Source of the DNA: Candidatus Thiodiazotropha endoloripes
Lineage (GTDB): Bacteria > Pseudomonadota > Gammaproteobacteria > Chromatiales > Chromatiaceae
Direction: 5' to 3'
Assembly (NCBI RefSeq): GCF_001708965.1
Contig: NZ_LVJW01000003.1
Coordinates: 124,001-188,000, forward strand
Length of the DNA: 64,000 nucleotides
The notes beneath the pieces were generated by a model that did not search any database, was not told the DNA's origin, and was given only the letters and a program-made list of their open reading frames with translations. How positions within the stretch are numbered: the stretch's first letter is position 1; each line of letters opens with the position of its first letter. This document shows positions 1 through 64,000 of this stretch, one piece after another. The position numbers were made by a program, and so were the translations under genes.

Positions 1-274
1 GAATCGGGACTTAAAAAACTGGATTGTAACAGCAGGATGCATTTATCCCTGCATATCGTGTTGAGTGTTACAGAATTAACCGCATGGTCCAGCAGGTTGA
101 TCCATAACGCCTTGACCTCAAGCTTCCATCCATGCAATGCTCAACCCATGAATCAGATCAAACCGACCAACAAGATGGTGATTATGCGCCGACTGTTCCT
201 CTGGGCAGTGGGTGATCCATCTGTGGTCAGAAGATCCGGTTAGAACGAAAGTTTAAATCTCAGGATTTTTTAAT
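1..274. other. Left-edge region without a recognisable gene
   Basis: I see no reading frame here that I can tie to a protein family. The only sizeable frame (37-243, plus strand) is compositionally unremarkable and has no convincing ribosome binding site. The stretch ends at an intrinsic terminator at 275-308, so a transcript from an upstream gene or a small RNA may end here. Confidence 0.4.
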
Positions 275-308
275 AAGGCCGCCGATGGAAACATCTGCGG
301 CCTTTTCT
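275..308 (+). terminator. Intrinsic terminator before the EamA transporter
   Basis: An 8-bp stem (AAGGCCGC at 275-282 pairing with GCGGCCTT at 297-304) is followed by TTCT. It overlaps the longer in-frame start of the downstream gene at 285, which argues that translation starts later, at 327. Confidence 0.6.
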
Positions 309-326
309 ATTATGGGAGGTGTCAAA

Positions 327-1235
327 ATGTCTGTGCCAGCAGCCTATATGGGGGTATTGCTGATTTGGGGTACCACGCCCCTGGCCATTCAATGGAGTGG
401 TCAGGGAGTGGGCTATCTGTTCGGTGTAACGGGGCGTATGGTGATCGGTGTGGTGCTGGCCTTGTCCCTGTTGCGTCTGATCGGACTGCGACTGGCATGG
501 CATAAGAGGGCGCGACACACCTATATGGCAGCCGGTCTGGGTATCTTTATCGCCATGACCTCAGTCTACTGGTCTGCACAGTACATTCCATCCGGCTGGA
601 TATCGGTCATCTTCGGGCTGTCGCCGATCATTACCGGTCTGATGGCCCGCTATTGGTTAAACGAAAGAGGGATTGACGCTTCGAGGCTGGTGGCGGTATT
701 GATCTCACTCTCCGGACTGGTCGTCATCTTCAGTGTCGGCATCAAAGCGGGCCCTGAATTTGCGCTGGGACTGTGTGGCATGTTGGTTTCCGTCATAACC
801 CATTCCGCCAGTGCAGTCTGGGTGAAACGGATCGATGCTCAACTGCATGGACTGGTGGTGACAGCGGGTGGTTTGCTGGTCGCAGTACCCCTGTTTCTGC
901 TGAGTTGGTTCATCCAGGGGGAGAGTTGGCCCCAGGTGATCGGAGAGCGGGCTCTGGCATCGATCGTCTATCTCGGGATCATCGGCTCAGTGCTTGGTTT
1001 TGCCCTCTACTTCTATATTTTGAAGAGTGTGGAGACCACCAAGGTTGCACTGATCACACTGATCACTCCGCTGTTTGCCCTGTTGGCCGGACAGTGGCTT
1101 AACGGTGAACAGATTGATCAGCGGGTCTGGTTTGGTACCGGGTTGATCCTGTTGGGTCTGGCACTGTTTGAGTTTTGGGGTAGGGACCTGGCTCAATTCC
1201 GGTTCAACAGGGCAAGCGAGAGTGAAGGCCAGTAG
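327..1235 (+). CDS. EamA/DMT-family transporter
   Basis: This is a 302-residue integral membrane protein of the drug/metabolite transporter superfamily, most likely an exporter of small metabolites or amino acids. It has about ten hydrophobic segments arranged as two EamA repeats of about 140 residues each. The first begins with the family-typical GVLLIWGTTPLAIQW and the second covers the C-terminal half. ATG 327 was chosen because GGGAGGT lies 6 bases before it, while the alternative at 285 sits inside a terminator hairpin. The gene converges with dctM on the other strand and their 3' ends overlap by 43 bases. The substrate cannot be read from the sequence. Confidence 0.9.
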   Translation: MSVPAAYMGVLLIWGTTPLAIQWSGQGVGYLFGVTGRMVIGVVLALSLLRLIGLRLAWHKRARHTYMAAGLGIFIAMTSVYWSAQYIPSGWISVIFGLSPIITGLMARYWLNERGIDASRLVAVLISLSGLVVIFSVGIKAGPEFALGLCGMLVSVITHSASAVWVKRIDAQLHGLVVTAGGLLVAVPLFLLSWFIQGESWPQVIGERALASIVYLGIIGSVLGFALYFYILKSVETTKVALITLITPLFALLAGQWLNGEQIDQRVWFGTGLILLGLALFEFWGRDLAQFRFNRASESEGQ

Positions 1236-2467
1236 GTGATCACCAATACCGCGCCGAAAAGGAGCAGAAACCAGGGAAGGGTGGCGCGGTATATCTCCGC
1301 AATCGGCTTGCCGAACCGGTAGCTGGCGATGAACAGGTTCATTCCCACTGGGGGGGTGAAATAACCGATCTGCATATTGGCCAGAAAAATAATGCCCAAG
1401 TGGATTGGGTCGATGCCATACTCCAGCGCAACCGGTAGCAATAGTGGAACCATCAACACCAAAGCGGAAAAGATATCCAGCATGGTACCGAGTATCAGCA
1501 GAAAGATATTCAGCAGGATCAGAAAGGTGAGTGGATCGTGAACCCGCTCATGCAGCCAGTTGAATAGCATCCCAGGTACATCGCTATCGATCATATAGTT
1601 GGTGGATGCCAGGGAGAGGCCGAGTATGACCAATATGCCGCCGACCAATAGCATAGCCTCATGCATGATACGGGGTAGCTGGCGAAACGAGATCTCCTTA
1701 TGGATCACCATTTCAACAAACAGTACGTAGACTGCGGTAACCGCCGCTGCTTCAGAGATGGCGAAGTAGCCACTGTAGATACCGCCAAGCAGGATCACCG
1801 GCAAGGGCAGTTCCCATGCGGCGGCTTTGATTGCGCTGCTGGCTTGTGCAAAGGAGAAGGGGGTGAGTTGCAGATGGCGACCGGAGTAGAGTCCCCAGGC
1901 CATGAGGATGAACAGCATCAGCAGTCCGGGCAGAATGCCGGCGAGAAACATATCATCCACTGTGATCGAACCACCGATACCCAGCTGTTGGGCCACCACG
2001 GCATACAGAATCAATGGCAGCGCCGGTGCGAAAAGCAGGCCCAGGCTGCCTGAGGTTGTTACCAGACCGAGGCTGAAGTTCTTTTTGTAGCCGGCCTGTT
2101 TCAATGCCGGATAGAGCAGGGCGCCCAGGGCCACGATGGTCACACCGGAAGCGCCGGTGAAAGCGGTAAACAGGGCACAGGCGATCAGGGCGACAAAGGC
2201 CATGCCCCCTGGCATCCAGCCGAGCAGGGACTGGGTCAGTCTGACCAGACGACTTGGCGCATTACCTTCACTCAACAGATAACCTGCAAACGTGAACAGA
2301 GGAATGGCAAGCAGGACAGGGGTCTCTGCCAGTCGGAAAAACTCGATGCCGACCACTGACAGGTCGATTTCAGATTGATAGAAACCCCAGAGGGCTCCTG
2401 CACCAATCACCGCAAACAGTGGTGCCCCACTCAGTGCCAGCAGGATCAGGCCGATGGTGACGATCAT
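1193..2467 (-). CDS. dctM: TRAP transporter large permease (DctM family)
   Basis: This is the 12-TM transport subunit of a tripartite ATP-independent periplasmic transporter, which uses an ion gradient to import an organic acid or similar solute. The 424-residue length is normal for the family. Alternating hydrophobic segments, the GASGVTIVALGALLYPALKQ region and the FTPPVGMNLF motif near the C-terminus are typical of DctM. Its start overlaps the stop of dctQ in an ATGA junction (2464-2467), so the two are translationally coupled. It is the last gene of the leftward TRAP locus. The substrate is not known; only the binding protein could decide it. Confidence 0.93.
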   Translation of the reverse strand: MIVTIGLILLALSGAPLFAVIGAGALWGFYQSEIDLSVVGIEFFRLAETPVLLAIPLFTFAGYLLSEGNAPSRLVRLTQSLLGWMPGGMAFVALIACALFTAFTGASGVTIVALGALLYPALKQAGYKKNFSLGLVTTSGSLGLLFAPALPLILYAVVAQQLGIGGSITVDDMFLAGILPGLLMLFILMAWGLYSGRHLQLTPFSFAQASSAIKAAAWELPLPVILLGGIYSGYFAISEAAAVTAVYVLFVEMVIHKEISFRQLPRIMHEAMLLVGGILVILGLSLASTNYMIDSDVPGMLFNWLHERVHDPLTFLILLNIFLLILGTMLDIFSALVLMVPLLLPVALEYGIDPIHLGIIFLANMQIGYFTPPVGMNLFIASYRFGKPIAEIYRATLPWFLLLFGAVLVITYWPSLSLALLNRN

Positions 2468-2952
2468 GCGGTTTTCCTATCCATCAGATGCAGTGGGATG
2501 TTGACGATGAAACGGATGGTCATGATGGCAAAGCCGATCGGTATGATGATCTCCCCAATCCAGGCCGGCAGTATGGAGAACAGTTGGGTGCCATCCTGCC
2601 ACTCGAAGTAGACAAAGCGGGCGGAGTGCCAGGCGATCAAGCCGCAGATCAGGGCGCTGAACAGATCATGCACCACGCTCAGCAGGGATTGACCGCCTTT
2701 TGAGAGTACATGGGATAGCAGGTCAATACGTATGTGGCGATTCTCCCTGGTGGCGGCAATGGCGCCTAGCAGGGCGACCCACAAAACCATGATGCGCAAG
2801 CTGGGGTCTGCCCAGATCAGACCGGAGTCAAACAGATTGCGCAGCACGATCTGACTGCCTGCCAGCAGTATCATGCCACCCAGCAGAATTGCAGTGAGCA
2901 ACTCTTCGAAGCGATGGATGATCTGGCGAATGGTCTGGAGCATATTTTTCAT
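2464..2952 (-). CDS. dctQ: TRAP transporter small permease (DctQ family)
   Basis: This is the 4-TM small membrane subunit (162 residues) that pairs with DctM and is needed for transport. Four hydrophobic helices are visible (about residues 15-40, 48-70, 90-112 and 130-152), with the common LRIMVLWVALLGAIAATRE segment after the second helix. It overlaps dctM by four bases. A gap of about 190 bases separates it from the upstream cupin gene. The assignment rests on helix pattern, length and position next to dctM. Confidence 0.9.
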   Translation of the reverse strand: MKNMLQTIRQIIHRFEELLTAILLGGMILLAGSQIVLRNLFDSGLIWADPSLRIMVLWVALLGAIAATRENRHIRIDLLSHVLSKGGQSLLSVVHDLFSALICGLIAWHSARFVYFEWQDGTQLFSILPAWIGEIIIPIGFAIMTIRFIVNIPLHLMDRKTA

Positions 2953-3145
2953 GGGGATCGATTATAGCGGCTATCAAGATCGATAGTTATTCCGGTTTGT
3001 AACAGATGTTTCAACTGGATGTGAAACCGGTATCCATTCTTTACGACCAGTGACAATAAGCGTGATCAGTTGCGATCAGTGTCGATTTCACGCTCTGGTT
3101 TCAGTATTCGGCAATGATGCGTTCTGCGGCAGAACGGAATTGGGA

Positions 3146-3457
3146 TTAACGTATGTGTACCGTGAGCCAGATACAGTGAGGTTGGTGGCTGGTTGTCAGC
3201 ACACGATGGGGCGTGTTGGCTGGGATCAGTACACAATCCCCACGATGAAGATTGTGTTGTGTGTCATCCATTTCCAGTTTTGCGCTACCCTGCAGAATGC
3301 TGATCCATTCGTCATGCGGCTGTTGCAGATTCTCAGTGACACTGTTCGGCGGACTCAGGATACGCTCGATCGTAACGTTTTTCCTGCTCAACAGAGTCTC
3401 CGGAGTCTCCTTCTCTCCATCAGCCTTATCTGGTCTGAACAGATTCATTTCCGGCAT
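3146..3457 (-). CDS. Small cupin-domain protein
   Basis: This 103-residue protein is a single cupin beta-barrel. The first cupin motif is around HDEWISILQGSAKLEM (residues 48-63). The second is around GDCVLIPANTPHRV (about 73-86), with His residues available for metal binding. Such stand-alone cupins bind a metal and may act on, or sense, a small acid or sugar. It lies within the TRAP locus between dctP and dctQ, in the same direction, so a role with the imported substrate is an inference. An alternative start exists at 3448. A plus-strand frame covering the same bases is a shadow. Confidence 0.8.
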   Translation of the reverse strand: MPEMNLFRPDKADGEKETPETLLSRKNVTIERILSPPNSVTENLQQPHDEWISILQGSAKLEMDDTQHNLHRGDCVLIPANTPHRVLTTSHQPHCIWLTVHIR

Positions 3458-3673
3458 GGCTAGCGATACCTGCAGTGTGAGTGATTGGTTTAGGGATACC
3501 GGCTGTTATCTATCGATGACCAAATCCATATCGGTCCTTCGGGTCTCAGTTGGATATCCCTCGCAACGATACTCAGTTGCAGAGAGAGTGACATTCTCTC
3601 CGCATCGGTCATCCACTGCAAGCCTCAAATAGAGCAAAAGACCAGACACATTGTCTTGAATGTGCTCCATGTT

Positions 3674-3699
3674 GGTACGGGTGGGCTACCACCCGTATC
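3674..3699 (-). other. Strong intergenic hairpin between dctP and the cupin gene
   Basis: This is an 11-bp stem (GGTACGGGTGG with CCACCCGTATC, one G-U pair) with a 4-base loop, 12 bases after the dctP stop. It has no T-tract on either strand. Such hairpins after binding-protein genes often stabilise the upstream transcript or attenuate the downstream genes; that function is inferred. Confidence 0.55.
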
Positions 3700-3710
3700 A
3701 ATCCCGCCTC

Positions 3711-4793
3711 TTACTGGAGTGAGTGGGTCTCATTTAAACTGGATTTGAGTGCGGTATCGCGACGATTGATCAATATGTCTTCAGTCTGGTTTGTGATTGG
3801 ATTCGAATCGCGCTGCTGCCTGATCAGGTTCTGCATCTCTTCCAAGAGTTCGATTGAGACGACACCATCATTGCGCAAACTCCTCAGCGTTAAGTTGGCA
3901 TGCTTTTCCCAGGCCTGTTGCTGTTGTTCAGTCGGGCTGATGAACTCTATGCCCTGTTTTTTAAGAGCAGAGAGCGCGGCGATATTGTCTTTACGATTCT
4001 GTTGGTTGAGTTTGACGAAGGTGGATTGGAGCGTCTGTTTCACCAGCTCCCGGTCGGCTTCAGTGAGTTTGTTGAATGCCTTCTCCTTGATCACCAGCGT
4101 GGCGTAGAGATAGGCGAGCGGGACCTGAGTCAGATAGTTGACCCGGGTATGCCACTGCAGTGCGATCGCCCCGATGGGGGCACTGGCGATGGTATCGATC
4201 AAGCCGGTCTGAAGGCCGGTCAGTACATCGGTCAACGGCAGGGGGATCGGTGAAATGCCCAGTTTGCTGAATATCTCCGCGTTCACCTTGTCGCCTTCCG
4301 GTATCCAGATCTTGAGGCCTTTCATGTTATCGGTGGTCTTGACTGGTGAGTTGGAGAGCAGGTAGGCAAATCCCCCTTCACTCAGGCCGAAGCTGATGAA
4401 GCCCTTCTTTTGCAAGCCACCGATGATCCGTTTATCCATGACCTCACGTACCGCATCCACCTCTTCGAGGTTGCGGAACTGGAACGGCAGTGTGTAGATC
4501 TGGGCGTCTGAGTAGATGCTGCTCAAGCCGCCACCGGTAATGGCGCCGCCCTGCAACTGGCCGATCCGGATTTTGCGCAGCACGCTGTTGTCGTTACCCA
4601 TCACCCCGCCTGGGTAGAAGCGGATTTTCACCCGTCCTTCGCTCTTTGCATGGATCTCTTTCGCTGCCGCCCGCATCTGTTTCATCCAGCTGGTGCCATC
4701 CGGTGCCAGAGTGGCGATTTTCAAAGTGGTCTTGGCATGACTGACTGGGACCAGCATAAGTGTCATGATGAGTATGGCCAGAAGGCGGAGCAT
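3711..4793 (-). CDS. dctP: TRAP transporter substrate-binding protein (DctP family)
   Basis: This is the periplasmic solute-binding subunit, 360 residues from ATG 4793. A clear signal peptide ends at VSHA, and the mature protein begins with the family-typical LKIATLAPDGTSWMKQM. The later segments GLKIWIPEGDKVNAEIFSKLG and GLIDTIASAPIGAIALQW also fit DctP. ATG 4793 was preferred over the longer frame from 4985 because only it places the signal peptide at the N-terminus, and GAGG precedes it. A polar tail of about 30 residues follows the fold. The upstream neighbour is a TatT lipoprotein, placing it among TatT-dependent TRAP systems, whose ligands are poorly known and probably hydrophobic or bulky. 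Confidence 0.92.
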   Translation of the reverse strand: MLRLLAILIMTLMLVPVSHAKTTLKIATLAPDGTSWMKQMRAAAKEIHAKSEGRVKIRFYPGGVMGNDNSVLRKIRIGQLQGGAITGGGLSSIYSDAQIYTLPFQFRNLEEVDAVREVMDKRIIGGLQKKGFISFGLSEGGFAYLLSNSPVKTTDNMKGLKIWIPEGDKVNAEIFSKLGISPIPLPLTDVLTGLQTGLIDTIASAPIGAIALQWHTRVNYLTQVPLAYLYATLVIKEKAFNKLTEADRELVKQTLQSTFVKLNQQNRKDNIAALSALKKQGIEFISPTEQQQQAWEKHANLTLRSLRNDGVVSIELLEEMQNLIRQQRDSNPITNQTEDILINRRDTALKSSLNETHSLQ

Positions 4794-5014
4794 GTGTCTA
4801 ATCCTCAAAGGTGAACGAGTGAAGTTGGTGTTAAAGCTCTGTCGTATATACGTGAGACTGATCCGATTGGACTCATTCAGGTTGTATGTCATTGGGGTTT
4901 GTGGGGTTAATGCTCTTTTACCCCAAGGCGCTTTCCACTTTGCGGTGCACTCGGTTGATCCGACTACCGTAGTATAGATGCTCACTGTTTACAAGATGTT
5001 ACGCTCTCTGGAAT

Positions 5015-5875
5015 CTAAAAATAATCCTCTTCAATCAATGACTTGGCTTGTTGCTGTGCCATGATGTTACTCAATGTCAGACCGTTTTTCACCGGGTCGG
5101 CCTGCAATACCTCATTGAGTAACCTGTCATGTAGAGTTTTATCAAAAACCAAACGGGCATAGTGTCGAGCGTATTCCAGTTTCACCATCAGGTCCTGGCC
5201 TTCGGAGTAGTTCAATGCCGACTCAAAATGTTGCTTGCCAAGTTCCGGTTTACCACCCAGCGCAGGAGGGATCTGACTGCGAATAACACCCAGATAGAGC
5301 TGGGCGCGACCCTGCTCATAGCCCGGTTCCTGATCAACCACCCGCAGCAACAGGGACTCGGCTTTGGCCAGATCAGCGACCGCATTCCAGTCATCGCTGT
5401 GTGCCTGAATCCAGCCTGCCCAGGTAGCGCCATAGAGATAGAGATCCTCCAGGTTGGGCTCTTCAGTCCTGGCCAGGGTGGCGGCAAACTGCTCATATGG
5501 CTTGTTGCTGTCGCGGCAGATTTCCGGTTCAGCTTCACAGAATCCTGTGGTGGCGTAGTCCATGGCTTTCTGGCTGAGGTTCTTCTGCCGTTGTGGATCT
5601 TTGACCAGTCCGCCTGCGTAAGCACCATAGAGTCTGGCTCCTGCATAGAGCAGATCACGATCGTCTGGGCTCTCCGCAATGAATGAGTCGAGCAGCAGCA
5701 GATAGGCCGGTGCACCATACCGCACCAGCTCAGGGTCCGTCTGATTGAGCATCGCATTGGAGAGGTTTGCTGCCAGGCGACTGGTTGACAGTGAGCTGCA
5801 GCCGCTATCCAGGAGTAGTGTGGCTGCGCAGAGCAGTGAGACAGTGATGATGCGACGACGACGGTTCTTGATCAT
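5015..5875 (-). CDS. TRAP transporter TatT-component lipoprotein
   Basis: This 286-residue protein has a lipoprotein-type signal (basic start, hydrophobic core, then LLDSGCSS as lipobox region). The body is all-helical and TPR-like, with PELVRYGAPAYLLLLDSFI, LLYAGARLYGAYAGG and LYLYGATWAGWI, which match the TatT (TRAP T-component) family. In that family the protein forms a trimer that associates with the DctP subunit, as described for Treponema Tp0956/Tp0957. It lies directly upstream of dctP. ATG 5875 is used because it starts the lipoprotein signal just 20 bases after the preceding gene ends; the longer frame from 6034 would run deep into that gene. Confidence 0.82.
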   Translation of the reverse strand: MIKNRRRRIITVSLLCAATLLLDSGCSSLSTSRLAANLSNAMLNQTDPELVRYGAPAYLLLLDSFIAESPDDRDLLYAGARLYGAYAGGLVKDPQRQKNLSQKAMDYATTGFCEAEPEICRDSNKPYEQFAATLARTEEPNLEDLYLYGATWAGWIQAHSDDWNAVADLAKAESLLLRVVDQEPGYEQGRAQLYLGVIRSQIPPALGGKPELGKQHFESALNYSEGQDLMVKLEYARHYARLVFDKTLHDRLLNEVLQADPVKNGLTLSNIMAQQQAKSLIEEDYF

Positions 5876-5894
5876 CCGCCGATTGTGACAGATT

Positions 5895-6257
5895 TCAGCG
5901 ATGTTTTCTGCCGACCTGTTCCATGTGATGCAGCCAGCTTGTGAACAGGTTGCCGACAGAGCCGCTACCCGATCTGCGCCCTTTGAAAGTATGGAAACAT
6001 CCCGCCTCCTCCTCTTCAAAGCGGGCCGCGCCAATGTTGAGGAACAGATAGATCAGGAACAGATCCAGAATCAGCACGCCAACCACCACAGGAACATGGA
6101 TCACCGCATCGGCTTTCATCCAGCTGATGACTTCGGAATGGTTGCTGACCACCAGATAGAGCGTGCCGAACAGCAGTGCAACTGCCAACAAAGAGAACAG
6201 ATCTGCTATACGCTCATGTTTTCGGGAGTATCCCTTAAGACTTTTACATACAGACAT
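5895..6257 (-). CDS. Small membrane protein heading the TRAP locus
   Basis: I do not recognise this 120-residue protein. It has a charged N-terminus, two hydrophobic segments (about residues 18-38 and 52-75) and a polar C-terminal part with a run of acidic residues (RFEEEEAG). ATG 6257 has GGTGA about 8 bases upstream; GTG and TTG alternatives lie at 6269 and 6272. It is 20 bases upstream of the tatT gene and in the same direction, so it is probably the first gene of the operon. Whether it takes part in TRAP transport is unknown. Confidence 0.65.
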   Translation of the reverse strand: MSVCKSLKGYSRKHERIADLFSLLAVALLFGTLYLVVSNHSEVISWMKADAVIHVPVVVGVLILDLFLIYLFLNIGAARFEEEEAGCFHTFKGRRSGSGSVGNLFTSWLHHMEQVGRKHR

Positions 6258-6484
6258 GGATTCATTCACCAAAATTATTTGGATGCAATCAGTATCAGGT
6301 TAGTCTTCAACGACAATAATCTCAAGCAAAATGGGTGATTTGGGATTTTTTACCGATAACTTGTGAGTGTGTATAGTAGGTCACGGATGTATCGTCTGAG
6401 GTCCCGCAAGGTGCATGGCGAATCTATTCGAAAAATGTCCTAACTACCTGCCATGCAACATAAAAACATATAAGGGGGTATGCG

Positions 6485-7843
6485 GTGGAACTAATCAAAG
6501 AACTGATCGGCGGGCTGAACAGCATTGTCTGGGGACCTGTCATGCTGGTGCTGATACTGGGTACCGGGCTGTTCCTGATGATCGGCTTGAAGCTGATGCC
6601 ATTGGCTCGGCTCAAATATGGATTTCAAATGCTCTGGGGAGGGCGCGAAGGCCGGGGGGAAGGGGAGATCACCCCATTCAATGCCCTGATGACCTCGCTC
6701 TCCGCAACCATCGGCACGGGTAATATCGCCGGGGTTGCCACCGCCATCGCTCTGGGTGGCCCAGGGGCTCTGTTCTGGATGTGGTGTACCGCTTTGGTCG
6801 GTATGGCTACCAAATATGCGGAAGCGGTACTGGCTGTCCGCTACCGGGAAGTGGATGAGAATGGCAACCACGTCGGTGGTCCCATGTACTACATCAAGAA
6901 CGGCCTGGGCAGCAAGTGGACCTGGCTGGGTACCCTGTTTGCCGTTTTCGGAGCATTGGCCGGATTTGGTATCGGTAATACCGTACAGGCCAATTCAGTT
7001 GCTCAGGCGCTGCTGAAAAATGAGAGTCTCGGTATCGAACCGGCAGTTACCGGAGGGGTGATGGCCGTGCTGGCCGCGCTGGTACTGATCGGCGGTATCC
7101 GTCGTATCGCGGAAGTGGCCGGTAAACTGGTACCACTGATGGCTATCGCCTATCTGTTGGCCGGGGGTGTGATCATCGTTCTTAATATTTCCGAGATTCC
7201 GGCGGCCATCGGTCAGATCATAGAGTATGCCTTTACGCCGGTTGCCGCCACAGGTGGATTTGCCGGTGCTGCGGTTTGGGCTGCAATTCGCTTTGGCGTG
7301 GCCAGGGGCGTCTTCTCCAATGAGGCTGGACTTGGTAGTGCGCCAATCGCACATGCCGCTGCGGCAACCGACAGTCCGGTGCGTCAGGGCACGGTTGCGA
7401 TGCTGGGAACCTTTATCGATACCCTGATCGTCTGTTCGGTCACTGGCCTGGCGATCGTTGTCACCGGGGTCTGGACCACGGGCGAGACCGGGGCGGCACT
7501 CTCTTCTGCCGCCTTTGAGATGGCGCTGCCTGGAGTTGGCGGTCTGGTTGTCAGTGTGGGTCTGGCGGTGTTTGCCTTCACTACCATTCTGGGCTGGAGT
7601 GTCTACAGTGAACGTTGCGTTGAGTACCTTGCGGGTATTAAGGCGATTGTTCCATTTCGCGTACTTTGGATCATCATGATCCCGGTTGGCGCGCTGGCGC
7701 AGGACTATCTTAACTTTGTCTGGCTGGTGGCGGATACGCTGAATGCCCTGATGGCCATTCCGAATCTAGTTGCGCTGCTGATGCTCAGCCCGGTGGTTTT
7801 CAAATTGACTCGGGAATATTTTGAGCAGAATTCATTGAAGTAG
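6485..7843 (+). CDS. Alanine/glycine:cation symporter (AgcS family)
   Basis: This 452-residue inner-membrane protein imports alanine or glycine with sodium or protons. Family signatures are strong: TPFNALMTSLSATIGTGNIAG near residue 60, the GGPGALFWMW segment, GGPMYYIKNGL, and FGVARGVFSNEAGLGSAPIAHA near residue 270. About ten membrane segments are visible. The start is GTG 6485, preceded by AAGGGGG at good spacing. It is transcribed away from the TRAP locus and is followed by its own terminator at 7865, so it is probably a single-gene unit. Confidence 0.93.
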   Translation: MELIKELIGGLNSIVWGPVMLVLILGTGLFLMIGLKLMPLARLKYGFQMLWGGREGRGEGEITPFNALMTSLSATIGTGNIAGVATAIALGGPGALFWMWCTALVGMATKYAEAVLAVRYREVDENGNHVGGPMYYIKNGLGSKWTWLGTLFAVFGALAGFGIGNTVQANSVAQALLKNESLGIEPAVTGGVMAVLAALVLIGGIRRIAEVAGKLVPLMAIAYLLAGGVIIVLNISEIPAAIGQIIEYAFTPVAATGGFAGAAVWAAIRFGVARGVFSNEAGLGSAPIAHAAAATDSPVRQGTVAMLGTFIDTLIVCSVTGLAIVVTGVWTTGETGAALSSAAFEMALPGVGGLVVSVGLAVFAFTTILGWSVYSERCVEYLAGIKAIVPFRVLWIIMIPVGALAQDYLNFVWLVADTLNALMAIPNLVALLMLSPVVFKLTREYFEQNSLK

Positions 7844-7864
7844 GCGGTTGTTGGTGTTTCATCC

Positions 7865-7894
7865 GGCTCCCCCATTGCGGGGGAGCCTCTCATT
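7865..7894 (+). terminator. Intrinsic terminator after the AgcS gene
   Basis: A 9-bp GC-rich stem (GGCTCCCCC at 7865-7873 with GGGGGAGCC at 7879-7887) and a 5-base loop are followed by TCTCATT. The T-rich side is on the plus strand only, 21 bases after the agcS stop. Confidence 0.75.
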
Positions 7895-8008
7895 GTATGC
7901 ACCGACAACGCTGCAATACGGCCCCTGTTCTGCTTGGGTGGCTCACTCGGGAACAGGATTGTTGTTAACCGTGGTTGATGCTGAGGATCGATTGCGCTTC
8001 TGGTCGTT

Positions 8009-8371
8009 TCAGGCGCTGGGATCTTTCGCAAGGTCTTCCGGGGTTGCAAAATTCTGTCTGAGATAGCGGATGATATCATCCGATTCATAGAGCCAGCGGT
8101 CACCATCCTGTTGCTGGATTTTCAGACAGGGTGTTTGCAGCTTTCCACCGAATTGCTGCAGCTCGTCAGCCCAGTTCGAATCGCTGGCTGCATTTCGCTG
8201 CTCGATCTTCAGGTTCAACTTGCGAATGACGCGATTGACTTTGATGCAGTAGGGGCAGATGGGGAAGTGGTAGAGAGCCAGGCGACTGGTCTGTTGATCA
8301 ACCTGTCGCTGGCGCGCCGGATCACGGCGCAGCGGTTTGGAGATGAGACTGGTGAGCCAGTGCAGCATCAT
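8009..8371 (-). CDS. Glutaredoxin-like protein with GST N-terminal fold
   Basis: This 120-residue protein has a thioredoxin fold beginning at LALYHFPICPYCIKVNRV, with the CPYC redox motif of dithiol glutaredoxins at about residues 38-41. The cis-proline region (LQTPCLKI) and the YESDDIIRYL segment typical of GST N-terminal domains and glutaredoxins follow. It probably reduces glutathione mixed disulfides in the cytoplasm. An N-terminal extension of about 30 residues is basic. The gene starts 3 bases after the bolA stop. BolA and glutaredoxins often act together in iron-sulfur handling, which fits the pairing, although the usual BolA partner is a monothiol glutaredoxin. Confidence 0.85.
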   Translation of the reverse strand: MMLHWLTSLISKPLRRDPARQRQVDQQTSRLALYHFPICPYCIKVNRVIRKLNLKIEQRNAASDSNWADELQQFGGKLQTPCLKIQQQDGDRWLYESDDIIRYLRQNFATPEDLAKDPSA

Positions 8372-8374
8372 CCG

Positions 8375-8698
8375 CTAGCTCTTTTTTGAACCACCCAGAC
8401 ACTCAGGTGAAGCAGGCACCGTGCCGCCATGGTTGAACCAATCCTCTGGCGTCATGGTATGCAGCGCCAGGGCGTGAACACCCCCCTCGCTCAACTCTTC
8501 CGCCAACACCTTGTTGACCCGACGGTGACGCTGGATCAGTTTCTCCCCTTCAAAAGCCTCAGTGACCAGTACCACCTTGAAATGGGATTCCGCCCCATCC
8601 GGTACACTGTGATTATGGCTCTCATCGATCACTTCCAAGTGGAGTGGTGAGAAGGATTCCTGCAGCTTTTTTTCGATGATTTTCTGTGTGGTTGTCAT
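8375..8698 (-). CDS. bolA: BolA family protein
   Basis: This 107-residue protein has the BolA class II KH-like fold. Recognisable parts are the N-terminal helix (IIEKKLQESFSPLHLEVIDES), the SHFKVVLVTEAFEGEKLIQRHRRV core with the invariant HR pair, and EGGVHALALHTMTPEDW near the end. BolA proteins bind glutaredoxins and [2Fe-2S] clusters and influence cell shape and stress response. It forms a tight pair with the glutaredoxin-like gene downstream. Confidence 0.93.
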   Translation of the reverse strand: MTTTQKIIEKKLQESFSPLHLEVIDESHNHSVPDGAESHFKVVLVTEAFEGEKLIQRHRRVNKVLAEELSEGGVHALALHTMTPEDWFNHGGTVPASPECLGGSKKS

Positions 8699-8753
8699 AT
8701 CACTACCTACCTTCAGGATTTACCGACATCAGTCATTGGATCCGGGTTCTGTT

Positions 8754-9434
8754 TCATAGTTTCAGCGCTTCCCGGACAAAGGGTATAGTGAGTTTACGCT
8801 GGGCTGCAAGTGAAGCCTGGTCGAGTCGATCCAGCAGAATGGTCAGGAAATGGATATCCCTGGGGGTTCTCTGCAGGAGAAATTGAGCGGTTTCTACGCT
8901 CATCGACAGCCCCCGCAGTTCCGCATTGCTCAGCAGCAGTTCGAGTCGCTCCTCATCATTCAGTGGAAACAGATGGTAACAGGGCCCCCAGGTCAGCCTG
9001 GAGGCCAGATCGGCCAGATGCAGGGAGAGCTGCCCCGGCGGGCGGTCACCGGCGATGATCAGTTTGGCGCCACGCTCCTGCAGTTGGTTGTAGAGATTGA
9101 AGATCGCCATTTCCCAGGCCTGCTCGCCGGCGAGTACCTGAAGATCGTCCAGACAGACCAGGGAGAAACCATCAAGCCCTTCCAGCATCTCCGGCTGCAG
9201 GCCATGTTCCGATTTGAATGGCAGATAAGCCGGCTGCTCTCCTTTGGACTGGGACTGCTGACAGGCCGCCTGCAACAGGTGGCTTTTGCCTGATCCCGAC
9301 TCTCCCCAGAGGTAGATATAGGGATCCTGTTCGCCGCGCAGGCGGGAGACTGCCTCCCCGTTTCTGCCGATCACGAAATGGGTGAAATCGATCCGCGGTC
9401 TGATGCTCAGGCCAAGAGGTAGCTGGTTGGACAT
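8754..9434 (-). CDS. hda: DnaA regulatory inactivator Hda
   Basis: This 226-residue AAA+ protein is related to DnaA. With the sliding clamp it stimulates ATP hydrolysis on DnaA and so limits re-initiation of replication. The N-terminal QLPLGLSIR is the clamp-binding motif. The Walker A is GESGSGKSHLL and the Walker B region is FSLVCLDDLQVLAG. ATG 9434 (MSNQLPLG) gives the usual Hda N-terminus; the frame upstream of it is not conserved. It begins 4 bases after the wrbA stop and is probably cotranscribed with it. Confidence 0.94.
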   Translation of the reverse strand: MSNQLPLGLSIRPRIDFTHFVIGRNGEAVSRLRGEQDPYIYLWGESGSGKSHLLQAACQQSQSKGEQPAYLPFKSEHGLQPEMLEGLDGFSLVCLDDLQVLAGEQAWEMAIFNLYNQLQERGAKLIIAGDRPPGQLSLHLADLASRLTWGPCYHLFPLNDEERLELLLSNAELRGLSMSVETAQFLLQRTPRDIHFLTILLDRLDQASLAAQRKLTIPFVREALKL

Positions 9435-9438
9435 GGGA

Positions 9439-10065
<627 letters not shown>

Positions 10066-10071
10066 CTAGGA

Positions 10072-10419
10072 TCAGAGGATCTCCAGAACCTTTTCCGGTG
10101 GTCGACCGATGGCCGCCTTGCCGTTTTTGATGACAATCGGTCGTTCGATCAGCTTCGGATGAGCGACCATCGCCTCGATCAACTGCTTGCGGCTCAACTC
10201 AGGATTGTCGAGCTGATTCTGTTTGTATTCCGGCTCCTTGCGACGCATCAGTTCACGTGGCTCCAGGCCAAGCATGTCGAGAATCGTCTCCAGCGTCTTA
10301 CTGTCAGGCGGGGTTTTCAGATATTCGACAATCTCAGGTTCCACCCCCTGCTCCTCCAGCAGCTGCAGGGTCTGTCTCGATTTGCTGCAACGCGGATTGT
10401 GATAGATCTCTGTGGTCAT
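10072..10419 (-). CDS. arsC: Arsenate reductase (ArsC, glutaredoxin-dependent type)
   Basis: This 115-residue protein has the HNPRCSKSRQTL active site near the N-terminus (catalytic Cys 11) and RPIVIKNGKAAIGRPPE near the C-terminus, with the conserved arginine. It reduces arsenate to arsenite using glutathione and glutaredoxin. ATG 10419 is preferred over 10437 because AGGA lies upstream at good spacing. No ars transporter or ArsR gene is present nearby, so this may instead be the closely related housekeeping YfgD-like branch. Confidence 0.88.
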   Translation of the reverse strand: MTTEIYHNPRCSKSRQTLQLLEEQGVEPEIVEYLKTPPDSKTLETILDMLGLEPRELMRRKEPEYKQNQLDNPELSRKQLIEAMVAHPKLIERPIVIKNGKAAIGRPPEKVLEIL

Positions 10420-10647
10420 TCTGGTTTCCTGTCTCATGTTGTTTGGTGTTCATTGTATCCGGATGGTGATGGTCGCTCCATCATAATCCAGCGAGCAAGC
10501 TTTCGTGATCTTTATCCCCTTCATGGTTTAATAGTGCCCAGGGCCTGTTGTTATTGAGAGATACCGAGTCAGCGGGTTGATGATGTGAATCCAATCGCCC
10601 CTGTTGCCCTGAATAAGCGCCAATCAAGACGCAAGAAGGAAACATCA

Positions 10648-11904
10648 ATGAATCTACAGGACACCAAACAGACCCTCTCTTCGAGCCTAAGGCATGTTCG
10701 TGCCTTTCTGCGCCTGGTGTTTCACCATTTCGCAGCCGATGGGGGGATACAGCATGTTGCCGCGCTGACCTACACCACGCTGCTCTCCCTGGTACCGTTG
10801 ATGACGGTGGTGCTGGCCCTGTTTTCGGTTTTTCCGGCCTCCGAACGAATGTCGGAACAGATCGAGAATTTTCTGTTTCAGAATTTTGTCCCCGCAGCCG
10901 GTGAGGCCGTGCAGGAGCATCTGAGGAATTTCAGTCAGAAAGCGGCCAAACTGACCGGTGTGGGGTTTGTCTTTCTGGTGCTTGTCGCCCTGTTGTTGAT
11001 GAGTAATATCGATAAGGCCTTCAATACCATCTGGCATGTCAGAAAGCAGCGTCCACCCCTGGCAAAATTTACCGTCTACTGGGCAATCCTCTCGCTGGGA
11101 CCAATACTGATCGTGGTCAGCGTCGGTGTTACCTCCTACCTGGTCTCCATCCCGTTACTCGAACAGGCCCAGGCGGTGGTGATGGTGCGATCGAAGCTGT
11201 TCAGTATGATGCCGGTGCTGATTTCCGCCCTGGCGTTCAGCCTGCTCTACGCACTGGTACCCAATCGATCTGTTCCCATGCGCCACGCATTGCTGGGCGG
11301 TCTGCTGGCAGCCCTGCTGTTTGAGCTGTCAAAGCGGGGATTTGCACTCTATGTAACCACCTTCCCGACCTATGAAGCGATCTACGGCGCACTTGCCGTG
11401 GTACCGATCTTCCTGATCTGGATCTATCTCTCCTGGCTGGTAACCCTGCTTGGTGCTGAGTTTACCTACTGTCTGGGGATCTATCGGGAGGATTGGCGGG
11501 AGCATGCCCAGCAAAGGGGCGGAGCCTTTCTGTTGGCGCTGCGACTGCTTGGTCAATTGCGGGATGCTCAGCGGCAGGGTCTCTCCATGACCACCCGTCA
11601 GCTTCAGAGCCGTATCACGGGTACTACGGAAGAGCGCATCGAAGCGTCACTGAACACGCTCTACAATGCCCACCTTGTACTCAGAGCGGATGATAAAGGC
11701 TGGGTTTTGGCCCGAGATCTGAGACAGGTGATGCTGAAGGATCTCTACCAGTCGGCCGCCTATGTGCTCCCCGACAGGGATGAACTGGCCGACATACCCA
11801 TGGCCCTAGAGGAGCTGCTTGAGAGCCTGAACCTGACCCTTGAGCAGAGCATGGATCGTCCACTTGAGGAGTTACTGGAAGAGCAGCGCGGATCTGTGGG
11901 TTGA
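10648..11904 (+). CDS. YihY/BrkB family inner-membrane protein
   Basis: This 418-residue protein has the six-helix YihY (formerly BrkB) domain. Signatures are VAALTYTTLLSLVPLMTVVLALF near residue 40, FNTIWHVRKQRP, and TYEAIYGALAVVPIFLIWIYLSWLVTL with the downstream GAEFTYCLG. The C-terminal 120 residues form a cytoplasmic winged-helix-like part, as in long family members. The molecular role is unsettled despite an old RNase BN label. ATG 10648 is chosen for its AAGGA upstream; GTG 10585 is less likely. It converges with the next gene. Confidence 0.9.
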   Translation: MNLQDTKQTLSSSLRHVRAFLRLVFHHFAADGGIQHVAALTYTTLLSLVPLMTVVLALFSVFPASERMSEQIENFLFQNFVPAAGEAVQEHLRNFSQKAAKLTGVGFVFLVLVALLLMSNIDKAFNTIWHVRKQRPPLAKFTVYWAILSLGPILIVVSVGVTSYLVSIPLLEQAQAVVMVRSKLFSMMPVLISALAFSLLYALVPNRSVPMRHALLGGLLAALLFELSKRGFALYVTTFPTYEAIYGALAVVPIFLIWIYLSWLVTLLGAEFTYCLGIYREDWREHAQQRGGAFLLALRLLGQLRDAQRQGLSMTTRQLQSRITGTTEERIEASLNTLYNAHLVLRADDKGWVLARDLRQVMLKDLYQSAAYVLPDRDELADIPMALEELLESLNLTLEQSMDRPLEELLEEQRGSVG

Positions 11905-11907
11905 TAG

Positions 11908-13521
11908 TTAGACACTCTTGATTCGAAACCGCTCGAAGTGAGCTGTGGTTTCAAGCTGCTGCATTGGGCTGATACTCGAAGAGGGGACCATCTCCTCGAC
12001 CCGGTACTCCTGTCCGATGACGAAAAAATGTTTGGGTACGATGAGCGAGCTGCGATTGTTGTGGCCCTGATCGATGAATATCCCCCCTTGATCGGGATTC
12101 GGATCTTCCTCTGTCTGTTGTTTGGCGAGTCGTAATGTGATGGGTTCCAACTTGCCCGCCACAAACTGCACACCGACTTCCAACAGGTTGTCGCCACAGT
12201 TCATCGCCCGTTTGACAACCCCCAGTTTCCAGTCACTGCCCTGTTTGGTCTCATGGGTTGAGATCAGAATCAGTTGTCCGATCAGATCTTTCGATATGGC
12301 CTGCCGCGGTATGCGAAGAGCGACTCCGGAGCGACTCTGGTTACTGCGTAATGCAAGAATTCGGCTGCTGCCGGCGCCCAGTGTCGAATCTCTCATGCCA
12401 ACCGGTTGCGTCATGGTGATCTCCTCATCACCATGCTCGTCGTTGGCACTCTGTCCGACCAGGTATTGATAGGCATTCTGCACCCCGATCCATACCATGA
12501 TCTGGCCGGAGGTATTGTGTCGTTCACTGTCTCGCTTGAGTCTTATGTGCCAGGATTTAAGCATCCTGGCCAATAGATTGTTGGCCTCTTTGGTGGTCAA
12601 ACGATTCATGCAGATCGGCTTACTCTGTTCCGACTGTTCCATCAGGCGCAGCTGTTGGTGCAGCGTTTTACTGACGGGACTCAGATCGAACAGGGTGAAC
12701 CTGGGCAGTGGCAGGTTTTCCAGGCAGTCCGGATGGTAGAGGTAGGGTGGTACCTCACCCAGACGATCGATCACATAGCGGCCGGTGGCATCCTCATCCT
12801 GATCCGGTGCGGTAATCAGGGCTTCACCGGCGAGGCTGTTCAGATAGTCAAAGCAGATTCTGGGTTCCCCCTCCTGCAGGTGGCAAGGGTCCAACAGCAG
12901 CAGCAGGAGAAATCGGTTGTACTGATGGGATATCGTCGCCTGATGGGATTCGCTCTGGTCATGATCCTCCATCTCCAGCAGATGCAGATTCTGCTCCCAG
13001 GCGTAGGTCATCAGCCTTGAGATATGTTGATAGGGTGAGACGCAGCGGCAATCAAAATCCTCACAGGCCAACAGATATTCGAGCGTGAAGTATTTGTTGG
13101 CGTCGTAGATTGCCTGCCCGAGTCGCTGTACCGATTTTTTATTCTGCTTGCTGCTGATGCACTGATTGACGATATGGCAATATCCATAGGCCATCTCCAG
13201 CATAACCCGCCGCACCAGGCTGATCGGTGCCTGTTGCTTACGCTGGGACGTGCCGTGGGCCAACCGTATGGCCGGGGTGACATAGATCTGCATCAGCTCG
13301 TCGCGTTTTTTCACCTGACCGGGAAAACGGTTCAGGCGGCTCAGGCTGGTGATCACGTTTTCAGCAAGCTGCTGAGGGTTGGCGAAGGGAAGCGCGGTAG
13401 CCCACTGGGCTAATTGATGAGGATCGGTCTCAACCAACGGATTTTCAAATGGATCGGCCTTGGGTACAAAGAACTGAGGTTGCTTTTGTACAGGGGGCCG
13501 CTGGCTGAAAAAATCAAACAT
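11908..13521 (-). CDS. 537-residue cytoplasmic protein with possible PilZ-like C-terminus
   Basis: I cannot name this protein with confidence. It has no signal peptide or membrane segments. The first 330 residues look helical and rich in Gln and Leu. The last 200 look beta-rich, with RSNQSRSGVALRIP followed by LIGQLILIS and LEVGVQFVAG. That pattern resembles a PilZ beta-barrel with a degenerate ligand motif. If so, it could bind cyclic-di-GMP, and a GGDEF-EAL protein lies elsewhere in the window. It is a single leftward gene convergent with the YihY gene, their stops three bases apart. Confidence 0.7.
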   Translation of the reverse strand: MFDFFSQRPPVQKQPQFFVPKADPFENPLVETDPHQLAQWATALPFANPQQLAENVITSLSRLNRFPGQVKKRDELMQIYVTPAIRLAHGTSQRKQQAPISLVRRVMLEMAYGYCHIVNQCISSKQNKKSVQRLGQAIYDANKYFTLEYLLACEDFDCRCVSPYQHISRLMTYAWEQNLHLLEMEDHDQSESHQATISHQYNRFLLLLLLDPCHLQEGEPRICFDYLNSLAGEALITAPDQDEDATGRYVIDRLGEVPPYLYHPDCLENLPLPRFTLFDLSPVSKTLHQQLRLMEQSEQSKPICMNRLTTKEANNLLARMLKSWHIRLKRDSERHNTSGQIMVWIGVQNAYQYLVGQSANDEHGDEEITMTQPVGMRDSTLGAGSSRILALRSNQSRSGVALRIPRQAISKDLIGQLILISTHETKQGSDWKLGVVKRAMNCGDNLLEVGVQFVAGKLEPITLRLAKQQTEEDPNPDQGGIFIDQGHNNRSSLIVPKHFFVIGQEYRVEEMVPSSSISPMQQLETTAHFERFRIKSV

Positions 13522-14020
13522 GGTGTGGTGTTGGTCCGTTTCCTTTATGAGGGTGATTAGCGGGTCCGGCTGATTGTTGCCTTGTTTACTGCGTGGCCCA
13601 CGGGAGGCTGTTAACAGGCCCTGACGGAAACTATATCATTATTGGTTGCTGCAGGGATGTTTAATCCTCAACACAGCGTTGTCCCGCAACAAGTCTTTTA
13701 GTCAGTGGTTTAATTGATCGTTGTATAGGTGGAGTATAATCCAAGCTCAGCCTGAAAGACCCCGGTTTTTTAGACAAAGTTATTGTAATTTAGTAGGTTA
13801 ATTCTTGAATATTCCTGTGTTGACATCTCCCTGGATACCCCTGGATCTCCCAGAGCTTTGCTCTGCCTCCGATCCGTTTCAGGTTGTCGATTATGGTTTA
13901 CCTGAATTGAACTTATCGGAATTAAGCATGAAAATGGCGGTCTGAAAGATCGTCCAAACCAGGGCTGATTGAATGAGTGACAACAGACCCTAGACGAATA
14001 CCGTTCCACTGGAGAGATCT
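13522..14020. other. 500-base intergenic region with promoter-like and hairpin elements
   Basis: No gene recognised. It holds a recurrent 15-base motif (13610-13624) and a variant of it (13979-13993). There is a TATAAT box near 13735 on the plus strand, and a nested hairpin at 13843-13875 (GGATC outer arms, CAGAGC/GCTCTG inner arms with a TTT loop). The plus-strand pair of thioredoxin-like genes begins at its right end. Confidence 0.5.
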
Positions 14021-14503
14021 ATGCATTGCAACAATCCCCTGAGCCGTATCCTGTTGATCTGTGGATTGTGGCTGTTTATCCAACCGGTCGTAGCCGAACC
14101 GGTGGATTTTGAACTGCCGGGCCTGGATGGCAAAAATTACCGCCTTTCCGACTATCGGGGGAAATGGGTTCTGGTCAACTACTGGGCTACCTGGTGTCCA
14201 CCGTGTCGGGAGGAGTTGCCGGAACTGGAGGTGTTCCACAACAATCACAAAGACAAGGATGCGGTGGTATTGGGTGTGGCGATGGAGCGGATCGATCCGC
14301 ACCGGCTGAAGACCTTTGTCGATGAACAGTTTCTCAGCTATCCGATCCTGTTGACCAAGCCGGCAGCACGCACCGAGCTGGGGCGGGTGCCCGGTCTGCC
14401 AACCTCGTTTCTGGTCAACCCTGAAGGTGAGCTGGTTGCCCGTCAGGTTGGACCGGTCACTCTGGAGGATCTGGAGACTTTCATAAATGAAGAGACCAAC
14501 TAG
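14021..14503 (+). CDS. Exported TlpA-like thioredoxin-fold protein
   Basis: This 160-residue protein has a signal peptide ending near VVAEP and then a redoxin/AhpC-TSA-type thioredoxin fold. The motif NYWATWCPPCREELPELE carries the WCPPC active site, and the cis-proline loop is GLPTSFLVNPEG. TlpA/ResA-like proteins keep periplasmic cysteines reduced, for example during cytochrome c or copper-centre assembly. GGAG precedes ATG 14021. It is followed 33 bases later by another thioredoxin-fold gene and then by tolC-like and hlyD-like genes. Confidence 0.9.
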   Translation: MHCNNPLSRILLICGLWLFIQPVVAEPVDFELPGLDGKNYRLSDYRGKWVLVNYWATWCPPCREELPELEVFHNNHKDKDAVVLGVAMERIDPHRLKTFVDEQFLSYPILLTKPAARTELGRVPGLPTSFLVNPEGELVARQVGPVTLEDLETFINEETN

Positions 14504-14535
14504 GGATTAGTGATTACAGCCCTAAGGAGCGATAG

Positions 14536-15069
14536 ATGATACGAACCATCCTGCTGCTGGTTTTGTTCTGCCTGACGCTTGCCGAGGCATCTGCTGCAAC
14601 CCGGGATCCGGGTGAACACTTTTTCAATCAATCTCTGGGGGATTTCAGTGAAGAGCTGATGGTCGCCAGGGAGGAGGGAAAAAAGGGCGTATTGATCATG
14701 TTTGAAATGGATGAGTGTCCATTTTGTCACCGTATGAAGAGCCGTGTGCTCAATCAGGTGGTGGTACAGGACTACTTTCAGCAGCATTTCCAGATCTATA
14801 CCGTGGATATCGAGGGTGATGTGGAGATTTCCGATTTTAAAGGACAACCGATCAAAGAGAAGGATTTTGCCTTCAGACACTTCAAGGTAAGAGCAACTCC
14901 GGTGTTCGCTTTTTTTGATCTCGATGGCAATCTGCTGACCCGATTCACTGGTGCGACCAATAGCGCCGACGAGTTCATGTGGCTGGGTGAGTTCGTTGTG
15001 GATGGTCATTACAAGTCGACCAACTTCTCCCGTTACAAAAGAGCCAAGAAAAAGGAAATGCGCAAGTAG
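14536..15069 (+). CDS. Exported thioredoxin-fold protein (SoxW/DsbD-gamma-like)
   Basis: This 177-residue protein has a signal peptide ending at ASAA. Its thioredoxin-like domain has IMFEMDECPFCHRMKSRVL, i.e. a CPFC redox motif, and the cis-proline segment VRATPVFAFFDLDGN. The C-terminus is highly basic. The architecture resembles SoxW-like periplasmic thioredoxins, but no sox genes adjoin it. It overlaps the next gene by one base (TAG/GTG), so the two are cotranslated. Confidence 0.87.
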   Translation: MIRTILLLVLFCLTLAEASAATRDPGEHFFNQSLGDFSEELMVAREEGKKGVLIMFEMDECPFCHRMKSRVLNQVVVQDYFQQHFQIYTVDIEGDVEISDFKGQPIKEKDFAFRHFKVRATPVFAFFDLDGNLLTRFTGATNSADEFMWLGEFVVDGHYKSTNFSRYKRAKKKEMRK

Positions 15070-16379
15070 TGGTCAGGTTGTCCTACACAGCCTGTTACAG
15101 GCGATTTCTGCTGTTTCTACTGAGCTCGATTTGCGGCTGGGCGATGGCTGTCGAGCCTCTGCCATCCCCACTGACGCTGGAGTACGCTCTGAGTCTGGCC
15201 GATGCGCAACATCCGGATCGCAGCCTTGCTGATGCGGCCCTGGCCCAGGCTGAAGCCGCCAGGCACCTGGCCGATTCAAAAGATGATCTGCGTGTCGATC
15301 TGAGTGCCGAACTGCGAGCCATCGAACCCTCGGAAATCGCCATCTATCAGACCCACAACGACAGCCTGGCAAGGCTCAAAATCAGTAAGCAGCTCTACGA
15401 TTTTGGACGCACTGCACACGCTCTGGAAGCTGCGGATGCGGATCTGGAGTCCCGTCGCTGGCAGCTTATGGAGGTGCGTCAGCAGCGCAGGCTCGATGTC
15501 ATGGCCCGTTACTTCAATGTGCTGCTGGCCGATCTGGAGAATGCCCGCGACACCGAGGCCCTGTCGATCGACTACATCCGCTTCGATCGGGCCCGTACCA
15601 AAAATGAGCTCGGCAGGGTCTCCGATGTGGAGATGCTCGAGCTTGAAAGCCGCTACCAGCAAAGCAGAAGAAAGATGGCGCTGAGCGGAAACCGCCAGCG
15701 TATCACCCGTTCCCAGCTGGCAATCAGTCTGAACCGCCCCCTCGATCTTCCAGCAGACCTGGAAACGCCCAGTTTCGATGCGGCGGATGAGGTAGGGGAT
15801 GTGGATGAGTTGGTGGCCTTGGCATTGAGCGGTAATCCGGGAATGCAGAAACTGAGAGCGGAGCTTCAGGCAGCACAAAAGCAGCTGCAGGCGAGTGAAT
15901 CGGAAAGCAATCCTGTGATTCGTGCCCAGCTGGAGGCCGCGGCCTACGAGCGGGAGCTTGGCGGGCGGAATCCGCTGACTGCGGCTCTGGTGTTTGAAGT
16001 GCCTCTCTATCAGGGCAGTCGTGTGGACGCGGATACCGCCAGACAGCGGGCCAGAGTGCAACAGAAACAGGCTGAGTTGGCGGCTTATGAGCTTGCCCTT
16101 CGGCAACAGGTTCTGGACTATTGGATGGAGCTCAATCAACTGCGCGTGGCCGCAGAGGAGATCATGGTCACCGGGGATTTCAGGGATCTCTACCTGGATC
16201 GCAGTCGTACCCTGTATGAGCTCGATCTCTCTTCAGACCTGGGTGATTCGATGACCCAGATTGCCGATATCCAGTTCCAGCAGGCGAAGAATAGATATCA
16301 AATACAGTTGGCGTTGGCCCATCTCAAGGCATTGACGGGTGGCTTGCTGGAACAGGAAAAGGGTGCCGGGAAGCCTTAG
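15069..16379 (+). CDS. TolC-family outer membrane efflux protein
   Basis: This 436-residue protein has a signal peptide ending at AMA and two outer-membrane-factor repeats made of long helices. LTLEYALSLADAQHPD opens the first repeat and the second starts near residue 245 (VALALSGNPGMQKLRAELQAA). The NPLTAALVFEVPLYQGSRVDADTARQRA segment is typical of TolC proteins. It starts with GTG, sharing one base with the preceding stop. It should form the outer-membrane duct for type I secretion or efflux, with the HlyD-like adaptor downstream. A long antisense frame here (15276-16139) is not a gene. Confidence 0.9.
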   Translation: MVRLSYTACYRRFLLFLLSSICGWAMAVEPLPSPLTLEYALSLADAQHPDRSLADAALAQAEAARHLADSKDDLRVDLSAELRAIEPSEIAIYQTHNDSLARLKISKQLYDFGRTAHALEAADADLESRRWQLMEVRQQRRLDVMARYFNVLLADLENARDTEALSIDYIRFDRARTKNELGRVSDVEMLELESRYQQSRRKMALSGNRQRITRSQLAISLNRPLDLPADLETPSFDAADEVGDVDELVALALSGNPGMQKLRAELQAAQKQLQASESESNPVIRAQLEAAAYERELGGRNPLTAALVFEVPLYQGSRVDADTARQRARVQQKQAELAAYELALRQQVLDYWMELNQLRVAAEEIMVTGDFRDLYLDRSRTLYELDLSSDLGDSMTQIADIQFQQAKNRYQIQLALAHLKALTGGLLEQEKGAGKP

Positions 16380-16568
16380 GGTTTAAGCGTATAAAGGGGC
16401 CTGTACTGGCCTTGAACAGGACGGCCGTTGATTCAGCCATTGAGGTGCCGCAGTTGAGTGGTTTTCAGCCGCAATGAGCTCCTGTTATCCCTCTCGGTCT
16501 GTTGTGGCTGACGAGTGGAGGCCTGGCTGGGCAAGTGGATAAAATCTAATAAGTGTAAGGGGGTAGTC

Positions 16569-17333
16569 ATGAGGGTGCTGATGATAATCTGTCTGTTATA
16601 CAGTGGACAGTCTGTGGCCCTGGACCTGGAGGCGGTGACCAGCTGGTATCAGCAGGTTGAGCTGAGTACGACAGTGGATGGCATGGTCAGTCGTGTGAAT
16701 GTCGGGGTGGGCGAGAAGGTCAGTCGTGGAACCATACTCATCGAATTGGACCAACGGGCCTACACAAGTCGCCTGGCAGCGGCCGAATCGAGACTGGAGG
16801 CGGCTACGCAGCAGAATGCGGAGGCCAAAAGAGAGTTGGATCGCTCCCTGGAGCTCTACGATCGAACTCTGCTGTCCGACCATGAACGCAAGCAGGCTGA
16901 GATCGAAGCGGCAGAGTCCGATGCGGCTTATCGGGAGGCGGATGCGCAACTGGCCAAGGTTCGGTTGCATATCGATTACAGCCGTATCACTGCGCCGTTT
17001 GATGGTATTGTAGAGGAGATCTATGTCCAACCTGGTCAGGCGGTAATCAACCGCCAACAGGCGCAACCACTGCTCAATCTTTGTCATACCGGGCAAATGA
17101 AGGTCACGACTGATGTCACTGCTCAGCAGGCTGATAAACTGAAGTCGGGTATTGGCGTGCAGATCGGCCTGCGGGGTGAATGGTTGAACGGTGAGATTTC
17201 CAGAGTGGGTCTCAAGCCCGTTGCTGAAGATGCGAATGGTGCCAGATACCTGCTTGAAGCGATGTTTCAGCCGCCCAAGTCGGTGGTGGTCCGGGCTGGA
17301 GAGAAGGCTGTTTTGAGGATAGCAGATGAGTGA
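16569..17333 (+). CDS. HlyD/MFP-type periplasmic adaptor protein
   Basis: This 254-residue protein has an N-terminal signal segment and a split lipoyl domain: ELSTTVDGMVSRVNVGVGEKV at about residue 35 and YSRITAPFDGIVEEIYVQPGQ at about 138. A helical hairpin rich in Glu and Ala joins the two halves, and a beta-barrel domain follows. It should bridge an inner-membrane pump to a TolC protein, but no RND, ABC or MFS pump lies next to it. ATG 16569 has AAGGGGG upstream. Its 3' end overlaps the acylphosphatase start by 8 bases. Confidence 0.88.
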   Translation: MRVLMIICLLYSGQSVALDLEAVTSWYQQVELSTTVDGMVSRVNVGVGEKVSRGTILIELDQRAYTSRLAAAESRLEAATQQNAEAKRELDRSLELYDRTLLSDHERKQAEIEAAESDAAYREADAQLAKVRLHIDYSRITAPFDGIVEEIYVQPGQAVINRQQAQPLLNLCHTGQMKVTTDVTAQQADKLKSGIGVQIGLRGEWLNGEISRVGLKPVAEDANGARYLLEAMFQPPKSVVVRAGEKAVLRIADE

Positions 17334-17616
17334 TCGAATCAGCACCGGAGAGATCTGTGTGCGCTGTTTTGTTGGTGGTCGGGTGCAGGGGGTCTTCTAT
17401 CGGGCATCTGCCAGACATCAAGCCCAGCGACTGGGGATTTCCGGGTTTGCCAAGAACCTCAGCGACGGGCGTGTGGAAGTTGTTGCCTGTGGCAGTGCTG
17501 ACGCCTTGGATGAACTCAAGGATTGGCTGCGTAAGGGACCTTCTGGTGCCAGTGTCTCGGGAGTCTCCTGTGAGGTGATCGATCAACATAACTATAGTGA
17601 TTTCACCATAGGCTAA
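17326..17616 (+). CDS. acyP: Acylphosphatase
   Basis: This 96-residue enzyme hydrolyses acyl phosphates such as carbamoyl phosphate. It has the signature GRVQGVFYRASARHQAQRLG with the phosphate-binding loop and catalytic arginine, and later GFAKNLSDGRVEVVACG with the catalytic asparagine. The C-terminal strand ends FTIG. It overlaps the adaptor gene and is probably translated from the same transcript. Confidence 0.94.
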   Translation: MSDRISTGEICVRCFVGGRVQGVFYRASARHQAQRLGISGFAKNLSDGRVEVVACGSADALDELKDWLRKGPSGASVSGVSCEVIDQHNYSDFTIG

Positions 17617-17797
17617 TTCGTGTTAACAGGCCCTGGCGTCTGCTAAACCTGCACTAAGGCCTGCAGACAGGCTTCGGGGTGAATAAGAATTCAAAGTTGC
17701 GCCTTGACCCCGGCCAGTGATCATTGATGGCAGGGTGTGAATCCGCTCGGCCGTTAGCTTCGTTGGGTCAGCTGTTTATCCAGCTGACCGGTATCCA

Positions 17798-18466
17798 CTA
17801 TTGAGCGTAACCGGGTTGGTCCAGGGGTCTGAACTTCATGCTTGGTTCCACGGGAACCTGGGGTTGTTGCTGGTATCCCTGGGCGGCCGATGGTGCAGGG
17901 TTGCCATAGTAAGCTGTTCCACCTTGAGGTTCGGCGATCTGAGGTTGAGCATAGGTGGGGGTGGCTGGCTGAGCCGAATCCTGCATCGTCGATGGTTGAT
18001 CCATGGGGCGGAACTGGAACTGCTCCTGGGGAGCATTGGCGTAGGGGGTCGCCGGCGGCATCGTCGGTTGTGGCTGTTGATAGACTGGAGCGGCCTGCTG
18101 CTGGTAGGCGGGAGTCTGTGCTGCCGGTTGACTGGGCTGCTGGTAACCGGGATTGGCCGGATACTGGGCTGAAGGTGCTGCATAACCAGCCGGAGCCTGA
18201 GGGTAGCTTGTGCCGGGATAGGCGCCATATCCCTGGGGGTAGTGGTATGGATAGGCCTGGGGGGCATAGTAGGGAGCGTCGTAGTTGTCGTAATAACCTC
18301 CCTGGTTTCTGTCATAGCCACCGAACATGTTGCGCATCGGGTTCATCATGCCACCCATCATGTTGCCTGGATTGACATTGAACTGCCGGGTATCCCCTTC
18401 AGCATGAAGATCCGTAGATCCCAGGATGATCAGTGTGCAAAGTGAAAACCATTTCAAACGTCTCAT
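17798..18466 (-). CDS. Exported Tyr/Pro/Gln-rich protein, sulfur-globule-protein-like
   Basis: This 222-residue protein has a clear signal peptide (cleavage near LHAEG). The mature part is of low complexity: Met/Gly/Asn-rich first (NMMGGMMNPMRNMFGG), then Tyr/Pro/Gly-rich, then Pro/Gln/Ala-rich. Two copies of an F-R-P-M/L-D-Q-P motif lie near the C-terminus. There are no cysteines in the mature part. The composition, export signal and Tyr-Pro repeats resemble the structural proteins that coat periplasmic sulfur globules in purple and other sulfur bacteria. That identity is an inference; a generic disordered envelope protein is the alternative. GAGG precedes ATG 18466. Confidence 0.75.
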   Translation of the reverse strand: MRRLKWFSLCTLIILGSTDLHAEGDTRQFNVNPGNMMGGMMNPMRNMFGGYDRNQGGYYDNYDAPYYAPQAYPYHYPQGYGAYPGTSYPQAPAGYAAPSAQYPANPGYQQPSQPAAQTPAYQQQAAPVYQQPQPTMPPATPYANAPQEQFQFRPMDQPSTMQDSAQPATPTYAQPQIAEPQGGTAYYGNPAPSAAQGYQQQPQVPVEPSMKFRPLDQPGYAQ

Positions 18467-18623
18467 GTTGTGGTACCTCTGGTGGGGTGGTCGTTTTATC
18501 GGCATGTGGCATTTATTGTTTTTTACGATATTACTACCACATCGTATTCCTACATGATAATACACCAAGCGGATTGGCGATAAACCCGGCATAGTCCGAA
18601 TTATTTACCCTGGAGATTGAGAA

Positions 18624-19334
18624 ATGCGCCTGCCGCCTTTGACCGATGGCCATATCATCAAACGATACAAACGATTTCTGGCCGATGTGGAACTCTCGGG
18701 TGGTGAGGTGATTACCGTGCACTGCCCAAATACCGGCAGTATGTCGGGGTGTTGGGAACCGGGGGCACCGGTACAGATCAGTCACAGCGACAACCCTCGC
18801 CGAAAACTCCCCTGGACACTGGAACGGGTGGATATGGGGCAGGGGTGGATCGGGGTCCATACCGGTCGAACCAATCCGGTCATCGAAGAGACGCTTCGGT
18901 CTGGGGCGTTGGCGCCGTTCTCTGATTATCCCGAGGTCAGACGTGAAGTCGCTCATCAGAGTCAGGGAGTACGCTCCAGATTTGATTTTATGCTGCCGGG
19001 TGGAGCGAGGCAGGATGTCTGGATTGAAGTAAAAAACGTCACCTTATGGGAGCAGGATTGTCTCTGTTTTCCCGATGCAGTAACAACCCGTGGACGCAAA
19101 CATCTGCAACAACTGGCCCAGTTATGCGATACGGGACAGCGGGGCGTGATGATCTATGCACTGAACCGCCCCGAAGGTGATTGTTTCAAACCGGCAGACC
19201 ATATCGATCCGGAGTATGGACAGGCGTTGCGGCAGGCGGTGGAAAAGTCCGGGGTGGAGTTGATGGCGCTACGCATTGGGCATAGCAAGGAGGCGATGAA
19301 GGTTACCGGTGAGGTTCCGATCAGGCTGGATTGA
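18624..19334 (+). CDS. sfsA: DNA/RNA nuclease SfsA
   Basis: This 236-residue protein has all SfsA landmarks: FLADVELSGGEVITVHCPNTGSM near residue 18, SRFDFMLPGG near 115, VWIEVKNVTLW with the catalytic Glu-x-Lys, and FPDAVTTRGRKHLQQL near 145. SfsA binds nucleic acid and carries a PD-(D/E)XK-type fold. It was first described as a sugar-fermentation stimulation protein. It is transcribed divergently from the Tyr/Pro-rich protein gene and converges with cpdA. Confidence 0.95.
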   Translation: MRLPPLTDGHIIKRYKRFLADVELSGGEVITVHCPNTGSMSGCWEPGAPVQISHSDNPRRKLPWTLERVDMGQGWIGVHTGRTNPVIEETLRSGALAPFSDYPEVRREVAHQSQGVRSRFDFMLPGGARQDVWIEVKNVTLWEQDCLCFPDAVTTRGRKHLQQLAQLCDTGQRGVMIYALNRPEGDCFKPADHIDPEYGQALRQAVEKSGVELMALRIGHSKEAMKVTGEVPIRLD

Positions 19335-19341
19335 AGTTGGT

Positions 19342-20220
19342 TCAGTAACCCATGGAGGCCAGATCCAGACCTGAGGGGATCTCCGGAAGGGCGCTCAGAC
19401 CGCTGACGATCTCACCATCCGCCTGCAGACTCAACCAACGATACCCGGGAGGAGCCGGATCGATGGCAAAGTCATCTTCACCGGCGGTGAATTGTACGCA
19501 GGTCGAGGGGCTGCCGAGAATTTTTAGACCCTGGTAGGTGGCTTCAAAATTCTGATGGATATGTCCGCAGAGTAACCCCTTCACCTGGGGGTGCTTCTGC
19601 AGCAGATCGAAGAAGGCCTGGGGTTGCTCCAATACCATGGTGTCCATCCAGCGACTGCCCACTGGCAGTGGGTGGTGGTGCATGGAGATCAGGGTGTTTT
19701 TGTCCGGGTGCTCTTCAAGCAGCTGTTTCAGCAGGGCCATCTGTCGTTGATCGATGCGGCCGCCGTCACTGCCCGGAATGGTTGAGTCGAGAAACACCAG
19801 TGACCAGTCTTTGGCCTGTACACTGGGGATGCAATGAACGTTGTCCTGATTCAGCAGCTGAGTCATCTTGCCCGGCTGGTCATGGTTGCCGGGCAGACAG
19901 TAGGTTGGGATTTCGGTCAGCTTGAATCTGCCGAGCAACCTTTTGTAGCCGCTGTCGGAGGCGTCATGCACCAGGTCGCCGGTGGCCATGATCAGGTCGG
20001 GTCTGCCCGCTTCACGCAGAGCCTGTTCCAATATCTGGTCGAAAGTTTCAAGGGTGTTGATGCCCAGCAGACAGCGTGAAGGGTCCGCATAGAGATGACA
20101 ATCCGTGATCTGAAGTACGTTCAATCCATCAGCAGGCATTTGCCGGAATATTTCTGGCTTGTTGTCGGGATGGCTACTCATAGAGCGTTTCATCTTTATG
20201 TTTTTCAAGCTGACGAGCAA
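19342..20220 (-). CDS. cpdA: 3',5'-cyclic-AMP phosphodiesterase CpdA
   Basis: This calcineurin-like metallophosphoesterase has LQITDCHLYAD, GDLVHDAS, LPGNHDQPGK, MHHHPLP and LCGHIHQNFE motifs, in order, for the two-metal site. It breaks down cAMP and so tunes CRP-controlled genes. The frame from 20220 begins with TTG preceded by GGAG at 7 bases. ATG codons at 20193 and 20181 would give lengths closer to E. coli CpdA but lack a visible ribosome binding site, so the exact start is open. It is divergent from oxyR. Confidence 0.92.
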   Translation of the reverse strand: MLVSLKNIKMKRSMSSHPDNKPEIFRQMPADGLNVLQITDCHLYADPSRCLLGINTLETFDQILEQALREAGRPDLIMATGDLVHDASDSGYKRLLGRFKLTEIPTYCLPGNHDQPGKMTQLLNQDNVHCIPSVQAKDWSLVFLDSTIPGSDGGRIDQRQMALLKQLLEEHPDKNTLISMHHHPLPVGSRWMDTMVLEQPQAFFDLLQKHPQVKGLLCGHIHQNFEATYQGLKILGSPSTCVQFTAGEDDFAIDPAPPGYRWLSLQADGEIVSGLSALPEIPSGLDLASMGY

Positions 20221-20417
20221 TTTGATTCTCCAGGCCCCAGCAGGATGATCATTGTATTGTCATCATATTAGATCAGGAATCAGCAAATCTTAAACCGATA
20301 TTTTGCTTCAATGTCCTAAACTTATGAATTGTTCCACATTCTATGTCGAATTCTGTTGATAGGTTAACATTTTTCCGTCAATTAATTTTTTCTATCGCCT
20401 CGTCTACAATATAGATT

Positions 20418-21374
20418 ATGACGCTCAATGAATTAAGATACATTGTCGCTGTGGCTCAAAAAAGACACTTTGGCCACGCTGCAGAGGCCTGTTACGTCAG
20501 CCAGCCTACACTCAGCGTAGCAGTAAAAAAGCTGGAAGAGGAGTTGGGAGTGGGGCTGTTCGAACGTGGACAGGGTGAGGTTTCCCTGACGGCAGCGGGG
20601 GAGCGCATAGTGGCCCAGGCCCAGCGGGTATTGGAAGAGGCCGGAACCATCCGGCAGCTCGCCAGCCAGAGTGTGGATCAGCTGGACGGTCCACTGCGGG
20701 TCGGCGCCATCTACACCGTAGGTCCCTATCTGTTTCCCAAACTGATTCCTGTCCTGAATTCCCGTGCAGGGGATATGAGCCTGATTATCAAAGAGAATTT
20801 TACTGCCAATCTGACTGAACAGTTGAAGCAGGGAGAGCTCGATGTGGTAGTGATCTCGCTACCCTATGAGGAGCCCGGGATCGTCACCAGACCACTCTAT
20901 GAGGAGTCCTTCTCCGTGCTGATGCGGGTCAATCATCCGTTGGCAGCACACGACACCATCTCGGTGGACCAGTTGGAGAAGGAGGCGGTATTGATTCTGG
21001 GTGAAGGCCACTGCTTCCGGGAACAGGTGAAAGCGATCTGTCCCGGGTGTCTGCAACACACCAATGGGGAAATCAGTCTGCAGAAGAGTCTTGAAGGGGG
21101 GTCTCTGGAGACCATCCGTTACATGGTGGCCAGCGGCATCGGTATCTCGATCCTGCCCGATTCCGCCATCGGTGGGGACTCGCTGCGCTGGGATCTGTTG
21201 ACTACCCGTCCATTGACTCAGGAGTCACCCAAACGCTGCATCGCCATGGCCTGGCGCAAGAGCTTTCCACGACCCCGGGCTGTAGAGTTACTGGGTGAAT
21301 CGATCAGGGCCAGTGATCTGAATGGGGTCAGTCTGGTGGATGGTGAGCCGGCCGTGGAGTTGGCAGTCGGCTGA
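20418..21374 (+). CDS. oxyR: Hydrogen-peroxide-sensing LysR-type regulator OxyR
   Basis: This 318-residue LysR-type regulator has an N-terminal winged helix (residues 1-60) with the OxyR-like FGHAAEACYVSQPTLSVAVKKLE. Within the effector domain the segment GEGHCFREQVKAIC keeps both redox cysteines with eight residues between them, as in E. coli OxyR (C199/C208). That makes it a disulfide-switched peroxide sensor rather than a generic LysR protein. A TACAAT box at 20405-20410 lies only 8 bases before ATG 20418. It is divergent from cpdA; no catalase or ahpC gene is in the window. Confidence 0.92.
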   Translation: MTLNELRYIVAVAQKRHFGHAAEACYVSQPTLSVAVKKLEEELGVGLFERGQGEVSLTAAGERIVAQAQRVLEEAGTIRQLASQSVDQLDGPLRVGAIYTVGPYLFPKLIPVLNSRAGDMSLIIKENFTANLTEQLKQGELDVVVISLPYEEPGIVTRPLYEESFSVLMRVNHPLAAHDTISVDQLEKEAVLILGEGHCFREQVKAICPGCLQHTNGEISLQKSLEGGSLETIRYMVASGIGISILPDSAIGGDSLRWDLLTTRPLTQESPKRCIAMAWRKSFPRPRAVELLGESIRASDLNGVSLVDGEPAVELAVG

Positions 21375-21409
21375 ACCTAACCTGCTAAGGTGCCGGGTTA
21401 ACAACAACT

Positions 21410-23377
21410 TCAGATGACCCGGTCGTTTCCTCCATCGATGGGAATCTGGGCGCCAGTGGTTTTGCTGAAACGCAGATCACAGAGTTCCGCTATCAACTCA
21501 GCCACATCGTGGCTGGTTATCTCACACCCCAGCAGATTACGTTTTTTATAAGCTTCCACCGACAGGTCATAGTGTTTGGCCCGGGTCTCCAGGACCTGTG
21601 GTGTCCAGATGCCGGTATCGAAGACCGCATCAGGGTGCAGGCTGTTGATTCGGATATTGTCCCTGGCCCACTCCATGGCAATGATTCTGGCTAGCTGGTT
21701 GAGTGCCGCCTTGGAGGCAGAGTAGGCCGCCGCACCCTGTCCGGGTGCAGGAACATTTTTTGACCCAATGACCACAACCCGTCCCTGCCTGGCGGCGGAT
21801 TTGAGATAGGGGTGTGACTCCCGTAACAGGGCCAGATTGGCATCCAGATTGATCTGCATCACCTGTCGCCAGCTGGCATCTTCAAGTTCGGCAACATCAC
21901 AGCCGGACGGAAAGATACCCGCATTCAGCACCAGCATATCGAGACCGCCGAATTTCAAGCAGGTGTCGGAGAGCGCCTGTTGCAGTGCCAGGGTATCGGT
22001 AACATCGCATTGAATGCCGAGAAAGGCCTGTTCGGGAAACAGCTGGCTGATAGCCGGATTGCGGTCGAGACCCACCACCGCTGCACCCCGTTGCAGCATG
22101 GAGTCTGCACAGGCTTTGCCGATGCCGGATGCAGCGCCGGTGATCAGTGCCACTTCACCCTGGAAAGCGGGTGCACTACCAGCCTTGCGCAGTTTCGCCT
22201 GCTCCAGTTCCCAGTACTCCACATCGAAGATCTCCTGGCTCGACAGGGCCTGCCATTGATCCAACAGCTCCGCCCGTTGAATGATCTTCATGGTATGGCG
22301 GTAGATATCAGCCACCATGCTTGCCTGAGCACTGTTTTTGCCTATGCTGAGCATCCCGAGACTGGGATCAAGCACCACCCTTGGTGCCGGATCGAGCATC
22401 TCCACCGGGGTACGGGCGAGTGGTGCATGTTGTTCGAAATAGCGTTGATAGCGGCCAACATAGTCGATCACTTCACAGCCGATCATCGGTAGCTGTTTGG
22501 TACGCAGCACATGATCCGGAGTGGCAGGCCCACGGCTGGCGATCTGCTCAAGGTCGGTGCGCTGACAGAAGCTGAGCTCCTGTTCTGTGCGGTGACTCTG
22601 CATGATCACCGGGGTACCGGCGACATCGGAGATCTCCTTGCGCAAGCGGGCCAGCCGTTGTGGCTGGACTTCCCTCTGCTGCACCTGCGGAGAGATCTCC
22701 CAGGCGCTGTTTTTCTGCAGGTATTGCTCTGCTTCGTCAACCAGCTGAATCATCCTTTCATAGGATTGTCTGGCGTCATCTCCAAAGCTGAAAATGCCGT
22801 GATTCATCAACACCATGCCCAGGGTCTGATCGTTTGCCTGCTGGGAAAACTGCTCGGCCACCGTGCGCGCCAGATCAAAGCCCGGCATCACATAGGGGAT
22901 GACGACGACCCGCTGTTGATAGAGCTCTCTGATGCGCTGCTCACCCTGTGGGGTGTTGGTCAGGGTGATGATCGCATCCGCATGGGTGTGATCCACATAT
23001 TTATAAGGCAACACGGCATGCAGAATGGCTTCAACCGAGGGGGTCGGTGCGCTCGCCAGGGTCTGATGGGTCTTCAGCTGGTTGACCATCTCACTGTCAC
23101 TGAGGGACTCAAGCTGGGCAAGGCGCAACAGGTGATCCATGCGCACCGGGGTGAAGCCCGGCGCTTCGATGCTGGCCAGATCCCAGCCACTGCCTTTGAC
23201 ATAGAGAATCTGCTGATCTTCACCGAACAGGTCCGGCTCGACGATCTTGACGGAGGTGTTACCACCGCCGTGAAGTACCAGCGTGGGATCTGAACCGAGC
23301 AAGCGGGAGGTGTAGACCCGTAGAGACAACTCATTTTCGCAGGCCGCCGCTTCAGTTGGGTTCCATTGGCTCTTCAT
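21410..23377 (-). CDS. Bifunctional class II aldolase/short-chain dehydrogenase
   Basis: This 655-residue fusion has two parts. The N-terminal 400 residues are a class II (RhaD-like) aldolase with VLHGGGNTSVK, the metal-binding HTHADA and MNHGIFSFG. The C-terminal 250 residues are a short-chain dehydrogenase with the GAASGIGKA nucleotide loop, LVLNAGIF and the catalytic YSASKAALNQ. The known family cleaves rhamnulose- or related deoxysugar phosphates and oxidises the lactaldehyde formed. No rhamnose isomerase, kinase or transporter adjoins it, so the substrate is uncertain. Confidence 0.93.
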   Translation of the reverse strand: MKSQWNPTEAAACENELSLRVYTSRLLGSDPTLVLHGGGNTSVKIVEPDLFGEDQQILYVKGSGWDLASIEAPGFTPVRMDHLLRLAQLESLSDSEMVNQLKTHQTLASAPTPSVEAILHAVLPYKYVDHTHADAIITLTNTPQGEQRIRELYQQRVVVIPYVMPGFDLARTVAEQFSQQANDQTLGMVLMNHGIFSFGDDARQSYERMIQLVDEAEQYLQKNSAWEISPQVQQREVQPQRLARLRKEISDVAGTPVIMQSHRTEQELSFCQRTDLEQIASRGPATPDHVLRTKQLPMIGCEVIDYVGRYQRYFEQHAPLARTPVEMLDPAPRVVLDPSLGMLSIGKNSAQASMVADIYRHTMKIIQRAELLDQWQALSSQEIFDVEYWELEQAKLRKAGSAPAFQGEVALITGAASGIGKACADSMLQRGAAVVGLDRNPAISQLFPEQAFLGIQCDVTDTLALQQALSDTCLKFGGLDMLVLNAGIFPSGCDVAELEDASWRQVMQINLDANLALLRESHPYLKSAARQGRVVVIGSKNVPAPGQGAAAYSASKAALNQLARIIAMEWARDNIRINSLHPDAVFDTGIWTPQVLETRAKHYDLSVEAYKKRNLLGCEITSHDVAELIAELCDLRFSKTTGAQIPIDGGNDRVI

Positions 23378-23470
23378 AGTGCCTCTCTTGGTTTTGAGGC
23401 GTGATTGATGCCGTGACGGATCGTTACACCTTATGCCGTGGAAATAAAGCTGGGAAGCTGGTGGCTACCA

Positions 23471-23986
23471 CTAAAAATTGTCGGTCGAGGTGAACAGCCC
23501 GACCCGCAGATCCTTGGCGGTATAGATCTCCCGGCCATCGACCTTCATTACGCCGTCGGCCACGCCAAGCACCAGCTTCCGGGTAATGACCCGTTTGACA
23601 TCGATCTGGTAGGTAACTGACTTGGCTGTGGGCAATACCTGACCGGTAAATTTAACCTCACCAACGCCCAACGCCCGACCGTGGCCCGGATTGCCGATCC
23701 AGGCAAGAAAGAAACCGACCAGCTGCCACATCGCATCCAGGCCCAAACAGCCAGGCATTACCGGGTCTCCGGGGAAGTGGCAGTCAAAAAACCATAAATC
23801 GGGATTGATATCCAGTTCCGCCTGGATCTCCCCCTTGCCGAACTCACCGCCCTGATCCGCAATCTTGGTGATGCGGTCCATCATCAGCATATTCGGGGTA
23901 GGCAGTTGCGCGTTGCCCGTGCCAAACATATCGCCGCTGCCGCAACTCAACAGCTCATCGCGGTTAAAAGAACTCTGTTTGGTCAT
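23471..23986 (-). CDS. fabA: 3-hydroxydecanoyl-ACP dehydratase/isomerase FabA
   Basis: This 171-residue enzyme of anaerobic unsaturated fatty acid synthesis dehydrates 3-hydroxyacyl-ACP and isomerises trans-2- to cis-3-decenoyl-ACP. It matches FabA almost throughout: [12 protein letters not shown], the catalytic His in [21 protein letters not shown], and [15 protein letters not shown] 23986 (MTKQ) is chosen because GAGAGG lies 10 bases upstream and it gives the usual length. Starts at 23995 and 24004 are too close to that site. The partner fabB is not adjacent. Confidence 0.96.
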
Positions 23987-24098
23987 TCTGCTCATGCCTC
24001 TCAATTTAGCAATCCACCCGGCCGGGGCGGAAAAACCCAGTAGTGTCCTAGTTCGGATAGGGTTGTGTCAATCGCTCTGATGTGAATTGTTGTTCAAA

Positions 24099-25832
24099 TT
24101 AACTATTCATTAACACTGAGCTGATGTGATTGACGATATCCGTCACAGGAATGAACTGGTTTTCCGAATCACCGCGCGCCCGGTATTCCACCTGACCCTG
24201 GTCGAGGGATTTATCGCCAACCACGATGCGATGGGGTATGCCGATCAGTTCCATATCGGCAAACATGAAGCCGGGTCTGACATCCCGATCATCCAGCAAG
24301 ACCTCAATGCCAACAGCATTCAACTGCTCATAGAGTTTTTCCACCGTCTCTCTGACCCGTTCGGACTTGCTCATTTTCATTGGACAGAGCGCCACCTGAA
24401 ACGGAGCCAGTGAGTTCGGCCAGATGATACCCCGATCATCATGATGCTGTTCGATCGCGGCAGCCACCACCCGGGTGACGCCGATACCGTAACACCCCAT
24501 GGTCATCACCACGGCCTTGCCGTTTTCGTCCAGCACCGTGGCATTCAGTGCCTGGCTGTATTTATCCCCCAACTGGAAGATATGGCCGACCTCGATGCCC
24601 CGGGCAATGGTCAATGTGCCCTCACCATCCGGACTCGGATCTCCCTCCTGGACATTGCGCAGGTCGGCAACCCTGGCAGGCTGTTCGAGATCCCGTCCCC
24701 ACTGGATGTGGAACAGATGTTTGCCATCCTGGTTGGCGCCGGCACTGAAGTCTTTCATCTCTGCCACACTGCGATCCACAATGATGGGTATCGTCAGATT
24801 GACCGGACCCAGTGATCCGGGGCCGGCTCCCAGGCTTTCGCGGATCTCCTCCTCGGTGGCGAAACAGAGGGGAGTGGCGACCTCCTCAAGCTTTTCCGCC
24901 TTGATCTCATTCAGTTCGTGGTCTCCTCTCACCAGCAGGGCGATCAAGCTCACATCACTCTCTTCGGTCGCTTTGACAACCAGGGTCTTGACCGTGTGAT
25001 CGATCGGTTGGTCGAACTGCTCCACCAGCTCCTGAATGGTTTTCGCATCCGGCGTATCCACCAGGGACATCGGTTCATCCCCGTCGCTGTTTGTCTGCTC
25101 CACCGCGACCGCTTCCGCCAGCTCGATATTTGCCGCATAGTCACTGCCACTGGAAAACGCAATCGCATCCTCACCCGACTCGGCCAGTACATGAAACTCA
25201 TGGGAGGCGTTGCCGCCGATGCTGCCGGTGTCGGCGGCCACCGGACGGAAATCGAGTCCGCAGCGGGAGAAGATACGGCTGTAGGCCTGATGCATCTGAT
25301 CGTAGGTCTGTTGCAGGGAAGCGTGATCGAGATGGAAGGAGTAGGCATCCTTCATAAGAAATTCCCGGGCGCGCATGACACCGAACCTGGGACGGACCTC
25401 ATCGCGAAATTTGGTCTGGATCTGATAGAAGTTGACCGGTAGCTGTTTATAGCTGCGCAGCTCATTGCGTGCCAGGTCGGTAATGATCTCTTCATGGGTG
25501 GGGCCATAGCAGAAATCCCGCTGATGGCGGTCATGCAGGCGCAACAACTCAGGACCATACTGCTCCCAACGGCCCGACTCCTGCCACAGCTCCGCGGGTT
25601 GAACCGTCGGCATCAACACTTCGAGGGCGCCCGCCCGGTTCATCTCCTGGCGGACGATCCGTTCAACTTTTCGCAGTACCCGCAGGCCCAGGGGCAGCCA
25701 GGTGTAGAGTCCGGATGCCAGTTTTCTGATCAGACCGGCGCGCAACATCAACTGGTGGCTGGCGGTTTCGGCATCTGCCGGGGTCTCCTTGACGGTATGG
25801 AGTGGAAACTGGGAAGTACGCATGAGTAGCAT
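24099..25832 (-). CDS. proS: Prolyl-tRNA synthetase
   Basis: This 577-residue class II aminoacyl-tRNA synthetase charges tRNA-Pro. The sequence follows the bacterial type closely: [21 protein letters not shown] at the N-terminus, CYGPTHEEI (motif 2 region), and [16 protein letters not shown]. An inserted editing domain of YbaK type covers about residues 230-400 and removes Ala-tRNA-Pro. [17 protein letters not shown] (motif 3) and the anticodon-binding domain follow. ATG 25832 has AAGG close upstream; ATG 25823 (MRTSQFPL) would align with E. coli ProS and is equally possible. Confidence 0.96.
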
Positions 25833-26349
25833 TCAGCCTTAAGTGTAAAAAAAGCGTGATTCTATCCCGCATTGTCTGGCGGGTCACCATTGTTGGTAAA
25901 TCGGACTCTGCTTGAACTGACTGGCGGCAACGAATGCGCTCGGTTTTGATGCCTAGATCAGCACCTCCCTAGCGAAAAAAACGCCAGCATGTTATCGAGT
26001 TGAGGCAGCTGTTGCTGCATGGGTGGATTCTCCATCTCTACTCCGGTGATGACCTGGGAGAGTGCCTGACCTGGATGATGGTCAACCAGCCGGAGCGGGT
26101 ATCCATTATGGTTGCCAGAACTTTTGAGACCCCTTTTTCTCTTCAGACGGAAACTACCTGTCATCCCAGGGCCTATTGGATTGGTGTTCACAGACCCTGA
26201 CACTCTCTACTTTCCGGTCGATTGATTGGGCAGGACCAGTGACCCGCGCAATCCTGGGGCCGACGGCCATCAATGAGTGACTGGCTGTGCAGTCTGAAGC
26301 ACTCTGCCCTCCCTGGCCTCAACCGCTGGTCGTTTTGCGGCCGGTTCGG
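25833..26349. other. 517-base gap between proS and the cytochrome b gene
   Basis: I see no gene here. The two short frames on either strand have no family features. A recurrent intergenic motif occurs as two facing copies (about 26165-26178 and 26186-26200). Confidence 0.5.
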
Positions 26350-27060
26350 CTACGGCTCATCCTTCACGGCAATCGCATGAGTCTCTTCGATGTAGGCGAT
26401 CTCTGCTTCAGTCAACTCGATGTTGTCGTAACCGGTCACCATGGTCTTGATGTAGTGGGTGGGTGTCTTGCCCGTTGTGGTCATGTAGATATGGATGATC
26501 ACGAAGGTACCCATCAGGAATGCCGCTGCGGTATGGATGAAGGCGATCAGGGTCAAGCCGTTAGCCGACCAGCTATGGCCGCTCCACAGGTCGTACACCA
26601 AATAGATGATCCCGGAGGCCCAGAGGGCAGGACCGATCAGCACCATGAATGACATGTAGGCCATCGACTGGAGGGCGTTCTGTTTCCTTTGGAGCCCTTT
26701 CTTGTAAGGGTGAGGTTCACCGACAAGAATACCGTAGGCATAAAAGCGGATGACCTTCAGCACACCCTCTTTGAACAGATATTGCCGCCATTGGCCGGTG
26801 GTGAAATTCCAGAAGGTGGTAAAGACCCAGAGTACGATCAGCGCCAGTGCCCCGTAGGTATGGATCACCACGGCGGTCTGAAAATCGAGCAGGTCATGGG
26901 TGCCGTGCAGACCCAGTCCGGTGTAGAACAGGGTGAAAATCAGTATCGCCTGAGACCAATGCCAGAAGCGCTCGTAACGGCTGTAGATCATGACATAGTG
27001 TTTTTTGCCCCGTGTCTTGACCTTGGTGTTTTGGCTTGAGTTGTTGGTTTGACTGCTCAT
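26350..27060 (-). CDS. Di-heme cytochrome b (formate dehydrogenase gamma/b561-like)
   Basis: This 236-residue membrane protein has four hydrophobic helices and histidines placed as heme ligands: YERFWHWSQAILIF at helix 1, AVVIHTYGALAL at helix 2, and two in the last helices (LIAFIHTAAAFLMG, VIIHIYM). It should exchange electrons between the quinone pool and the periplasmic octaheme cytochrome. Its ATG overlaps the stop of the octaheme cytochrome gene by four bases, so the two are translationally coupled and likely form one complex. Confidence 0.88.
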   Translation of the reverse strand: MSSQTNNSSQNTKVKTRGKKHYVMIYSRYERFWHWSQAILIFTLFYTGLGLHGTHDLLDFQTAVVIHTYGALALIVLWVFTTFWNFTTGQWRQYLFKEGVLKVIRFYAYGILVGEPHPYKKGLQRKQNALQSMAYMSFMVLIGPALWASGIIYLVYDLWSGHSWSANGLTLIAFIHTAAAFLMGTFVIIHIYMTTTGKTPTHYIKTMVTGYDNIELTEAEIAYIEETHAIAVKDEP

Positions 27061-28751
27061 TGTGCACCTCCCTGTGATGGTTTCTTACCGAAGACCTTGC
27101 GCAACAGGGCGTGCAGCAGTACACCGAGCAGTGCACCGCCGAGCGCGAGATAACCCAGAATATCGAGCCAGCCAAAGCTGTCCCGTCCAGGCATGTAGAA
27201 ACCGTTCAGATCGGCCAGCCGCCCCTGCTTGCTATGGCAGTCGGCACAATCCATGGCATCCTCTTTGGGAGCAACCATATGGGTGATTGGCCAGAATGAG
27301 TAGGTCTCGACGAAATCGAATTCGCCACTGTAGGGCACACGGTTTTTTTCCATGCCCACCTTGATGGCTCGGCCGAAATCGTAGTTGCCCCAATAGGCGT
27401 CCCCGTCGTCACCCCACAGGTGCATATAGACCATGGTGTTGTTGCCTTTGTCATAGGGCTGGATGGTATGCATGCGTTTGAACGGCCAGATGCGGGATTG
27501 GCCGTCGTTGTGGCTGCCCTGATAACCGTTGATCTCAATCGGCCCCTGGCTGGGATCGAATTTGGTTTCGATGGTGGTGTAATTCATCTGCCCATCAAAC
27601 CAATCGTAATGGGGTACCAGGTTTTCCGCGTATTCAAAGCTACCCTTGATCGATTTATAGGTGGCCCGATGGGTGCCGTTGGCCTGGGTGTAGTTCTTCT
27701 CCTTGAAGCCGGCGCCTTGCTTGGTTTTGCCTGCAGTACGCCAGTCCCAGTCCACCATGGTGGCAACACCGCCGCGGGCGATGGTTGGGATATGGCAGGT
27801 CTGACAGGCAATTTTATCGGTATGGCCATTCAGCTTGATGCCGACCAATGTGCTGTAGTCGTGGGGTGCTTCGCTATGGCAGGATTCGCAAGTGGCCACA
27901 TCCCGACGCTCACCGGGAAGACCCAACCCCTCGGTATCATGTGCGATCACGTTATAGCGGCTGCCAGCCCAGATATGCTGTCGGGTAACATGACAGGTCG
28001 TGCAGGCGAAGTTCAGACCTTCGGCGTCCATGTGCACATCCAGTTCACGGCTGGGCCGCTTCAGGGATGAATCCAGGTCACCATGTTTGACTCCATCACC
28101 ACCGCCGCCATAGAAGTGGCAGGAGCCACAGTTTTCCCGTCCAGGTTTACCCACATTTTGGGCCACCTTGCTCCACTCGATCGGTTTTTTGCCTTCAAAC
28201 ATGATTGAACAGGCTCTGTTGCCGGTTGAGTTGGGGGTTTTGTGGTAGCTGCCGGTGCGGTCGTGACAGACCAGGCAGTCGATGTTCTCCTGTTTGGAGA
28301 AATCAAAGTTTTCATCCTTCCAGCCATAGCCGGCATGGCATTGAGCGCACATCCCCTCATTGCCTTTTGCGTTGGTGCAGAAGGTGTTGATCAGGGTCTT
28401 CTTACCCAGCTTCTGGCCACTGGCCGGATGATCGTACTCCCAGGTCCAGTGAATCGACTGCATGAAGTGACGGCCCGCTTCGGTGTGACATGAAAGGCAG
28501 GCTTCCGTTACTTGCGGACCACTCTTGAAATCCTTCTGCAGGATTTCGAATTTGCTATGGTCGGCGGTTGATTCCCCATCATCCCGGATACTCGGTCCGG
28601 TATCCTCGATGATGCGAAAATTCATGTCACTGTCCACCGGTTGACTGCTGTGATCCTCAGTAGCCTGGGTGGGGTGGGGCAGGATCAATATCAGGGTACA
28701 TACGCCGGCCCTGATACCGGACTTGGCAGCCAGTAAGCGTTGTTTATGCAT
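27057..28751 (-). CDS. otr: Octaheme c-type cytochrome, tetrathionate reductase (Otr) family
   Basis: This 564-residue exported protein contains exactly eight CXXCH heme sites: CLSCH, CAQCH, CLVCH, CGSCH, CTTCH, CESCH, CQTCH and CADCH. Length and the spread of motifs match octaheme tetrathionate reductase, known from Shewanella, which can also reduce nitrite and hydroxylamine in vitro. The N-terminus is a signal peptide. Near the C-terminus GYLALGGALLGVLLHALL is a membrane anchor, which the soluble Shewanella enzyme lacks, so this form is probably bound to the membrane next to the cytochrome b. ATG 28751 gives the signal peptide; 28787 has no ribosome binding site. Confidence 0.9.
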   Translation of the reverse strand: MHKQRLLAAKSGIRAGVCTLILILPHPTQATEDHSSQPVDSDMNFRIIEDTGPSIRDDGESTADHSKFEILQKDFKSGPQVTEACLSCHTEAGRHFMQSIHWTWEYDHPASGQKLGKKTLINTFCTNAKGNEGMCAQCHAGYGWKDENFDFSKQENIDCLVCHDRTGSYHKTPNSTGNRACSIMFEGKKPIEWSKVAQNVGKPGRENCGSCHFYGGGGDGVKHGDLDSSLKRPSRELDVHMDAEGLNFACTTCHVTRQHIWAGSRYNVIAHDTEGLGLPGERRDVATCESCHSEAPHDYSTLVGIKLNGHTDKIACQTCHIPTIARGGVATMVDWDWRTAGKTKQGAGFKEKNYTQANGTHRATYKSIKGSFEYAENLVPHYDWFDGQMNYTTIETKFDPSQGPIEINGYQGSHNDGQSRIWPFKRMHTIQPYDKGNNTMVYMHLWGDDGDAYWGNYDFGRAIKVGMEKNRVPYSGEFDFVETYSFWPITHMVAPKEDAMDCADCHSKQGRLADLNGFYMPGRDSFGWLDILGYLALGGALLGVLLHALLRKVFGKKPSQGGAQ

Positions 28752-28843
28752 CTTGAATCCGTGATGACGGTTATGACCGCGACACATAAACAGCTTCGGC
28801 CCGGTCCTGTTCGTTCCTACCTGAGCTTAATTCAGGTACTCAA

Positions 28844-28960
28844 TTAAGGGAGTGTTTCGTCCCCGCGGGGCTGAGCGTACTCGGCTTCGTACCACATGAC
28901 ATTGATAATTCCCAATGCCAATGCCGGCAGTACGCCAACAACCCTGGTGAAGTACCCCAT
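28844..28960 (-). CDS. cydX: CydX-like small membrane protein
   Basis: A 38-residue frame that is easily missed. Its sequence MGYFTRVVGVLPALAL followed by GIINVMWYEAEYAQPR has the plan of CydX (YbgT family), the small subunit of cytochrome bd oxidase: Y-F near the start, one membrane helix, G-I-I-N then W-x-E-A. The usual Trp at position 2 is Gly. It lies 33 bases downstream of a cydB remnant, the normal cydAB-X order. No clear ribosome binding site precedes it, and the cydA and main cydB parts are missing here. It may be an intact relic or serve a bd oxidase encoded elsewhere. Confidence 0.65.
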   Translation of the reverse strand: MGYFTRVVGVLPALALGIINVMWYEAEYAQPRGDETLP

Positions 28961-28993
28961 AAAGAAATTTCTTAATATTTAATGCTTTACTGT

Positions 28994-29220
28994 TTAATAG
29001 GCTGATCTGCAATTATGTATCTCTTGAATGCAGAGACGCTCCCTCATGTTTCGATAGTTCAGGCGATGTATGCGATCGCGATGGGCAGAAAGATCGGCAA
29101 CGCCCAGAGCATCACAGTCAATGTGAGATGGCTGGATGTAGCGTCCCAAACCGTCAGGCTACAGGGACCAATACCGGTTACTGACAGTCCAGAAGAAAAT
29201 ATGTAAGTGTCTGTTTTTTT
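28994..29220 (-). pseudogene. cydB: Remnant of cydB (cytochrome bd oxidase subunit II), C-terminal end
   Basis: On the minus strand an open frame without a start codon encodes SLTVWDATSSHLTLTVML followed by a hydrophobic segment and a TGA at 29059-29061. This matches the conserved C-terminal end of CydB (SLT-x-WDATSS-x-LTL-x-VM). Restoring one base at the TGA joins it to a second frame, YRNMRERLCIQEI, ending at TAA 28994-28996, which is the expected CydB tail. So the gene is frameshifted and lacks its N-terminal 80 percent or more. Upstream of about 29220 the frame stays open but I see no further CydB similarity. cydA is absent. Confidence 0.78.
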
Positions 29221-29359
29221 TAGCAGCTTGTCCCAAGTTATATCGAGGGGGATGTAACTTGCAGAAGCTTCATAGAGAGACCGGATCCCGGCCTGCTGCG
29301 GGATGATCAGGATTAAAATTCGAATACTATTGACAACTATTTGCGCTGATTAGCGCCCA

Positions 29360-29704
29360 CTAGAATGTTGCGGAGTTCCAGCCCCACAGATGGCGCTCCG
29401 CGGAACTGAACTCGATATAGACTCGGTCTTCCGGGATGTGCAGCTGCTGCTGCATCAGCAGACAGAGCAGCTTGGAGAAATCCCCGGTACGATCCCCGGG
29501 CAGTCCGATGCTTTTCAGCTCCAGGTAGGCGGTGGTAGCGGTGGTGCCGTTGAAGATCATGTGAGGACTGTGCACGTAGTCGACCATCACATAGCGCTCC
29601 GGTTTACCCAACATCTCGGCGACTGTTGCCGAGGCGGTTGTCAGCAGCTCCTTCAAGCGGTCTTCATCAACGGTCTGATTGGTGGTGATTCTGAGTAGTG
29701 GCAT
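29360..29704 (-). CDS. MIF/phenylpyruvate tautomerase family protein
   Basis: This 114-residue protein belongs to the MIF branch of the tautomerase superfamily. It has Pro after the initiator Met (the catalytic base in this family), the KPERYVMVDYVHSPHMIFNG segment near the middle and a C-terminal ERHLWGWNSATF. Such proteins tautomerise phenylpyruvate in vitro; the bacterial role is unclear. It is 6 bases downstream of the DUF4124 gene and probably cotranscribed with it. The cydB remnant begins about 140 bases past its stop. Confidence 0.88.
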   Translation of the reverse strand: MPLLRITTNQTVDEDRLKELLTTASATVAEMLGKPERYVMVDYVHSPHMIFNGTTATTAYLELKSIGLPGDRTGDFSKLLCLLMQQQLHIPEDRVYIEFSSAERHLWGWNSATF

Positions 29705-29710
29705 ATCGTT

Positions 29711-30151
29711 CTACTTACAATACTCTTCGATCTGTTGTTGCGCTTCCTCAATCCGCTCCTGCTTCTGCTCATCCGAGAGTCGCAGATACTCGTCGCCGGC
29801 TTTATAGAGACGGTTACCCAGGCTCTTCAGGGTCTGTAGATTTGACCTGGCCGCCTTGCAGTTCTCTTCGCGCAGCTTCCGGCTCTCCTGACTCTCCTTC
29901 TGTTCAGCCTTTTTCAGGGCTCTGTCCTCTTCCCGGTCTGCCAGCTCCTGGCGTAACTTCTGTAAACGCTGTTTGGCTGCCGCCGCATCGCTGGAGGGAG
30001 CGCTGTAGGTCTTGACCACTTCGGATTCGCCCTGGGGAGGTGGTGTTTGAGAGTAGGTGACGACACCATCCTCGTTTACCCAGCGGTAGGTTTCTGCGGA
30101 TATTGCGGTAGAAATCAGTAACGGAAGTATGAGGAGGATTCTTGATTGCAC
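29711..30151 (-). CDS. Exported DUF4124 protein with coiled coil
   Basis: This 146-residue protein has a signal peptide (core LLILPLLISTAISA), then a DUF4124 domain with ETYRWVNEDGVVTYSQTPPP, and a long charged coiled coil rich in Glu, Lys, Arg and Gln. DUF4124 proteins are common in gammaproteobacterial envelopes; their role is unknown. GTG 30151 is chosen as start because AGGGA precedes it and it places the signal peptide first; the longer frame from 30238 has no such support. Confidence 0.86.
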   Translation of the reverse strand: MQSRILLILPLLISTAISAETYRWVNEDGVVTYSQTPPPQGESEVVKTYSAPSSDAAAAKQRLQKLRQELADREEDRALKKAEQKESQESRKLREENCKAARSNLQTLKSLGNRLYKAGDEYLRLSDEQKQERIEEAQQQIEEYCK

Positions 30152-30260
30152 TGCAGGTTCCCTGTCAATCCGGTTGCACGATTGATTGATATTATGGGGC
30201 ATGGGCGGTTGATGGCAAGCCACAATCAGTGAAATCACACCATGACAGGGGTATATCCGC

Positions 30261-30289
30261 TTGACCTGCTAGTGGAGTATTAGTATTTT
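30261..30289 (+). promoter_or_regulatory. Candidate sigma-70 promoter of ilvBHC
   Basis: TTGACC at 30261-30266 and TATTTT at 30284-30289 are separated by 17 bases, about 60 bases before the ilvB start. I see no attenuator-type leader peptide in the short stretch between. Confidence 0.4.
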
Positions 30290-30349
30290 GCACTGTTTCG
30301 ATATTGTTTTTGCGCTCGACAGACAAATCGGCGCAACTGGAGGCATCAC

Positions 30350-32068
30350 GTGGAACTAAGCGGTGGCGAGATCATCGTTCAATGTTTGAGAGATGAAGGC
30401 GTAGAGCATGTTTTCGGCTACCCTGGTGGGGCCGTTCTGCATATCTACGATGCACTCTTCAAACAGAAAGAGCTGAAGCACATCCTGGTACGTCATGAAC
30501 AGGCTGCCGGACATGCCGCGGACGGCTATGCCCGTGCCACCGGCAAGCCCGGTGTGGTACTGGTAACCTCAGGCCCAGGCGCGACCAATGTGGTCACCGG
30601 CGTTGCCACCGCCTTTATGGATTCCATTCCTATGGTGGTGCTGACCGGACAGGTACCGACACCGGTGATCGGCAGTGATGCCTTTCAGGAGGTTGATACC
30701 GTCGGTATCACCCGCCCCTGCGTGAAGCATAATTTTCTGGTCAAGCGGCTGGAGGATCTGGCTGACACCATTAAAAAGGCGTTCTATATCGCCACCACCG
30801 GACGACCTGGTCCCGTGGTCATCGATATCCCCAAGGATATTACCGATCCCGGCATCAAGATCCCCTACCACTATCCGAACAAAGTGAAGATGCGTTCCTA
30901 CAATCCGGTTGTGAAGGGGCATCTGGGGCAGATCAAGAAGGCGGTCAAGATTCTGATGGAAGCGGAACGCCCGGTCTTCTATACCGGTGGCGGTGTGGTG
31001 CTGGACGATGCAGCCAAGCCGCTCACCGACCTGGTGGATACCCTCGGTTTCCCGATTACCCAGACCTTGATGGGACTGGGCGCCTATCCTGGCAGCGGCA
31101 AGAACTTTCTCGGCATGCTGGGGATGCATGGTACCTATGAGGCCAACATGGCGATGCATGAGACTGACGTGCTGATCGCTGTCGGTGCCCGCTTCGATGA
31201 CCGGGTTACCGGCCACGTCAAGCAGTTCTGTCCCGATGCGACCATCATCCATGTGGACATAGACCCCTCATCCATCTCCAAGAACGTGCGGGTCGATGTG
31301 CCGATTGTCGGACCGGTCAAGCAGGTGCTGAAGGACATGCTCAAGGTGGTCAATGAGGGCGACAAGAAGCCGAAGCAGCAGTCGCTGAAAAAGTGGTGGA
31401 AGCAGATCGACAAATGGCGCGCCATGGACTGCATGAAGTACGACAAAAAGAGCGAGCTGATCAAGCCCCAGCAGGCGGTTGAGGTGCTGCACAAGGTAAC
31501 CAAGGGCGACGCCTATGTGACCTCCGATGTGGGGCAGCACCAGATGTTCGCCGCTCAGTTCTATCGCTTTGACAAACCCCGTCGCTGGATCAACTCCGGT
31601 GGTCTGGGCACCATGGGCTTCGGTCTGCCGGCGGCGATCGGTGTACAGATGGCCCATCCCAAGGCGGATGTGGCGGTGGTCACCGGTGAATCGAGTATTC
31701 AGATGTGTATCCAGGAGCTGGCCACCTGTCTGCAGTACGATCTGCCGATCAAGATCATTCTGTTGAACAATGGCTACATGGGTATGGTTCGTCAGTGGCA
31801 GGAGTTCTTCTACGACAGCCGCTACTCCCAGTCGGGGATGAGTGTGACACCGGATTTCGTCAAGCTGACCGAGTCCTATGGACATATCGGCATGCGTGTC
31901 GAGAAGTCGGAAGATCTGGAAGGGGCGATGAAAGAGGCCTTCTCCCATAAAGATCGTCTGGTGTTCCTGGATGTGGTGGTCGACCCGTCTGAAAATGTCT
32001 ACCCGATGATTGCGGCGGGCAAGGGGCATCACGAGATGTATCTGTCACCTGGGAGTGAGTTGGTCTGA
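30350..32068 (+). CDS. ilvB: Acetolactate synthase large subunit
   Basis: This 572-residue thiamine-diphosphate enzyme condenses two pyruvates, or pyruvate with 2-oxobutyrate, in branched-chain amino acid synthesis. Landmarks are VFGYPGGAVLHIYDAL with the following RHEQAAGHAADGYARATG (catalytic Glu), the FAD-binding middle domain, and the C-terminal ThDP domain with TGESSIQMCIQEL and LLNNGYMGMVRQWQEFFY. The canonical GDGSF of the ThDP motif reads GESSI here. The start is GTG 30350 with GGAGG six bases upstream. It overlaps ilvH by one base. Confidence 0.96.
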   Translation: MELSGGEIIVQCLRDEGVEHVFGYPGGAVLHIYDALFKQKELKHILVRHEQAAGHAADGYARATGKPGVVLVTSGPGATNVVTGVATAFMDSIPMVVLTGQVPTPVIGSDAFQEVDTVGITRPCVKHNFLVKRLEDLADTIKKAFYIATTGRPGPVVIDIPKDITDPGIKIPYHYPNKVKMRSYNPVVKGHLGQIKKAVKILMEAERPVFYTGGGVVLDDAAKPLTDLVDTLGFPITQTLMGLGAYPGSGKNFLGMLGMHGTYEANMAMHETDVLIAVGARFDDRVTGHVKQFCPDATIIHVDIDPSSISKNVRVDVPIVGPVKQVLKDMLKVVNEGDKKPKQQSLKKWWKQIDKWRAMDCMKYDKKSELIKPQQAVEVLHKVTKGDAYVTSDVGQHQMFAAQFYRFDKPRRWINSGGLGTMGFGLPAAIGVQMAHPKADVAVVTGESSIQMCIQELATCLQYDLPIKIILLNNGYMGMVRQWQEFFYDSRYSQSGMSVTPDFVKLTESYGHIGMRVEKSEDLEGAMKEAFSHKDRLVFLDVVVDPSENVYPMIAAGKGHHEMYLSPGSELV

Positions 32069-32559
32069 TGAGGCATATCATATCTATTCTGATGGAGAAC
32101 GAGTCCGGTGCACTGGCGCGGGTGGCCAATCTGTTTACCGCCCGGGGCTACAACATCGAGTCCCTCACCGTGGCGCCGACTGAGGATCTGAGTCTGTCCC
32201 GTATGACCCTGGTCACCAGTGGCAGTGATGAGATCATCGAGCAGATCACCAAACAGCTGAACAAGCTGGTGGATGTGGTGAAGCTGGTCGATCTCACCGA
32301 AGGGGGTCATCTTGAGCGGGAGATGATGATGATCAAACTGCGTGCTGAGCGCACCCAACGGGAGGAGATCAAACGACTGGTCGATATCTTCCGTGGCAAG
32401 ATCATCGATGTCACCGATACCAGCTACACCGTTGAACTGACCGGTGCGGCCAGTAAACTTAACGCCTTCATCGAGGCGGTGAACGAAGAGCTGATCATCG
32501 AAGTGGTGCGAACCGGCCCTTCCGGCATCGGTCGCGGTCCAAAAGGCTTGAGTCTGTAA
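32068..32559 (+). CDS. ilvH: Acetolactate synthase small (regulatory) subunit
   Basis: This 163-residue protein has an N-terminal ACT domain (ISILMENESGALARVANLFTARGYNIESLTVAPT), the valine-binding part that gives feedback control. The ALS_ss C-terminal domain follows. It activates the large subunit. Its ATG shares a base with the ilvB stop (TGATG), so the two subunits are made together. Confidence 0.96.
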   Translation: MRHIISILMENESGALARVANLFTARGYNIESLTVAPTEDLSLSRMTLVTSGSDEIIEQITKQLNKLVDVVKLVDLTEGGHLEREMMMIKLRAERTQREEIKRLVDIFRGKIIDVTDTSYTVELTGAASKLNAFIEAVNEELIIEVVRTGPSGIGRGPKGLSL

Positions 32560-32657
32560 TCGGATCGATCTGCGCCGGGGGAAACTGTTGCTGGTCCGGG
32601 ATGGTCGACCGGCAGCCTACCGGTGAATGATGGACTCTGGCACAATCGGCCCGTTAA

Positions 32658-33716
<1,059 letters not shown>

Positions 33717-33728
33717 TCCTTACTGACT

Positions 33729-33757
33729 CTGGCCCGGGTCTCTTTGAGCCGGGCCAG
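33729..33757 (+). terminator. Terminator-like hairpin after ilvC
   Basis: A 9-bp stem of CTGGCCCGG with CCGGGCCAG and an 11-base loop lies 12 bases past the ilvC stop. The following bases (TCTGACT) are only weakly T-rich, so termination may be partial. Confidence 0.5.
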
Positions 33758-33876
33758 TCTGACTCCCCGCCTGCTGCAGAGACGCCATGCAACGAACTGG
33801 TTGACTGCAGAATTCGAAAACTGCTCCATCCTGTCACTCATTATTCTGTTAGACCAATAAAACCTGGCCGGAATGG

Positions 33877-33905
33877 ATTTGATCTGGCGCAGAATCGTCT
33901 ATAAT
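33877..33905 (+). promoter_or_regulatory. Candidate argG promoter
   Basis: A perfect TATAAT lies at 33900-33905, 37 bases before ATG 33943. The -35 region (around TTTGAT at 33878) is a weak match at 16 bases spacing. Confidence 0.5.
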
Positions 33906-33942
33906 GGCGGGCTTTCCAAGCTTCTTTTGTGGGAGATTCCGG

Positions 33943-35163
33943 ATGTCCAAAGCGGATGTTAAAAAGGTGGTTCTGGCCTATTCAGGCGGTCTTGATACCT
34001 CGATCATCGTCAAATGGCTGCAGGATGAGTATCAGTGTGAGGTGGTGACCTTCACCGCCGATGTAGGTCAGGGTGAAGAGGTCGAGCCGGTTCGCGCCAA
34101 GGCCGAAGCCGCCGGCATCAAAGAGATCTATATCGAGGATCTGACCGAAGAGTTCGTACGTGACTACGTCTTCCCCATGTTTCGCGCCAATGCGATCTAT
34201 GAGGGTGAGTATCTGCTCGGCACCTCCATTGCCCGCCCGCTGATCGCCAAACGGCTGATCGAAATCGCCAATGAGACCGGCGCAGACGCCATCTCCCATG
34301 GGGCCACAGGTAAAGGTAACGACCAGGTCCGCTTCGAGCTTGGCGCCTACGCGTTGCGCCCGGATATCAGGATCATCGCCCCCTGGCGGGAGTGGGATCT
34401 CAATTCCCGTGAAAAACTGCTCGCCTACGCAGAGGATCACGGCATCTCCATCGAAATGAAGCGGGAGGGCAAGAAGTCCCCCTACTCCATGGACGCCAAT
34501 CTGCTGCACATCTCCTACGAGGGCTACGATCTGGAAGATCCCTGGACCGAGCCGGGTAATGAGATGTGGCGTTGGTCGGTTTCACCCGAGGAGGCGCCGG
34601 ATCAGGCGACCACCATCGAGATCGGCTTCGAACAGGGTGATCCGGTCTCCATCGACGGTGAGCGTCTCTCACCCGCGTCACTGCTGCTCAAGCTCAACCA
34701 ACTGGGTGGCGCCAACGGTATCGGTCGGGCGGATATCGTAGAGAACCGCTATGTGGGCATGAAGTCACGGGGCTGCTATGAGACCCCCGGTGGCACCATC
34801 CTGCTGAAGGCCCATCGGGCGATGGAGTCCCTGACCCTGGATCGGGAAGCGGCTCACATGAAAGATGAGCTGATGCCCCGCTACGCCAAACTGATCTACA
34901 ACGGCTACTGGTTCGCCCCGGAGCGGGAGATGCTGCAGGCGGCCATCGACAAGACCCAGTCCGTGGTGAACGGTGTCGTGCGGGTCAAACTCTACAAAGG
35001 CAATGTCAGCGTCGTTGGTCGCAAGTCCGACACCAACAGCCTGTTCGACGAGTCGATCGCCACCTTCGAAGACGATGCGGGCGCCTACAACCAGCAGGAT
35101 GCGGAGGGCTTCATCAAGCTCAACGCCCTGCGCCTGAGAGTTGCCGCCAGCAAAGAGGATTGA
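33943..35163 (+). CDS. argG: Argininosuccinate synthase
   Basis: This 406-residue enzyme joins citrulline and aspartate using ATP in arginine synthesis. The PP-loop is [18 protein letters not shown] at the N-terminus. The [19 protein letters not shown] signature sits near residue 115 and the C-terminal domain carries [20 protein letters not shown] precedes ATG 33943 at 8 bases; the longer frame from 33904 starts within the promoter. Genes for the rest of the pathway are not in the window. Confidence 0.97.
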
Positions 35164-35192
35164 AGGTGCTTTTTTAGTCCTTCTCAGCGCGT

Positions 35193-35219
35193 ATTTGGTG
35201 GGGCCATGCCCCACCAAAT
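35193..35219. terminator. Perfect hairpin between convergent argG and dusA
   Basis: A perfect 12-bp stem (ATTTGGTGGGGC with GCCCCACCAAAT) and a 3-base loop sit between the stops of two convergent genes, a position typical of bidirectional terminators. T-tracts are poor on both sides. Confidence 0.55.
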
Positions 35220-35234
35220 AATCTAAAAACGCAT

Positions 35235-36200
35235 CTACTCAATAACCTGAGCGGCGGCACGCAGGATCAGGCTGCTGTCGGCACCGGCTTTGTGCGCCTC
35301 TTCGCTGAGCATTCGGCGCCACTTCTTGGCCCCCGGCAGGCCTTGAAACAGTCCCAGGATATGCCGGGTGATGCGGTTGATCGGAGTGCCCGCAGAGAGC
35401 TCCTGATCGATGTAAGGGATCATCGACTCGATGATCTGGTGACGGCTTGAAGGGTTTCCCTCAGAACCGTAAATCAGACTGTCCGCCTGAGAGAGGATCC
35501 ATGGATTGTTGTAAGCCTCCCGGCCGATCATCACCCCATCCACCTGTTTCAGGTTCTGCTCGACCTGCTCAAGGGTGGTGATGCCCCCATTGATGATGAT
35601 CTCCAGAGCAGGGAAATCCTGCTTCAGTTGATGCACCGTCTCATAGTGCAGGGGAGGGATCTCCCGGTTCTCTTTGGGGCTCAACCCCTGCAGCCAGGCT
35701 TTGCGTGCATGCACGATAAAAGTCTCGCAACCGGCTTCCGATACCCTGCCGACAAAATCACACAGCGCCTGGTAGCTGTCCTGGTCGTCCACGCCGATGC
35801 GGTGTTTGACAGTGACATCGACCACGACCTGATCGCGCATCGCCTTGACGCAGTCTGCGACCAACTCAGGGGTCAGCATCAGGCAGGCGCCGAAGCGGCC
35901 CGACTGGACCCGGTCGGAGGGACAGCCCACATTCAGGTTGATCTCATCATATCCCCACGCCTCACCCAGCTTGGCACACTCGGCCAGCGCCTCGGGCTCA
36001 CTGCCGCCCAGTTGCAGAGCCACTGGATGTTCACTGGGGTCGAAGTCGAGAAAGCGGGCGCGATTGCCGTGCAGTATGGCGCCGGTGGTCACCATTTCTG
36101 TATAGAGAAGCACATGGCTGGAGATCAGGCGCAGGAAATAGCGGCAGTATCGATCGGTCCAGTCCAGCATTGGGGCGATGGAGAGTATTCGGTCAGGCAC
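35235..36200 (-). CDS. dusA: tRNA-dihydrouridine(20/20a) synthase DusA
   Basis: This 321-residue flavoenzyme reduces uridine 20/20a in the D-loop of tRNAs. The sequence starts [18 protein letters not shown], the DusA form of the FMN-binding strand. Other landmarks are [22 protein letters not shown] with the catalytic Cys, [16 protein letters not shown] and INGGI. It is a single gene flanked on both sides by related GGTGGGGC hairpins. Confidence 0.95.
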
Positions 36201-36325
36201 GGAATCAGTTCAGTTGATGCTATCTGGTGGAGGCTTAAGGCCAGGGGAGTCGTCTCAGACATGAGAATTTTCGAGCAAAAAGGGGTAAAAGACAAATGTG
36301 AGTATATGCAATGGAAGAGGGGGGA

Positions 36326-36344
36326 GGTGGGGCAGAGCCCCACC
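36326..36344. repeat. Hairpin sharing its arm with the one after argG
   Basis: An 8-bp perfect stem GGTGGGGC/GCCCCACC with loop AGA, 21 bases past the stop of the 186-residue protein gene. The same arm sequence is in the hairpin at 35193-35219, on the other side of dusA. It could be a terminator or a short repetitive palindrome. Confidence 0.5.
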
Positions 36345-36364
36345 AGACAAAAGCGAGACTTGGT

Positions 36365-36925
36365 TTAAACGGCGCCCCAGCCCTCTCTTTTTACATCTGT
36401 CGCACCAGCGATGACATCAGCAAGTGGTGCGGTGGGATATTTCGGTTTATAGCTCTTTAGCTCATCCAGCAGGGTAACCAGCTTGTCAGCGGATGACTGT
36501 CCCTTGAAGTCGCTCTTTTCCAGCGCCAGTTCATCGATGACCTCGTTCCAGGGTACTCCCTGAACCAAGGGAATCAGTACGAAAGTGATGCCTTCGATCT
36601 CCACCTGGGCCGGTGATTCGATATTCACCACATAGAGCAGTGCCTTCATCTCCGGTGAGAAGAGATCCTTATATTTTTCGGTCAGGGTGTTGATCGAAGC
36701 GATGTCGTCGATGGAGCCGACCAGCAGTTTCAATTTCTCGTCGCCAAGCAGCACTGCGCCACGCATCACTTCGACAGGGGGTTTTGTGTGACCTTTTTCA
36801 TCGGCAATCTCCCCTTCGACCAGCACCAGTTCGCCGCGATAGGCGTAGAGCCCTGAGGTGGAAGTCTGATCCAGGAAGTTGGTATTGAAGAGCAGGCCCT
36901 CTTCTTTGAATAGCTGCAGTGGCAT
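36365..36925 (-). CDS. Protein of unknown function, 186 residues
   Basis: I do not recognise this protein. It has no signal peptide, membrane segment or cysteines in an obvious motif. The N-terminal half looks beta-rich (LYAYRGELVLVEGEIADE) and the C-terminal half helical (DKLVTLLDELKSYKP). GGAG lies 8 bases before ATG 36925, and codon use is like that of its neighbours, so it is very likely a real gene. It stands alone between dusA and the phosphate-binding-like protein, with gaps on both sides. Confidence 0.75.
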   Translation of the reverse strand: MPLQLFKEEGLLFNTNFLDQTSTSGLYAYRGELVLVEGEIADEKGHTKPPVEVMRGAVLLGDEKLKLLVGSIDDIASINTLTEKYKDLFSPEMKALLYVVNIESPAQVEIEGITFVLIPLVQGVPWNEVIDELALEKSDFKGQSSADKLVTLLDELKSYKPKYPTAPLADVIAGATDVKREGWGAV

Positions 36926-37129
36926 GATTTAACTCCAATTAATTTGTGGTTAATGCCAGTGAGCAATCTTGGTGCCAATCAGATCATGATTTGTAATTAT
37001 TAATGATTACAATGACTAAGGTAGATATGGTTTGGTCTTCAGATGGACATTGTTGAGTATGCGACAACGGCAATTCAACCAATGTCGGGTGTCTGCCAGG
37101 ATCACCAAAGCGGCAGCTTCAGTGCCAAA

Positions 37130-38005
37130 TCAGTTTTGTGCCAGAGACTCACGAATAAAGCGCTTCCAGTCGTCGAATCGTTTCTGCAAAAGCAGCATGC
37201 CGTCAAAATAGGGCACCACCTGGTTGTTGCGGATAATCTCGCGGCCCTTGGGGCCCAGGGCGAACTGGATGAAGCGGTCCGACTCCTTGCTGTTGGGGGA
37301 GCTTTTACTGAGCACCAGGTAGAGCGGGCGATAGAGCAGATAGTCCCCGGTGCGGATGTTTTCAAAACTTGGATCCCGGCCTTCGAGTTTGAGGATCTTG
37401 AAATCCCGTTTGTAGGCACTGGCGACACCGGTGACCGCAATCGCATTGGGATTCACTTCGACGTTCTTCTCCAGAGGGCCCGAAGAGGGGAACTCCTGGT
37501 GGCCGATAAACACCGCTTTCGGGTCTTCGAAGAGGTGTTTGCGCAGGGTGTAGCCAACACCGGAGATCTTTCCCTGACGGATCAGCAACTCCAATGGCTG
37601 TTTTTTGCCTCCGAGCTGAGACCAGTTGGTGATCTTGCCCTGGTAGAGACTGCGCAGCTGAGAGAGGCTGATCGACTCGATGGGGTTGGATTTGTGTACC
37701 ACAACCACCAGCGCATCCCAGGCAACCGGGACCATGGTGGCTGCCGCCTCTTCCCTGGACATGTTTAGGGTGAAGCGACAGGCACCACCGATATCGGCCT
37801 GTTTGCTGGTGATGGCGCGGATCCCTTTGGTGGCGCCGCCACCGGAGATATTGATATTGACGCCGGTCTTCTCATGATAGGCGGCCGCCAGATCGGCCAT
37901 GAAGGCGTTCCGGGTGATGCCACAGCCGACCCAGGAGAGTTCCATCGCCAGTGACATGGCCGGCAGTAGGGTCAGTATCAATAAGCTAATGATTTTATTA
38001 CGCAA
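37130..38005 (-). CDS. PstS-like phosphate/anion-binding protein
   Basis: This 291-residue exported protein is a periplasmic binding protein of the PstS type. It has a signal peptide ending at MSLA, then an oxyanion-site-like stretch, INISGGGATKGIRAITSKQADIGGACR. VPVAWDALVVVVHKSNPI and LSQLRSLYQGKITNWSQLGG are strongly conserved in PstS-like proteins. TTG 38005 is taken as start because AGAGG lies 7 bases upstream and the signal peptide follows directly. No pstCAB genes adjoin it, so it may serve a distant transporter or act as a sensor. Confidence 0.85.
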   Translation of the reverse strand: MRNKIISLLILTLLPAMSLAMELSWVGCGITRNAFMADLAAAYHEKTGVNINISGGGATKGIRAITSKQADIGGACRFTLNMSREEAAATMVPVAWDALVVVVHKSNPIESISLSQLRSLYQGKITNWSQLGGKKQPLELLIRQGKISGVGYTLRKHLFEDPKAVFIGHQEFPSSGPLEKNVEVNPNAIAVTGVASAYKRDFKILKLEGRDPSFENIRTGDYLLYRPLYLVLSKSSPNSKESDRFIQFALGPKGREIIRNNQVVPYFDGMLLLQKRFDDWKRFIRESLAQN

Positions 38006-38289
38006 AACGGGCCTCTTCTCAGTGATTGGGTGGTTATCATAGGCATCCTTCGAATGACAGGGTATTTTGGTAGGATAAATAGTAGTCAATTATTATTAAC
38101 TGTACGTCGTATAAGGAATGAAATTCCTGATTCGCTCTGAAAATTGTCACGAATTTGACCCCCTGCTCAAAACTGAGATGCTTCAGGAAGGAGGGTAATA
38201 GGTTGGCTTGCAGGGTGAATGACGAGGGGCTATGTGTTGCTTCAGTAAAGTGATGGGTAGACTCAAGATGCCCAGAACCACGGATCCCT

Positions 38290-38883
38290 ATGTTTCGATA
38301 TTTCCTGTTTATATTGGTGCTGTCTATTTCTGTATCATCCATCCAGTCGGCTGAATCTCTACCGCTGGACAGAGTGCTTGATCTGCGCGGTGAGCAGCTG
38401 GGGGGGGACTTCACCCTGCAATCGAGTCAGGGCGAGTTCTCTTTGGAGCAGCTGAGAGGCAAGGTGGTGGTGCTGTTTTTTGGTTACACCAAGTGCCCGG
38501 ATGTCTGTCCCTCCTCCCTGGCTTTGTTATCCCAGGCGTTGAATGAGCTCAGCGAGGAAGAGCTGCAACAGGTCCATGGGGTATTCATCAGCGTCGATCC
38601 CAAGCGCGACACGATTCAGGCCCTGGATGACTATCTCAGCTATTTCCACCCCAATCTGATTGGTGTTACCGGCAGTGAAAGTGAGGTAGCCAAGGTGGCC
38701 AAACTTTATGGTGCGCAATATGTGGAAGTGAAATTGGAGGCGTCAGCATTCGCCTATGCGGTTGATCACTCAGCAACCACCTATCTGATTTCACCAGAGG
38801 GTGAGTTGCGCTTCCTGCTGCCCCACCAAACCCCTTCGGTGATGATACTTGAAGCGATCCGTTACTTGCTCGCTGAGCGGTAA
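38290..38883 (+). CDS. SCO1/SenC copper chaperone
   Basis: This 197-residue exported thioredoxin-fold protein has the copper site CPDVCPSS (CXXXC, near residue 70) and the distant histidine in AYAVDHSATTYLI. SCO proteins deliver copper to the CuA centre of cytochrome oxidase. A signal sequence occupies the first 22 residues. The gene stands alone, without cox genes. It is divergent from the PstS-like gene. Confidence 0.93.
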   Translation: MFRYFLFILVLSISVSSIQSAESLPLDRVLDLRGEQLGGDFTLQSSQGEFSLEQLRGKVVVLFFGYTKCPDVCPSSLALLSQALNELSEEELQQVHGVFISVDPKRDTIQALDDYLSYFHPNLIGVTGSESEVAKVAKLYGAQYVEVKLEASAFAYAVDHSATTYLISPEGELRFLLPHQTPSVMILEAIRYLLAER

Positions 38884-38928
38884 TAGCGTGTTGCCTGCCA
38901 GCGCCCCATTGAGACAATCCTGGTACGA

Positions 38929-39204
38929 CTACAACAGCTTGCTCAGCATTTCACCCACTTCCTGATCATCAAGTGCGGTAAAGGTCTCCCAGTCGATGAT
39001 GTCCGTCCAGCGGGATAGCCACTCCTGAATGATCTTTGCATCAGGTGTATCGACAACCAGCCAGAAGAGTTTCGACGAGGGATCATGCCAACGTGTGATC
39101 AGTGTGCAAGGCTCTGGAGGTATGGCATGCTCGCCACTTGCGAATCTTCCACCAACCTCCTGCAACGTGGTTCTTTGCCAACTACCGATGATCATGAGTT
39201 TCAT
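38929..39204 (-). CDS. Small DUF3303-like protein
   Basis: This 91-residue protein has no signal peptide. LITRWHDPSSKLFWLVVDTPDAKIIQEWLSRW resembles the core of DUF3303 proteins, which are small alpha-beta proteins of unknown role with a conserved D-x-x-I/L-x-x-W segment. It lies between SCO1 and ureG, running in the same direction as the urease genes but downstream of none of them. It is probably its own unit. Confidence 0.7.
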   Translation of the reverse strand: MKLMIIGSWQRTTLQEVGGRFASGEHAIPPEPCTLITRWHDPSSKLFWLVVDTPDAKIIQEWLSRWTDIIDWETFTALDDQEVGEMLSKLL

Positions 39205-39297
39205 TATTCTGCTTCTCCGGAATTGTCGTTATTATCATTGTTAACATAGTGCAGTCAGATCGCAGCTGCCAAGTTGAATCGGAGGACCTTGTGCCCG

Positions 39298-39912
39298 CTA
39301 GTCTTTCAGCATCCCCTGGTGCTCGATGAAGTCGATGATCTGCTGCAGACCTTGCCCCGTCTTCATATTGGTAAAGACGAACGGACGCTCCTTGCGCATT
39401 CGCAGGGTATCCTCTTCCATCACTTCCAGGGAGGCACCGACATGGGGCGCCAGGTCGATCTTGTTGATGATCAACAGGTCTGAACGGGTGATGCCCGGAC
39501 CGCCTTTGCGGGGCATCTTCTCCCCCTCCGCCACATCCAGAACATAGATGGTCAGGTCAGCCAGCTCCGGACTGAAGGTGGCGCTCAGGTTGTCACCACC
39601 ACTTTCGATGAAAACCAGATCCAGATCAGCGTGACGCTGACAAAGGTCCTCTACGGCGGCCAGGTTCATCGAAGCATCCTCGCGGATCGCGGTATGCGGG
39701 CAACCGCCGGTCTCGACGCCGATGATCCGGCTCTCATCCAGCGCCTGGCTGCGCATCAGGAATTTGGCATCCTCCTGGGTATAGATGTCGTTGGTCACCA
39801 CCGCCAGCTGATAGTGATCCCGCATCGCTTTACACAGGGCGTCGAGAAGGGCGGTTTTGCCGGAGCCGACTGGACCGCCGACGCCGACTCTCAGGGGTGA
39901 GGCTTGGCTCAT
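39298..39912 (-). CDS. ureG: Urease accessory GTPase UreG
   Basis: This 204-residue SIMIBI-class GTPase supplies energy for nickel insertion into urease. It has [14 protein letters not shown] (P-loop), the metal-binding [17 protein letters not shown] with the CPH motif, and [13 protein letters not shown]. It is the last gene of the urease block, 12 bases after ureF. Confidence 0.97.
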
Positions 39913-39924
39913 CTGTTGTTCTCT

Positions 39925-40611
39925 CTATGATCGGTAAATTCTGGTGTATTGGGTTTCATGCAGGCTGCTGGCAATCGCCTGGGCCGGACTGGAGTGACCG
40001 ATCTCCTCGTCATGCCGGGAGAGTCCGGTCTTCACCAGGGCTGGAATCTGCTCGATGCAGGCCTGCAGAATCCGTTGTCCCGCCATCTGCCCGAGGGGGA
40101 TGATCTTGACCCCGGCCAGGGTGATGTTCTCAAGCCAGCTCCAGAGATAACCTTCCGCCGCCTGTTTGATGCCGATCTGCCAGTGGTGAGCGACAAAGGC
40201 ATAGCCGCTGAGGTGGTTGTTTTTGATCACGTCGAGCCAGGCGGCGTCCGTTTGGATCTCCCATTGGGGTAGCAGCGCAGCCAGGGCTCTCGCCCGGCTG
40301 GTCTCCTCTTCGCGCAGTTCACGGGTCTCCCTACTGGCGCTCAGGTATCGGCTCCAGTAGTTGAAGCGCTCCAGGTCCTTTTTTTCACAGCTCTCATAGA
40401 GCCGCTGTAACAGGGGCAGGTCCAGGTGGGTCAGACTGGTCTGCAGCAGATTCTCTGTCCACTGCAGCAGATCGGCTTCATCCTTGACCCAGTTATCCTC
40501 GACCGCCCACTCCAACCCCTGGGAGTAGGCAAAACTTCCCAGTGGTAGTGAGGGGCTTACCAGGTGCATCAGCCGTAGTCTGTTCAGATTGCTATCAGTG
40601 ATGGTGTGCAT
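39925..40611 (-). CDS. ureF: Urease accessory protein UreF
   Basis: This 228-residue all-helical protein bridges UreG and UreD in the urease activation complex. LMHLVSPSLPLGSFAYSQGLEWAVE at the N-terminus is diagnostic. ATG 40611 has AGGGG 8 bases upstream and overlaps the His-rich end of ureE by 17 bases; the frame to 40656 has no support. It is translationally coupled to ureE. Confidence 0.95.
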   Translation of the reverse strand: MHTITDSNLNRLRLMHLVSPSLPLGSFAYSQGLEWAVEDNWVKDEADLLQWTENLLQTSLTHLDLPLLQRLYESCEKKDLERFNYWSRYLSASRETRELREEETSRARALAALLPQWEIQTDAAWLDVIKNNHLSGYAFVAHHWQIGIKQAAEGYLWSWLENITLAGVKIIPLGQMAGQRILQACIEQIPALVKTGLSRHDEEIGHSSPAQAIASSLHETQYTRIYRS

Positions 40612-41068
40612 GGCTGTGCCCCTGGTGTTGGCGTCCCTGGTCAGCGCTGCCGCCATAGGCGCCGGGCTCCGGTTCGAAGGGAGCTTCTGCGACCGTCACC
40701 TGCAGACCCAGGCCGGCCAGCATCTCATCCAGCACATGGTCATGGGGATAGCTGATGCGCCCGGCTTCAATCTGGATCGAAACATGGCGGTTACCGAGGT
40801 GATAACAGGCCCGGGAGAGAAGGTGGGGATCGTCGGTCTCCACTATCGAGAGGGTCTCATCAGCGGCTTTTATGCGGATCACCAGTCCGGAGTCTGTGGA
40901 GAGCAGGTCCCCCTCTTTCAGGGTGGTGCCCCTGGGCAGCAACAGGCCCGCATCCCGGCCATCGTCGAGGGTTACCCTGAGCCGGCTTTTTATCCGACTC
41001 TGCAACGGCAGGGTGAGGGTGGCTTCAATCTGCTCTGCCTGTTCGATTTTATTGGTCAATTTGATCAT
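40595..41068 (-). CDS. ureE: Urease nickel chaperone UreE
   Basis: This 157-residue protein delivers nickel to the urease assembly complex. It has the N-terminal peptide-binding domain with LPRGTTLKEGDLL, the C-terminal metal-binding domain with YHLGNRHVSIQIE, and a His-rich tail (HQGHSHAHHH) for extra nickel binding. It lies between ureC and ureF in the usual order. Confidence 0.95.
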   Translation of the reverse strand: MIKLTNKIEQAEQIEATLTLPLQSRIKSRLRVTLDDGRDAGLLLPRGTTLKEGDLLSTDSGLVIRIKAADETLSIVETDDPHLLSRACYHLGNRHVSIQIEAGRISYPHDHVLDEMLAGLGLQVTVAEAPFEPEPGAYGGSADQGRQHQGHSHAHHH

Positions 41069-41101
41069 TGATTGTCTTAGGACCAGTTAACAGGATGCCA
41101 A

Positions 41102-42805
41102 TCAGAACAGAAAGTATTTCTGCGCCATGGGCAGTTCTAACGCCGGTTCACAGCTCAGCAGGGTGCCATCGGCTTTGACCTGATAGGTTTGCGGATCCAC
41201 CTCGATCTCCGGTTGATAGTCGTTGAGGATCATTCCGGCTTTGTTGATCGAACGGCATTGGCTGACGGTGCCGATCTGAGACTTCAGTTCAAGCTGTTGA
41301 TCCACCCCGGCCGCTTTTGCCGCCTCTGAAACAAAGGTCATGCGGGTTGCCTGACAGGCTGGCCCCAAGGTGCCGAACATATTTCTGTAGTGCACCGGCT
41401 GAGGGGTTGGAATCGAGGCATTGGGATCACCCATCGGCGCGGCGGCGATCATGCCGCCCTTGATGATCAGGCTCGGCTTGGTGCCGAAGAAGGCTGGCTT
41501 CCAGAGTACCAGGTCGGCTAGTTTACCCACCTCCACCGAGCCCACTTCATGGGCAATGCCATGGGCCAGCGCCGGGTTGATGGTGTACTTGGCGATATAG
41601 CGTCTGGCCCGCAGGTTGTCGTGCTGTTGCGGATCTCCCTCCAGGCTGCCCCGCTGTATCTTCATCTTGTGGGCGGTCTGCCAGGTTCTGGTGATCACTT
41701 CACCAACCCTTCCCATGGCCTGTGAATCGGAAGCGATCATGGAGAAGGCCCCCAGGTCGTGCAGAATATCCTCGGCGGCGATGGTTTCACGGCGGATACG
41801 GGATTCCGCAAACGCCACATCCTCGGCGATATTGGGATCCAGGTGGTGGCACACCATCAGCATGTCCAGGTGTTCGTCCACGGTGTTGATGGTGTAGGGC
41901 CGGGTCGGGTTGGTGGAGGAGGGCAGCACATTGGCCTGGCCACAGGCCTTGATGATATCCGGTGCATGGCCGCCGCCGGCGCCTTCGGTATGGTAGGTGT
42001 GGATGGTGCGCCCCTTCATGGCATTCAGGGAGTGCTCCACGAAACCCGATTCATTCAGGGTATCGGTATGGATCGCGACCTGTACATCGTAGTGGTCGGC
42101 AACGCTCAGGCAGTTGTCGATCGCCGCCGGGGTGGTGCCCCAGTCTTCGTGCAACTTGAGACCGATGGCGCCGGCCAGGATCTGTTCGTTCAGCGCCTCA
42201 GGCAGGCTGGCGTTGCCTTTGCCCAGATAGCCCAGGTTCATGGGCAGACTCTCTGAAGCCTGCAGCATGCGTTGGATATGCCAGGGCCCCGGGGTGCAGG
42301 TGGTGGCATTGGTGCCGGTTGCCGGACCGGTGCCACCGCCAAGCATGGTGGTGACGCCGGACATCAAGGCATCCTCCACCTGCTGGGGGCAGATGAAATG
42401 GATGTGAGAATCGATGCCGCCGGCGGTAACAATGGAGCCCTCTCCGGCGATCGCTTCGGTGCCCGGGCCGATGACGATATTCACGCCGGGCTGAACGTCC
42501 GGGTTGCCGGCTTTGCCGATGCTGCTGATGCGACCATCCTTGAGGCCGATGTCGGCTTTGACCACCCCCCAGTGATCCAGGATCAGGGCGTTGGTGATCA
42601 CCGTATCCACCGTCTCGGCACTGACCCGCTGACTCTGGCCCATGCCGTCACGGATCACTTTACCACCGCCGAACTTTACCTCGTCACCATACTGGGTATG
42701 GTCCTGTTCCACTTCAATCAGGAGTTCGGTGTCGCCCAGTCTGACCCGGTCGCCGACGCTGGCGCCATACATCTCCGCATAGGCTTTTTTGCTGATGCTG
42801 CTCAT
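41102..42805 (-). CDS. ureC: Urease alpha (catalytic) subunit
   Basis: This 567-residue dinuclear nickel amidohydrolase splits urea to ammonia and carbamate. It shows [13 protein letters not shown] (nickel ligands), [12 protein letters not shown] with the lysine that is carbamylated, and [16 protein letters not shown]. The flap region has [22 protein letters not shown]. All catalytic residues I can check are present. It starts 3 bases after the fused ureAB gene. Confidence 0.97.
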
Positions 42806-42808
42806 CGG

Positions 42809-43447
42809 TCAATCCTCCAGTGAGCCCATCACGGCCCCGTTGAAACCATAGACTTTGCGATCGCCGGCAAGGGCCACCAGGGTCACCTCACGGGTCTGGC
42901 CCGGTTCGAACCGCACCGCGGTACCCGCTGCGATATCGAGACGGAAACCCCTGGCCTGCTCCCGGTCGAATTCCAGGGCCGGATTGGTTTCGGCAAAGTG
43001 GTAGTGGGAGCCGACCTGGATCGGACGATCACCGGTGTTGGCCACCGACAGGGTCAGCTGTTGGCGTCCTGCATTGAGCTCCCGCTCGCCCGCTTCGGTG
43101 AGAATCTCACCCGGTACGATGGCGGCGCCCTGGTCACGCTCGGTGGGTAGAATTGGGTCATGCACGGTGACCAGCTTTGTACCATCAGGAAATGTGGCCT
43201 CCACCTGAACCTCGTGGATCATCTCCGCAACCCCCTCCATCACTTCCTCACTGCTCAGCAGGGTGCGGCCATAGTCCATCAGCTCGGCCACGGTGCGGCC
43301 CTCTCTCGCCCCTTCGAGGATGGCGCAGCTGATATAGGCCATCGCCTCCGGATAGTTGAGCTTGAGTCCCTTCTCCTTGCGCCGTTCGGCCAGCAGTCCC
43401 GCCGTAAACAGCAGCAATTTATCTTTTTCTCTGGGAGTAAGTTCCAC
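42809..43447 (-). CDS. ureAB: Fused urease gamma-beta subunit
   Basis: This 212-residue protein combines the gamma subunit (residues 1-100: [43 protein letters not shown]) and the beta subunit (about 105-212: [43 protein letters not shown]). Many bacteria have separate ureA and ureB; fusions are known from Helicobacter and some actinobacteria and proteobacteria. No internal stop or start separates the parts, so this is a genuine fusion and not two genes. Confidence 0.94.
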
Positions 43448-43468
43448 ATCGTCCTCCTCGATAGTGTG

Positions 43469-44296
43469 TTAGGTATTCCAGACCCGGGGCTCACAGGCGG
43501 GCCGGTTGATCATGGTGGGTCTCAGTAACTGCCAAATTCGTTTGAAATGGTTTCTGACCTGTTCGGTCGAGTCACCAAGGTAGCGGACAATCAGCAGACC
43601 GTCGGTGTGGGTGATGCCAAGTCGTTGCGGTTGATTGTCGAGCTGGCGGATCTCATCGCTCAGTGATACATCATCCAGGGTGGCCAGCATTGTCGCCACC
43701 ACCGGATTACCGCCAAGTCCTGCCAATCCATCAAGGTCGGGGCTCTCCTCGATCAGCGTGCGTTCTATCAACAGCGGCTGGTCGTCTCGCCAAAGGGAGA
43801 GTTTGAATTCCGCCCGTCCAGGATCGAAGCGTTCGTTTATTGCCGGGCGTCCCAGGCAGTTGATCTCCCAACCGATAAATTGGGCGCCGTCGCTGAGTCT
43901 GATCTCTGTCGAGAGGGCTACCTGTGCACTGGGAAAGAGGATGTTCTCCTGGGGAAACCACTCCAGAGAGCCGCCGCATAGGTTGAGTCGTTGCTGCTGA
44001 TGGGCGGTTGGTCCGATGGATCGATAAAACTTGGCAGCACCCGGTGTGGTGATCAGGGCATTGGCCTGATGGCTGACATCCACATCGATATCGAGTCTGT
44101 CTCCACCCACCACCCCTCCGGGAGGGTGCAGCAGATAGATATGGCACAGATCGCTTTCCGGGTAGAGGGCCCGTTGAACTGACAACGGGCCCTGGCGAAA
44201 GCGCTCGGAGAGGATGGTTCTATTGACTGTTTTGCGAAACCCAAGTTTGAGACGGGCGTGCCAGCCTGGCGTCATGGCGCTGAGTGGACTTTGCAT
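43469..44296 (-). CDS. ureD: Urease accessory protein UreD (UreH)
   Basis: This 275-residue scaffold protein binds the urease apoenzyme and, with UreF and UreG, guides nickel insertion. Conserved pieces are GPLSVQRALYPE, LLHPPGGVVGGDRLDIDV and TPGAAKFYRS near the start, and EWFPQENILFPSAQV and GWEINCLGRPA further on. It lies upstream of ureAB in the block. Confidence 0.95.
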   Translation of the reverse strand: MQSPLSAMTPGWHARLKLGFRKTVNRTILSERFRQGPLSVQRALYPESDLCHIYLLHPPGGVVGGDRLDIDVDVSHQANALITTPGAAKFYRSIGPTAHQQQRLNLCGGSLEWFPQENILFPSAQVALSTEIRLSDGAQFIGWEINCLGRPAINERFDPGRAEFKLSLWRDDQPLLIERTLIEESPDLDGLAGLGGNPVVATMLATLDDVSLSDEIRQLDNQPQRLGITHTDGLLIVRYLGDSTEQVRNHFKRIWQLLRPTMINRPACEPRVWNT

Positions 44297-44364
44297 TGAA
44301 CTGGATCAGTCCTGACTGGCCGTGTTTGTTACCTGGTCAAACATGGGATTCGTGTCAACGGCTC

Positions 44365-44553
44365 CTAGTCATGCCTTTTTCTTTTCAGCAGATACTTGAA
44401 ACCAAAAAACAGTGGCAAGCCGATTGCCAGCATGAGTAACAGGTGTTCAACGAGATGTTCCATTGACGCCGGGCTATGGTGGGCCATCGCTGCGCTGCTG
44501 AAGAGTGCCAGCAGAGAGAAAACGAGCAAGCCAAGGTTCTTCATGATATTCAA
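44365..44553 (-). CDS. 62-residue membrane protein in the urt-ure locus
   Basis: I do not recognise the family. A signal peptide or first helix (NLGLLVFSLLALFSSAAMA) is followed by a short histidine-bearing stretch (HHSPASMEHLVEH), a second hydrophobic segment (LLLMLAIGLPLFFGFKYLL) and a basic end. It sits between urtE and ureD in the same direction, 13 bases after urtE. The histidines and location suggest a link to nickel handling or urea passage, but that is inference only. Confidence 0.7.
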   Translation of the reverse strand: MNIMKNLGLLVFSLLALFSSAAMAHHSPASMEHLVEHLLLMLAIGLPLFFGFKYLLKRKRHD

Positions 44554-44566
44554 GCTCCTGTAGACA

Positions 44567-45262
44567 TTAAACAGTCAGGTATTGTCGAATCAGATCATCG
44601 TTAAGCTGACCCATCTCCCCGGCTGCAACATGGCGTCCCCTGTCCAGGATGCAGAAGCGATCAGCCACCTTGCGGGCGAAGGGTAACTTCTGTTCAACCA
44701 GTAATACCGTCAAACCGATCTCCTGATTCAGCCTTATTATGATATCACCAATCTCTTGTACAATATTAGGCTGAATCCCTTCAGTTGGCTCGTCGAGAAT
44801 CAACAGTTGCGGATCGATTACCAACGCCCTGCCAATGGCCAGCTGCTGTTGCTGTCCGCCGGAGAGATCCCCACCTTTTCTGTCGAGCATCTCTTGCAGA
44901 ACCGGAAACAGTTCAAAGATGAAATCGGGGATTTTATTGCGCTCCTTTTTGCGCACCGGCAGGCCGATACGCAGGTTCTCTTCCACCGTCAGCATGGGGA
45001 AGATCTGCCGGCCCTGGGGTACATAGCCGATACCCAGTGGCGCTCTGCGTTCAGGGATCAGTTTGCTGATGGAGTCGCCTGAAAAATTGATATCGCCGGA
45101 GGCGATCGGCAACAGTCCCATAATGCACTGGAGCAGGGTTGTCTTGCCCACACCGTTGCGCCCCATCAGGCAGGTGCATTGGCCTTTGGGTACATCCAGG
45201 TCCAGATCCCACAGGGTGTGGGATTCACCATAATATTGATTGAGTTTTTCAATCTTCAGCAT
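44567..45262 (-). CDS. urtE: Urea ABC transporter ATP-binding protein UrtE
   Basis: This 231-residue ATPase of the branched-chain/urea (HAAT) ABC family, LivF type, has Walker A GRNGVGKTTLLQC, signature LSGGQQQQLAIGRAL and Walker B LLILDEPTEGIQPNIV. The QQQQ run in the signature is common in UrtE. ATG 45262 lies 4 bases after urtD; a longer frame to 45328 would overlap urtD and is not preferred. Confidence 0.95.
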   Translation of the reverse strand: MLKIEKLNQYYGESHTLWDLDLDVPKGQCTCLMGRNGVGKTTLLQCIMGLLPIASGDINFSGDSISKLIPERRAPLGIGYVPQGRQIFPMLTVEENLRIGLPVRKKERNKIPDFIFELFPVLQEMLDRKGGDLSGGQQQQLAIGRALVIDPQLLILDEPTEGIQPNIVQEIGDIIIRLNQEIGLTVLLVEQKLPFARKVADRFCILDRGRHVAAGEMGQLNDDLIRQYLTV

Positions 45263-45266
45263 GATT

Positions 45267-46109
45267 TCAGCTCTCTCCCTGTTCACCCAGGTAGACTTCC
45301 ACCACCCTGGGATCGTTTTGAACCTCATTCATACTGCCTTCCGCCAGTACGCTACCCTGGTGCAGCACGGTGACCTTGCGGGCTATGGAACGGACAAAAT
45401 CCATATCGTGCTCCACCACCACCACCGAGTGCTGTCCGGCCAGAGAGGTGAGCAGTTCAGCCGTGCGGTCCATCTCCTGGTGGGTCATGCCGGCGACCGG
45501 CTCATCCACCAGCAAAAGTTTCGGATCCTGCATCAGCAGCATGCCGATCTCCAACCACTGCTTCTGTCCATGGGAGAGAGAGCCGGCGAGCTGAGTTCGA
45601 TGCTCCTGCAGACCGATGATCTCCAGTACCTCGTCGATCCGTTCCAACTGCTGGCTGTTGAGACGGGCAATCAGGGTAGGCCAGACCCGTTTGTCACCGG
45701 CCATCGCCAGTTCCAGGTTCTCGAACAGGGTGTGGGATTCGAATACGGTCGGCTTCTGAAACTTGCGACCGATGCCGGCCTGGGCGATATCCGGCTCAGA
45801 GAGATGCAGCAGGTCGATGTTCTGTCCGAAATAGGCACTGCCGGTATCCGGTCTGGTCTTGCCGGTGATGATGTCCATCATGGTGGTCTTGCCCGCACCA
45901 TTGGGTCCGATGATGCAACGCAGTTCACCCGCATCGATATAGAGGTTGAGATTGTTGATCGCCTTGAAGCCATCAAAACTCACTGAGATATCTTCCAGGT
46001 AGAGAATGGTGCCGTGGCTGACATCGACCTCCAGACCGCTGGTCTGCATCATGAAGTCGAACACCCGGTCGCGCCGCATGGTACTGCGCAGTTGATCGAG
46101 GGCCTTCAT
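45267..46109 (-). CDS. urtD: Urea ABC transporter ATP-binding protein UrtD
   Basis: This 280-residue LivG-type ATPase has Walker A GPNGAGKTTMMDIITG, signature LSHGQKQWLEIGMLL, Walker B LLLVDEPVAGMTHQEM and the H-loop VVVEHDMDFV. The LSHGQKQWLEI form of the signature is specific to UrtD. An N-terminal extension of about 35 residues precedes the domain. It overlaps urtC by four bases. Confidence 0.95.
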   Translation of the reverse strand: MKALDQLRSTMRRDRVFDFMMQTSGLEVDVSHGTILYLEDISVSFDGFKAINNLNLYIDAGELRCIIGPNGAGKTTMMDIITGKTRPDTGSAYFGQNIDLLHLSEPDIAQAGIGRKFQKPTVFESHTLFENLELAMAGDKRVWPTLIARLNSQQLERIDEVLEIIGLQEHRTQLAGSLSHGQKQWLEIGMLLMQDPKLLLVDEPVAGMTHQEMDRTAELLTSLAGQHSVVVVEHDMDFVRSIARKVTVLHQGSVLAEGSMNEVQNDPRVVEVYLGEQGES

Positions 46110-47194
46110 GGTTGCTTATCCTTGGCCTTGAACAGACCGATCACCCCTTTGGGCAGAAAGATGGTTACCAATACAAACAGGGCACCCAGGGCAAACAGCC
46201 AGACCTCCGGCAGTGCAGCGGTAAAGTAGGTCTTGCCGTAATTCACCATTAACGCACCGGCGGCAGCGCCATACAGGGTCGCCCGGCCACCCACTGCTAC
46301 CCAGATGACGATCTCGATGGAGTTCAAGGGTGAAAACTCACCGGGATTGATTATGCCCACCTGGGGTACATAGAGCGCGCCGGCAATGCCCGCCAGTACG
46401 GCGGAAAAAGTAAAGATCGCGAGTTTCACATGTTCCACCTTATAACCGGTGAAACGGGTTCTGTCCTCTGCATCGCGGATCGCCACCGCGACCCGTCCGA
46501 GCCGGGATGTGACAATCATCCGGCAGGCCAGGTAACCCAATGCCAGGGCCAGCGCCGAAGCGACGAAGAGGGCGATTCTGGTGCTGTCCTCCTGCAGGCT
46601 GTAGCCGAGAATATCCTTGAAATCGGTGAGTCCGTTGTTACCGCCAAATCCCATTTCATTGCGGAAGAAGGCGAGCATCAGGGCATAGGTCAACGCCTGG
46701 GTAATGATCGACAGATAGACTCCGGTCACCCTTGAGCGGAACGCAAGCCAGCCAAATACAAAGGCGAGCAGACCGGGTACCACCATGACCATCAGCATGG
46801 CGAACCAGAACATATCGAAGCCATACCAGAACCAGGGCAGGCTGTCCCAATCGAGGAAGACCATGAAATCCGGCAGTAACGGATCTCCATAGACACCCCG
46901 CTCACCGATCTGTCGCATCAGATACATACCCATGGCATACCCGCCAAGGGCAAAGAAGGCGCCATGACCAAGACTGAGAATCCCCAGGTATCCCCACACC
47001 AGGTCAACCGCAACCGCAAGCAGGGCAAACGCCAGATACTTCCCCAGCAATGCGATGGTGTAGGTGGAGATATGCAGTGGGTTGTCGGCTGTGGTGAACT
47101 GATTGAGGAGCGGTACAACCACTGCGATCAGCAGCAACAGTGCGAGGAAAATCTGCCCGCCCCGGTCGGCTTTCAGCATGTTTAACAGCTTCAT
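46106..47194 (-). CDS. urtC: Urea ABC transporter permease UrtC
   Basis: This 362-residue LivM-type membrane subunit has LVWGYLGILSLGHGAFFALGGYAMGMYLM near residue 65 and the C-terminal GVINPGEFSPLNSIEIVIWVAVGGR-type segment (here VGIINPGEFSPLNSIEIV). About ten membrane helices are present. It forms the channel with UrtB. It overlaps urtD by four bases and follows urtB by 3. Confidence 0.95.
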   Translation of the reverse strand: MKLLNMLKADRGGQIFLALLLLIAVVVPLLNQFTTADNPLHISTYTIALLGKYLAFALLAVAVDLVWGYLGILSLGHGAFFALGGYAMGMYLMRQIGERGVYGDPLLPDFMVFLDWDSLPWFWYGFDMFWFAMLMVMVVPGLLAFVFGWLAFRSRVTGVYLSIITQALTYALMLAFFRNEMGFGGNNGLTDFKDILGYSLQEDSTRIALFVASALALALGYLACRMIVTSRLGRVAVAIRDAEDRTRFTGYKVEHVKLAIFTFSAVLAGIAGALYVPQVGIINPGEFSPLNSIEIVIWVAVGGRATLYGAAAGALMVNYGKTYFTAALPEVWLFALGALFVLVTIFLPKGVIGLFKAKDKQP

Positions 47195-47197
47195 GCG

Positions 47198-48817
47198 TCA
47201 ACCCTCCGCAGCCCGGCCTTTTTGAGGGAAGAGTCCCTTCGGCCGCTTCTGGATGAACAGAATGATAAACACCAGTACCAGAATCTTTGCCAGTACCGCG
47301 CCTGACCAGGGTTCGAGAAACTTGTTGGCGACCCCGAGTGACATGCCGCTGACCAGGGTCCCCCACAGATTGCCGACGCCGCCGAACACCACCACCATGA
47401 AGCTGTCGATGATGTAGGACTGGCCCAGGTTGGGGCCCACGTTGGTCAGTTGACTCAATGCCACCCCGGCGATTCCGGCCACTCCGGATCCCAGACCGAA
47501 GGTCATGGCGTCGACCCACTCGGAACGTACACCCATCGCCCGGGCCATGGCGCGATTCTGTGATACCGCTCTGACCTGCAGACCGAGGGCGGTCTTTTTC
47601 AAGACAAAGAACAGTGCCGCAAACACCAGCAGACAGAATACGATGATATAGAGCCGGTTCAGGGTCAGTGAGAGGGCGCTGTTGATCTCCCAGGCGCCAC
47701 TCATCCAGCTGGGTGTCTCCACCGAACGATTCAGAGGGGAGAAAATCGAGCGTACCGTCTGTTGCAGGATCAGGCTGATGCCGAAGGTGGCCAGCAATGT
47801 TTCGAGTGACCGTCCATATAGAAAACGTATGACACCTCTTTCGATGGCGATACCAACCAATCCAGAGACAACAAAGGCGGTGGGTATGGCGATCAGTGTG
47901 GCAGTACCGATACTCTCCGGCATCAACAACTGAATGACATAAGTGGTATAGGCGCCAATCATGATCAACTCGCCATGGGCCATGTTGATCACACCCATGA
48001 CGCCAAAGGTGATCGCCAGACCGATAGCGGCAAGTACCAGTACCGAGCCAAGACTGAGACCGAAAAAGAGATTTTCGATCACCGCGTAGAACTGCAGTTT
48101 TGCATCGATGCTGTCGAGCGCCTGTTTAATACTCCTGGCCAGTGCTTCATCCTCTGTCTGCTGCTGAAGTTGGTTCAGGGCATTTCGTACCGAGGGATGG
48201 ATATTGCCACTGAGCAGCTTTACCGAATCACTACGCAGTTGCTTGTCTTCAGAGCTCAGATCGGACAAGGCGATGATAATCGACATCGCTTCACGAATTT
48301 CACCATCCTGCTCCTGTTCAAACATTGGCCGGATGATCTCAGCTTTGTCGATATCAGCCTTGTTGAGAATTTGTTGAATGGCTGCCAGGCGCTTCTCTCG
48401 ATCAGGGCTTTTCAGATCGAAGCTGGCCAGCGCACTGCGTATCAGAGTACGCATTTTGTTATTCACCGAGATCTTTTTTAGGGCTCGTTTTTTGACCTCA
48501 CCGAGGGCTTCCTGGCTGACTGCCTGTTGTATTTGATAGGTTTTCCCCTGCTTCTCTGCAATTACCAGCTGCTTGGTTTTCTTCCACTTGAAAAGACGAC
48601 GTTCCAGCAGGGCTTTGAGAAGGTTCTGTGCCTGAGGGGTTGCTGTTTCTGCCAGTAATTCTATCGCCTGATACTTCTGTTGAAACTTCTTGCCTTTGAG
48701 CAGTTCAACAGCCTGGTCGAGCTTTGGTTCTGACGCATCGGCAAAGCTCGATGTGCCAGGTGCCAGTAGCAGGACTAGCAGCAGAATGATGGTTTTTATT
48801 TGCTTGGTGATAGTCAT
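47198..48817 (-). CDS. urtB: Urea ABC transporter permease UrtB
   Basis: This 539-residue protein has a signal peptide and a periplasmic helical region of about 230 residues. A LivH-type membrane domain follows (ITFGVMGVINMAHGELIMIGAYTTYVIQ and QNRAMARAMGVRSEWVDAMTFGLGSGVAGIAG). The long N-terminal part is normal for proteobacterial UrtB and distinguishes it from plain LivH. Its role there is not established. It is separated from urtA by 240 bases with a hairpin. Confidence 0.94.
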   Translation of the reverse strand: MTITKQIKTIILLLVLLLAPGTSSFADASEPKLDQAVELLKGKKFQQKYQAIELLAETATPQAQNLLKALLERRLFKWKKTKQLVIAEKQGKTYQIQQAVSQEALGEVKKRALKKISVNNKMRTLIRSALASFDLKSPDREKRLAAIQQILNKADIDKAEIIRPMFEQEQDGEIREAMSIIIALSDLSSEDKQLRSDSVKLLSGNIHPSVRNALNQLQQQTEDEALARSIKQALDSIDAKLQFYAVIENLFFGLSLGSVLVLAAIGLAITFGVMGVINMAHGELIMIGAYTTYVIQLLMPESIGTATLIAIPTAFVVSGLVGIAIERGVIRFLYGRSLETLLATFGISLILQQTVRSIFSPLNRSVETPSWMSGAWEINSALSLTLNRLYIIVFCLLVFAALFFVLKKTALGLQVRAVSQNRAMARAMGVRSEWVDAMTFGLGSGVAGIAGVALSQLTNVGPNLGQSYIIDSFMVVVFGGVGNLWGTLVSGMSLGVANKFLEPWSGAVLAKILVLVFIILFIQKRPKGLFPQKGRAAEG

Positions 48818-49015
48818 CTTCCGGTATCAGCTGAATCGTTCTTGGAAACCTGTGTCAGTTATCACTGCCGCTGTTTCTGATCGTGGATGCACCACGGTTG
48901 CTGCCTGTTGGTTTTTCATTTGCTGGTAGTAAGTTCTTGCAAAGCCTTTTATGAATAAACGAGTATCGCAGTACGATCGGAGCGTACCCTTGCAAGCAGT
49001 CCTGGTGTTTAGGAG

Positions 49016-49033
49016 GGCTCCTTCCCTGGAGCC
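49016..49033 (-). other. Hairpin between urtA and urtB
   Basis: GGCTCC and GGAGCC pair around a 6-base loop, about 28 bases past the urtA stop in the direction of transcription, without a T-tract. It could let more urtA mRNA than urtBCDE mRNA accumulate, as is common for binding proteins. The function is inferred. Confidence 0.4.
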
Positions 49034-49060
49034 GAGAGGTGTTAAATCAACCCGAACAAG

Positions 49061-50362
49061 TTATTCGTAGTTCTGTCCAGAACACTTGCTGGTCTTGATG
49101 TTGTAGTTACCGCAGGCGAGTGGGGCTCTCCAGTCGGAAATGATATCTTTGGAGCCGGGCAGAAAGTCCGACCAGGCATCACCGGCTACCAGGCCTGATG
49201 TCTCCCAGACTACTTCGAACTGCCCATCTTCCTGAATCTCACCAATCAGTACGGGCTTGGTGACATGATGGTTGGGCATCATCGCTGACAGGCCACCGGT
49301 TAGATTTGGAACAGCTACGCCGATAATGGCTTCCTGAACCGCTTCCGGATCTGTGGTGCCCGCCTTCTCAACCGCCTTGACCCACATGTTGAAGCCGATG
49401 TAGTGGGCTTCCATGGGATCGTTGGTTACCCGTTTTTCATCTTTGATGAAACTCTTCCAGGCAGTGATGAACTCCTCGTTGGCTTCGCTATCCACGCTCA
49501 TGAAGTAGTTCCATGCAGCCAGGTGTCCAACCAGAGGTTTGGTGTCGATGCCGGAGAGCTCCTCTTCACCCACCGAGAAGGCGACGACAGGAATGTCTTC
49601 TGCAGAGATTCCCTGGTTACCAAGCTCTTTATAGAAGGGGACATTGGCATCACCGTTGATGGTTGAGACCACAGCGGTCTTGACCCCGGTGGAACCGAAT
49701 TTCTTGATATCCGAAACGATGGACTGCCAGTCGGAATGACCGAACGGCGTGTAGTTGATCATAATATCCTTGTCTGCCACTCCCTTGCCTTTCAGATAGG
49801 CTTCGAGAATCTTGTTGGTAGTGCGTGGGTAGACATAGTCAGTACCGGCCAGAACCCAGCGATTTACACCGATCTCATTCATCAGGTAATCAACCGCCGG
49901 AATCGCCTGCTGGTTTGGTGCGGCGCCGGTATAGAAAACGTTCTTGGAGGACTCTTCACCTTCGTACTGTACCGGATAGAAGAGCAGGCCATTCAACTCC
50001 TCGACCACCGGCAGTACAGATTTCCTGGAAACCGAGGTCCAGTTACCGAAGATTGCGGAGACTTTATGTTTGCTGAGCAGTTCACGTGCTTTTTCCGCGA
50101 ATAACGGCCAGTTTGAAGCAGGATCGACCACGACCGGTTCCAGCTGTTTGCCAAGCAGGCCGCCATTTGCATTCTGCTCTTTGATCAGCATCAGCATGGT
50201 GTCTTTCAAGGTGGTCTCACTGATCGCCATGGTGCCGGAGAGTGAATGCAGAATACCTACCTTGATGGTGTCGGATGCCTGTGCAATCGAGGTGATGGAG
50301 AGTGCAAGACCTGTAGCTGTGCCAAGAACCAATTGCTTTAGTTTCTGTTTCGATATGCTCAT
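49061..50362 (-). CDS. urtA: Urea ABC transporter substrate-binding protein UrtA
   Basis: This 433-residue periplasmic protein has a signal peptide ending at AQAS and then the UrtA-specific start IKVGILHSLSGTMAISETTLKD. Further diagnostic pieces are VFGNWTSVSRKSVLP-like (here IFGNWTSVSRKSVLPV), LLFYPVQYEGEESSKNVFYTGA and NDPMEAHYIGFNMWVKAVEKAG. It captures urea at low concentration for UrtBCDE. AGGA precedes the start, and a sigma-54 promoter lies about 56 bases upstream. Confidence 0.96.
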   Translation of the reverse strand: MSISKQKLKQLVLGTATGLALSITSIAQASDTIKVGILHSLSGTMAISETTLKDTMLMLIKEQNANGGLLGKQLEPVVVDPASNWPLFAEKARELLSKHKVSAIFGNWTSVSRKSVLPVVEELNGLLFYPVQYEGEESSKNVFYTGAAPNQQAIPAVDYLMNEIGVNRWVLAGTDYVYPRTTNKILEAYLKGKGVADKDIMINYTPFGHSDWQSIVSDIKKFGSTGVKTAVVSTINGDANVPFYKELGNQGISAEDIPVVAFSVGEEELSGIDTKPLVGHLAAWNYFMSVDSEANEEFITAWKSFIKDEKRVTNDPMEAHYIGFNMWVKAVEKAGTTDPEAVQEAIIGVAVPNLTGGLSAMMPNHHVTKPVLIGEIQEDGQFEVVWETSGLVAGDAWSDFLPGSKDIISDWRAPLACGNYNIKTSKCSGQNYE

Positions 50363-50417
50363 CTGTTATTCGTCCTATTTCGTTAGAGTCAACGTTTTTG
50401 GTCTGAGGAGCCTTATC

Positions 50418-50432
50418 GCATGTACTGTGCCA
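50418..50432 (-). promoter_or_regulatory. Sigma-54 promoter of the urea locus
   Basis: On the minus strand TGGCAC-AGTAC-ATGC matches the -24/-12 consensus TGGCAC-N5-TTGC at all but one position, with the invariant GG and GC at the right spacing. The start of transcription would be near 50406, leaving a leader of about 44 bases before urtA. Use of RpoN fits nitrogen-limited expression. Confidence 0.72.
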
Positions 50433-50571
50433 ACTATAAATATTTGTTCTATTTCAATTAGATATCTCATTTTAGTGCAAGTGGAATTTTTAAGGCGCAC
50501 AGTTTTGGCGCTTGATGCATATGGTTTTTCGAGTTTCTGACCCAAAGCGGTGCGGATGGGGAGTGGGAGAA

Positions 50572-50586
50572 GCACCAGAAAGATGC
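50572..50586 (-). promoter_or_regulatory. Candidate NtrC binding site upstream of urtA
   Basis: GCACC-AGAAA-GATGC matches the NtrC dyad GCACC-N5-GGTGC at nine of ten defined positions. It lies about 150 bases upstream of the sigma-54 element, a usual enhancer distance. Only one such site is evident. Confidence 0.5.
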
Positions 50587-50736
50587 ATTTGGTTGTTTAA
50601 TTACTATTTCATCTACATAGGTGTGTTGTTTGGTTCTGCCCCCAAGTCGTTGTGGTGCAGGAAAGGGTGTTCAGTTACCCCTGGTCAAAAGGAAGCCGAC
50701 TAAACTTAAATTAAAAAAAGGTGACAGGAGTTGAAG

Positions 50737-53622
50737 GTGGACAGGTCGTTTGAAGACGAGATTCAACAGATTGGCCGTCAGATGTGGCAACAGCGTCAGC
50801 TCAAGGAAGGGATCAATCGATCCGCCTGGATCGACCGTTTGCTTCCCCAGTTGATCGCCGATAATCATTTGCGCACCCAAGCACTTAGGTTCATCGATGC
50901 CGTGCCGATGCTGAACGATGATAAAACTTTGGTGAGACATTTCAAGGAGTACTTTGGTGAAGTGGATCCGGGCCGTCTCCCGGCGCTGATCAGTTGGGGA
51001 ATCAGACGCATCTCCCTCTATTCCATACCAGGCTTTATGGCGCCGGTTATCAGGGCTGCGGTGAAAGGCGTTGCGCATCGATTCATAGGCGGTGAAACCG
51101 TGGCTGAGATCGTTGATTCGGTATCCAGGTTGCAGCAGAGCGGCATCCATACCAGCCTCGATCTGCTCGGCGAGGAGACGGTAAGCGAAAAAGAGGCGTT
51201 TGCCTATCAGCAGGCCTACCTTGATCTGATTCAGCAGCTCGCCAGGCAAGGGTTTGATGATCTGAATCTTTCACTCAAGCTCTCATCCCTCTATTCGCAA
51301 ATCACACCGGTCGATACGGATGGCGCGGTTGCAATTCTGTCTGAGCGGTTGATGCCGATCTGTGATGCGGCAATGGATGCTGGGATCAGCCTCTGTCTCG
51401 ATATGGAGCAGTATGACTATAAAGCGATAATTTTCAGAGTGTTTAAACACCTCGCCATGCAGCCATCCTATCGGCAGTGGCAGGGGTTTGGTGTGGTGTT
51501 GCAGGCGTATCTCAAAGAGAGTGATGAGGATTTGACTGAACTGCTCGAGTGGGTTGAGCAGCGTGGCGTGCCTGTCTCTGTCAGACTGGTCCGTGGCGCC
51601 TATTGGGATATGGAGACCGTAATGGCACGACAGCAGGGCTGGAGTGTACCCGTGTGGCAGACAAAAGCTGAAACGGATGCTTGCTATGAACGTTGTTTAA
51701 AACGCCTTTTTGCATCGCCACTGATCTATCCTGCGGTAGCAACCCATAATATCCGTAGCCTTGCCTGTGCTGTTGTATTGGCCGATCAGACGCAGCGTTC
51801 GCCGGACAGTTATGAGTTTCAGATGTTGTACGGTATGTCTGATGAGCTCGAGGGTCTGGTTACAGAGCGCGGCCTGAAACTGAGACTCTACATGCCTTAT
51901 GGCGAACTGCTACCGGGTATTGCCTATCTGGTTCGTCGGTTGCTCGAAAACACATCGGACCAATCCATACTGCCGGTGCTGGAGAGTGCGGATGTTGAGA
52001 GAGTCCTCGCTCCGCCTCAGGTTGGTGAGAATCGGCGCTCTGAGTTTGAGGCGGAGTTCATCAATCATCCACTGCACCGATTTACCCAACAGTCGGAACG
52101 TGAAAACTTTGCCGCTGCATTGAGATCGGTTGAACAGAATCTGGATAAGACCTATCCACTGTTACTGGCAGGTCATTTAACAATCGAAGAGGCTTTTCTT
52201 GAATCATTCAATCCTGCCAAGCCTGATGAAATCGTTGGGCGAGTGGTCCGGGCCGGTGAGGATGATGCGGAAGTGGCATTGCAGAGAGCAGTCGATGCGC
52301 AACGTGATTGGGGGCGGAAACGATTCAGTGAAAGGGCCGATCTGCTTCAAGCGGCGGCATCGAAGTTGATCGAACATCAGGATGAATTTGCCGCCTGGGA
52401 AGTCAAAGAGGCGGGTAAAGGGTGGCAGGAGGCCAATGCGGATGTCGCAGAAGCGATCGATTTTCTTAACTACTATGCTAAAACCGCACGTCGCTTCGAC
52501 ACCGTCGAGCAGCCCGACATGCCAGGTGAGATCAATACTCATGAATATCTTCCACTGGGGGTCGGAGTCATATTGCCGCCATGGAATTTTCCATTGGCCA
52601 TCCCCGTTGGAATGGTTGCTGCAGCAATCGTATGTGGCAACAGTGTTGTCTTGAAACCCGCTTCTGAGACGCCAATCGTGGCGTGGCATTTGTGTAAACT
52701 TTTGCAAGAGATTGGTATGCCTGAAGGCGTTGTGAACTATCTTCCGGGTAGTGGCGCCGTGATTGGTGAGGCCATGGTGCGTGACCCAAGAACCAATTTT
52801 GTCGCCTTTACCGGTTCCAAAGAGGTCGGACTGCACTTGTTAAACGTTGTGACCGGGCTTTCAGAGTCCCAGCGTCAGATTAAAAAAGTGATCGCTGAAA
52901 TGGGTGGAAAAAATGCCATCATCATAGATCAGGATGCGGATCTGGATGAGGCGGTAAAAGGGGTGATCGAATCGGCCTTTGGTTACCAGGGGCAGAAATG
53001 CAGCGCCTGCTCACGGGTGATTTGTGTGGAGGGGATTCACGATCTGTTTGTTGCAAGACTGGTCGATGCGGTCGAAAGTATCCGGATCGGTGACCCGGCG
53101 TTGCCCGGAGTTACAATGGGTCCGGTAATCTCTGAAGCTGCCAAGCAACGAATTGTTGATAAGCTGGATGCGTGTGAATTGACTGCCTCATGTGTATCCA
53201 AGGTTGAACTGCCTGCATCACTAAGGGGTCACTATCTTCCGCCAATGATTTTCAGTGATGTTCTGGAGGATTCACCGCTGGCACAGCAAGAGCTCTTTGC
53301 TCCGGTAGTGGCAGTATTGAAGGCTAAGAACTTTGCTGAGGCGATAGATATTGCCAATGACAGTGATTATGGACTGACCGGCGGGGTATACAGCCGTTCA
53401 CCTGACAACCTGAGATTGGCAAAACAGAAGTTTAGCGTCGGTAATCTCTACCTGAATCGAAAAATAACCAGAGCCAATGTGAATCGTCAGCCGTTTGGTG
53501 GTTTCAGATTGAGTGGTACAGGCTTTAAAGCGGGCGGCCCTGACTATTTGCTGCAGTTTCTGCGGGCCAGAAATATCACCGAAAACAGCATGCGCAAGGG
53601 ATTTTCTCCGGAATCGGTTTAA
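50737..53622 (+). CDS. putA: Bifunctional proline dehydrogenase/P5C dehydrogenase PutA
   Basis: This 961-residue enzyme oxidises proline to glutamate in two steps. The FAD-dependent proline dehydrogenase barrel covers about residues 60-430 (LDLLGEETVSEKEA, SLCLDMEQYDYK, VRLVRGAYWDME). The NAD-dependent glutamate-semialdehyde dehydrogenase covers 470-960, with VILPPWNFPLAIP, FTGSKEVG and the catalytic Cys in GYQGQKCSACSRVI. It lacks the N-terminal ribbon-helix-helix DNA-binding domain of enteric PutA, so it is not a self-repressor. GTG 50737 has AGGAG six bases upstream; TTG 50731 is too close to it. It is divergent from urtA. Confidence 0.95.
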   Translation: MDRSFEDEIQQIGRQMWQQRQLKEGINRSAWIDRLLPQLIADNHLRTQALRFIDAVPMLNDDKTLVRHFKEYFGEVDPGRLPALISWGIRRISLYSIPGFMAPVIRAAVKGVAHRFIGGETVAEIVDSVSRLQQSGIHTSLDLLGEETVSEKEAFAYQQAYLDLIQQLARQGFDDLNLSLKLSSLYSQITPVDTDGAVAILSERLMPICDAAMDAGISLCLDMEQYDYKAIIFRVFKHLAMQPSYRQWQGFGVVLQAYLKESDEDLTELLEWVEQRGVPVSVRLVRGAYWDMETVMARQQGWSVPVWQTKAETDACYERCLKRLFASPLIYPAVATHNIRSLACAVVLADQTQRSPDSYEFQMLYGMSDELEGLVTERGLKLRLYMPYGELLPGIAYLVRRLLENTSDQSILPVLESADVERVLAPPQVGENRRSEFEAEFINHPLHRFTQQSERENFAAALRSVEQNLDKTYPLLLAGHLTIEEAFLESFNPAKPDEIVGRVVRAGEDDAEVALQRAVDAQRDWGRKRFSERADLLQAAASKLIEHQDEFAAWEVKEAGKGWQEANADVAEAIDFLNYYAKTARRFDTVEQPDMPGEINTHEYLPLGVGVILPPWNFPLAIPVGMVAAAIVCGNSVVLKPASETPIVAWHLCKLLQEIGMPEGVVNYLPGSGAVIGEAMVRDPRTNFVAFTGSKEVGLHLLNVVTGLSESQRQIKKVIAEMGGKNAIIIDQDADLDEAVKGVIESAFGYQGQKCSACSRVICVEGIHDLFVARLVDAVESIRIGDPALPGVTMGPVISEAAKQRIVDKLDACELTASCVSKVELPASLRGHYLPPMIFSDVLEDSPLAQQELFAPVVAVLKAKNFAEAIDIANDSDYGLTGGVYSRSPDNLRLAKQKFSVGNLYLNRKITRANVNRQPFGGFRLSGTGFKAGGPDYLLQFLRARNITENSMRKGFSPESV

Positions 53623-53668
53623 TGGTGGGATTTACTTATCACAATTATTTTCGAAATTAGTGTTTTAT

Positions 53669-53685
53669 ACACCGGTGTGTACAAT
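53669..53685 (+). promoter_or_regulatory. Palindrome and -10-like box upstream of the GGDEF-EAL gene
   Basis: ACACCGGTGT (53669-53678) is a perfect palindrome immediately before TACAAT (53680-53685), 44 bases before the start. The overlap with a -10 region suggests an operator. No good -35 box is seen. Confidence 0.35.
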
Positions 53686-53728
53686 ACCGGGGATTGAAGG
53701 GAGAGTCTGAGAACGGTCTAAACGGAAC

Positions 53729-56086
53729 ATGAAATCGATCAAGCAAGCGATTTTAGACAAGCAGATAGATCTGCTTTTTTCCTACAGTGGCACTGTGGTG
53801 GCCTCAGGGATAGCCGTTGGCTGTTTTGCCTGGATATACTTCTCATTTGTTACCGACACACCTTGGCTGATGCTCTGGGGGGTGTCGCTGATCGGAGTGA
53901 ATCTCGCCAGGCTCTATCTACTGCGTAGTTTCAAACGCATCAATAAGCGTCAGGCAATACTCAGTATCTGGCTGCGCAGGCATCTTGTTCTGACATTTTT
54001 CAGTGGCCTGATATGGGGATTGCTGAGTCTTACCTATGATCCGAACTGGGCGACGTCACACCAAGTGATGCTGGTGATGTTGCTGACCGGTTTGGCAGCT
54101 TTCAGCATTACAGCTTATGCCGCAGTACTTGAAGTCTATGTGGTGTTTCTTATTCCCTTGCTGCTTCCCCTGGAGCTGGATCTGTTTGCCAGGGGGGAAA
54201 TCTTCACCTCGGTACTTGGTATGCTGTTGCTGTTGTTTGCCATCGGTATGCTGTTTGTCGCGAGACGGTTTTATACCCAATACATTGAAAGTATCCATCT
54301 GTCGTTTGAACACCAGTTTCTGCAAAAGGAGTTGTTGAATGGAACACAGAATTTGGAAAGTATGGAGCATGCCTTAAAGAATGCTGAGCAACAGTTTGAC
54401 AATGTTCTGGAGACCTCTCTGGATGGATATTGGGAGTGGGATCTGCAGAAAAACGATCTCTACCTCTCTCCGCGTTGGAAGGCACAGTTGGGTTATAAAG
54501 ATCACGAATTGAAGAGTGAACTGGATACCTGGAAGAATCTGCTGCATCCTGATGACCGAAACGTGATTCTCGAAAAGCTTGATAACTATCTGATTCACCC
54601 CAGAGGGCATTGGGAAGCGGAATTCCGTTTACTCAATAAAAGTGGCGGTTATCGGGGGATTCTGGCGAGAGCAACACCGACGCTTGATAAGCAAGGTAAG
54701 TTGATTCGATTGACCGGTGTGCATATCGATATCACAGAGCGAGTCAAAGCGGAAAATAAAATAAAGAAGCTGGCTTATTACGACAGGCTGACCAAGCTGC
54801 CCAACCGTATACTGTTCAATGACAGAATCAGTCATGCAATTTCCCAATCCAAACATACTGGCCTGAAGTTGTGCATTCTGTTTTTGGACCTGGACCGGTT
54901 TAAAAATATCAACGACAGCTTTGGTCATCCAGCCGGTGATCATGTATTGAAAATGATTGCGGAAAGGTTGAAAAAGGTTGTCAGGGAGGATGACACGCTG
55001 GCGAGACTGGGTGGTGATGAATTCGCGGTATTGGTGGAGAACGTTCACCACTCTCATCATGCGGCGCTGATGGCGGGTAAGATCAAAAGCAGTTTCGAAA
55101 AAAGTTTTGTGGTTGGTGGTCACGACTTCTATATCAGTGGCAGTATCGGTATTTCGGTCTATCCAAACGATGGGGGCGACGCGGCCAGTCTGCTGAAAAA
55201 TGCTGATGCGGCCATGTATAAAGCGAAGAACATCGATCGAGGTGGTTTTCAGTTTTATACCGAAGAGCTGAGTGAAAAGGCTCTGCGACACTACACCATA
55301 GAGTCCGGTCTTCGTCAGGCTCTCAGCAAGCAGCAGTTTTCGGTTCTGTATCAACCCAAGATCGATCTCTCATCCGGGGCGATTAAAGGTGCTGAAGCAC
55401 TGGTACGCTGGATCCATCCGCAATTCGGAGAGATACCCCCGGAACAATTCATACCCATAGCGGAAGAGACGGGTCAGATCAGAGGGATTGGTGAATGGGT
55501 CTTGTTGCAGGCTTGTAAAACCGCACAGGATTGGCAATCTCGAGGTCTCGATATCGGCAGAATGGCTGTCAACCTTTCCGGTGTTCAATTGCAAAGTGAA
55601 GACTTTCTGGAGACGGTGAAGAGTATTCTGCTGAAAACCGGTCTGCCTACTGATCTGCTGGAACTGGAGGTTACGGAAAACATACTGATGCGTGACAGTG
55701 AAAAGTCGATCAACTCGCTTGTTGAGCTGCAAAGCATGGGGATCAATATCGCCATTGATGATTTCGGTACCGGCTATTCATCTTTGGCCCAACTGGCCAC
55801 CCTGCCTGTCGATAAATTGAAAATCGATCGAAGTTTCGTCACCAATATCTGTCAGGATGAACAGAGTGCGGAGATCTCGAGAACCATTATTGCCCTGGGT
55901 CGTACCCTCAGCAAGGTTGTGATTGCCGAGGGGATCGAGTATTCCGATCAACAGGATTTTCTTCGTCAGGAGGGTTGTGATGAAGGTCAGGGTTTTCTAT
56001 TTTCCAAGCCAATGACTGGTCAACAGTTTGTCGAATTCACCGAGCACAACGGCCAGCAGGCCAGATTGACCACCTTACAGTCGTAA
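53729..56086 (+). CDS. Membrane-bound PAS-GGDEF-EAL cyclic-di-GMP enzyme
   Basis: This 785-residue protein begins with about six hydrophobic segments (residues 15-185) that form a membrane sensor. A short coiled coil and a PAS domain follow (about 215-340, with DGYWEWDLQKNDLYLSPRWK). The GGDEF domain comes next (about 350-515, with DRLTKLPNRILFNDR and intact LGGDEFAV). The EAL domain is last (about 530-775, with GAEALVRWIHP and IDDFGTGYSSL). Both catalytic signatures are intact, so it could both make and degrade cyclic-di-GMP. It is followed by a bidirectional terminator. Confidence 0.94.
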   Translation: MKSIKQAILDKQIDLLFSYSGTVVASGIAVGCFAWIYFSFVTDTPWLMLWGVSLIGVNLARLYLLRSFKRINKRQAILSIWLRRHLVLTFFSGLIWGLLSLTYDPNWATSHQVMLVMLLTGLAAFSITAYAAVLEVYVVFLIPLLLPLELDLFARGEIFTSVLGMLLLLFAIGMLFVARRFYTQYIESIHLSFEHQFLQKELLNGTQNLESMEHALKNAEQQFDNVLETSLDGYWEWDLQKNDLYLSPRWKAQLGYKDHELKSELDTWKNLLHPDDRNVILEKLDNYLIHPRGHWEAEFRLLNKSGGYRGILARATPTLDKQGKLIRLTGVHIDITERVKAENKIKKLAYYDRLTKLPNRILFNDRISHAISQSKHTGLKLCILFLDLDRFKNINDSFGHPAGDHVLKMIAERLKKVVREDDTLARLGGDEFAVLVENVHHSHHAALMAGKIKSSFEKSFVVGGHDFYISGSIGISVYPNDGGDAASLLKNADAAMYKAKNIDRGGFQFYTEELSEKALRHYTIESGLRQALSKQQFSVLYQPKIDLSSGAIKGAEALVRWIHPQFGEIPPEQFIPIAEETGQIRGIGEWVLLQACKTAQDWQSRGLDIGRMAVNLSGVQLQSEDFLETVKSILLKTGLPTDLLELEVTENILMRDSEKSINSLVELQSMGINIAIDDFGTGYSSLAQLATLPVDKLKIDRSFVTNICQDEQSAEISRTIIALGRTLSKVVIAEGIEYSDQQDFLRQEGCDEGQGFLFSKPMTGQQFVEFTEHNGQQARLTTLQS

Positions 56087-56174
56087 CTGATCAGCTCATT
56101 ATGCTCATCGCAACTCATTGTGGTGATTGGTCTCCATTTGCGGCACAAACAGAGCCTTGGTTTTATTCTGAGGC

Positions 56175-56214
56175 AAAAAAATCAGCTCCTGGTTAAACCT
56201 GAGGAGCTGATTTT
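56175..56214. terminator. Bidirectional intrinsic terminator
   Basis: A perfect 13-bp stem (AAAATCAGCTCCT with AGGAGCTGATTTT) around an 11-base loop. It has a run of seven T on the minus strand and four T on the plus strand. It serves both the yjfB-like gene and the GGDEF-EAL gene. Confidence 0.85.
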
Positions 56215-56245
56215 GCGGAACTGGTCTTCGGCCTTACTGCAGTCG

Positions 56246-56443
56246 CTAGACTTTTACATCAATGTTGTTGCCGAGGGAAGATGATGGGTTGGCTTTCGGT
56301 GCACTCTGCTCCACAGACTGAACCATCTGTACGGCAATCTGTTCCTGCATCTCCATGACTTTCTTCTGCATGGCCACACTAGTCTCTGTTCCTGCATTCG
56401 CAACCATGCTGACTGCGGAAGTGCTGACACCGGCAATGTCCAT
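56246..56443 (-). CDS. YjfB-like putative motility protein
   Basis: This 65-residue protein starts MDIAGVSTSAVSMVANAG and continues into a helix, VAMQKKVMEMQEQIAVQMVQSV, the pattern of the YjfB family (putative motility protein, first noted near Bacillus flagellar regulation). No flagellar genes are in the window. It is a single gene with a strong terminator directly after its stop. Confidence 0.75.
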   Translation of the reverse strand: MDIAGVSTSAVSMVANAGTETSVAMQKKVMEMQEQIAVQMVQSVEQSAPKANPSSSLGNNIDVKV

Positions 56444-56683
56444 AACTCAACTCCTGAAATTCTCAGTTGGGATTCACTTTCCTGTAGCGGCCTACAGGGC
56501 GAAATCTTTAGTCTGTTCAGCGCTTCGAAGGTGGTGTGAATCCGCGATCGTTCCGGTTGGTTCCATGCGAAGAGCCATGATTGTAACGCATTGATAAATC
56601 AAGGGAAGGTTGTGGAATCGTGCGGCTGATCGGGAGCTCCCAAGGTGCTGTTCAAAGCTTCTGAACAGACCTTCATGGGGGAA
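56444..56683. other. Gap between the yjfB-like and msrA-trx genes
   Basis: I see no gene here. The short plus-strand frame at 56355-56594 overlaps the yjfB-like gene and has no family features. The promoter of the yjfB-like gene should lie here, but no clear box was found. Confidence 0.4.
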
Positions 56684-57694
56684 TTAAAAGAGTGAGTTTT
56701 TAGCTCTCCCTGCCTCCATTTTTCCGGCGATATGTGAAGCTTCAGGCCTCATGCGTTGGCTGTCAAACCATTGCCAAAATCTGTTCATGTTGCCGTTATA
56801 GCCGGTAAATCGGGAGACCTCATTGCCCTGTTCGAACAGCACAATGGTGGGGGTGGCGATCAGACTCTTCTGCAGTTTCCAGCCAGCAGGTGGTTGTCTC
56901 GACAGGGTGCTGGCAATCTCCACCTCAGCCTGCCAGTGGTCAAGAATGTCGGCCTTGAACTGTTGGCAGAAGATGCACTCTTCCGCTTCGAAAACCACCA
57001 GCTGTTGTTGTGGATCGAGTTTTGCACCATCCAGCATGGCGGTCGTTGATGGTGGTTGCAGGCGGCTCTCCTGACTGTCCGGATAGATCACACCGGTACC
57101 ACCCAGGCCACAGTAGCCATTCGGGTTCTTGACGAGGTAATCCTGGTGGTAGGTTTCTGCCGCAGAATAGTTTGTGAGCGGGGCGATCTCAGTGGTTATC
57201 CTGCCAAACTTCTTTGCCAACAGGGCCTGTTGATAGATATCACGGGTTTTAACTGCTGTAGCTGTCTGATCATCATTGTGGGTATAGATCGCGCTGCGAT
57301 AGTTCGATCCCACATCGTTTCCCTGTCGGTCACCCTGAGTCGGATCATGATTTTGCCAAAAACCGATCAATACCGCTTCCAGACTGGTTCTGTTGGTGTC
57401 AAAAGTGACTTTCACTACCTCGGTATGGTTACGCTTATCGGACAGCCCCAGTTTACGCAGGGATTCGTGACTGAGAATTTTGCGGTAGCTTGCCTCGATT
57501 TCACCATTTGCATAACCACTCTCCACATCGACCACTCCCGGCAGCGCCGACATTCTCTTCTCCGCACCCCAGAAGCAGCCCATTCCCAGAATGATACTCT
57601 CGAGATGATCTTGCTGGCTGTTGGCCTGGGCGATTTGAAAGGGAGCCAAAATCAGCAGTGTCAGGGTCAGAAGCGTGTTGCAACGGTTTTTCAT
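56684..57694 (-). CDS. msrA: Exported MsrA fused to a thioredoxin-like domain
   Basis: This 336-residue protein has a signal peptide ending near AQAN. A complete methionine sulfoxide reductase A domain follows (about residues 32-205) with the catalytic GCFWGAEKRMSALPGV, then NHTEVVKVTFD, QGNDVGSNYRSAIY and AETYHQDYL. The last 120 residues form a thioredoxin-like domain with FEAEECIFCQQFKADIL (CXXC) and the cis-Pro loop IATPTIVLFEQGN. The second domain could regenerate MsrA in the periplasm, like the fused domain of Neisseria PilB, but in reversed order and without MsrB. Confidence 0.92.
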   Translation of the reverse strand: MKNRCNTLLTLTLLILAPFQIAQANSQQDHLESIILGMGCFWGAEKRMSALPGVVDVESGYANGEIEASYRKILSHESLRKLGLSDKRNHTEVVKVTFDTNRTSLEAVLIGFWQNHDPTQGDRQGNDVGSNYRSAIYTHNDDQTATAVKTRDIYQQALLAKKFGRITTEIAPLTNYSAAETYHQDYLVKNPNGYCGLGGTGVIYPDSQESRLQPPSTTAMLDGAKLDPQQQLVVFEAEECIFCQQFKADILDHWQAEVEIASTLSRQPPAGWKLQKSLIATPTIVLFEQGNEVSRFTGYNGNMNRFWQWFDSQRMRPEASHIAGKMEAGRAKNSLF

Positions 57695-57826
57695 AACTCA
57701 GCCTGTAACGAAAGTTACTTCAGTGGAATTATCTACAGTTTAAGTTAATGAATATGGATCAATCCTCACGTAAAGATCACAAAAATATCCCCGCATTGCC
57801 GCAGGTATTTCCGGGCACTGTAGTTG

Positions 57827-57871
57827 ATCGACTGCCACGGGGCTGAGCGTCTCTGACCCGTGGCAATCGAT
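57827..57871. other. Long hairpin between rsgA and msrA
   Basis: A 15-bp stem with one mismatch (ATCGACTGCCACGGG against CCCGTGGCAATCGAT) and a 15-base loop lies 23 bases past the rsgA stop. It has no T-tract. It could be a terminator needing Rho, or an mRNA-stabilising element. Confidence 0.5.
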
Positions 57872-57894
57872 TCAGGGTTTCGAGGACAAACGGA

Positions 57895-58941
57895 TCAACC
57901 GGTACCCTTCTTCAGCTTTTGTGAAGCTTTTAATGTGCTGCGGTAGAAACGCCCGAGTGCCCGATCCCTGGCTCGCTTCTGTGCGATGGTTGCACTGTTC
58001 TGCTGCTGTTCCCGCATCAGTTTCTGATAGTTGAGCAGACGTCGCTGATCCAGCTTACCCTGTTCGATGGCTGACTCGACCGCACAACCTGGCTCACCCT
58101 GGTGGGCGCAATCGCTGAAACGGCACTGCTCTGCAAGGCTGGTGATATCGGAGAAACTCTCCTCGATACCCTGCTCACAATCATAGAGCTGCAACTCCCT
58201 CATCCCCGGGGTGTCGATCAGAATACCACCGGAAGGGATAAAGTGTAGCGATCTGCCGGTCGTGGTGTGACGTCCCTTGCTGTCATCCAGGCGGATCCCC
58301 TGTGTGGCCTGGTGGCCACCACCCAGGAGTGTATTCACCAGAGTCGACTTGCCCACCCCCGAGGATCCCAGCAGGGCAACGGTTCTGCCGGTTGTGCACC
58401 AGAGATTCAGTTCGGCCACGCTGCCGCTCTGTTGCCCGTTCACAGGGACCACACTCAAGATTGGGTCAATCGCCTCTATCTGTTGAACATAGGAGTCGGG
58501 ATCCTGGCAAAGGTCTGCCTTGCTGAGTACCACCACAGGTTCCACCCCAGCCTCTGCAGCGATTGCCAGATAACGCTCGATACGGTTCAAATTGAACTCT
58601 TCATTGAGCGAGCTGACGATGAACAGGGTATCCACATTGGCCGCAATCAGCTGGGTCTCAACCTTGCTGCCGGCCGCCTTGCGGGCGAACAGAGTGAGTC
58701 GGTCCAGCGCTCTGTAAAAATGGTTTTCCAGGTCCAGCAGCAGCCAGTCACCTACCGTCATGGCGGGCATAGCGTGGGTAGTGGGCAGGGAGGTGATACC
58801 CGCTTCGGTTTCAACTTCCAGTCTGGAACGATGCTGGGTGATTACCCGTCCGATGGTGAATGTTTCCAGCTCTTCCAGAGAGAGCTGTTGTTGGAAAGAG
58901 GGTGACCAACCCAGTTGGTGTAATGATTTATGGTTAGACAT
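57895..58941 (-). CDS. rsgA: Small ribosomal subunit biogenesis GTPase RsgA
   Basis: This 348-residue circularly permuted GTPase matures the 30S subunit. An N-terminal OB-fold is followed by the permuted GTPase domain (VVLSKADLCQ first, then LLGSSGVGKSTLVNTLLG, then DTPGMRELQLYD). A zinc finger follows with CRFSDCAHQGEPGC. Length and motif order are standard. The start MSNHKSLHQLGWSP is the usual one. Confidence 0.95.
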   Translation of the reverse strand: MSNHKSLHQLGWSPSFQQQLSLEELETFTIGRVITQHRSRLEVETEAGITSLPTTHAMPAMTVGDWLLLDLENHFYRALDRLTLFARKAAGSKVETQLIAANVDTLFIVSSLNEEFNLNRIERYLAIAAEAGVEPVVVLSKADLCQDPDSYVQQIEAIDPILSVVPVNGQQSGSVAELNLWCTTGRTVALLGSSGVGKSTLVNTLLGGGHQATQGIRLDDSKGRHTTTGRSLHFIPSGGILIDTPGMRELQLYDCEQGIEESFSDITSLAEQCRFSDCAHQGEPGCAVESAIEQGKLDQRRLLNYQKLMREQQQNSATIAQKRARDRALGRFYRSTLKASQKLKKGTG

Positions 58942-59216
58942 GAGTGCCCCCGATGCATAAAACGCATCGTTCTAATGACAATAACTCGATGGGGCTTGGG
59001 CCCCGGTTATAAAAACCGGGCAGAGACTAGCTGGTGGTCAGCTGGCTGCCCGGGGGGTGTCGATTACACTCATTCATACCCTCCGGCTTGGATTGGTTAA
59101 CTGCCTGTAAATTAGCAGAATGAATGAGCGGGTTCAATGCGCTGAAAGGAGATATCCTGTAATGGCGGTCAAAAATTCTGGTTTTTTTGGCATGATTATT
59201 GTCTATCACGAACCCC
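58942..59216. other. Divergent gap between rsgA and the ANTAR regulator
   Basis: No gene seen. It contains a 7-bp hairpin (CCCGGTT 59002-59008 with AACCGGG 59014-59020, loop ATAAA). Promoters for rsgA (left) and the ANTAR gene (right) should lie here; no clear box was found. Confidence 0.4.
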
Positions 59217-59819
59217 ATGACTCATTCCAAACCGAACAAACCGCTGCGTGTCATGCTGGTGGACGATAAGTCCGACCGGCGGGAGATGATCGATTTTGCA
59301 CTGCGCGATATCGAGTGTGCACTGGTGGCCTGTGTTTCCGGTGACGGGGATCTGTTGTCAGCGGTGCAGCAGTGCAATCCCGATGTGATTCTGATCGATA
59401 TCGAGGCGCCGGGCAGGGATACGCTGGAGAGTCTTGAATCGGTACAGAGTACTGTGCCCCGCCCAATGGTGATGTTCTCCCAGGATGACAATAACCGGAC
59501 GATCCGCCGCGCCACACAGGCCGGGGTAAGCGCCTATGTGGTGGATGGTCTGCAGGGCAATCGGGTTCGCCCGATCATCGATGCGGCTGTCGCGCGCTTT
59601 CAACATTTCAACCATCTTGAGTCGGAGTTGAAAAAAGCCCATCAGCAGCTGAATGACCGTAAGGTGATCGACAAGGCCAAGGGGATCATCATGAAACAGC
59701 GTGGACTGAATGAGGAGCAGGCCTATCAGGCGATGCGCAAGTTGGCGATGGACACCAATCGTAAGATTGCCGAGGTGGCACAGAACATCATCGAGGCAGC
59801 CAGTATCCTCTCAGGATGA
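59217..59819 (+). CDS. nasT: NasT-type ANTAR-domain response regulator
   Basis: This 200-residue RNA-binding antiterminator has an N-terminal receiver-like domain (LRVMLVDDKSDRREM, VILIDIEAPGRDTLES). A linker helix follows, then a C-terminal ANTAR domain (about 140-198) with KVIDKAKGIIMKQRGLNEEQAYQAMRKLAMD. The pattern matches NasT, which binds paired hexaloop hairpins in nitrate-assimilation leaders and prevents termination. In known systems NasS, a NrtA-like protein, holds NasT inactive without nitrate; no nasS gene adjoins it here. ATG 59217 lacks a clear ribosome binding site; TTG 59199 is the alternative. A matching leader lies just downstream. Confidence 0.9.
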   Translation: MTHSKPNKPLRVMLVDDKSDRREMIDFALRDIECALVACVSGDGDLLSAVQQCNPDVILIDIEAPGRDTLESLESVQSTVPRPMVMFSQDDNNRTIRRATQAGVSAYVVDGLQGNRVRPIIDAAVARFQHFNHLESELKKAHQQLNDRKVIDKAKGIIMKQRGLNEEQAYQAMRKLAMDTNRKIAEVAQNIIEAASILSG

Positions 59820-59843
59820 TTCTGTGGAGTGCGCTTTCATGAG

Positions 59844-59882
59844 CCAAAGTTGTGCATTTGCACAATCTTGGTGACTTTTTTT
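59844..59882 (+). terminator. Terminator after the ANTAR gene
   Basis: A dyad with CCAA outer arms and TTGTGCA/TGCACAA inner arms (59844-59870), almost fully paired, is followed after TGAC by seven T (59876-59882), 25 bases past the gene stop. The palindromic core might instead be an operator for the nrt promoter downstream. Confidence 0.6.
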
Positions 59883-60034
59883 AGTGCGCTTTGCCTCGGT
59901 TGTTTGTAAGGAAGGTGAGCCATTCTGTCATCGGATTTGTCCAGTCTCTCTCTTTTTTTACTGAATTATCTCTCTTAAAAAACAACAACTAAGTAACTTG
60001 AGGCGATCGCACATGCTGACCGCTGCAGGGAACT

Positions 60035-60049
60035 TGGCATGTGGTTTGC
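60035..60049 (+). promoter_or_regulatory. Sigma-54 promoter of nrtABC
   Basis: TGGCAT-GTGGT-TTGC matches the -24/-12 consensus TGGCAC-N5-TTGC at all but one position, with GG and GC correctly spaced. Transcription should start near 60061, just upstream of the hexaloop hairpins and about 190 bases before nrtA. Confidence 0.75.
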
Positions 60050-60073
60050 TCTAAGTTTGCAAAGGTTGAGTTT

Positions 60074-60104
60074 GGTCCCAAGGCGGACCGGCCCAATGGC
60101 GGGC
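60074..60104 (+). ncRNA. Two-hexaloop ANTAR target RNA in the nrtA leader
   Basis: Two adjacent hairpins are each closed by a six-base loop. P1 is GGTCC-(CAAGGC)-GGACC at 60074-60089 and P2 is GCCC-(AATGGC)-GGGC at 60091-60104, one base apart. The P2 loop has A at position 1 and G at position 4, the ANTAR recognition pattern; P1 has the G but C at position 1. They lie between the sigma-54 promoter and a strong terminator, the arrangement expected for NasT-controlled antitermination. Confidence 0.68.
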
Positions 60105-60153
60105 ATCCAACCGGTTTACGAATTCAGGTCAACGCAGGCCGACCAGGACAAAG

Positions 60154-60206
60154 GCGTCCATTCCCACACGATCTCCGATCGTGGTTGGGAGTGGGCGCTT
60201 TTTTTT
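60154..60206 (+). terminator. Leader terminator upstream of nrtA
   Basis: A very long stem (60154-60198, about 19 pairs with small bulges and a short loop around 60174-60176) ends in eight consecutive T (60199-60206). It lies 48 bases before the nrtA start, so most transcripts would stop here unless antitermination occurs. Confidence 0.85.
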
Positions 60207-60254
60207 GCCTGCTGACCAATACAGGTTTTTTGACATTTACCAGAGGTGTTTTTC

Positions 60255-61661
60255 ATGAGTTCAAGCAGTGTGATCAAGAACAGCAGTCGCAGGGGTTTCC
60301 TGAAACGGGCGGCGTTGGCTGTCGCTTTGTCCGCCGGTATTGGTTTGGCAAGCGGTACGGCGTCAGCGGAGATAGGCTATCCGGAGAAGGAGGACCTTAA
60401 GTTCGGTTTCATTAAATTGACCGATATGGCGCCATTGGCCATCGCCTACGAAAAGGGTTACTTCGAGGATGAGGGGCTGTATGTAACCCTGGAAGCCCAG
60501 GCCAACTGGAAGGTGCTGCTCGATGGGGTTATCGATGGGCAACTGGATGGTGCCCATATGCTTGCCGGCCAGCCGTTGGCTGCAACCATCGGTTTCGGCA
60601 CCAAGGCCCATATCGTCACCCCTTTCAGCATGGATCTGAATGGTAACGGTATTACCGTATCCAACACGGTGTGGGAGCAGATGAAGCCCCATGTGCCGAA
60701 ACAGGCCGATGGCAAGCCGGTTCATCCGATCAAGGCGGATGCCCTGAAGCCGGTAGTCGATCAATACAAGAAGGATGGCAAACCCTTCAAGATGGGTATG
60801 GTCTTTCCGGTATCCACCCACAACTATGAGTTGCGTTACTGGTTGGCTGCCGGGGGAATCAATCCGGGTTACTACGCGCCACACAAAGGTGATATCACCG
60901 GTCAGTTGAAGGCCGATGCACTGCTGTCCGTAACACCGCCGCCACAGATGCCGGCCACACTGGAGGCGGGCACCATCTATGGTTACTGCGTGGGTGAACC
61001 CTGGAATCAGCAGGCTGTATTCAAGGGAATCGGTGTGCCGGTAATTACCGACTATGAGATCTGGAAGGATAATCCGGAAAAGGTCTTCGGTATGACCAAG
61101 GCGTTCACCGAGAAGTATCCGAATACCACCATCCGGGTTGTGAAAGCGTTGATTCGTGCCGGTAAATGGCTCGATGAGAACGATAATGCCAATCGCCCTG
61201 AAGCGGTGAAGATTCTCTCCCAGTCCAACTATGTGGGAGCCGATTACGAAGTAATCGCCAACTCCATGACCGGCACCTTCGAGTATGAGAAGGGGGACAA
61301 ACGTTCGGTTCCGGATTTCAATGTCTTCTTCCGCTACAACGCCACCTATCCCTACTACTCGGATGCGGTCTGGTACCTGACCCAGATGCGTCGCTGGGGA
61401 CAGATCTCGGAACAGAAACCCAACAGCTGGTACGACAAAGTGGCGAAGAGTGTCTATCGCCCCGACATCTATCAGAAAGCGGCTGAATCCCTGATTGCCG
61501 AGGGCAAGTTGAAAGCGGATGAGTTTCCCGATTTCAAAACTGAGACCGGTTATCGCAAACCTCAAACCGAATTCATCGATGAAGTGACATTCGATGGCAC
61601 CAAGCCAAATGAGTACATCGATAGTTTCAGCATCGGCCTGAAGGGGGATGATCAGGTTTAA
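60255..61661 (+). CDS. nrtA: Nitrate ABC transporter substrate-binding protein NrtA
   Basis: This 468-residue binding protein of the NrtA/CmpA family has a twin-arginine signal ([13 protein letters not shown]). Typical segments are [50 protein letters not shown] and [14 protein letters not shown]. It captures nitrate, and perhaps nitrite, in the periplasm. ATG 60255 has AGAGG 8 bases upstream; GTG 60246 is too close to that site. It is the first gene of the operon, behind a sigma-54 promoter and an antitermination leader. The long opposite-strand frame (60363-61712) is not a gene. Confidence 0.94.
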
Positions 61662-61775
61662 ACCGGTACAGGGTGCGGCTGAGTCGCGCCCTGATCCGGG
61701 TAGAGCTTTCATGGTTGAGCAGGGACGCTCTTTATCGGTTCAGAGAAGCACCGGCCTATCAACAGGAAAATTAAG

Positions 61776-62804
61776 ATGGCAACTTCAATCTCATCAAAGA
61801 CCTTCAATCTGCCATGGCTCGAGTCAGCGCTCAATCGCCTGGCCAGTGATCAGTTCGGTAAATCCTTCACCCAGTTGATCAAGCAACTGCTGGTACCTCT
61901 CATTGCCTTGGTGATATTTCTCGGACTGTGGAGTGTCGGCGCCAAACATGTGCAGACCTCGCTGGGTATTTTGCCCGGTCCGGTTAAAGTCTGGGAGCAG
62001 ACACAGTCTTTGTACCAGGAGCATAATGCGGAGCGGGCGAAAGCGGATGCCTTCTATGAACGTATGCAGGGACGTATCGACAAGGCAGTGGCCGCAGGCC
62101 AGCCGGAAGAGCGCATCGAACGGATGCGGTCCAGAAAATATACCGGCAAAGAGACCTTTTTCGATCAGATTCTGACCAGCCTGCTGACTGTGATGGCGGG
62201 CTTTGTGGTTGCCTCATTGATTGCCATTCCGATCGGTATCGTGTGTGGCATGAGTGCAACCCTCTACACCGCGATCAATCCATTGATCCAGATCTTCAAA
62301 CCGGTGTCGCCACTCGCCTGGTTGCCACTGGTGACGATGGTGGTTTCGGCGCTCTATGTGACCGATGATCCACTCTTCTCCAAATCGTTTCTCAACTCGG
62401 CGATTACCGTCACGCTCTGTTGTCTCTGGCCCACCATCATCAACACCACGGTGGGTGTCTCCGGTGTCGATAAGGATCTGATCAATGTCAGCCGGGTATT
62501 GCGACTCAACGCCTTCACCAAGACTGTGAAGATCGTATTACCTTCAGCGATTCCGATGATTTTTACCGGTCTGCGACTGTCACTGGGTATCGGCTGGATG
62601 GTGCTGATCGCCGCCGAGATGCTGGCGCAGAATCCCGGCCTGGGCAAATTTGTCTGGGACGAGTTTCAAAACGGCAGCTCCGACTCCCTGGCGAGGATCA
62701 TGGTGGCGGTACTGGTGATCGGATTTATCGGTTTTCTGCTCGATCGCGGCATGTTGATGCTGCAGCGGAGCTTCAGCTGGGACAAGAACGCGGTACTGCG
62801 CTAA
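61776..62804 (+). CDS. nrtB: Nitrate ABC transporter permease NrtB
   Basis: This 342-residue membrane subunit has about six helices. It has one helix near residues 38-58, then a polar loop rich in charged residues (80-125). The BPD-type permease core follows, with NPLIQIFKPVSPLAWLPLVTM and the EAA-like loop KTVKIVLPSAIPMIFTGLRLSLGIGWM. The long loop after the first helix is typical of NrtB. AGGA precedes ATG 61776. It follows nrtA by about 110 bases. Confidence 0.93.
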   Translation: MATSISSKTFNLPWLESALNRLASDQFGKSFTQLIKQLLVPLIALVIFLGLWSVGAKHVQTSLGILPGPVKVWEQTQSLYQEHNAERAKADAFYERMQGRIDKAVAAGQPEERIERMRSRKYTGKETFFDQILTSLLTVMAGFVVASLIAIPIGIVCGMSATLYTAINPLIQIFKPVSPLAWLPLVTMVVSALYVTDDPLFSKSFLNSAITVTLCCLWPTIINTTVGVSGVDKDLINVSRVLRLNAFTKTVKIVLPSAIPMIFTGLRLSLGIGWMVLIAAEMLAQNPGLGKFVWDEFQNGSSDSLARIMVAVLVIGFIGFLLDRGMLMLQRSFSWDKNAVLR

Positions 62805-62841
62805 CAGCGTAAGCGTGTAACGAATTGATTGGATAAACAGT

Positions 62842-64000
62842 ATGAACAACTATCTGAATATCGACCATGTCAGTATCACCTTTCCGACCGATAACGGTCC
62901 GTTGAATGTGTTGAACGATGTGGACCTGAAAGTCTCCCAGGGGGAGTTCATCTCTCTCATCGGTCACTCGGGCTGCGGTAAGTCCACGGTGCTGAATATT
63001 GTGGCCGGACTGCTCAACGCCACCGAGGGTGGGGTGATACTCGAAGAGAAGGAGGTCACTGAACCCGGGCCGGATCGGGCGGTGGTGTTTCAGAACCATT
63101 CGCTGCTGCCCTGGCTGACCGTCTATGACAATGTGCGTCTGGCGGTGGATCAGGTCTTCAAAAAGAGTAAATCGAAAGAGGAGCGTCATCGCTGGACCCT
63201 GCACAATCTGGAACTGGTGCATATGTCCCATGCTCTCGATCGCAAGCCGGATGAGATATCGGGCGGCATGAAACAGCGTGTCGGCATTGCCCGCGCCCTG
63301 GCCATGGAACCCAAAGTACTGTTGATGGATGAACCCTTCGGTGCGCTCGACTCATTGACCCGTACCCATATGCAGGACTCCCTGATGGAGATCCAGGCGC
63401 GGCTCAACAATACGGTGATCATGATCACCCACGATGTGGATGAAGCGGTACTGCTCTCCGATCGGATCATCATGATGACCAATGGGCCTTCCGCCACCAT
63501 CGGCGAGATTCTCAATGTCGATCTGCCCAAGCCGCGCAACCGCCTGGCCCTGGCGGAGAACCCGGTCTACAACCACTACCGGGCGGAAGTGGTGCGCTTC
63601 CTTCACGAACGTCATCAGCAGCCGGAAGAGGAGAAAGCACAGCCGAAGACTGAGGCTGAAAGTGATACCGTGGTCGATCTTTCGGCCTGGTTGAAATCGA
63701 GTCAATCGGCCAGTGGTAAAACCCTGGAAAAGGATCAGCTCACTCTGGGCTTTATCCCGCTTACCGACTGTGCCCCTCTGGTGGTGGCGAAAGAGAAAGG
63801 TTTCTTTCATCAACAGGGATTGAACGTGGAACTGTCACGGGAGAACTCCTGGGCCAACATCCGCGACAAGGTGGGTATCGGCATGCTCGATGGGGCGCAG
63901 ATGCTGGCGGCGATGCCACTCGCCAGCGCCCTGGGTGTGAGCGGTTCGGTGCCGATGATCACCGCCATGAGTCTCGACCTCAATGGGAACGGCATCACCG
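62842..64000 (+). CDS. nrtC: Nitrate ABC transporter ATPase NrtC with NrtA-like domain (cut by window edge)
   Basis: The gene runs off the right edge; 386 residues are visible. The ATPase domain has Walker A GHSGCGKSTVLNIVAG, signature ISGGMKQRVGIARAL, Walker B VLLMDEPFGALDSL and the H-loop MITHDVDEAVLL. After a polar linker with many Glu and Lys (about 258-295) a second domain begins, LTLGFIPLTDCAPLVVAKEKGFF, which is clearly NrtA-like. This is the NrtC architecture of cyanobacteria, where the C-terminal domain regulates transport by sensing nitrate. The start ATG 62842 follows nrtB after 37 bases. Confidence 0.93.
   Translation, partial: MNNYLNIDHVSITFPTDNGPLNVLNDVDLKVSQGEFISLIGHSGCGKSTVLNIVAGLLNATEGGVILEEKEVTEPGPDRAVVFQNHSLLPWLTVYDNVRLAVDQVFKKSKSKEERHRWTLHNLELVHMSHALDRKPDEISGGMKQRVGIARALAMEPKVLLMDEPFGALDSLTRTHMQDSLMEIQARLNNTVIMITHDVDEAVLLSDRIIMMTNGPSATIGEILNVDLPKPRNRLALAENPVYNHYRAEVVRFLHERHQQPEEEKAQPKTEAESDTVVDLSAWLKSSQSASGKTLEKDQLTLGFIPLTDCAPLVVAKEKGFFHQQGLNVELSRENSWANIRDKVGIGMLDGAQMLAAMPLASALGVSGSVPMITAMSLDLNGNGIT

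Follow-up and report, generated by a model that had tools for sequence, protein, structure and literature searches.

A promoter-like element inside a dead cydX gene upstream of otr in Candidatus Thiodiazotropha

Introduction

What does selection preserve when an operon decays in front of a gene that survives? The question is raised by a 64,000-nucleotide stretch of a Candidatus Thiodiazotropha genome (hereafter, the window), in which remnants of a cytochrome bd oxidase operon lie upstream of otr, encoding an octaheme tetrathionate reductase-family cytochrome. An earlier note proposed that a deletion or rearrangement had removed the oxidase, perhaps leaving its promoter or its small subunit to otr. 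Here, we report that the preserved part is a promoter-like element within the dead cydX gene, rather than a gene or the promoter of the operon itself.

The relic and its neighbors

The cydB–cydX relic occupies window positions 28844-29160 on the minus strand. It and the surrounding features are as follows; G012 is a congener with an intact operon.

29161..29359, minus strand: diverged relic of the tautomerase–cydA intergenic region (cyd promoter region); local alignment to G012 exceeds all 500 shuffles
28994..29160, minus strand: 3' end of cydB, pseudogene; PF02322 E 2.1e-7; 84% DNA identity to G012
28844..28960, minus strand: cydX, open 38-codon frame, decayed; PF08173 above cut-off
27057..28751, minus strand: otr, octaheme tetrathionate reductase-family cytochrome; TIGR04315 E 1.5e-184
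26350..27060, minus strand: cytochrome b561-type membrane partner; PF01292 E 6.7e-24
25901..26164, minus strand: cydD relic, pieces of residues 5-95; tblastn against G012 CydD E 3e-7

Profile searches bear out the identification of a CydB end and a CydX on this strand. The cydB frame that closes at TGA 29059 aligns with positions 262-296 of 302 in PF02322 and, at E 3.8e-7, with positions 322-353 of 378 in TIGR00203. Both scores fall under the curated cut-offs, as the gene is reduced to its end, approximately the last 52 of 379 codons, starting from SLTVWDA and frameshifted. As the earlier note had it, the frame breaks at TGA 29059-29061, and the remainder resumes in the next frame, up to TAA 28994. 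Specifically, one G has been deleted (CTGGAACTATCG in G012, CTG-AACTATCG in the window). From the cydB relic through cydX to the start of otr, the window and G012 are 84% identical in DNA. The CydX frame passes the PF08173 cut-off (E 1e-7, 32.3 bits versus 26.2) and falls just under that of TIGR02106 (28.2 versus 31.6).

The reading of the frames as CydB stands up to position 29160 and fails beyond it: the frame upstream (...FSSGLSVTGIGPC) is the diverged region that precedes cydA, fused to cydB at a TAG(T/C)CT / CAGTCT-like site. Its local alignment to G012 scores 85.5, versus a mean of 60.9 and a maximum of 82 for the shuffled sequences. The window encodes no complete CydB membrane protein together with cydA, and a genome-wide search of the source genome (4.46 Mb, 12 contigs, 99.95% complete) found no cydA and no second cydB or cydX. 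Four PF00115 matches mark haem-copper oxidase-family genes that are retained.

Downstream, Otr scores 614 bits against TIGR04315 (cut-off 375), a profile match that places it in this family. Translation of otr likely starts at ATG 28751 (MHKQ) and not at 28787; the latter is probably too early because 1-base indels in congeners break the frame between the two. The otr leader (TTTATGTGTCGCGGTCATAACCGTCATCACGG...AAGATGCATAAAC, window 28751-28795, minus strand) is conserved across the genus despite these indels. We do not claim a start-codon hairpin there (GTTTATG/CATAAAC; fold z -2.0); it is broken in G002 and G013, and inspection of 16 leaders by eye revealed no compensating changes. An Rfam search over 26000-32500 found no RNA family. 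The b561 partner adjoins otr in all related loci, and the cydD relic (blastn E 3e-31) sits before proS. Two further observations concern otr itself. A second octaheme cytochrome (G000:C3:1959503-1961014, L106), 53% identical to the window Otr, is encoded in the source genome and in most congeners, and the otr of G011 (L059, 3682-5414) is split into two overlapping frames, reflecting either an assembly error or an early pseudogene.

A conserved block with a promoter-like layout

Between the tautomerase gene and otr, species that lack cyd have little in common except a 20-base block, TTGGGAATTATCAATGTCAT, and a TA..CT motif. The block lies at 28915-28896 in the window, within the cydX codons for LGIINVM. 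It shows almost no variation across all 16 species retaining this otr, 14 of which have lost cydAB, and TA..CT is invariant in the same 16, exactly 16 bases past the block, with no insertion or deletion between the two in any species. Each of the 16 carries a single copy of the block in its genome, with 0-1 mismatch. The block was not found near the locus in G003, G006, G017, and G020, genomes in which otr has been lost (L144, L145, L147, and L148, respectively); this co-occurrence leaves out G014 and G008, because of contig ends. A pattern search recovered 14 of the 16 species; it required GTA at a point where G004 and G018 read ATATCCT. As side observations, the sole other near match to the block in the source genome (G000:C3:1757287-1757306, 2 mismatches) lies near apparently unrelated genes, and in G006 the C-terminal end alone is left of the b561 partner.

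The following elements are predicted:

28902..28915, minus strand: predicted FNR-type operator TTGGGAATTATCAA; near-invariant in 16 of 16 otr-bearing congeners; matches TTGATnnnnATCAA at 8 of 10 positions
28897..28902, minus strand: predicted -35 hexamer ATGTCA (4 of 6 positions), part of the near-invariant block and 17 bp upstream of the -10
28874..28879, minus strand: predicted -10 hexamer TACGCT, with TA..CT invariant in 16 of 16
28867, minus strand: predicted otr transcription start, +/- 2 nt, placed by class II promoter geometry only

The TTGGGAATTATCAA sequence resembles an FNR site, and its center lies 29 bases upstream of TACNCT in all 16 species, that is, at -41.5 if TACNCT is the -10. 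With TACNCT taken as the -10, the operator and ATGTCA, as a -35 with a 17-base spacer, account for the ends of the block. Together, the block and TA..CT are laid out like a class II promoter of the FNR type that faces otr. In E. coli, the site of most FNR-activated promoters lies near -41.5, commonly as a partial match (PMC3688515). The source genome codes for FNR-like proteins (L156, L157) that have cysteines of the cluster type and ExxSR in the recognition helix. From this arrangement we infer promoter activity, its direction toward otr, and FNR as the activator. The predicted -35 and -10 are weak and a generic sigma-70 scan found nothing above its threshold, as expected if the promoter is weak and activator-dependent.

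The earlier suggestion of a promoter left to otr is thus upheld in kind but not in place. The element is located within cydX, not in the promoter of the cyd operon itself, whose FNR box (TTGATTTTTATCAA, upstream of cydA in G012) has been destroyed in the window. That box is still there in G013, G015, and G009, which lack cyd.

While the right half-site reads ATCAA, the left half-site, TTGGG, departs from the FNR consensus, so another CRP/FNR-family protein could be the one that binds. The same departure lends something to a different explanation, namely, that the block is an otr-linked element of another kind, either the site of a different regulator (DNR- or NnrR-like) or a working part of a longer leader RNA. 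Conservation does extend past the 14-bp operator, and the otr leader further down is conserved too. We consider this explanation unlikely, given that the spacing fits class II promoters exactly, that the -10 is invariant, and that the ATCAA half-site and the -35 account for the block ends.

Decay of the cydX frame

Judging by its changes, the window cydX is a pseudogene with an open frame. It carries the substitutions W2G, W6R, S11L, and L12P, and so has lost two tryptophans of the conserved CydX N-terminus, MWYFxW; no cydAB accompanies it. The ribosome-binding site is gone, the upstream GAGGAG having become AAGAAA. Codon changes relative to G012 number 9 nonsynonymous and 4 synonymous in cydX; in otr, the corresponding figures are 39 and 111. 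A transcript begun at the predicted otr start would not include the cydX start codon.

These data bear on the suggestion that CydX was kept as a small subunit for otr and, more generally, on the notion that a short CydX-like peptide is still made, for otr or for another complex, with LGIINVM conserved as protein sequence. The 38-codon frame is indeed open in the window, and G004 and G018 have longer open stretches. Nonetheless, most relatives have no intact CydX frame, and the window copy has neither the ribosome-binding site nor the conserved tryptophans and has accumulated more nonsynonymous than synonymous changes. Around the block, the frame is interrupted by stops in three species (G016, G015, and G005) and bears radical replacements in others, while the codons of the block are identical even at synonymous positions. 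Selection therefore acts on the DNA, not the protein. The small-subunit proposal is not supported, and we regard continued production of a peptide as very improbable.

Substitution rates across the locus

Parsimony on the tree assigns 3 changes to the 20 block columns, 45 to the 16 spacer columns, and 113 to the 33 columns after the -10. Among the 14 species without cyd, the block has 3 changes in its 20 columns versus approximately 59 expected from the flanks (2.96 changes per column in ungapped flanks; Poisson P 7e-22), and the four -10 positions have 0 changes versus approximately 3 per column nearby (P 7e-6).

Could the whole relic nonetheless be decaying debris, with the block a functionless remnant kept by chance or recent common ancestry? 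The window cydX and cydB are plainly decaying. However, flanks with approximately 3 changes per column surround a block with 0.15 on the same tree, and the block persists in lineages whose deletion breakpoints differ. The substitution counts refute the debris explanation unless the block was copied between species without its flanks, and we give it scarcely any credence.

Repeated loss of the oxidase

In G012 (JAKSBX010000110.1), the locus reads, from ilvB to the contig end, tautomerase-cydA-cydB-cydX-otr-cyt b561-cydD-cydC. In G021, a Ctena orbiculata symbiont, the contig ends inside cydA, and cydB-cydX-otr-cyt b561-cydD-cydC-proS follow. The window's ilvB, tautomerase, otr, cyt b561, and proS match the flanks of these intact loci. 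Since intact operons occupy the same place, the window relic is a deleted cydABX operon. Comparison with related genomes, which the earlier note had recommended, thus confirms its view that deletion removed cydA and most of cydB. In the window, the sequence upstream of cydA was thereby brought up against the last ~52 cydB codons. A different deletion, from approximately cydA codon 35 into cydX codons 4-7, is present in G016 (Ca. T. endoloripes), G007, and G010, and falls within a common ACCTGGAT-type stretch.

Insertion of cydABX before otr in G012 and G021, from an ancestor that lacked it, would fit the presence of full cydB in only these 2 of the genus genomes examined, but the chance of it is close to negligible because species without cyd have relics of cydA, cydB, cydX, and cydD, which refute insertion into a bare ancestor for the window, G016, G007, and G010, and the G012 and G021 copies are old relative to each other (84% identity in CydB, 63% in CydD, 59% in CydC).

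In a tree of the locus genes, G012 and G021 fall in separate, well supported clades, and G015, which lacks cyd, is the sister of G021 with 100% support. On this tree, at least two independent losses, together with three deletions, follow from the strongly supported nodes and the breakpoints. Our estimate for the genus is about seven losses, a tree-dependent figure that assumes losses only from one origin and in which some nodes are weak (56-86%). In a survey of Ctena symbionts, cytochrome bd occurred mainly in one symbiont type while cbb3 and aa3 oxidases were general (PMC6712303), a pattern that agrees with the loss of bd oxidase found here.

Origin of the element

In relatives, cydX genes with no otr behind them (G024, G025, G042, and Marinobacterium) encode FGII.., reading TTC and not TTG, and have no TACNCT. 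The promoter bases are therefore linked to otr and not to CydX. The cydX of G024 already carries ATTATCAATGTCAT, without otr, and we infer from it that the element arose from cydX coding sequence, as opposed to being an older otr promoter over which cydX had spread. In G030, of a sister genus, otr lies beside metH (named by eye) without cyd, and a search upstream of it found no cyd relic. Approximately 184 bases upstream of this otr match (L076) is TTGCGAATTATCAATG, nearly a copy of the operator, which is either a common older promoter or a moved cydX fossil. Across 24 otr promoters outside the genus, the combined score for operator and -10 peaks at a distance of 29 among the distances 22-37 (16.67 versus 15.0-16.1 at the 15 others), a modest peak in partly related sequences.

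Proposed history and comparison with known systems

We consider it probable, with good confidence, that a promoter for otr arose within cydX and persisted after the operon was lost in separate deletions of the bd oxidase, and we propose FNR-type activation. The ancestral operon would have been cydABX-otr-cyt b561-cydDC, between the tautomerase gene and proS. The 3' half of cydX would have doubled as the otr promoter, with a CRP/FNR-family site at -41.5, ATGTCA, and, past a 17-bp spacer, TACNCT. Binding of an FNR-type activator to the site when oxygen is low would bring in sigma-70 RNA polymerase for transcription of otr and its b-type partner. The oxidase would then have been lost through separate deletions in several lineages, the window's among them. 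Deletions that removed the promoter would silence otr, so surviving otr genomes would retain exactly that piece of cydX. On balance, we also favor the broader proposition that a coding stretch, cydX from LGIINVM to Y-A/P, was recruited as the otr promoter, became the sole part of the operon under selection, survived approximately seven oxidase losses, and persists upstream of otr beside metH in G030.

The locus amounts to a natural experiment, in which the death of an operon lets selection show which bases its neighbor needed. Some 14 genomes with differing deletions keep the same 20 bases and the -10, which would map a promoter in uncultured symbionts without recourse to expression data. The case offers an explanation for why gene relics can persist before working genes, and an example of coding sequence co-opted for regulation. 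For the symbionts of lucinids, it is a record of the bd oxidase being lost repeatedly and otr being retained, apparently under the control of low oxygen.

Three known systems invite comparison. Like the class II FNR-activated promoters of E. coli (nirB, narG, dmsA, and nrfA; PMC3688515), the predicted otr promoter has a site that is centered at -41.5 and close to TTGATnnnnATCAA, has a weak -35 and -10, and lies upstream of a periplasmic respiratory reductase. Unlike them, it has a non-consensus left half, TTGGG, and is embedded in the coding region of an upstream gene that is unrelated and that it has outlived. The cydABX operon (bd-type quinol oxidase; PF02322, PF08173) is recognizable by its cydA-cydB-cydX order with cydDC nearby in G012 and G021, and in the window by the CydB end and CydX; unlike such an operon, the window has no cydA, has lost approximately 86% of cydB, and holds a decayed cydX with no other copy in the genome. 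Finally, intragenic promoters exist inside bacterial operons. A literature search for such promoters that persist where the host gene is gone turned up nothing closely comparable, which is weak evidence, as most subscription papers lay outside the search. The element described here resembles intragenic promoters in that the promoter of a downstream gene would lie inside upstream coding sequence, and differs from them in that the host gene has been lost repeatedly and the putative promoter is its only conserved remainder.
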